In this document: piece by piece, positions 1 through 26,094 of the stretch
How positions within the stretch are numbered: position 1 is the first letter of the stretch
Layout of the letters: every line of letters begins with the position of its first letter
DNA from: a virus
Length of the DNA stretch: 26,094 bases
IMG/VR virus record: IMGVR_UViG_3300030406_001766
Location: 1-26,094 of that record
Direction: 5' to 3' (one strand)
The notes under the pieces: model-generated
Seen by the model: only the letters and a program-made list of their open reading frames with translations
What the model was told of the DNA's origin: nothing
Database searches by the model: none
Program-made: the position numbers and the translations under genes

Positions 1-1
1 T

Positions 2-580
2 TTCTCTGATGGCATGCCTCTTGGTATTTCCGGTACTTTCAATTTTATGTTCGTCTTCCAAGCCGAGCACAATATCCTCATGCATCCATTCCATATGCTT
101 GGTGTTGCTGGGGTTTTCGGGGGAGCTTTATTCGCTGCTATGCACGGAAGTCTCGTTACTTCCTCGATCATTAGAGAGACTACTGACAATGAGTCGCAGA
201 ACTATGGTTATAAGTTTGGCCAGGAAGATGAGACGTACAACATCGTCGCAGCTCATGGCTACTTCGGTCGTTTGATTTTTCAATATGCGAGCTTTAACAA
301 TAGCCGTTCTCTTCATTTCTTTCTTGGTGCTTGGCCAGTGGTTTGCATATGGCTTACCTCCATGGGAGTCAGCACTATGGCTTTTAATCTCAACGGCTTT
401 AACTTTAATCAATCTATCCTTGACGCAAACGGCAGGGTAGTACCAACGTGGGCTGATGTTTTAAACAGAGCTAACTTAGGGTTTGAAGTTATGCATGAAA
501 GGAATGCACACAATTTCCCACTCGACTTAGCCTCAACTAATACAACTGAGGTTGCTTTAACTGCACCATCAATAGGATAA
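2..580 (+). CDS. psbA: Photosystem II D1 protein, 5'-truncated by window edge
   Basis: D1 is the photosystem II reaction-centre subunit in the thylakoid membrane; phage copies replace the fast-turning-over host protein during infection. The frame is open from base 2, and the first visible residue corresponds to D1 Phe168, so about the last half is present. With that numbering no indel is seen and all key residues fall in register: Asp170, Glu189 and His190 (Mn cluster and Tyr-Z partner), His198 (P680 chlorophyll), His215 and His272 (non-haem iron), Ser264 (QB site), and His332, Glu333, His337, Asp342 and Ala344 (Mn ligands and processing site) in the motif [14 protein letters not shown] short tail follows Ala344 and would be removed by the host CtpA protease. 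The visible part is intact and should encode a functional protein. It lies next to hli, a common cyanophage pairing. Identification is very secure; only the start is unseen. Confidence 0.98.
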
Positions 581-584
581 AACT

Positions 585-641
585 ATGCCAAAAGGTAAAG
601 GAACATACGGAACACAGAAGGGTAGACCCCCTAAAAAATAA
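585..641 (+). CDS. 18-residue Lys/Gly-rich micropeptide downstream of psbA
   Basis: A tiny ORF starts four bases after the psbA stop and encodes MPKGKGTYGTQKGRPPKK. It is strongly basic, with seven Lys/Arg plus several Gly and Pro residues, and ends in RPPKK. There is no good ribosome-binding site, so translation would be coupled to psbA termination. I have a recollection of very similar short ORFs in marine cyanophages and pelagiphages, but cannot verify it here. The low-complexity basic composition suggests nucleic-acid binding or an unstructured peptide; no function is assigned. The alternative is that it is a chance ORF, made less likely by its tight spacing and by how ordered the sequence looks. 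Confidence 0.5.
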   Translation: MPKGKGTYGTQKGRPPKK

Positions 642-701
642 AAACAGTATAGTGGCGACCTGAACCTTCATCCTCGCCCAGTACACTTACTCTAAACTTT
701 A

Positions 702-887
702 ATGACTACAACAACTGAACAAGGCGGCAGACAAAACAGATTCGCAACTGAACCACAAGTAGAAGTCATGGACGTTAACTACTTCGAAAATGCGGAGCGT
801 GTCAACGGCTGGCTTGCAATGATTGGATTTAATGCAGCCGTTGGAGCTTACCTATTTACTGGACAAATCATACCTGGAGTATTCTAG
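702..887 (+). CDS. hli: High-light-inducible protein (Hli / small CAB-like)
   Basis: This 61-residue protein has a disordered N-terminus of about 25 residues, then a single transmembrane helix with the chlorophyll a/b-binding-like core AERVNGWLAMIGF (residues about 31-43) and the cyanophage-typical end TGQIIPGVF. Hli proteins sit in the thylakoid membrane, bind chlorophyll and carotenoid, and protect photosystem II; phage copies accompany psbA. The family motif is ExxNGRxAMxGF. Here the Arg is Trp (NGW), although the Glu and Asn are kept. In the light-harvesting family the Glu-Arg pair between two helices ligates chlorophyll, so pigment binding or pairing may differ. No Shine-Dalgarno is obvious upstream. 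The 60 bases between the preceding micropeptide and this gene hold nothing I recognise. Confidence 0.93.
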   Translation: MTTTTEQGGRQNRFATEPQVEVMDVNYFENAERVNGWLAMIGFNAAVGAYLFTGQIIPGVF

Positions 888-928
888 GTAGAATGGCGGC
901 TCGATAGTCGAATCAGAAGAAGCCACCT

Positions 929-990
929 CACACCACGTCCGTTCATCCCTTCGGGGGACGCATGAAACCACATCATGGAACGGGGGTGTG
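929..990 (+). ncRNA. Structured leader RNA, candidate downstream-peptide (glutamine) riboswitch
   Basis: The sequence folds into a three-way junction. The outer helix pairs 929-934 (CACACC) with 985-990 (GGTGTG). The inner part of the same arm pairs 939-944 (CCGTTC) with 978-983 (GAACGG). A UUCG-capped hairpin is at 947-956 (CCC-TTCG-GGG), and a second hairpin pairs 961-965 (CATGA) with 973-977 (TCATG). A GGAG ribosome-binding site (996-999) and a short ORF follow at once. The junction, the CGTTCATCC and GGACG strings, and the short downstream ORF resemble the downstream-peptide/glnA motif, a glutamine-binding riboswitch class of picocyanobacteria and their phages. The pairing is seen directly; the class assignment is from memory and is inference. 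Because the outer helix ends just before the GGAG, ligand-dependent control of translation is plausible. Confidence 0.62.
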
Positions 991-1007
991 GTACTGGAGT
1001 ATTTACT

Positions 1008-1058
1008 ATGTCTGTAAAACTTAAGTATCGTGGTGTTGAGTACACAAAAACTATTTAA
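1008..1058 (+). CDS. 16-residue YRG-motif peptide downstream of structured RNA
   Basis: The ORF encodes MSVKLKYRGVEYTKTI and has a GGAG ribosome-binding site nine bases before the ATG. The LKYRGVEY core matches the LxYRGxxY pattern I associate with cyanobacterial DUF4278-type small proteins, some of which lie behind glutamine riboswitches and take part in nitrogen signalling through PII. This peptide would be little more than that motif. It stops six bases before the next gene. Translation seems likely because of the good ribosome-binding site and the structured RNA ahead of it. Its biochemical role is unknown; a link to host nitrogen status is inference. Confidence 0.6.
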   Translation: MSVKLKYRGVEYTKTI

Positions 1059-1064
1059 CTTAAC

Positions 1065-1424
1065 ATGAAAACAATTGCACTTGCTCTAGCAGCATCCACC
1101 ATCGCTTCTGCACCTGCAATGGCTGGCGTTTATGTAAACGTCGAGTCTAACGCATCTTATACAGGCGGTGATTATACTTCCCGTACTACCGATTTACACG
1201 TAGGCTATGAAGGCGAGGTAGGCGAGCTTGGATATTACATTCAAGGCGGACCAGCTCTTGTCAACGGCGACGCTGTAGACGGCACCAGTGAATTCTCAGG
1301 CAAAGGTGGTGTAACCATCGCTGCATCTGAGAAACTAGATGTGTATGGTGAAGTATCATTCATCACTGATGAAGATGCTGATAACGCATACGGCACCAAA
1401 TTAGGTGTCAAATATAACTTCTAA
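1065..1424 (+). CDS. Secreted small outer-membrane-like beta-barrel protein
   Basis: This 119-residue protein begins with a textbook signal peptide: basic MK, a hydrophobic Ala/Leu core and an AMA cleavage site after residue 20. The mature part of about 99 residues alternates polar and hydrophobic residues (for example YVNVESNASY, LGYYIQGGPAL, LDVYGEVSFI, LGVKYNF), is Gly- and Asp-rich, and ends in a C-terminal Phe after an aromatic-containing strand, as outer-membrane barrel proteins do for recognition by the BAM complex. It is too short for a full porin but could form a small barrel or an oligomer. A role in changing the host envelope during infection, such as nutrient uptake or exclusion of other phages, is inference. 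It lies between the riboswitch-like module and structural genes. I do not recognise a named family. Confidence 0.7.
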   Translation: MKTIALALAASTIASAPAMAGVYVNVESNASYTGGDYTSRTTDLHVGYEGEVGELGYYIQGGPALVNGDAVDGTSEFSGKGGVTIAASEKLDVYGEVSFITDEDADNAYGTKLGVKYNF

Positions 1425-1559
1425 ATGAAGTACTTTGAGTCCCCACTTGCGTCTGTTTTACTGCTTGTGGGGCTCTTTATTTTTATAGAGGGTCTACACA
1501 TGTATGAACATGAGCACTGTAGATCCTGCCCACCTTGCGAAATTTCAGATGAATACTGA
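1425..1559 (+). CDS. 44-residue small membrane protein with Cys-rich tail
   Basis: The ATG follows directly on the stop codon of the preceding gene. The protein starts MKYFESPLASV, has one hydrophobic helix (about residues 8-22, ending VGLFIFIEG), then a hydrophilic tail with His residues and the cluster CRSCPPC (about residues 32-38). The layout is that of a single-pass membrane peptide with a metal- or disulfide-capable tail. Its 3' end overlaps a further small ORF by 50 bases. A terminator-like hairpin lies within its 5' half. No family is recognised. Support is the coherent hydrophobic profile and translational coupling; it could still be a chance ORF. Confidence 0.5.
   Translation: MKYFESPLASVLLLVGLFIFIEGLHMYEHEHCRSCPPCEISDEY
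1437..1484 (+). terminator. Terminator-like hairpin inside a small ORF
   Basis: GAGTCCCCAC (1437-1446) pairs with GTGGGGCTC (1467-1475), with one bulged base and a 20-base loop, and is followed by TTTATTTTT. It has the form of an intrinsic terminator after the secreted barrel gene. The stem is strong but the loop is long, and the same bases are in frame for the 44-residue membrane peptide, so it may be partial or incidental. It would separate the photosynthesis/host-interaction block from the structural genes. Confidence 0.5.
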
Positions 1560-1665
1560 AGAGCAGTCTCAAGAGGATGCAACTCCATGTGATGTGGAGG
1601 AGCATACTAAAAACAATCAAGAAGAAGAACCTCAATCATTAGAGGAAGCTCTTACTTCTCTTTAG
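1510..1665 (+). CDS. 51-residue acidic protein, unknown function
   Basis: An ORF overlapping the end of the membrane peptide gene by 50 bases in another frame encodes an acidic, Glu/Gln-rich polypeptide starting MSTVDPAHLAKFQMNTEEQ and ending in SLEEALTSL. It is mostly disordered in character with a short amphipathic C-terminus. No ribosome-binding site is evident close to the ATG, so coupling to the overlapping gene would be needed. Composition is protein-like rather than random (strong Glu bias, no rare patterns). I do not recognise the family, and a chance ORF cannot be excluded. Bases 1666-1717 hold a short hairpin (TGCAG/CTGCA at 1671-1685) and an A/T-rich stretch. Confidence 0.42.
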   Translation: MSTVDPAHLAKFQMNTEEQSQEDATPCDVEEHTKNNQEEEPQSLEEALTSL

Positions 1666-1717
1666 CCTTGTGCAGCGGAACTGCATGAGAGCAAAAAACC
1701 TATACTAATTTAAACAA

Positions 1718-2272
1718 ATGCCTTTTACAAGTAATTCCACTTATGGAACTGTTGCTTATTCAACAGGAACCCTATTCGATAATAGCAAGATCCTAGCAAA
1801 TGACGGATCATCTCTATCATCTGCTACACTAGCAACACAATCTGATCTAAGCATCCCAGTCGGTGGATATGAAAGGGTTATGGGTATCTATACTCTATGG
1901 TATGATACAGATACTACCAATGAGCTTAGCTACAGAATTGCAAACCTAGCTGTGTCTGATGGATCAACTGCAGTCGCTACAACTATTGCAACTCATTCAC
2001 TTGCATCCGTAGTATATACTGATTCTGCTGCAACACCTTCAGCAGCTGGTGTAGAGTGCGTAACAACTTATTCAACTGACGGTGCCGGTGAAACAATCGG
2101 TGTTGACTCAGGTGTATCTGATGCTGCTGCTCTATTCTTACAAGTACACTTTAACGCTCTAGTTACAGCAACTACAAAGGGTAATATCTCATTGCAGTTA
2201 GCTAACATAACTGGTTCTGCAGCTGGAACTCACCTCTTAGCAGGTTCCAATGTAGTATGGAAGAAGTGGTAA
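1718..2272 (+). CDS. Putative virion structural protein next to the capsid gene
   Basis: This 184-residue protein is rich in Ser, Thr, Ala and Gly, with alternating beta-strand character and no membrane segment or signal peptide. The N-terminus (MPFTSNSTYGTVAYSTGTLF) and the aromatic C-terminus (NVVWKKW) look like a folded beta domain of a virion surface protein. It sits directly before the capsid leader and the major capsid protein gene, where head decoration or head-fibre proteins may lie. A capsid decoration role is inferred from position and composition only. A weak TATACT box lies at 1701-1706, 12 bases before the start, and there is no Shine-Dalgarno. Confidence 0.7.
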   Translation: MPFTSNSTYGTVAYSTGTLFDNSKILANDGSSLSSATLATQSDLSIPVGGYERVMGIYTLWYDTDTTNELSYRIANLAVSDGSTAVATTIATHSLASVVYTDSAATPSAAGVECVTTYSTDGAGETIGVDSGVSDAAALFLQVHFNALVTATTKGNISLQLANITGSAAGTHLLAGSNVVWKKW

Positions 2273-2283
2273 ACACTTCGGAC

Positions 2284-2299
2284 AGGAGGGCAACCTCCT
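2284..2299 (+). promoter_or_regulatory. GNRA-capped hairpin sequestering an AGGAGG sequence
   Basis: A perfect six-base-pair stem, AGGAGG (2284-2289) with CCTCCT (2294-2299), is closed by a GCAA tetraloop, the most stable GNRA type. It sits 12 bases after the stop of the preceding gene and four bases before a tRNA-like fold. The stem contains a consensus Shine-Dalgarno sequence but no start codon lies downstream at usable distance, so it is more likely a 3'-end stabiliser or docking hairpin than a ribosome-binding site. Confidence 0.6.
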
Positions 2300-2303
2300 T
2301 CCT

Positions 2304-2347
2304 GCGGGTGTAAATGGTAGACAGGGGTTCGATTCCCCTCACCCGCT
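2304..2347 (+). ncRNA. Anticodon-less tRNA-Gly-like element in capsid mRNA leader
   Basis: GCGGGTG (2304-2310) pairs with CACCCGC (2340-2346) as a seven-pair acceptor stem, followed by a possible discriminator base T2347. A canonical T arm occupies 2323-2339: five pairs (AGGGG/CCCCT) and the loop TTCGATT with TTC and A58 in place. Between the acceptor strand and T arm are only 12 bases, TA then AATGGTAGAC, which reproduces the conserved D-loop with its GG but without a D stem. There is no anticodon arm or variable region. The acceptor resembles my recollection of cyanobacterial tRNA-Gly. Acceptor plus T arm is the minimal RNase P substrate, so it may be an mRNA processing signal upstream of the capsid gene. 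A degenerate tRNA gene or attachment-site relic are alternatives. Confidence 0.75.
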
Positions 2348-2358
2348 TTGGCTTTTGG

Positions 2359-2441
2359 CCCACTAAGGTGGATACCCTTAAGCTGTCTAGACGGTGGGAT
2401 AGACCACAAATATAACGCGAAAAATTTTCTCAACGTTGAGA
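2359..2441 (+). promoter_or_regulatory. Structured remainder of the capsid gene leader
   Basis: CCCAC (2359-2363) pairs with GTGGG (2394-2398), enclosing a small hairpin TAAGG/CCTTA (2364-2368 with 2376-2380) and the palindrome GTCTAGAC (2385-2392), so a branched fold is possible. Farther on is a 14-base perfect palindrome TCTCAACGTTGAGA (2428-2441), which could be an operator or short hairpin. A TATACT sequence (2452-2457) lies 12 bases before the capsid ATG, but no matching -35 box is spaced correctly. I could not identify a phage RNA polymerase promoter. Evidence for function is only the density of pairing in a 197-base non-coding leader. Confidence 0.4.
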
Positions 2442-2469
2442 GTCTGTAAATTATACTCTCGAAGTAACA

Positions 2470-3480
2470 ATGGCTAATGCCACACAAACCGTACTAGGTA
2501 CCCTGAATAAGGCGGTGACCAGCACCTCTGGTTCTAACGCCTATGATACCAAGTACTCAACTTATTTAAAACTGTTCAGTGGTGAATTGTTTAAGGCGTA
2601 TGAAAGCGCAACAATCGCACGTGACACAGTACAAAGACGTACCCTAAAGAACGGCAAATCATTGCAGTTCATCTTCACGGGACGCATGCAGGCGGCATAC
2701 CATACGCCAGGTGAACCTATCCTCGGATCGGGTGATCCTCCAGTAGCAGAGAAGACAATCGTCTGTGACGACCTGCTTATCAGTTCAGCTTTCGTCTATG
2801 ATTTAGACGAGACACTTGCACACTACTCTTTGAGGGGAGAGATCTCTAAGAAGATTGGTCATGCTCTAGCTGAAGCTTATGATAAGAAGATCTTCAGAAC
2901 GATTGCTCTAGCAGCTCGTGCTTCACATCCTATTACTGCAGCTCCAGGTCCAGAGCCAGGTGGTTCAACCATCAAACTCGGTACTGGTAAAGAGTATGAT
3001 GCTCAAGCATTAGTTGATGGCTTCTTCGAAGCTGCTTCAATTCTTGATGAAAAGAATGTACCTAAGCAAGGACGTACAGCTGTACTCTCTCCAAGACAGT
3101 ACTATGCTCTAGTCTCTCAGGTATCTACTAACATCCTGAATCGTGACTATGGTAATAAGCAAGGTAATCTAAACTCCGGCGAAGGTCTCTATGAGATTGC
3201 TGGTATTCAAATCAGACGTTCTAACAACCTACCATTCTTGGCAGGTACTGTTAATTCTCAGTCTGGTGAGAACAATGATTACTCTGGTGACTTCCAATAT
3301 CATTGCGGTCTTATCTATCAGAAAGATGTAGCTGGTGTTGTTGAAGCAATCGGACCTCAAGTACAAGTAACCTCTGGTGATGTATCAGTCCTTTATCAGG
3401 GCGATGTCATTCTAGGACGTTTGGCTATGGGAGCCGGAACCCTTAACCCTGCTGCTGCTATCGAATTCTCTAACCAGTAA
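2470..3480 (+). CDS. Major capsid protein (T7 gp10-like)
   Basis: At 336 residues it matches the length of T7 gp10A (345 residues) and reads as a cyanopodovirus HK97-fold capsid protein. Recognisable parts are the N-terminal arm with LKLFSGELFKAYE, the E-loop region GKSLQFIFTGRMQAAYHTPG (about residues 63-82), the spine helix region LRGEISKKIGHALAEAYDKK, and the A-domain stretch LSPRQYYALV. It builds the icosahedral head around the scaffold and then the packaged DNA. The start has no strong Shine-Dalgarno, so the structured leader may matter for its high expression. No slippery site or 10B-type extension is evident at the 3' end; the gene stops and a strong AAGGAG for the next gene follows at once. 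Confidence 0.95.
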   Translation: MANATQTVLGTLNKAVTSTSGSNAYDTKYSTYLKLFSGELFKAYESATIARDTVQRRTLKNGKSLQFIFTGRMQAAYHTPGEPILGSGDPPVAEKTIVCDDLLISSAFVYDLDETLAHYSLRGEISKKIGHALAEAYDKKIFRTIALAARASHPITAAPGPEPGGSTIKLGTGKEYDAQALVDGFFEAASILDEKNVPKQGRTAVLSPRQYYALVSQVSTNILNRDYGNKQGNLNSGEGLYEIAGIQIRRSNNLPFLAGTVNSQSGENNDYSGDFQYHCGLIYQKDVAGVVEAIGPQVQVTSGDVSVLYQGDVILGRLAMGAGTLNPAAAIEFSNQ

Positions 3481-3491
3481 GGAGATATATT

Positions 3492-3686
3492 ATGTCTACT
3501 ATCCCTGGCGAAAATAGAAAGCGCACAATTACTGTAGGAATCGGTGGTCTCGATACTATTTCTGAGAACCCTCCTACACCTGTTGAATATGGTAGAACTC
3601 TTTTAGGAACATCTTCCTTTGGAATCGCTGCTAGTTCAGCCACAGCCACAGGCTCTTGCGATCTAACTGCAACCCCTGGCTGCTAA
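3492..3686 (+). CDS. Small Cys-containing protein after the capsid gene, possible head accessory
   Basis: This 64-residue protein starts 11 bases after the capsid stop with a strong AAGGAG ribosome-binding site, so it is probably well expressed with the capsid gene. It has a basic N-terminus (ENRKRTITVGIGG), a Pro-rich middle, and a Ser/Ala/Thr-rich end with two Cys residues (TGSCDLTATPGC). No membrane or signal segment is seen. Position and expression signals suggest a capsid accessory or decoration protein, but I do not recognise the family. Confidence 0.65.
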   Translation: MSTIPGENRKRTITVGIGGLDTISENPPTPVEYGRTLLGTSSFGIAASSATATGSCDLTATPGC

Positions 3687-3707
3687 TAAATATACGAGGT
3701 AATACTA

Positions 3708-3881
3708 ATGGCAACTGCTGTCGCTAAAGGTAACAACGGTGTCTGCACAACAGACGCCAACCGTGAAAGCGTATCTCGTACAGATGGAGGTGGTACTGAT
3801 ATCCGCAGCTCTAATGCTGTGGTATCTATCACCAAAAACCTAAGAGTCGCTTACGCTACACAAGAGTGTAACGTTACCTAA
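3708..3881 (+). CDS. 57-residue protein, possible head accessory
   Basis: The ORF begins MATAVAKGNNGVCTTDANRE and has a possible ribosome-binding site (GAGG) ten bases upstream. It is polar, Gly/Ser/Thr-rich, and ends VAYATQECNVT, with one Cys near each end that could form a disulfide or metal site. It sits between the preceding small Cys protein and a strong terminator, so these two genes and the capsid gene form one transcription unit. A virion accessory role is plausible from position. The family is not recognised. Confidence 0.6.
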   Translation: MATAVAKGNNGVCTTDANRESVSRTDGGGTDIRSSNAVVSITKNLRVAYATQECNVT

Positions 3882-3890
3882 AATTATTCA

Positions 3891-3920
3891 TGGGGGGTTC
3901 TCACGACCCCCTTTTTTTTA
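3891..3920 (+). terminator. Intrinsic terminator after the capsid operon
   Basis: GGGGGT (3893-3898) pairs with ACCCCC (3906-3911) around a seven-base loop and is followed by a run of eight T and then A. This is a classical rho-independent terminator, matching the position of the T7 terminator after gene 10. It would lower transcription into the tail genes relative to capsid. Confidence 0.9.
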
Positions 3921-3935
3921 TTCATATAAATTCAT

Positions 3936-4568
3936 ATGTCCTATCCTACTTATGCTGTGTCCACAGAACTGGATGCTGTTAATCAAATATTAAGCTCAGT
4001 GGGTCAGGCACCCGTAACCACACTGGATCTTCAAAACCCTGAAGTTGCTATAGCTCTTAACACATTAAGAGAAGTTAACAAAACTGTCCAAGCCGAAGGC
4101 TGGTCCTTTAATACAGAACGTCATTATAAATTAACTGCTGATTCTGTTACGTTTAAAATCGAATACCCTTCTAATGCTTTATCTATAGATACATACAAGT
4201 ATCAACACTATGATGATTATAACCCAGTACGTCGTGGTGGTTTCTTGTATGATAGAAATGAGCATACTTATGAATGGAAAGATGGAGATGATCCACGGGA
4301 ATTAACATGTGATATTATATGGTATTGGGAATTTGCTGACGTGCCTCCTGCTGTACAAGCCTATATAACTGCTAAGGCAGCTAGGTTGTGTGCTGTAAGA
4401 ATGATAGGAGATCAAGCAATATATGCATTATTACAACAGAATGAGATTGAGACTAAATCCGCTGCCCTAGAGTATGAGACTCAACAAGGGGACTACTCTA
4501 TCTTTGGTTGGAAAGATGCTGAAGATTATCACAACAGCTATCAACCATTTGCTGCATTACAACGATGA
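3936..4568 (+). CDS. Tail tubular protein A (T7 gp11-like)
   Basis: This 210-residue protein compares with 196 for T7 gp11 and has the family's typical start, ELDAVNQILSSVGQAPVTTLD, with the helix around LNTLREVNKTVQAEGWSFNTE (residues about 48-68) and the C-terminal YITAKAARLCAVRMIGD segment. It forms the gatekeeper ring between portal and tail nozzle. The stop overlaps the start of gp12 in ATGA, so the two are translationally coupled, as their interaction requires. It follows the capsid terminator, so it may have its own weak promoter or rely on read-through; no Shine-Dalgarno is evident. Confidence 0.93.
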   Translation: MSYPTYAVSTELDAVNQILSSVGQAPVTTLDLQNPEVAIALNTLREVNKTVQAEGWSFNTERHYKLTADSVTFKIEYPSNALSIDTYKYQHYDDYNPVRRGGFLYDRNEHTYEWKDGDDPRELTCDIIWYWEFADVPPAVQAYITAKAARLCAVRMIGDQAIYALLQQNEIETKSAALEYETQQGDYSIFGWKDAEDYHNSYQPFAALQR

Positions 4569-7500
4569 GTACAATTACACAGAATATTCCAAATTTTTTA
4601 AATGGGATATCGCAACAACCTGATAAGAAAAAGATTCCCACTCAAGTTAAAGATGCTATAAATACATTCCCTGACTATGCATTAGGTATGCTTAAAAGAC
4701 CAGGGGGTAAATTTGTTAGTAATCTATATAATGCTGAAAATATAAATACTGCTATAGGCGGTGTAACTCATAATGGTGTAGGTGATAGTAGCAGGACTGT
4801 AGGAAGATACAGTGGAGCCTCTGCAACTGGTGGCTCTGGTTCTGGTGCTAAGTTTCATGTACATGTCCTAGCATCAAATGAAGTTACAGGCTTCACACAT
4901 AATGGTGTAAGTGATAGTAGTAGAACAGCTGGTACTTACTACGTTGGTAATGCTGGTGGTAGTGCTTCTGGCACAGGAGCTGATTTCAAAGTCGTAGTAG
5001 ACTCAGACGGTAAACCTACTATTACACTTGATACTAGAAATGGTAAGACAGGTGGAAGTGGTTACGCTATTGGTGAGACAATTACAATAGCCGACAGTTC
5101 CCTTGGAAGTGGCGGTGGTGCTGCAGTGGTACTAACGGTAAGTACAAGACATACCTTCGCTACTACTGCTGCTAGTTTATCTATACGTGCAGCTGACATT
5201 GGAAAAGGATATGCTGTAGGTGATACATTAACTATAGCTGACTCTGCGTTAGGAAGTGGAGGTGGTGCAGCCATCACTCTTACTGTTACTAAAACAGAAG
5301 CTTATGCTAAATGGTTCTCTATCTTACGAGACGAGAATGAAAAATATGTAGGTCAATTTGCTAGCAATACTTTTAAGTTATGGAGCCTTATAGACGGAAG
5401 CCCTAGAGTTGTTGATATGGGTGATGATAGTGGTGGTCCAGGTGCAGACAATGTAGCTTACACTAATCTGAAAACAGATTTAGATACGTATAATGATGCT
5501 GTAGCTGATACTATCACAAAAACCGATTCATTACATACAGCTCAAGCAGATTTTGCCGAAAAAAATGACGGCCAAAGTATAACGACAGCTAGCTATTGGG
5601 ATACTCAATTCGACTATGACCCTCAACAAGGTACTGTTAAAGAAGAAATAAAATCTGGTATATATAAACAAGGTGCTAATAATACATGGACTGTTCTTAA
5701 GTGGAACTCTGGTACATCATCAGCTGATATTAAAAGCATGTCTGATGGTGCCATATCAGGACCAGTGCTTACACTAGAACGTGTTAGTGGTGGTACAGGT
5801 TATAGTGCTACAACAGCAGCTACAACTTCAAGTGGATCAGGTACTGGTTTAACAGTAACCTACACTGTAACAGGCGGCGTCATTGATCAGCTAGTTACAG
5901 TTGCAACAGCTGGTGGTACAACCGCTACAACTGGTTATAAGATAGATGAAGTAATAACAATATCAGGTGGCGGGGGTAATGCTACATTTAAAGTCATAGC
6001 ACTTACTTATAAAAAAGGTAAGGAGATGACTGATGAGCATCCTACAATTGCATCTACAGGTAAGAGAGTATATGAATTAATAGAGTCTTCACCAGCTGCT
6101 AATACTGCTGCTGAGTTGACTACAGCTACTAACACTATGAACACAGCGCAGACAGCCTACAACAGTGCTGTGACTGCTGAGTCAAACGCTTTAGGTGATG
6201 GTAGTTCAGGATATGTTCAGGATTTAAATACATGTGCTATCACTAGTATACCTCATGAAGGCTATTTACGTGGAGCATCTGCTGACGATATTGAGTTATT
6301 AACATTAAATGATTATACTTATGTATTAAATAAAGCTAGAACAATATCAATGGTAGCTGAAGATACAGATCCAATACCTACTGAAGCTTTCATTGTTGTC
6401 TATATAGTTTCTTATAATGCTAAATATGAAGTAAAAATAAATGGAGTAACAATTAATTATACAACCGCTGAAGATGCAACAGCAGGCGATGCTGACGTAC
6501 CGACTGTAGTATCTAATTTGGTAACTAATATTAATGGAGCTGGCGGAGCAGCTGCTAGTTGTGTAGCTACTGCTGTAGGTTCAGGTATACATGTAACAGG
6601 TGTAACCAGTATTGAAGCTTCTGGTGGTCCACAAGAGAACTCTATCTATACCTTTACAGATAAAATAACTGATTTAAGTAGGTTACCAGTACAATGTACT
6701 AATGATTATAGAGTAAAGATTGTTAATAGTGAAAGCATCCTAGCGGATGATATGTGGGTTAAATTTGTAACTTCAGGTACAGCATCTGCTGGCCCTGGTG
6801 CTTGGGAAGAATGCGTTGCACCTAGTGTAAGATATAAATTTGATCCGTTAACTATGCCTCATCAGTTAACACGTGAAGCAGATGGAACATTTCATTTTAG
6901 ACCTATAGCTTGGGAGAATAGAGATGTAGGGGATGATATAACTAATCCTATACCAACCTTTGTCGGTAGTACTATAAGGAACATGTTCTTTTATAGAAAC
7001 CGTTTTGGATTCTTGACAGGTGGTAGTGTAGTGATGAGTAAAGCAGGTTCCTTCTATGATTTTTGGGTAGGATCTGCACAGGTTGCTACAGCTGATGATC
7101 CTATTGATATATCAGTATCCTCAACTAAACCTGTTAACCTTAACTACGTTAAACCTTCAAGTGCTGGTTTGGTTATATTTAGTGATAATGAGCAATTCTT
7201 ATTATCAACTGATTCAGATATATTAAGTCCTGAGTCTGCTAAAGTTAATACACTATCTTCTTTTGAATGTGATCCAAAGATAACTGCTGTAGATTTAGGT
7301 TCATCAATAGGCTTTATATCGAAGTCTCCTTTATGGAGTAGGTTATTTGAAATAGCTAATATTAGTACAACCGACCCTCCTAGTACATTCAATACTACAG
7401 GTATTGTACCGGAATTAGTCCCATCTTCTATAGATAATATAGCAGCATCACCTGGTATGAGCATGATTTCACTTGCTAATACAGGTACAAATACACTATA

Positions 7501-8350
7501 TCAGTATCGTTTTTATCAAACATCTGAAGGTAGAAAAGCTTCTACATGGTATAAATGGGATCTAACTGGTACATTAGTTGATCAATTCTTTGATACTAGT
7601 ACATTCTATGCGTTGGTATCTGACGGTACTAATGTATCAATCAACTCTATTGACCTTAGACAAGCTAGTGATACTGGTTTCTTAACCTTAGCTACAGGTG
7701 AAAAGACGGATGTATGTATGGATATGTTTGATACTAATCCGTATAGAATATATCCATCAACAGGTGTAGTAGATAAAACTAGAGTATACCTTCCATTCAC
7801 TCATCATGCAGGTAAGAAGTTAGCAGTTGTAGCTTTGGGTGGTTATATAGGTGGTACTATTGGTGCTACTGAAGCTTCAGTTGGAGCTATACTATATCCA
7901 ACTGTGGAAGGTTCAGCGCCTAATCAGTATGTAGATATAGACGGTGATTATAGAGGTAAGAACTTAATTATAGGTTACATATATACAATGACTGTTGAGT
8001 TACCTAAGTTGTATTACGCATCATCAGGTGAAGGTACAACTAAGACTGATTATACATCTGATCTTATTATACATAGGATTAAAGTTTCAACAGGATTAAG
8101 CGGACCAGTCAAATATAACGTTAATTTAACTGGAATACCAGATAGATCACATACAGTTTCTGCTATAATGCCATACACATATACAGCTAATGATGTTGCT
8201 ATGTCAGCTGAAAGTATCCATGAGGTACCTGTCCATCAACGTAATGAAAATATATCATTTAGTATCGTAGGTGATACTCCTTTACCAGTAAGTCTATTGG
8301 GCATGACTTGGGAAGGTAAATACAACAAGAAATTCTACAGTCGTGTATAA
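4565..8350 (+). CDS. Tail tubular protein B (T7 gp12-like), enlarged
   Basis: It forms the tail nozzle. The N-terminus (IPNFLNGISQQPDKKK ... LKRPGG) and C-terminal half follow T7 gp12: NDYTYVLNKA near residue 581, FVGSTIRNMFFYRNRFGFL near 799, DDPIDISVSS, and the terminal LGMTWEGKY. T7 gp12 has 794 residues; this has 1261. The extra sequence lies almost wholly between residues about 60 and 570 and consists of Gly-rich beta modules in repeats (HNGVGDSSRT / HNGVSDSSRT; GETITIADSSLGSGGGAA / GDTLTIADSALGSGGGAA) plus helical linkers (TNTMNTAQTAYNSAV). Such GxGYxxGDxxTI beads occur in cyanophage tail proteins and are likely exposed adhesin-like domains. It starts in an ATGA overlap with gp11. Identity is secure; the function of the insertion is inferred. 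Confidence 0.92.
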   Translation: MSTITQNIPNFLNGISQQPDKKKIPTQVKDAINTFPDYALGMLKRPGGKFVSNLYNAENINTAIGGVTHNGVGDSSRTVGRYSGASATGGSGSGAKFHVHVLASNEVTGFTHNGVSDSSRTAGTYYVGNAGGSASGTGADFKVVVDSDGKPTITLDTRNGKTGGSGYAIGETITIADSSLGSGGGAAVVLTVSTRHTFATTAASLSIRAADIGKGYAVGDTLTIADSALGSGGGAAITLTVTKTEAYAKWFSILRDENEKYVGQFASNTFKLWSLIDGSPRVVDMGDDSGGPGADNVAYTNLKTDLDTYNDAVADTITKTDSLHTAQADFAEKNDGQSITTASYWDTQFDYDPQQGTVKEEIKSGIYKQGANNTWTVLKWNSGTSSADIKSMSDGAISGPVLTLERVSGGTGYSATTAATTSSGSGTGLTVTYTVTGGVIDQLVTVATAGGTTATTGYKIDEVITISGGGGNATFKVIALTYKKGKEMTDEHPTIASTGKRVYELIESSPAANTAAELTTATNTMNTAQTAYNSAVTAESNALGDGSSGYVQDLNTCAITSIPHEGYLRGASADDIELLTLNDYTYVLNKARTISMVAEDTDPIPTEAFIVVYIVSYNAKYEVKINGVTINYTTAEDATAGDADVPTVVSNLVTNINGAGGAAASCVATAVGSGIHVTGVTSIEASGGPQENSIYTFTDKITDLSRLPVQCTNDYRVKIVNSESILADDMWVKFVTSGTASAGPGAWEECVAPSVRYKFDPLTMPHQLTREADGTFHFRPIAWENRDVGDDITNPIPTFVGSTIRNMFFYRNRFGFLTGGSVVMSKAGSFYDFWVGSAQVATADDPIDISVSSTKPVNLNYVKPSSAGLVIFSDNEQFLLSTDSDILSPESAKVNTLSSFECDPKITAVDLGSSIGFISKSPLWSRLFEIANISTTDPPSTFNTTGIVPELVPSSIDNIAASPGMSMISLANTGTNTLYQYRFYQTSEGRKASTWYKWDLTGTLVDQFFDTSTFYALVSDGTNVSINSIDLRQASDTGFLTLATGEKTDVCMDMFDTNPYRIYPSTGVVDKTRVYLPFTHHAGKKLAVVALGGYIGGTIGATEASVGAILYPTVEGSAPNQYVDIDGDYRGKNLIIGYIYTMTVELPKLYYASSGEGTTKTDYTSDLIIHRIKVSTGLSGPVKYNVNLTGIPDRSHTVSAIMPYTYTANDVAMSAESIHEVPVHQRNENISFSIVGDTPLPVSLLGMTWEGKYNKKFYSRV
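5060..5287 (+). repeat. Imperfect direct repeat within the tail nozzle gene
   Basis: Two copies of about 81 bases (5060-5140 and 5207-5287, offset 147 bases) encode near-identical Gly-rich modules with the core TIADSxLGSGGGAA. Another shorter pair encodes HNGVxDSSRT (near 4769-4803 and 4898-4933). DNA identity is lower than protein identity, so these are older duplications kept by selection. Confidence 0.8.
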
Positions 8351-8361
8351 GGAGGTAAACT

Positions 8362-9222
8362 ATGTTTAATGACATCGGCATCCCAATGAGTGACGCTGAG
8401 ATGAGTATGCTGCCACCAGGTCAGAATAAGCCACATCAACAAATGCTGGCTGAATCTGGTGTTGAGATGAATATAACTTGGGCAGCAGGAGGAGCTATAC
8501 TAAGTGGTGTTTCTGGATTCCTTGGATCTAGAAATAAACGACAAGATGCTAAGAATGCAGCTGCAATGCAGTACATACAGGCCATGAAACAGCATGTGCA
8601 TTCAGTAAAGCAAGCTGCTTATAAAGGTCGTTATGAAGAATTGATGATTGGCATGGCCAATGATCGGATCAAAGAAGAGTACGACTTTAAGATAGAAGAT
8701 TATAAAAGACAAAGGAAATTCAATGCTGATGCTGCTTCTGCAAGTCATGTAGCTGAACAGTTTAAATACGCTGAACAGTTAGAATCAGCAGCATTGCAAA
8801 GAAATAAAATGGCCAATGAGTTACTACGTGCTCAAGGTATGGCTGCAGCATCTGGTACAGGTACTAGTCACAGCAGATCAAAAGAACGTGCTAATATGAT
8901 CAATACATTAGCAGCATTTGGTCAAGAGCAGATGGAGTTTGATAAGACTTTATTTAGTGCAAGATCTGCTCATAAGCAAAGACTTGGTGCAATTGCTGGT
9001 CAACTTGAGAATGCTGACTACACAGCTTGGACTAAGATTGCTATACCACCTGCATTAAAAGTTCCTGGGGCTGTACAACTACCTGGACCTATGCCAATGA
9101 AAGCACCTTCACCATCTGGAGGATTCTTCAGTGATGTTATGGGAGGTATAGGAGCTGGTATAAGTACATTCGGAGCTTTAGGTGGCGGCACATCAGGATT
9201 CTGGAATAAGCCGGGAAAGTAG
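8362..9222 (+). CDS. Internal core protein (T7 gp14-like), zero-frame product
   Basis: This 286-residue protein starts behind a strong AAGGAGGT ribosome-binding site. It has a Gly/Ala hydrophobic segment near the N-terminus (WAAGGAILSGVSGFLGSRNKR, about residues 41-61), a long helical, charged middle (residues about 65-230) and a Pro/Gly-rich end with FFSDVMGGIGAGISTFG. This fits T7 gp14 (196 residues), which is ejected into the cell envelope to build the outer part of the DNA-translocating channel. Gene order (gp12, this, gp15, gp16) supports the call. The gene ends with the slippery heptamer GGGAAAG directly before TAG, and a coding continuation exists in the -1 frame, so a 316-residue longer form is predicted. 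Confidence 0.88.
   Translation: MFNDIGIPMSDAEMSMLPPGQNKPHQQMLAESGVEMNITWAAGGAILSGVSGFLGSRNKRQDAKNAAAMQYIQAMKQHVHSVKQAAYKGRYEELMIGMANDRIKEEYDFKIEDYKRQRKFNADAASASHVAEQFKYAEQLESAALQRNKMANELLRAQGMAAASGTGTSHSRSKERANMINTLAAFGQEQMEFDKTLFSARSAHKQRLGAIAGQLENADYTAWTKIAIPPALKVPGAVQLPGPMPMKAPSPSGGFFSDVMGGIGAGISTFGALGGGTSGFWNKPGK
9213..9219 (+). other. Programmed -1 ribosomal frameshift site, GGGAAAG
   Basis: The heptamer sits as G GGA AAG in the zero frame, the canonical X XXY YYZ arrangement, and is immediately followed by the zero-frame TAG (9220-9222). The same heptamer is used in the phage lambda tail assembly genes G-T. A stop next to the slip site slows the ribosome. Downstream, ACCGACT (9245-9251) pairs perfectly with AGTCGGT (9285-9291), and upstream an AGGA (9195-9198) could act as an internal Shine-Dalgarno stimulator. 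Slip, stop and open -1 frame are seen; use in vivo is inference. Confidence 0.78.
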
Positions 9223-9311
9223 GTGGCGTTGTTAATACTGTTCAACCGACTATCCCATCATCTGCAATGAGTGGTTTTGATGCAAGTCGGTATACATTTA
9301 ATCAATTCTAA
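9219..9311 (+). CDS. 30-residue -1 frame extension of the gp14-like protein
   Basis: After slipping at GGGAAAG the ribosome would read on from base 9219 and add 30 residues starting VGGVVNTVQPTIPSSAMSG and ending YTFNQF before TAA. The extension is in line with the Gly-rich end of the zero-frame product (GGG ... GK then VGGVVN), looks like a protein tail rather than random sequence, and explains the otherwise empty 103 bases before the gp15 start. It has no good start signal of its own. Most ribosomes would make the short form and a fraction the long form. The extension could change membrane insertion or assembly of the channel. Confidence 0.7.
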   Translation, partial: VGGVVNTVQPTIPSSAMSGFDASRYTFNQF

Positions 9312-9325
9312 CAACGCATAAAATT

Positions 9326-12145
9326 ATGGCAAACGAAACAAAATACCAGAGGCAGACTAAGGGTTTTGATCCACGAAGAGAATCCTTAGCCTTTGCTCCT
9401 AAAGATGCAGGAGCTGACACGTTAGCGCGTGATAGAGCTAATAATACTAAAACATTATTAGGGAATTATCAGAGACAAGGGGATGCTGATTTGATCAGTA
9501 TGGACCTTGCATATAAACAACAGACGGTCATAGATGAGCATAATGCTAAAGTATCTAAACAGACCGCAGAATGGCATGGTCAAGATTTAGCAGCCTTTTC
9601 TGGTCTATTGCAGTATGGTGTACAGCATATGGCCGCCAGGGATCAGAAAAAAGATGTTCAACAATCATTCTCTGATTTCTTAGAACTAAAAAAGAATCCA
9701 GAACTTCTGGAAAAAGTCTTAGTACCTTATCGTAATAACGTAAAGTTAAATGATGATAATGTAAGAAAAATGGAACAACTTGCCTTTACACTGGAAAGTG
9801 GAGGTGAGGAGTTAGCATTAGTAAAACGAGTTTTAAATAATGGTGGTTTTTATAACCACAATATGTTACGCTTAATGAAAGCTGACATAATAGAAAAGAC
9901 TCCAGAATGGGCACAGCAGAATCTACAAGAAAAAATAACTATACCAGACCATGTATTCCCTGGAATTACTGAACCTATAAGTATAGAAGATATTGAAGAA
10001 GGCGGTGAATATAATCAAGAATTAATCGATAAAGATCCTGATAATTCTGTTCTAGCATATATGAATGCTCAAGCTCAGAAGAAAATCACGGATGTTTTAT
10101 CGCAGTGGTATTCACCAGAAGCAGTTATGGAGGATTTCCAACCTGTTCTTACTGCTTATTTCGGCGATAGAGACTTAAAAGGTGGTATTAATGCTAGGAA
10201 ATTCTGGAACAATAGTGTACAAAAACAGATACGTGCAGTACTAATTAAGGAAGCAAATAATTTAAAACCTACTGAATTTGTCTACAATCTTCTTAAAGAT
10301 GTCGAAGCTCAAGCGCCTTATATGAAAGGTCGTAAAGAAGCTTTTCAAACAAAACTGAATCAGTTATTAGTTGCATATGAAAATGGAGAAATAACTCTAG
10401 GTAAATTAAGAAAAATTGAGGAGGCATTAATAAATTCACAAGATCATAATCAAATTGGATTTGAAGGTTTTAAAGAATTTAAAGAATGGAGAAAAGATAA
10501 TTTTGATTATGTAAATTGGGACAATCGAATTGATGCACGTGTTATAGCTGCAGGTAAAGAAGCTGCAGACAAAAGAGCTAACGCTGTTACAAATCTGCAA
10601 GGTCAAATGGCAGAGTATATAAAAGTTAACAAAGGAAAAGCGCCACCTATAGAATTGATCACAGAGTGGGGACATACATTAATAAAAGAAGATGGTGCTG
10701 GAGGTTTAAGCATTCATCATTTAGTTGAAAAAGCTACTGAGAATATGTCTACTCAGCAAGGTGATACATTTGAGCAGATGAAGAAAGATTTAACAGCAGC
10801 AGCTTCACAAACAGACGGTATCAGTTATGAAGTAGCAGCTAATTATCCTCCAGAAATTCGTGATTGGTTAGAAGAAGAAGGGATGCTACTAGACCCTGCT
10901 TATGAAATAAATGAATCTAACAAGAAAGAGTTTAATGATTTATTGAAAGGCTTAGTAGCGCAATCAATGGATCAAGAAGGTGAATATGATAGGCCATTAA
11001 CTAAGGAATTAATTGAAAGGAATGGTGAAGCTTGGTTAAGAAATAGGTATACACAGCTTAGGAAGTCTAACGTACCAGAAGGACAAGCCATAGGTCAAGC
11101 TACCAAAGAACTTCAAGCACTATTCGAGAAAGATATAAATAAATGGATGGTCTTCAAAAGTTCAGATACCCGTACACAAGATTTAACTACAAGTGCTAGT
11201 AACGAATGGCAACGTAATGGTTTTAGTTTTGATTCACCTTTAACAGCATTAGAAGATCGTCTTGAAGGTATAGCTGTTCATTTACGTTCAGGTGGTAGGA
11301 TTCATAAAGATCTAGTTTATAAAGCAGATGATGGAAATTACTACAAAGTATTTGATGATACTCTAACTCAATTAGCTGCTAAAAGTGGTAAAACACAAGC
11401 AGCTATATTAAAAGAACAATTAGAAGGTATGGGTATAAATATCAGTTTAGCTGGTGAATTCCAATATTTAAATGCTGATAAAAGAACTCAATATATAATG
11501 GAAAGAGGTGGTTCAGGTCAAATACGTGCCAAAGTTAATGCTTCCATAAAAGATAGTCATCTTGAGAAATTAGAGATCAATCAAGATGGAGGTAAAAATT
11601 TCTATGGCATACCAATGGCTAGATTGAATGATAACTATCTAGAAGAAGCGACTGGTATTAGCGCTGAATATTTAAATACTGTAGAAGAAGGCGGTTTCAA
11701 AGGAGTGATGGATAAACTTGGTATAAAACAACATGAGTTATTAAAACCTGAACACGTTAAACTTATACAGAAACGAGTACTATCTGAACATGGTGGTATC
11801 CCATTTGGTGTTGTAGATACAGAAGAAACAGGACAAGCTTCTTTTACATATAATGCTGACGAAGCAAATTTAACACCAGGACTTTCATCCTCTTTTAAAA
11901 ATGATTTTAACCTAAGACATTTTGAACCTGGTACTAAACTTACATATGCTACTGCAAGTGATAGAGGCACACCTATCGGCGCAACTAAACCAGCTAATTT
12001 TAAAATCCCTTTACTTCAGAAAGAAGTACCTACATTAGTATTTGGACCAATATCAGGTGGAACACATTTAGGATGGAGGTTTATTGATGGAGCCCCTGAC
12101 TGGGTAAAAGAATTAGCAAAGACACAAGGTAAATTCTATGAGTGA
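9326..12145 (+). CDS. Internal core protein (T7 gp15-like)
   Basis: This 939-residue protein (T7 gp15: 747) is mostly helical and polar with no membrane segment or signal peptide. It starts MANETKYQRQTKGFDPRRES, and long Glu/Lys-rich helices run over residues about 50-600, followed by a mixed beta-rich C-terminal region ending with GTHLGWRFIDGAPDWVKEL. In T7, gp15 and gp16 form the periplasmic part of the ejection channel, stacked on gp14. Order and size support the call. Its stop overlaps the gp16 start by eight bases, so translation of the two is coupled. Family-level similarity is weak by eye, so the assignment rests mainly on position and length. Confidence 0.82.
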   Translation: MANETKYQRQTKGFDPRRESLAFAPKDAGADTLARDRANNTKTLLGNYQRQGDADLISMDLAYKQQTVIDEHNAKVSKQTAEWHGQDLAAFSGLLQYGVQHMAARDQKKDVQQSFSDFLELKKNPELLEKVLVPYRNNVKLNDDNVRKMEQLAFTLESGGEELALVKRVLNNGGFYNHNMLRLMKADIIEKTPEWAQQNLQEKITIPDHVFPGITEPISIEDIEEGGEYNQELIDKDPDNSVLAYMNAQAQKKITDVLSQWYSPEAVMEDFQPVLTAYFGDRDLKGGINARKFWNNSVQKQIRAVLIKEANNLKPTEFVYNLLKDVEAQAPYMKGRKEAFQTKLNQLLVAYENGEITLGKLRKIEEALINSQDHNQIGFEGFKEFKEWRKDNFDYVNWDNRIDARVIAAGKEAADKRANAVTNLQGQMAEYIKVNKGKAPPIELITEWGHTLIKEDGAGGLSIHHLVEKATENMSTQQGDTFEQMKKDLTAAASQTDGISYEVAANYPPEIRDWLEEEGMLLDPAYEINESNKKEFNDLLKGLVAQSMDQEGEYDRPLTKELIERNGEAWLRNRYTQLRKSNVPEGQAIGQATKELQALFEKDINKWMVFKSSDTRTQDLTTSASNEWQRNGFSFDSPLTALEDRLEGIAVHLRSGGRIHKDLVYKADDGNYYKVFDDTLTQLAAKSGKTQAAILKEQLEGMGINISLAGEFQYLNADKRTQYIMERGGSGQIRAKVNASIKDSHLEKLEINQDGGKNFYGIPMARLNDNYLEEATGISAEYLNTVEEGGFKGVMDKLGIKQHELLKPEHVKLIQKRVLSEHGGIPFGVVDTEETGQASFTYNADEANLTPGLSSSFKNDFNLRHFEPGTKLTYATASDRGTPIGATKPANFKIPLLQKEVPTLVFGPISGGTHLGWRFIDGAPDWVKELAKTQGKFYE

Positions 12146-15100
12146 AAGACCTTTTATAGATCATACTCTCGTAGAACAGAGTAATGAACTAACAGAACAA
12201 AGGCTTAATGAAGAAGCCATTGAAAGACAAAAATCTGAAGAGGATGCTGCAGCACAAAAAGCTGCGGAAGCTCAAAGAGCAGCGGAACAAAAAGATCCTC
12301 ATGGAGCCAAAGATCCTAGTAAATTTGGTCTTGGTGAAAACCTTACTGAATTAAAAAATGCAGTACTTGGTGGTACTAGAGATACAGTAAGCTCCTTTGC
12401 TACTGCACCTGAGCGAGCTTTGGACATGGCCTCTGGGGCTATGGTTAAAGAAATTAATGAAACTGGTGATTATGAGCCAGACTTTAATCCACTTGGTGGG
12501 GATCTAAACCCTATCACTAAAACATGGTGGGGTAACTTTCTCAGAACTGGTGTACACTTTGGTACAATGGCTATACCTATCGTTGGATGGGGATCAGCTC
12601 TCGCTAAAGGTACAGGAACTCTATCTGCAATTGCAAAAGGAACTGTAATGAGTTCCAATTGGCTTGTGAAAGGTGCTAGTGTAGGTGCAGTACAAGATAT
12701 ATTCTCAGAGTACTCACAGGATGCTAACGGATTACAAGTTGTTAGAGATAGATTTGGTTTTATTGATACACCTTGTACTACTAATGATAGCGATCACCCA
12801 GCAATGAAAACAGTAAAGTCTGTATGTGAGGGCGTAGGTCTAGGTGTCCCTATTGAGGGAACTATGAGAGCTATAGGTAAAGTTAGGAAACTAAAAGGTA
12901 AAGTAAATAATCCCACCAAAGATGTCTTAAATAATATAGATAAACTAGAATCTGCTGCAATATTTAAAGCTGAGCAAACTGCAAAAGCATTAGTATCTAA
13001 GAATTTAAGAGCTAAAACTCTTCAAAAATTGTATAATAAGGGTGTTGATTTTACTAAATTAGATCCAGATCAACAGATATTTGAGATGCTAAAGGTGCAG
13101 AAAGCAGATAGAAGCCGTAAGTTCAGTACATGGACACCTGATTTTGAAGATAATCTAGACAGAGCAGAACGTAAAATAGCTGAAGCTGCTGATAGTATTC
13201 AGAAACAAACTCTTGAGAAAGGTCAAGTTGAATTAAACAAACCTGGATTTGGTGCTCATAAGAATAAACCCATCGGTGAACATTGGCAAGGTGCTCCTAA
13301 TTCTTTAGGTAGTGCCTGGGATATTGCTAAGACATTGAAGAGGATCACATTAGAATGGGGTTCTGAATTAGGATCTACAGAAAGTTTAATTACTCCAGCT
13401 GCTGCTGAATCTATTGCAAATACAGGATCTAAACTTAAAGGTATCAATAACATTATTAGCAAAGAACTTAGGAATGATCCAAGATTTGTTGAATTAGAGA
13501 AAGATCTTACAGCTAGAGGTAAAGGTTTACATGATGTTTACTCTGATGCCTTTGAAAGAATGAAGGAGACTGTTGGTGGTCGTGATGCTGCACAACTAGA
13601 AACTGATGAATTCTGGAGACCTTTCCTTGAAAGTATTGATGATCCAGATCAATGGTCCTTAGAAGAAATACTTGCTGCTGATTTAATCCAACAATCCTTA
13701 TTTAAACAATTACGTGATAGAGGTATTGCTTCAAGAGAATTAATCAATGTTACAAATATAGATGATGTAGGCGGTCCTTTAGAATACCTAAAGAATAATC
13801 TTATTGTAGGTCTAGAACAAGTTGAAAGATCTAGATTCATAATGAGTCAACCTTATAGAGATATGTTATCTCAACCAGGTGGTAAGAAGTTAGCTGAACA
13901 AGTACTCACTGATTTACATGGTCAAGTAAAAGGTCGTGTAAGTATGATGTTTGATGTAGCAAGAGATGCGCCTTCTGATGACTTATTGAGAGCTATGTTA
14001 GAAGCATTCTCTATGTCCAATAAAATTAATAATTGGCAAGACTTTGACTCTTACATGCGTCATAGATTAATTGGTCATACATCAGCTGATGGTATAAGGC
14101 AGACAGGAGCCATTGTAAAAGAGTTACAAGGTGTTATGATAAATAGTATGCTAAGCAGTCCTAAGACCCCCATACGGGCGATTCTAGGTACCTCTACAGC
14201 TACGTTCCTAAGACCTATAGCTCAGACACTTGGTGGAGCTGGTAGATATATAACAACTGGCTTTACAGATGACTCTGTATTAAGGGAAGGATTAGCAGAA
14301 ATAAATGCTATGATCCATACAGTACCAGAAGCCTTTGAATATTTCAAACATCGACTTAATGGTTACTGGACAGGCGATTTATCTACAGTTAAAAGTAGAT
14401 ATGCTGAATACACCCTTGATGATCAGCAATGGGATTTAATGAGATATTGGGCAGAAGAAAGTGGTAGAGCTAGTGATGGAGAAGTCGGAGCATTCCGTGT
14501 AACAAACCTAGCACGTACAGCAAATCATTCTAACTTCTTTAATTATAATATGAAGTTATTAGCTGCTACTGACGATGCTTTTACCATGATATTAGGTAGA
14601 GCTAGAGCTAGAAGTAAAGCACTTAGAGGTGCAATGGAAGCAAAAGCTGATGGACTTATACCTGATATCAGTCATGAATTGATAAGAGAATATGAAACTA
14701 GATTACAGAATGAAATATTTGATCCTAACACTGGTGCTATAAATGACAGTATGTTGTCATATGCTAGAGGGGAAGTAACACTTACTAAAGATTTAACAGG
14801 TTTTGGTAAGTCTTTAAATGAATTATTTACTACGTATCCTCAGTTAAAACCATTCTATATGTTTGCTAGAACAGGTATTAATGGTTTAGAATTGACTATG
14901 AAACATACACCAGGATTCAACTTCCTGGTTAGAGAGTTTAATGATATAGCTAAGGCTACACCTGATAACTTAGAGTCTGTTGTTAAGTATGGTATTGAGA
15001 ATGCACAAGACTTAGCTAATGCAAAAGCTTTACAAAATGGTAGATTAGCTATAGGTGGTTCTATCATGTTCATGGCAGGTCAGAAATACTTATCTGGTGA

Positions 15101-16166
15101 ATTAACTGGTAATGGACCTGCTGATATGAGATTACGTAAAGTTTGGGAAGCTGGTGGATGGAAACCACGTTCAATCAAACTTGGTGGTATATGGGTAGGG
15201 CATGAGTCCTTAGAACCATTTACTAGTATTCTATCTGGTATAGCTGACCTTGGTGATAATATGGATACTATAGGTACAGATGCTGTTGAAAGAGGCTTAT
15301 TAAGTTATACGTTAGCACTTTCTAAAGGTATGATTACTAAGACTTACCTACAAGGTTTAACAGGATTAACTGATTTATTTGGTAATAATCCTAAGAAGTT
15401 AGAAAGGATAGCTGCTAATATAATGAATAATGTTATACCTTATGCTGGCTTAAGAAACGAAATAGGTAAGTTTCTCAACCCTCATATGAAGGAACTTAAT
15501 GCTGGATTATGGGAAACAGTTCGTAGTAGGAATCTATTCTTAGAAGGGATTGCTGGAGAAAGACAACTTCCAACTAAATATGATGTTCTAACTGGACAAC
15601 CTATTAAAGATTGGAATCCTATAGTTAGGTTCTATAATATGATCAGCCCTGTTCAACTTAATTTTGAAGAACATGGGTATAGTAAAGAGGAGTGGACAGA
15701 ATCACAAATCGGACGAGCTACTTTATTTAAGAGTCAGTTTGATTTAAATTTAGCAACACTAACTGGACCTGATGGTACATCATTAGCAGAAGCACCTGAA
15801 GTTAGATCTCAATTCCAAAAAGCTTTAGGTGATCAACGTTTAGATTTACAGCTTGCTAAGCTTTCTAAGAAGAAGAAATTCATTGAATCTATGAATCAGA
15901 TGGAGAAAGATATCAGAGATGGCTTACATAGGCGTCCTCCTGGTATTAATCCTATGGATTATCCTCATAACAAAATGATTAGAGATATATTTAATCAAGC
16001 TAAGAGGAAAGCGTGGGCTACGCTTCAAAGTCATCCTGACGTTATAACCTTAATGAGTGCTAGAAAGAAAGCTGAAGCATCAGTATATAATAGAATAGAT
16101 AAACCTGTAAAGAGCAGATCACAATACGAAGAAGCAAACCAATTACTCCAAATGACTAACAGGTAA
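12138..16166 (+). CDS. Internal core protein (T7 gp16-like)
   Basis: At 1342 residues it is close to T7 gp16 (1318). A charged coiled-coil start (residues about 10-55, rich in Glu, Gln and Ala) is followed by a Gly/Ala hydrophobic segment ([15 protein letters not shown], about residue 144 on) and then long helical regions; the C-terminus is basic and polar. gp16 is ejected first and forms the inner-membrane end of the DNA conduit. I see no lytic transglycosylase domain at the N-terminus, unlike T7 gp16, so peptidoglycan opening must be done by another protein or domain. The gene starts inside the end of gp15 and is followed, after two bases, by the tail fibre ATG. Confidence 0.87.
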
Positions 16167-16168
16167 CT

Positions 16169-19100
16169 ATGGCTTATACAATTGAAAATAACTATACAGG
16201 AAACGGTTCTACTAGAATCTATTCCTTCACATTCCCATATTTAGAAGACACCGATATTAAGGTTTCCCTTAATCAGGTTGATACAACAAATTTCGAACTT
16301 GCCAATGCTACCCAAATAAACTTTACTGCTGATGCTAGCGGAGCAACTAGTACACAAGAAGCTAGTGGTGCTCCTAAAAGTTCAGTAGCAATTAGAGTAT
16401 ATCGTGATACAAATATTGATAATCTTCAATCAGAATTCTTTTCTGGATCTGCAGTTAGAGCACAAGATTTAAACAATGACTTTAACCAAACATTATATGT
16501 TTGCCAGGAAACAGAGAAATCAGTAGATGGTAAATGGAATGATTCTACACAAACACTAGATAGTACAGAAGCTTTCATTGATAGTGATAGCTATATAATG
16601 ACAGCTAAAGCTATTGATGACAGAATTAATACTAATATAGCTTCTCACTCCTTAACAGATGGAAAGATCTGGGCAGGTAATGGTAGTAATGTAAGTGCTC
16701 AGGTTACCCCTTCAGGGGATGTAACCATGTCTAATGCAGGTGCATTCACTATAGCCAATGGTGCTGTAGAACATGCAATGCTTGCAAATGATTCTGTAGA
16801 TGGAGATAATATACAAGACGATGCAATCAATTCAGAACATATTACTGATGGTTCGGTTGATCTTGCACACTTATCTGCAAACTCAGTAAACTCATCTAAA
16901 ATAGTAGATGGGTCTATTGTTAATGCTGATCTTAATAGTTCTGCAGATATAGCACATAGTAAATTAGCTAGTGTTACATCCGGTCAAATTCTTGTAGGAA
17001 ATGGGTCTAACGTACCTACAGCTGTAGCAGTTTCAGGTGATGTAACCTTAGCAAATGATGGTGCTGTTACTATAGCTAATGATGCTGTGGAACAGGCTAT
17101 GATTGCTGACGATGCAGTAGGTGCTGACCAACTAGCAAGTAATGCTGTGGTTAACGCTTCTGTAGCATCTGGTGCAGCTATTGCTCATAATAAACTAGCA
17201 AACGTAACTGACGGTCAAATACTTGTTGGTAATGGATCTAACGTTCCAACTGCTGTGGCAGTATCTGGTGACGTAACTATTGCTAATACAGGTGCTGTAA
17301 CAATTGCTAATAATGCAGTTGAGATCGGTATGATAGGTTGCGAACAGACAACTATATCAGATAGTGACTCGCATATTCCTACATCAGGAGCTGTTGTAGA
17401 TTATGTCTCAAGTGTAATTGCACCTATTGGTGGACTTGAGGTTATAGCAGACGATGAGTCCTTCCCTAATACCATACCCGCAGCTGGTGTTGTAATTAGT
17501 ATAACTGACGCAGCTGGGTTACAAGTTAATTCTAGTGGTGTATCTACTAACGGTGATACATTAGATAATTCTACTGTAACAATTAACGGGTTCCCTTCCG
17601 AATTAAGAGGTGGTGTTGGTTCAAACCCTGATCCTTATGTATTCCAGTCCGGTGCTGGTTTGATGGTTGTATCCACTGGATCAAGTCAGACTTATAATTA
17701 CCACCAGGCAATGATAAGGGAGTCAGACTTTGTACAGTTAAGTGATGATATAAACGACTTTAATAATAGATACCGTGTAGCAGCTGGAGAACCTGGATCT
17801 GATAATGATGAAGGTGATTTAGTGTTTGATACTAATGCTAACAAGATGAAAGTCTATGATGGATCATCTTGGGGTGAAGTAACATCTACTGGTGACTTTA
17901 AATATCTAGTACTGACCAATCCTGGTACAACTGATGCACCTACACTTACTAACGCAACATTTGATTTAAAAGAAACTAGTACATCAGGTAGTGCAGCTAG
18001 TGTAGCAAGTGCAGCACAACTGATAGTTAGTGTTAACGGTGTTATACAGAAAGCTAATACAGGTACTTCTGCACCAGCTGAAGGTTTCGCTTTATCTGAT
18101 GCAGATACTATTGTATTCAGTTCAGCCCCAGGAGCTGGTGCTAGTATATTTATTATACAAATCGGTTCTGCTGTAAGTATTCCTACACCAGGAGATGGTA
18201 CAGTAAGTGCAGCTAAAATAGCAGCTGGAGCAGTAATAGCAGCTAAGATAGGTACAGGTGCAGTGGAACATGCTAAACTGGCAGCTGATTGCGTAGATGG
18301 AGATAACCTAGCTGACAATGCTGTTGATTCTGAGCATTATACAGATGGATCTATAGATAATGAGCACCTAGCTGACAACGCTGTTAATCTAGATGAAATG
18401 GCTCATGGTACTCAAGGTGATGTACTTTATTATGGATCTGGAGGCGCTCCTGCACGTTTAGGTGCTGGTACTAATGGTTACTTCCTAAAAACACAAGGTG
18501 GAAGTGCCAACCCAGTATGGGCTGAAGTTACAACAACTGACACACTTTCAAATCGGAATGTTATAATCAACTCAGCATTTGAAATAGCTCAAAGAGTTAC
18601 AAGTTCGACTTCACAAGAGTATGTCTTAGATAGATGGTACCAACAATTATCTGGAGCAAGTTCTACACTCAGTCAAGAAACATTTAGTGGTGGTGATGAA
18701 ATAGAAGGATCTGGGAAATATGCCAGAATGAATGTAACTACAGGAGCTGACTGGTCCAGTCTTAGATATAGAGTTGAGAATGTTAGAAGACTTGTACCTG
18801 GTTCTTGGACTTTATCTTTCTGGGCTAAAGGTACAACACCTCCAGGTGGTTTAAAATTCTGGGCGAATCAAGATTTTGGTAGTTCTGGTAGTGCTGATGT
18901 TGATATAGCAGAGACATCTTTAACAGCTTTAGATAGTACTTGGACAAGGCAATCTCTTACATTTACCGTTCCATCTTTAAGTGGTAAGACGATTAATGAT
19001 GCTGATAGCTTCTTCAATTTCCATATAGGACAAGGTAGTAGCGCTGCTAGCACAGCTTGGGACTTATTAATTGCTAATGTTCAACTTGAAGAAGGTACAT

Positions 19101-19504
19101 CAGCTACTACATATGAGAAGAAATCTATTAGCCAAGAAATGCAAGACTGCCAGAGATATTGCCAAGTTTTCCATAAGAAAATTGGCTTAATTATGAGGGT
19201 CCATTCTTCTACTCAAGTTTTAAGTCATATACCACTTAAGTCTCCTATGAGAGCAGTACCTACATATACAATCGCTCCTAGTTCTGCAAACTATGACCTT
19301 TTATATGGAGGATCCGTTCTTGCTAACCAAGCATCTGGATGGGCTTTTAGTGCAGGAGGTGCTAGATTAGGTGGTTTCGAATTAATGAATACAAGAAGTT
19401 CAGGAACTTACAGCAGTCTAGATACAGTACTTCATGCTAATTTACAACATGGATATGGACCTACTGATAGAGAATGGTTCGCTAAAGCAGAGGCGGAGCT
19501 TTAA
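16169..19504 (+). CDS. Tail fibre protein (T7 gp17-like N-terminus, repeat shaft)
   Basis: This 1111-residue trimeric-fibre candidate (T7 gp17: 553) begins with the T7 tail-fibre attachment domain (YTGNGSTRIYSFTFPYLED ... VYRDTNIDNLQSEFFSGSAVRAQDLN, residues about 9-110), which anchors it to gp11/gp12. The shaft holds tandem repeats of the form GQILVGNGSNVPTAVAVSGD plus GAVTIANDAVE and shorter DGDNIxDDxxxSEHxxDGS units. The C-terminal third (from about residue 797, NVIINSAFEIAQRV) is a jelly-roll-like carbohydrate-binding domain ending with the common phage pattern LEEGTSATTYEKKSISQEM and DCQRYC. It should bind the cyanobacterial lipopolysaccharide. It starts two bases after gp16. The N-terminal assignment is secure; the binding specificity is unknown. 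Confidence 0.9.
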   Translation: MAYTIENNYTGNGSTRIYSFTFPYLEDTDIKVSLNQVDTTNFELANATQINFTADASGATSTQEASGAPKSSVAIRVYRDTNIDNLQSEFFSGSAVRAQDLNNDFNQTLYVCQETEKSVDGKWNDSTQTLDSTEAFIDSDSYIMTAKAIDDRINTNIASHSLTDGKIWAGNGSNVSAQVTPSGDVTMSNAGAFTIANGAVEHAMLANDSVDGDNIQDDAINSEHITDGSVDLAHLSANSVNSSKIVDGSIVNADLNSSADIAHSKLASVTSGQILVGNGSNVPTAVAVSGDVTLANDGAVTIANDAVEQAMIADDAVGADQLASNAVVNASVASGAAIAHNKLANVTDGQILVGNGSNVPTAVAVSGDVTIANTGAVTIANNAVEIGMIGCEQTTISDSDSHIPTSGAVVDYVSSVIAPIGGLEVIADDESFPNTIPAAGVVISITDAAGLQVNSSGVSTNGDTLDNSTVTINGFPSELRGGVGSNPDPYVFQSGAGLMVVSTGSSQTYNYHQAMIRESDFVQLSDDINDFNNRYRVAAGEPGSDNDEGDLVFDTNANKMKVYDGSSWGEVTSTGDFKYLVLTNPGTTDAPTLTNATFDLKETSTSGSAASVASAAQLIVSVNGVIQKANTGTSAPAEGFALSDADTIVFSSAPGAGASIFIIQIGSAVSIPTPGDGTVSAAKIAAGAVIAAKIGTGAVEHAKLAADCVDGDNLADNAVDSEHYTDGSIDNEHLADNAVNLDEMAHGTQGDVLYYGSGGAPARLGAGTNGYFLKTQGGSANPVWAEVTTTDTLSNRNVIINSAFEIAQRVTSSTSQEYVLDRWYQQLSGASSTLSQETFSGGDEIEGSGKYARMNVTTGADWSSLRYRVENVRRLVPGSWTLSFWAKGTTPPGGLKFWANQDFGSSGSADVDIAETSLTALDSTWTRQSLTFTVPSLSGKTINDADSFFNFHIGQGSSAASTAWDLLIANVQLEEGTSATTYEKKSISQEMQDCQRYCQVFHKKIGLIMRVHSSTQVLSHIPLKSPMRAVPTYTIAPSSANYDLLYGGSVLANQASGWAFSAGGARLGGFELMNTRSSGTYSSLDTVLHANLQHGYGPTDREWFAKAEAEL
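16949..17330 (+). repeat. 77-residue tandem repeat in the tail fibre shaft
   Basis: Bases from 16949 and again from 17180 (offset 231 bases, 77 codons) encode the same module: IAHxKLAxVTxGQILVGNGSNVP ... GAVTIAN. The protein cores are almost identical while the DNA differs at many third positions. A diverged earlier copy begins near 16640 (GKIWAGNGSNVSAQVTPSGD). Repeat number is a natural way for the shaft to vary in length. Confidence 0.85.
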
Positions 19505-19506
19505 TT

Positions 19507-19686
19507 ATGGCAATTACTAATTACAAATTTAATAAAGATTCAGCCGGACAAGTAACGGGTGTTCATCCCTATATTGACGGTACCCTGAAAGTAGGAATCT
19601 GCATCCCTCTTGCTGAAGGTAACTCTGATTATAGAGAATATAAAAAATGGGTAGATGCAGGTAACACAGCGGAGGCAGCAGATTAA
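19507..19686 (+). CDS. 59-residue tail-fibre-associated protein
   Basis: The ATG follows the fibre stop by two bases and the stop overlaps the next start as TAATG, so it is co-translated with two adhesin genes. The protein begins MAITNYKFNKDSAGQV and ends with the pattern NSDYREYKKWVDAGNTAEAAD. Endings of the form YxEYxxWxxxGNTPEPAD are typical of small phage tail-fibre-region proteins, including fibre assembly chaperones. A chaperone or adaptor role between the two fibres is inferred from this and from position. It is too short for a full fibre-assembly protein. Confidence 0.68.
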   Translation: MAITNYKFNKDSAGQVTGVHPYIDGTLKVGICIPLAEGNSDYREYKKWVDAGNTAEAAD

Positions 19687-21392
19687 TGGCATTAACAACC
19701 GTAAAAGCTGCCGGAATAGCAGCTGATTCAATCGATGAAACAAAAATAGCAGATAATGGCATAGATTCAGAACATTATAATGATGGATCTATAGATCATG
19801 CACATTTAGCAGCTGATTGCGTAGATGGAGATAATATCCAAGATGATGTTATTAACTCAGAGCATATTGCCGCTGGTGCAGTTGATCTAGAACATATGTC
19901 TTCTCAATCCGTTGATGAAGATAATCTTTATATATCTAATGCTGGTACTAATGGTCAATACCTACAAAAACAATCAGGTAATAATGGCGGTTTAACATGG
20001 GCTGATGTATCTGCAGGTGTAACTAGTGACGGACAATATAATACAGTCGCTGGTACGAATGCAGGGGATAGTTTTAACGGAACGAATGCTACAGATAATA
20101 CTCTATACGGATTCGATGCCGGTACAGCAATTACAGATGGAGATGATAACACCTTTATTGGTTATCAAGCAGGTGCTGCAACAGCTGAAGCTAGCTTACA
20201 TGTTGCCGTTGGACATAGAGCCTTAGCAAGTCATAATGCAAATGCAGCGTCCGGTATTACTGGTAATACTGCTATAGGCACGAAAGCTATGGAGGATTCT
20301 ACATCAGCTTATAATACTGTTGCTGTAGGTAGAGAGGCGATGTTGAATTCGGTTGACGGATATTCCAATACAATGCTAGGCTTTCAGGCTGGTAAGAATG
20401 GTTTCCAATCAGGTAATGGCCATGATAACATTGGAATAGGAGCATTGTGTTTTGACTCAGCAACTTCGGCAGTTGGTAATGTTGGTATTGGTGCTCAAGC
20501 ATTAGAAGATTTGACAACAGGTGATTATAATACTGTTGTTGGACAGGAAGCCGGGAAAAATATGACTACTGGTACAGGTAACGCTATCCTAGGTTATTAT
20601 TGTGCCCCTGGAATAACAGAGGGGGAGAATAATGTTGCTATTGGAAACCAGGCTATGTCAACTGGAACAATAGAAGGAGATAGAAATACTTGTGTAGGTC
20701 TAAACGCAGGTAACAGTACAACTTCAGGAAGCCAAAATACTTGTATTGGCGGTAAAACAGGTAATAATATAACTACCGGTAGTAATAATACACTTATAGG
20801 CTATGACTGCGGGTATACCGTTAGTTCAGGTTCTCACGCAGTTTGCTTAGGATATAGAGCCGGTCAAAACCAAATATCAACAACAGGTGACTCTCTTTGG
20901 ATTGCTAAAGGCGCAAACGGTGCTGCTAATGGTAATGTCTGGATTTATGGTTCAGATGGTGGTGCTTGTACACAAGGTAACAACAGCTCTTCTTGGACTA
21001 CAACTTCTGATCAAAGACTAAAGAAAAATATTGTTGATAATAATGTAGGTCTCAGTGTTATTGATAATCTTAAAGTTAGAAACTTTGAGTATAGAACTGA
21101 AGCTGAAATTGATAGAAGTGCATTTCCAAAAGTCAGTACAGATAAATTCACTAAAGAAGAAGCAGATGAAGGTTTAGGTGTAGAAGGTGAGTATAAACAA
21201 ACATTAGCTTTAGGCCATGGTGGTACACAAATTGGTATTATTGCTCAAGAATTAGAATCAGTTGCTCCTAGTTGTGTAACAACAGATCCTTTAACAGGAG
21301 TAAAAACTGTAGATACAGATGAAATTATGTGGCACATGCTTAATGCAATTAAAGAATTATCAGCTAAAGTCAAAGCACTAGAGGCTGGATGA
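19686..21392 (+). CDS. Second tail fibre/adhesin with C-terminal S74 self-cleaving chaperone
   Basis: The N-terminal 110 residues repeat the shaft motif of the neighbouring fibre (DSEHYNDGSIDHAHLAADCVDGDN). The middle (about 130-400) is a series of YadA-head-like strands (NTxIGxxAxxxxxxGxxNTxIG), typical of trimeric beta-roll adhesins. The end is an intramolecular chaperone/peptidase S74 domain with SDQRLKKNI at residues 441-449, GIIAQELE and a final coiled coil (NAIKELSAKVKALEAG). The catalytic Ser441 and Lys446 have the same spacing as in endosialidase chaperones, so autocleavage before Ser441, releasing about 128 residues after trimer folding, is predicted. It lacks the T7 gp17 anchor, so it must attach through another protein. 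Domain calls are confident; its receptor is unknown. Confidence 0.88.
   Translation: MALTTVKAAGIAADSIDETKIADNGIDSEHYNDGSIDHAHLAADCVDGDNIQDDVINSEHIAAGAVDLEHMSSQSVDEDNLYISNAGTNGQYLQKQSGNNGGLTWADVSAGVTSDGQYNTVAGTNAGDSFNGTNATDNTLYGFDAGTAITDGDDNTFIGYQAGAATAEASLHVAVGHRALASHNANAASGITGNTAIGTKAMEDSTSAYNTVAVGREAMLNSVDGYSNTMLGFQAGKNGFQSGNGHDNIGIGALCFDSATSAVGNVGIGAQALEDLTTGDYNTVVGQEAGKNMTTGTGNAILGYYCAPGITEGENNVAIGNQAMSTGTIEGDRNTCVGLNAGNSTTSGSQNTCIGGKTGNNITTGSNNTLIGYDCGYTVSSGSHAVCLGYRAGQNQISTTGDSLWIAKGANGAANGNVWIYGSDGGACTQGNNSSSWTTTSDQRLKKNIVDNNVGLSVIDNLKVRNFEYRTEAEIDRSAFPKVSTDKFTKEEADEGLGVEGEYKQTLALGHGGTQIGIIAQELESVAPSCVTTDPLTGVKTVDTDEIMWHMLNAIKELSAKVKALEAG
19809..19834 (+). repeat. 26-base exact repeat shared by the two adhesin genes
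   Basis: The 26 bases here are identical to 18281-18306 in the upstream fibre gene, both encoding AADCVDGDN in the same frame, within a longer region of similar motifs (for example DGSIDxxHLA; shared GATGGATCTATAGAT at 18344-18358 and 19782-19796). It is a possible substrate for recombination that would swap or delete fibre modules. Confidence 0.8.
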
Positions 21393-21787
21393 GTATAAAA
21401 ATTCCTACGCCTGATATACCTAAAAGTTTATACATCCCTCAGATGTACCTAAAACAGCCTGTAGCGGACGTTCCAGCCTTTCGGCCTATAGTCATCCCAC
21501 CGAGTGATTTGGAGCGTCCAGAGGGCACACAGAAGGCGAAGGAGAAGGAGACAACAGAAACACCAGCAGCACCTAAATTACAAATACCTGTATTAGATAT
21601 ACAAATGCCACTCCCTACAGCAGAAGTAATGGTTACCGCTGTTACTGCTGCTTTAGGAGCTGTAGCTACCACTACATTGGCACAACCTTTATTCGAACAA
21701 ATTAAAAAGTTTGTAACGAAACAGCTGAACAAACGCATTGAAGCATGGAAGAAAAAAAGGAAGGAAAAAGTCTCCTCGGCAAATTAA
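21389..21787 (+). CDS. Pro-rich protein with C-terminal hydrophobic segment, unknown
   Basis: The start overlaps the preceding adhesin stop as ATGA. The 132-residue protein has a Pro-rich, extended N-terminus (IPTPDIPKSLYIPQMY and further IP pairs), an acidic/Lys linker (residues about 45-65), a second Pro stretch (LQIPVLDIQMPLPTAEV), a hydrophobic Ala/Thr/Val helix (about residues 78-100) and a strongly basic C-terminus (KRIEAWKKKRKEK). This is the layout of a membrane-anchored or membrane-associated protein. It overlaps the next, also membrane-associated, gene by 43 bases. I do not recognise a named family; similar IP-repeat proteins are something I recall from cyanophages without a known function. 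Confidence 0.6.
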   Translation: MSIKIPTPDIPKSLYIPQMYLKQPVADVPAFRPIVIPPSDLERPEGTQKAKEKETTETPAAPKLQIPVLDIQMPLPTAEVMVTAVTAALGAVATTTLAQPLFEQIKKFVTKQLNKRIEAWKKKRKEKVSSAN

Positions 21788-22047
21788 AAGATGCCGCTGA
21801 AGACCAAGAACACCAAATCCAGATCCTTGGTACATTCGTCAGGCTTGGCGTTGTTGTTTGGTCTGGCTTCATAATAACTATGAATTACATAGAATTACCC
21901 ATGATAAAGAAAGCTGGTAACTCGGATATCACGTTCGTTGCCAGCGTGTTTACGGGAGCCCTGGCCACTTTTGGCTTGTCCACTGGTAATTCTAAAGATA
22001 AAGGCGGTCCCGTCAATTGTCCTATGGCTAAAAAGAAGGAAGAATGA
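21745..22047 (+). CDS. Small membrane protein with two transmembrane helices, holin candidate
   Basis: This 100-residue protein has a charged, probably cytoplasmic N-terminus with EDQEHQIQ, a first hydrophobic helix (about residues 29-47, LGTFVRLGVVVWSGFIITM), a short loop, a second helix (about 62-79, ITFVASVFTGALATFGLS), and a charged tail ending AKKKEE. The size, two helices and charged tail fit a class II holin, which would permeabilise the inner membrane and time lysis. However, no endolysin is in the window, so this is inference from topology only. It overlaps the genes on both sides (43 and 4 bases), so the block is translated as a unit. Confidence 0.58.
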   Translation: MEEKKEGKSLLGKLKDAAEDQEHQIQILGTFVRLGVVVWSGFIITMNYIELPMIKKAGNSDITFVASVFTGALATFGLSTGNSKDKGGPVNCPMAKKKEE

Positions 22048-22415
22048 ACAAATGGCTATTACTCTTCCTACTGTTATCCCCCTCGGTAGCGAGAGCAGAG
22101 TTAGTTACTCCCCAATTCACCCAGGGGTCGATGAACTCAACAACAACTACAACTCAAGATATAGAAGAAGACATAACGATAACAACTTACGGGTCAGCCT
22201 TGAACAAGTGGAGTGGGGACAATATAACCCATACCTCCACCTCATCAGGCGGTATCGCAGACTCAGATTCAGTATTCAACATGACGACAGCTGGTTCAGA
22301 TTTCTCACTAGAGATTATAACAAGAGCCGCAAGTCAGGTACTAGAAGTAACAGAAATCGAAAGAACAATCGAAACTACTGCTACTACTACCTCCTTATCG
22401 GTCTTCTCACAATAG
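22044..22415 (+). CDS. Secreted Thr-rich protein with signal peptide
   Basis: This 123-residue protein starts in an ATGA overlap and behind AAGGAAG. It has a clear signal peptide (MNKWLLLFLLLSPSVARA, cleavage after residue 18) and a mature Thr/Ser-rich, acidic beta-like domain starting ELVTPQFTQGSMNSTTTTT and ending TTTSLSVFSQ. It has no lipobox and no membrane anchor beyond the signal peptide. The form resembles a small protein I recall from T4-like cyanophages next to structural genes; its function is unknown. Most of its length is also open in the -1 frame, from 22052. This is the frame with normal signal peptide and composition, so it is the more certain of the two here. Confidence 0.65.
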   Translation: MNKWLLLFLLLSPSVARAELVTPQFTQGSMNSTTTTTQDIEEDITITTYGSALNKWSGDNITHTSTSSGGIADSDSVFNMTTAGSDFSLEIITRAASQVLEVTEIERTIETTATTTSLSVFSQ

Positions 22416-22960
22416 GTTTACCTGCTTATGCAGAACCAGAAGTGCAGAACACATCTAATCCTGTGGCTGCAGCGACTGGAAATGTAACCAATCAAGCTGT
22501 GCAATTCCAGAATAATGGAGCTCCATCTCGACAACATTTAGGTCCAAACATTAGTTGTAATGGTGCGACTATGACCTTCAGTCCATTCTATATGGGCAAT
22601 CATGTTACACCATTTGATGATGTTATGGATCAGCAAAGCTACACTGTTAGCGAGAACTGGGGAGCACAGATTAATTTCATGGTGCCATTAGATGGTTCTA
22701 TGATTGAACGCTGTAAGTCTATTGCAGCAAGACAGGAGGCTAAGATGGCTCTAGACTATGAACTAGTTAGAGCTAAAGAATGTGCATCATTGCAGCAGAA
22801 AGGTTTCATGATACGTCCTGGTACACGTGTGTATCATATGTGTAGTGATATCATTCCTATAGCTGCATTCAAAGCGGAAGTTGCCAAAGCTCAGGCTGCA
22901 GCGCTTCCACCTCAACCACCAAAACCATGGTGGAAAAAACTCAACCCATTTGGTAAATAA
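22052..22960 (+). CDS. Secreted protein in overlapping -1 frame; real start unresolved
   Basis: From the ATG at 22052 the ORF has 302 codons, but the first ~109 lie over the preceding gene in the -1 frame and read as Arg/Asn/Tyr-rich, unlike a normal domain. At residues 111-127 comes a signal-peptide-like core (YYYLLIGLLTIGLPAYA) with an AYA cleavage site, then a 175-residue mature domain starting EPEVQNTSNPVAAATG with four Cys (ISCNG, ERCKS, KECAS, HMCSD) and a Pro/Trp/Lys tail (PPKPWWKKLNPFGK). The signal suggests a start near 22340-22380, but no ATG, GTG or TTG exists in frame there; the only in-frame GTG is at 22208. So initiation at 22052, non-standard initiation, frameshifting, or a sequence error must explain it. 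The mature domain is surely coding; the function is unknown. Confidence 0.6.
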   Translation: MAITLPTVIPLGSESRVSYSPIHPGVDELNNNYNSRYRRRHNDNNLRVSLEQVEWGQYNPYLHLIRRYRRLRFSIQHDDSWFRFLTRDYNKSRKSGTRSNRNRKNNRNYCYYYLLIGLLTIGLPAYAEPEVQNTSNPVAAATGNVTNQAVQFQNNGAPSRQHLGPNISCNGATMTFSPFYMGNHVTPFDDVMDQQSYTVSENWGAQINFMVPLDGSMIERCKSIAARQEAKMALDYELVRAKECASLQQKGFMIRPGTRVYHMCSDIIPIAAFKAEVAKAQAAALPPQPPKPWWKKLNPFGK

Positions 22961-22962
22961 AA

Positions 22963-23118
22963 ATGATCCTAGTAATCAAGCCCATCCTATTCGCCTTCTT
23001 GAAGTCGGATTCAGTTAAAAAGCTCGTAGTAGATCTACTTGAAGCTTATGTAAAGCGTACCGATAACAAACTAGACGATCAAGCGTTAGCTATTGTAAAA
23101 GAAAAACTATTTAGTTAG
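22963..23118 (+). CDS. 51-residue amphipathic protein, unknown
   Basis: The ORF starts two bases after the preceding stop and its own stop abuts the ATG of the small terminase gene. It starts MILVIKPILFAFLKSDSVKK, has an N-terminal hydrophobic stretch (residues 1-13), and continues as an amphipathic helix (LVVDLLEAYVKRT) and acidic/basic end (DDQALAIVKEKLFS). It is probably membrane-associated or a helical pair. I recall similar FLKSDxVKKLVVDLLE small proteins in marine phages, but have no function for them. The tight fit between neighbours supports its reality. Confidence 0.62.
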   Translation: MILVIKPILFAFLKSDSVKKLVVDLLEAYVKRTDNKLDDQALAIVKEKLFS

Positions 23119-23367
23119 ATGAACAAAGCCACTGAAACCCAATTCAATGAATTACATAGCCTTGTCACAAAAGAATTCCTGAAAAGGGTTAAAAGTGGCG
23201 AAGCTACTACTCAAGACTTAAAAGCAGCCTGTGATTGGTTAAAGACCAATGATATTAGTGGTGTTGCTTATGATGGTAATCCATTAGATAAACTTAATAA
23301 AATTATGCCTAAAGTAGATCCCGAATTAGTACAAAGGAGGTTGTATGGCAAGAACGTTCGTGTCTAA
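23119..23367 (+). CDS. Terminase small subunit (T7 gp18-like)
   Basis: This 82-residue protein compares with 89 for T7 gp18. It is helical with a central DLKAACDWLKTNDISGVAYDGNPLDKL (about residues 34-60) and VDPELVQRRLYG near the end. The DWLKxNDISG pattern is typical of cyanopodovirus and T7-like small terminases. It would recognise concatemeric DNA and regulate the large subunit during packaging. The order in T7 is gp18 then lysis gene then gp19; here four other ORFs lie between the two subunits. Its end overlaps the start of the next gene by 23 bases and carries that gene's AGGAGG ribosome-binding site. Confidence 0.85.
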   Translation: MNKATETQFNELHSLVTKEFLKRVKSGEATTQDLKAACDWLKTNDISGVAYDGNPLDKLNKIMPKVDPELVQRRLYGKNVRV

Positions 23368-23608
23368 TCCTGGTAAGACCGCGAAGTACTATAGATCGAA
23401 TCCAGAAGCTAGGAAAAAGCACTCTAGAGATGAGACAAAAAGAAATAATACTCCTGCTAAAAAGAAGTACCGAGCTGATCTACAAAGGCGACGTAGAGCT
23501 CTAAAGATAGACGGTAAAGGTAAAACCACTGGTGATGTAAGTCATCCAAAAATGAATGTGGAATCAACAAAGAAAAACCGCGCTAGAGGCGGAGCACAAC
23601 GTAAGTAA
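23345..23608 (+). CDS. Small basic protein, possible DNA-binding packaging accessory
   Basis: This 87-residue protein has more than a third Lys/Arg, with motifs YYRSNPEARKK (residues about 15-25), KKKYRADLQRRRRALK, SHPK and KNRARGGAQRK. It uses a strong AGGAGG (23336-23341) inside the small terminase gene. A family of small basic phage proteins with a YYRxNPEAR start and a late SHxK and NRxR exists in cyanophages as I recall, perhaps distant relatives of HNH-type DNA-binding proteins. There is no complete HNH motif here. A DNA-binding role in packaging is likely from charge and position. Confidence 0.62.
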   Translation: MARTFVSNPGKTAKYYRSNPEARKKHSRDETKRNNTPAKKKYRADLQRRRRALKIDGKGKTTGDVSHPKMNVESTKKNRARGGAQRK

Positions 23609-23610
23609 TT

Positions 23611-23829
23611 ATGTCTATTAATCAAAACTTCAGACGTGGTAAAGGTCTGCAAAAAGAAGAAGTATCTGATGCACCAGAAGATGGTGATACTAAAACAGAA
23701 CGTGGTGTGAAGTATAAACGTGTAGCAGGTAAATGGAAAAAGGTAGCAAGCAAGAAAGCTGTATATCAAGTCAAGAAAGCTAAGAAGACTCCTGGTAAGA
23801 TAGTTGATCGTAGTAAGAACACAGCTTAG
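23611..23829 (+). CDS. 72-residue Lys-rich protein, unknown
   Basis: The gene begins two bases after its neighbour's stop and encodes a basic, low-complexity protein: an acidic stretch (SDAPEDGDTKTE, about residues 19-30) followed by a core GVKYKRVAGKWKKVASKKA and a Lys-rich end. It is probably a small nucleic-acid-associated protein working with the preceding basic protein. No family is recognised. It is followed by AGGAGG for the next gene. Confidence 0.55.
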   Translation: MSINQNFRRGKGLQKEEVSDAPEDGDTKTERGVKYKRVAGKWKKVASKKAVYQVKKAKKTPGKIVDRSKNTA

Positions 23830-23840
23830 GAGGTATGTAG

Positions 23841-25196
23841 ATGGCAGAAGAAATTCAATGGGCAGATGGTACCATAGAAACATTAGATGATCCAAACAGA
23901 CTTAGAATATCTAAACCATCTTTTCAGAATGTAAAGGATAATCTTACATCTGGTGCTATCACTTTAAATAAAATTCGTAATCTTATCCCTAAACCTCCTG
24001 AACAATTAGTTGAAGGATTGGATTGGGCATATGAACATTCTCCATTAGGAATAGCAGATAAAGGTGCGCAATTATTAGGAGATGATGTTTCACAATTTCT
24101 TATTGATAAAGGTGCTCCTAAAGGAGTAGGTACAGCTGCAGCATTAGCTATTGGATTCGCTACACCTGGGATAGGAGGTAAGGTTCAAGGTATTAAAGGA
24201 TTAGATAAAGCACGTAAGTTAGCTATTAAATCGAAGACAGCTCGTAATATAAACCTATTCCCACCTAATCAGACTTTACAACCTCAGCTTGCTACAGTAG
24301 GTCCAAATAACTTAAGGATAAAACCTAACGTATCTGATGCAATAAATCCAGCCAAACCTCTTCAAATTGCTTCTGATATGAAACCAGCTAATTGGCACGG
24401 TCCTATTGAAGCTTTATCTAAGTCACCTGGAGGGAAGTCTAAAATTGTTGAAAGATTATCTAAACCTTATCATAAAGACATTAAAGGTACTAGATTTGAA
24501 CATATGACTTTAGAAGACTTAGCTGACGATAAAGGTGGTTGGTTAACGAAGTTAATAGGTAGAAGTAAGCAACTAGATAAAGACATGGCTAGATATAAAA
24601 AAGCAGTTAAAGAAGGTGCTAGTAAATCTAGAATTTCTGAGGCACAACGAGCTATGTACGATAATTTTACTTTTAATCCAGGTTCAGATACTCAACAAAT
24701 TTATGCTAGAACAAATCCTATAAGAAAGGCTATAACTGGAGCCTTTAACCAAGTTGCTGGCAAAGAATGGCATCATATATTTGGCAATAAAGAAGCAGCT
24801 GAAGCTATGTTAACTAAAATTACTCAAGATCCTTATATTGCAGTTAACCTTTTACATCACATTAAACGACTTAAATTACCTACATCTGGAACTCCAGAAA
24901 ATATAGCTTTAATGTTAAAGAAACTACATCGTAAAAAAGGTGGTTATCATAATTGGGCTAAAGAATTAGGTCTAGAAGGTCGTGGTAAAAAAGCTGATGC
25001 AGTATTTGATGAATATGTAAAGGCTATTAGTGAATCAGTATTAGATGGAACAGCTGATGCTAAAGAAGTATTTACAATATTTGAAAGTTATGCTAAATTA
25101 AATAAATTTCTACGTAAAGAATTGAAGTCCAAATATGGCGCTCAAGTAATTTCAGAAATGAATCCAGTTATGAAGTATATTCAAAGAGGATCTTAA
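23841..25196 (+). CDS. HNH-like (WHH/AHH-type) nuclease between terminase subunits
   Basis: This 451-residue protein starts MAEEIQWADGTIETLDDPNR behind AGGAGGT. The first ~190 residues hold a Gly/Ala-rich hydrophobic segment (GVGTAAALAIGFATPGIGGK, about residues 95-114). The C-terminal domain has GKEWHHIFGNKE (W310, H311, H312), N336 with LLHHIKRLKLP, and KLHRKKGGYHNW (H363, H370). A doubled His, an Asn before LP and late His residues fit the His-Me finger nucleases (AHH/WHH/HNH). HNH endonucleases near terminase genes stimulate packaging cleavage in some phages (e.g. HK97 gp74); alternatively it is an ejected virion enzyme acting on host DNA. Position supports a packaging link. The nuclease call is moderate because the fold is inferred from His pattern only. 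Confidence 0.62.
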   Translation: MAEEIQWADGTIETLDDPNRLRISKPSFQNVKDNLTSGAITLNKIRNLIPKPPEQLVEGLDWAYEHSPLGIADKGAQLLGDDVSQFLIDKGAPKGVGTAAALAIGFATPGIGGKVQGIKGLDKARKLAIKSKTARNINLFPPNQTLQPQLATVGPNNLRIKPNVSDAINPAKPLQIASDMKPANWHGPIEALSKSPGGKSKIVERLSKPYHKDIKGTRFEHMTLEDLADDKGGWLTKLIGRSKQLDKDMARYKKAVKEGASKSRISEAQRAMYDNFTFNPGSDTQQIYARTNPIRKAITGAFNQVAGKEWHHIFGNKEAAEAMLTKITQDPYIAVNLLHHIKRLKLPTSGTPENIALMLKKLHRKKGGYHNWAKELGLEGRGKKADAVFDEYVKAISESVLDGTADAKEVFTIFESYAKLNKFLRKELKSKYGAQVISEMNPVMKYIQRGS

Positions 25197-25216
25197 TCAA
25201 TCGCTAATAACTAACT

Positions 25217-25747
25217 ATGCCAGTAAAAAGACCCGATGACTGGACTCCGCCTCCAGTTAATCAAGAATTAGAAGCTTACAAAAAGTATCTAGAAGATAGA
25301 AAAAAACGTACGGCTGGAGCTCGTGCATTAGACGAAAGAGATGACAAATGGAAGCAATGGGAAGCAGATCGTAGTTCTCCAGAATTCAGTGAATATATTG
25401 ATTATAAAAGACCTGACAACTTTAAATCTCCTAGACAAAGGGATGAAAGAGATGATAGATGGGATAAATTTGAAGTAGATACGTTTGGTGGTAAACAGGA
25501 AGTTGGTTCAGGTTCAGGAGAAGGTGGTAAGTTTACCTTAGAAGACCTTTATATTAAAAGTGAATCTAAACGTTTCCAAGATCGACAACGTGAATTATTG
25601 ATAGATCCAAAGAAAAAGAAACAACAAGATCAACAAGTAGGAGGAGGCGGTGGACCACGTAGATCAGGTGGTAAAGATAGAACCAAAACTGGTGGTCCCG
25701 GTAATCCTAATACAGGCGGATCAGGTGGGGGTAATGTAAACTTATGA
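25217..25747 (+). CDS. Charged low-complexity protein before large terminase, unknown
   Basis: This 176-residue protein is polar and disordered. It holds a duplicated unit with RPDDW ... DERDDKWKQWE and RPDNF ... DERDDRWDKFE (residues about 5-55 and 64-88). It has Lys/Arg/Glu-rich helices and a Gly/Pro-rich tail (GGGGGPRRSGG ... GGSGGGNVNL). The stop overlaps the large-terminase start as ATGA, so it is co-translated with it. Nothing in it suggests an enzyme; a scaffold-like or binding role in DNA packaging is speculative. Family not recognised. The 20 bases before it hold no promoter I can see. Confidence 0.6.
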   Translation: MPVKRPDDWTPPPVNQELEAYKKYLEDRKKRTAGARALDERDDKWKQWEADRSSPEFSEYIDYKRPDNFKSPRQRDERDDRWDKFEVDTFGGKQEVGSGSGEGGKFTLEDLYIKSESKRFQDRQRELLIDPKKKKQQDQQVGGGGGPRRSGGKDRTKTGGPGNPNTGGSGGGNVNL

Positions 25748-26094
25748 CCTCAGTCGTAACCGCCCTACAAGACGATTTTAAACTATTCCTTCAAGCACTT
25801 TGGGAGCAACTTGATCTACCCTCCCCAACTAGAGCGCAGTATTCAATTGCTGACTATCTTCAACATGGACCAAAAAGATTACAGATCCAAGCCTTTAGAG
25901 GTGTTGGTAAATCTTGGATTACTGGCGCTTTTGTGCTTTGGACACTCTTTAAAGATCCAGAGAAAAAAATAATGATTATATCCGCATCAAAAGAACGTGC
26001 GGATAACATGTCTATCTTTTTACAAAAACTAATCATTGAAACACCATGGCTATCTCATCTAAAACCGAAAGCAGAAGATTCACGTTGGAGTCGC
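25744..26094 (+). CDS. Terminase large subunit (T7 gp19-like), 3'-truncated by window edge
   Basis: The 117 visible residues align well with T7 gp19 (586 residues): DDFKLFLQALWEQLDLPSPT, the Walker A region QAFRGVGKSW (residues 49-58, Lys56) and IISASKERADNMSIFLQKL, which is the T7 VSASKERAD segment. The large terminase is the ATPase motor that pumps DNA into the prohead and cuts the concatemer with its C-terminal nuclease; that nuclease and the Walker B are outside the window. It starts in an ATGA overlap with the preceding gene, with no Shine-Dalgarno. Confidence 0.95.
   Translation, partial: MTSVVTALQDDFKLFLQALWEQLDLPSPTRAQYSIADYLQHGPKRLQIQAFRGVGKSWITGAFVLWTLFKDPEKKIMIISASKERADNMSIFLQKLIIETPWLSHLKPKAEDSRWSR

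Follow-up and report, generated by a model that had tools for sequence, protein, structure and literature searches.

Comparison of the capsid gene leaders of T7-like cyanopodoviruses identifies a slot immediately upstream of a conserved structured RNA (element B), and this slot holds either of two kinds of occupant, a conserved hairpin (hairpin A) or a tRNA or tRNA-like RNA, which have been interchanged repeatedly and are held in a fixed register with element B. By the same comparison the tRNA-like occupants have lost their decoding parts and retained the acceptor/T-arm fold, and all of the helices covary. Cyanopodoviruses of this kind rank with the most abundant T7-like phages of the ocean, and of all their late messages the capsid mRNA is the one needed most.

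The tRNA-like element of the window

The DNA analysed (the window) is a 26,094-base fragment of a T7-like cyanopodovirus, in which the gene order runs from psbA through small genes to the capsid gene; the capsid gene and the leader features whose coordinates are given in this and the next section are all on the + strand. The open reading frame at 2470-3480 encodes a Gp10A-like major capsid protein (Pfam PF21703, E 1.4e-83; PHROG 267, head protein), so the tRNA-like element that an earlier note had placed in a capsid leader does lie in one. That note had described a 7-bp acceptor stem, a perfect T arm and a D-loop-like segment, with the D stem and anticodon arm gone, and re-reading of the sequence, the MFE fold and an Rfam match all agree with this description. 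The acceptor stem pairs GCGGGTG (2304-2310) with CACCCGC (2340-2346). Between its strands lie a 12-nt D-loop-like linker, TAAATGGTAGAC (2311-2322), and a T arm (2323-2339) whose 5-bp stem joins AGGGG (2323-2327) to CCCCT (2335-2339) around the T-loop TTCGATT (2328-2334). The re-read element thus spans 2304-2346; no CCA follows 2346, and the T at 2347 takes the discriminator position by register, with a predicted 3' cut after it. Since there is neither an anticodon arm nor a D stem, and only 12 nt separate the acceptor from the T stem, the element is incapable of decoding, as had been proposed. What it keeps, a 7 + 5 bp acceptor/T-arm stack and the T-loop, has the geometry of an RNase P substrate and appears to be exactly the minimal set of parts for one, in line with the same note.

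The MFE fold reproduces the acceptor and T arm exactly (-19.9 kcal/mol, z -2.4; -34.2 kcal/mol, z -3.4 when the hairpin on the 5' side is included). When a 281-base leader stretch was searched alone, the Rfam tRNA family (RF00005) matched 2304-2347 with 32.1 bits (E 3.6e-5), above its gathering cut-off of 29 bits; a fast Rfam scan of the whole window did not pick up the element at these positions, and ARAGORN, run on the window, found no tRNA there. The mascRNA-menRNA family (RF01684) gave 21.6 bits, below its gathering cut-off of 42.5. A piece of a permuted tmRNA (RF04321) was also considered and was ruled out at 13.9 bits against a gathering cut-off of 47. The acceptor and T-loop are similar to those of the tRNA-Gly of NATL1A-7, and an independent contig (L007) carries the same tRNA-like element as the window. 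The best evidence against a chance fold comes from relatives, in which this position is invariably occupied by a tRNA, a tRNA-like RNA or one conserved hairpin.

The slot, its occupants and element B

We gathered capsid leaders from IMG/VR contigs, from named phages and from contigs holding the hairpin A loop. In about 255 distinct cyanopodovirus leaders element B is preceded, at fixed spacing, by a hairpin or by a tRNA or tRNA-like RNA; hairpin A occupies the slot in about 194 and a tRNA or tRNA-like RNA in about 61 (53 called by a script, which called 4 of 2560 shuffled controls, and 8 by eye), and no slot was empty among these leaders, all of sufficient length. Two bacterial contigs (L230 and L331) gave false element B matches and were excluded. 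Many of the leaders come from related metagenome contigs, so these counts are not independent and the tree-based number given below is the fairer one. Of 22 records, 15 have hairpin A, in one copy per genome; the remaining seven (P-SSP7, P-SSP3, S-TIP37, NATL1A-7, S-SBP1, S-CBP3 and G008) all have a tRNA or tRNA-like RNA at the slot. A covariance model of the whole leader (R1) found exactly one match in each of 19 records; in these, the capsid-leader RNA, consisting of the occupied slot plus element B, is present once per genome, before the capsid gene.

Element B is a conserved three-helix RNA (2348-2407 in the window). It begins with UUGG, followed by helices P1 and P2 (together 2348-2384), for which covariation in 172 distinct copies, RNAalifold on 63 diverse leaders and the MFE fold are the basis. 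P1 pairs 2350-2354 with 2380-2384 and has inner pairs 2357-2358/2376-2377, and P2 pairs 2360-2363 with 2368-2371 around a YRMG tetraloop, here TAAG (2364-2367). After the palindromic linker GTCTAGAC (2385-2392) comes P3 (2394-2407), supported by covariation, in which GTGG and CCAC enclose the conserved hexaloop GATAGA (2398-2403; GANAGA in relatives). P2 and P3 pair in 100% of the 172 distinct copies, compared with 40-71% for shuffled partners at the variable levels, and 19 of the 25 pairs predicted by RNAalifold show changes on both sides.

Hairpin A has a conserved 15-nt loop, CACCUCANNGUCGGA, on a stem that is variable in sequence and covaries across the 194 leaders. Hairpin A was also considered as an RNA of host genomes; its pattern matches in bacterial genomes look like chance, with no cyanobacterium among the matches listed. 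At least 42 tRNA-like occupants, cultured examples being those of P-SSP7, P-SSP2, P-SSP3, S-TIP37, S-SBP1 and S-CBP3, lack the anticodon arm and keep the T-loop on an acceptor plus T helix of 11-13 bp with covarying stems. In these 42 copies the T-loop stays TNNRANN, and the acceptor shows A-T, G-C, T-A and C-G pairs at most levels; thus it is pairing that has been selected, and not decoding. The earlier note had made conservation of pairing in relatives the test of its claim, and the pairing is conserved. Other occupants have degenerate anticodon arms, and some are complete tRNAs: tRNA-Gly(UCC) in NATL1A-7 and five contigs, and a Trp-like tRNA in L574. An encoded CCA ahead of UUGG is absent from every slot tRNA that was read, which fits an RNase Z substrate. 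The idea of a specific mimic of tRNA-Gly fails, since occupants are Gly-, Trp- or Ile-like and many have no identity at all. The claim of a capsid-leader tRNA-like RNA therefore stands in that the element is tRNA-derived or tRNA-mimicking, and is changed in that the slot usually holds hairpin A and sometimes a complete tRNA, the element being one of several kinds of occupant. In one P-SSP7-type leader (L005) and others of that type coding and RNA structure overlap, since a small reading frame on the upstream side (..YRGVAYTR..) extends with its end and stop codon into the tRNA-like RNA.

The two kinds of occupant are in the same register. Hairpin A has ten paired levels, then 1 nt, then UUG, with pairing of 67-100% that drops to 14% at level 11; with the two inner C-G pairs that RNAalifold predicts across a one-sided A, the total is twelve. 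Its loop lies 11 nt from UUG in 175 of 193 copies and 12 nt in the rest. In the tRNA-type leaders the T-loop lies 13-14 nt before UUG in 53 of 54 cases, with an acceptor plus T stem of 11-13 bp followed by 0-3 nt (12 bp and 1 nt in the window). Helix length and distance from element B are thus the same for both occupants.

On a tree of 247 capsid proteins the slot states need at least 34 changes, or 24 if only strong branches are counted. The nearest capsid with the opposite state is often 95-100% identical, and 99% for the window; one contig (L014) has an element B sequence identical to the window's and hairpin A in its slot. Traces of replacement can be seen within leaders. The GNRA hairpin that had been noticed beside the tRNA-like element is indeed present, on sequence and fold, at 2280-2302 (GGA(C)AGGAGG-GCAA-CCTCCT-TCC, loop GCAA at 2290-2293), and we now read it as a remnant of the usual slot hairpin: judged by its sequence, it is the hairpin A stem with the conserved 15-nt loop reduced to a GNRA tetraloop. 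Five tRNA-Gly-type leaders (L002, L023, L024, L078 and L086) have the same stem with short loops, so that where a tRNA is in the slot, as in these five and the window, the conserved loop is usually lost and the stem kept; another leader (L075) has both an intact hairpin A loop and tRNA-Gly. Loop loss beside a tRNA, and the coexistence of both intact in one leader, are expected if one occupant replaces the other. The probable order would run from hairpin A alone, through intact hairpin A with tRNA-Gly (L075) and a loop-less hairpin A stem with tRNA-Gly, to the GNRA-looped stem with a stripped tRNA seen in the window.

Possible processing of the late transcript at the slot

We think it rather probable that the slot serves as a substrate of host RNase P/RNase Z, at which the late transcript is cut and the 5' end of the capsid mRNA is made. 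The earlier note had suggested a processing or a stability signal for this mRNA, and processing appears to be the best fit to the comparative pattern. A late polycistronic transcript, presumably reading through this region, would be cut at the slot by host tRNA-maturation enzymes. RNase P, the presumed enzyme on the 5' side, would cut at 2303/2304 and trim the upstream message; RNase Z would cut 3' of the discriminator, at 2347/2348, and release a capsid mRNA starting UUGGC. This mRNA would fold into element B (P1-P3) from its second or third base, and such a structured 5' end should resist RNase E/RNase J, a protection that we infer from the fold. In leaders of the window's type the 3' end of the upstream message would be protected by the 5' hairpin that stays on it. 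Hairpin A would have the same function, possibly as an imitation of the acceptor/T-arm stack; that it is equivalent to a tRNA substrate is the weakest part of the model and is a guess, hairpin A being non-tRNA by sequence. A broader possibility, to which we give somewhat less than an even chance, is that the leader is a dedicated cassette in which tRNAs are repeatedly captured and stripped, hairpin A mimics a substrate of the same enzymes, and tRNA maturation controls capsid mRNA production.

RNase Z reads the acceptor and T arm. The acceptor-T stack is what RNase P measures (PMC4919913), and hairpins made up of acceptor, T-stem and T-loop are cut at the normal position by E. coli RNase P RNA (PMC11143913). 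In cyanobacteria RNase P and RNase Z are present, as is the 5'-3' nuclease RNase J, which is apparently essential (PMC10989914). All tRNA-type occupants retain the part that RNase P measures, and this part is enough for an RNase P model substrate. Because the register is fixed on the 3' side, where 12 bp and 1-2 nt lead up to UUGG, a cut near 2347/2348 is the likelier source of the capsid mRNA 5' end, and this end is likely to be found at about 2348 and not at 2304 as the earlier note had expected; 2304 may be a second end. Two observations are contrary to the processing model: in copies of the P-SSP7 type 2-3 nt, and not 1, separate the end from UUGG, and some acceptors have A at +1.

The fixed geometry could alternatively reflect a tertiary fold without cleavage. 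Under such an explanation, which is unlikely but deserves to be weighed, the occupant would be an architectural cap, whose helix, stable, about 12 bp long and bearing a special loop, would stack on P1 and shield the 5' region of the mRNA or present a binding face to a protein or the ribosome, tRNAs being simply handy stable helices. A cap would likewise need fixed spacing to UUGG, stable folds and covariation, and T-loops are docking modules; however, unrelated loop types are swapped with element B unchanged (compare L007 and L014), which disfavours specific docking. Moreover, any stable hairpin should serve as a cap, but only tRNA-like RNAs and one hairpin were found, and the complete tRNA-Gly genes in the slot would normally be excised.

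It is a good deal less likely that hairpin A is itself a site for RNase III or RNase E, for which the tRNA-like RNAs substitute through RNase P/Z with the same outcome. In T7, the late transcript is divided by host RNase III cuts close to the capsid gene, so that the pieces carry hairpins at their ends, and the cut proposed here resembles these in being made by a host nuclease in a T7-like late transcript near the capsid gene; the slot differs from T7 RNase III sites in its fold, its short stems, its single site per genome and its interchange with tRNAs. Cyanobacteria carry one to three RNase III genes (PMC10989914), and the conserved 15-nt loop of hairpin A is not a T-loop. Against this, a stem of 10-12 bp is short for RNase III, and the identical register of both occupants hints at a shared ruler.

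An element acting at the DNA level, such as a phage promoter, an attachment site or a captured tRNA that is here by chance, is disfavoured and very improbable. A promoter precedes gene 10 in T7-like phages, tRNA genes often serve as attachment sites and a tRNA-Gly is annotated at this position in NATL1A-7, but the stems covary, so that base pairing and not sequence has been kept, and tens of different tRNAs and tRNA-like RNAs are found in the slot; an attachment site would in addition retain the 3' half of the tRNA with its anticodon arm and match a host tRNA. That the element is a neutral remnant, a phage tRNA-Gly gene decaying after an internal deletion, is scarcely credible: the window's acceptor and T-loop do resemble those of NATL1A-7 tRNA-Gly with part deleted, but both stems are perfect and differ from it by paired changes (acceptor A-T to G-C, and in the T stem), anticodon-less copies are kept with compensatory changes in many lineages, and the slot is never empty.

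If processing occurs as proposed, it would have several relatives among known systems. In tRNA punctuation, seen in mitochondrial transcripts and in bacterial tRNA-mRNA operons such as thrU-tufB, a tRNA adjoins an mRNA, and RNase P and 3' processing excise the tRNA and set the mRNA ends; unlike these cases, most slot tRNAs are non-decoding, a viral hairpin can take the place of the tRNA, and the downstream mRNA begins with a conserved structured element. The mascRNA and menRNA of MALAT1 and MEN-beta (RF01684) are tRNA-like RNAs without a working anticodon arm that are processed by RNase P and RNase Z, but they are eukaryotic and lie at the 3' end of a non-coding RNA, and common descent is not implied. 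The window element resembles the minimal RNase P model hairpins (PMC11143913) in keeping a 12-bp stack and a T-loop; those hairpins are synthetic, whereas the slot copies are natural, embedded in phage mRNA and without an encoded CCA. The tRNA-like structures of plant RNA viruses (PMC5723415) similarly mimic tRNA in viral RNA and are recognised by the host's tRNA enzymes, as we propose here, but they stand at genome 3' ends and are aminoacylated, whereas the slot is in an internal mRNA leader of a DNA phage and has no CCA.

We found no earlier description of the slot or of element B in the open-access literature or in Rfam, and in its accessible part a 2010 survey of candidate structured RNAs names the cyanophage motifs manA, wcaG and PhotoRC-II and no capsid-leader motif. 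As far as we have found, the link between a non-Rfam element at the capsid mRNA start, a slot in which hairpin and tRNA are interchangeable (24-34 switches) and the stripping of tRNAs is new. Such stripping would represent selection that reduces tRNAs to the parts that tRNA-processing enzymes read, would give phage tRNA genes a purpose besides codon supply, and offers dozens of natural minimal-substrate variants for work on RNase P and RNase Z.

Further features of the leader and neighbouring genes

Among 15 leaders searched with Rfam (4227 families) at the gathering threshold only tRNA and Glutamine-II were matched, neither hairpin A nor element B being recognised, and in nine variant loci searched at E up to 2 no family was found for either. 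In four leaders (L156, L101, L153 and L191) the element B that comes after hairpin A carries an insertion or is a variant form, for which no Rfam family accounts; a pistol-like ribozyme suspected by eye in the first of these was dropped for want of an Rfam match. Downstream of element B the window has a perfect palindrome, TCTCAACGTTGAGA (2428-2441, + strand), and an even-length perfect palindrome of variable sequence, 10-18 nt long, follows element B in 217 of 250 leaders, compared with 25 of 250 shuffled ones. Because its centre is self-complementary, a dimer contact or a dimeric DNA-binding protein is a more likely reading than a free loop. The linker between P1 and P3 is also usually a palindrome (CCGTCTAGACGG or CCGTCATGACGG, also CCGTAATTACGG, CCGTATATACGG and CCGTCGACGG).

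Upstream in the window, a Glutamine-II riboswitch (937-992, 57.8 bits) precedes a Phage_OMP gene (1065-1424), and a hairpin with loop GCGGAAC (1671-1685) lies in the leader of an open reading frame (1718-2272) that has no match in Pfam or PHROG. Similar hairpins precede the same gene in NATL1A-7 and in two contigs (L172 and L187). Unlike the window, which has no repeat of hairpin A ahead of this frame, these two contigs have, ahead of the gene that precedes the capsid gene, a second hairpin A (at 1060 on the reverse strand of L172 and at 122 in L187), after which comes a large hairpin of another kind (TTCCTTGACC...GGTCAAGGAA); thus the module is usable elsewhere.
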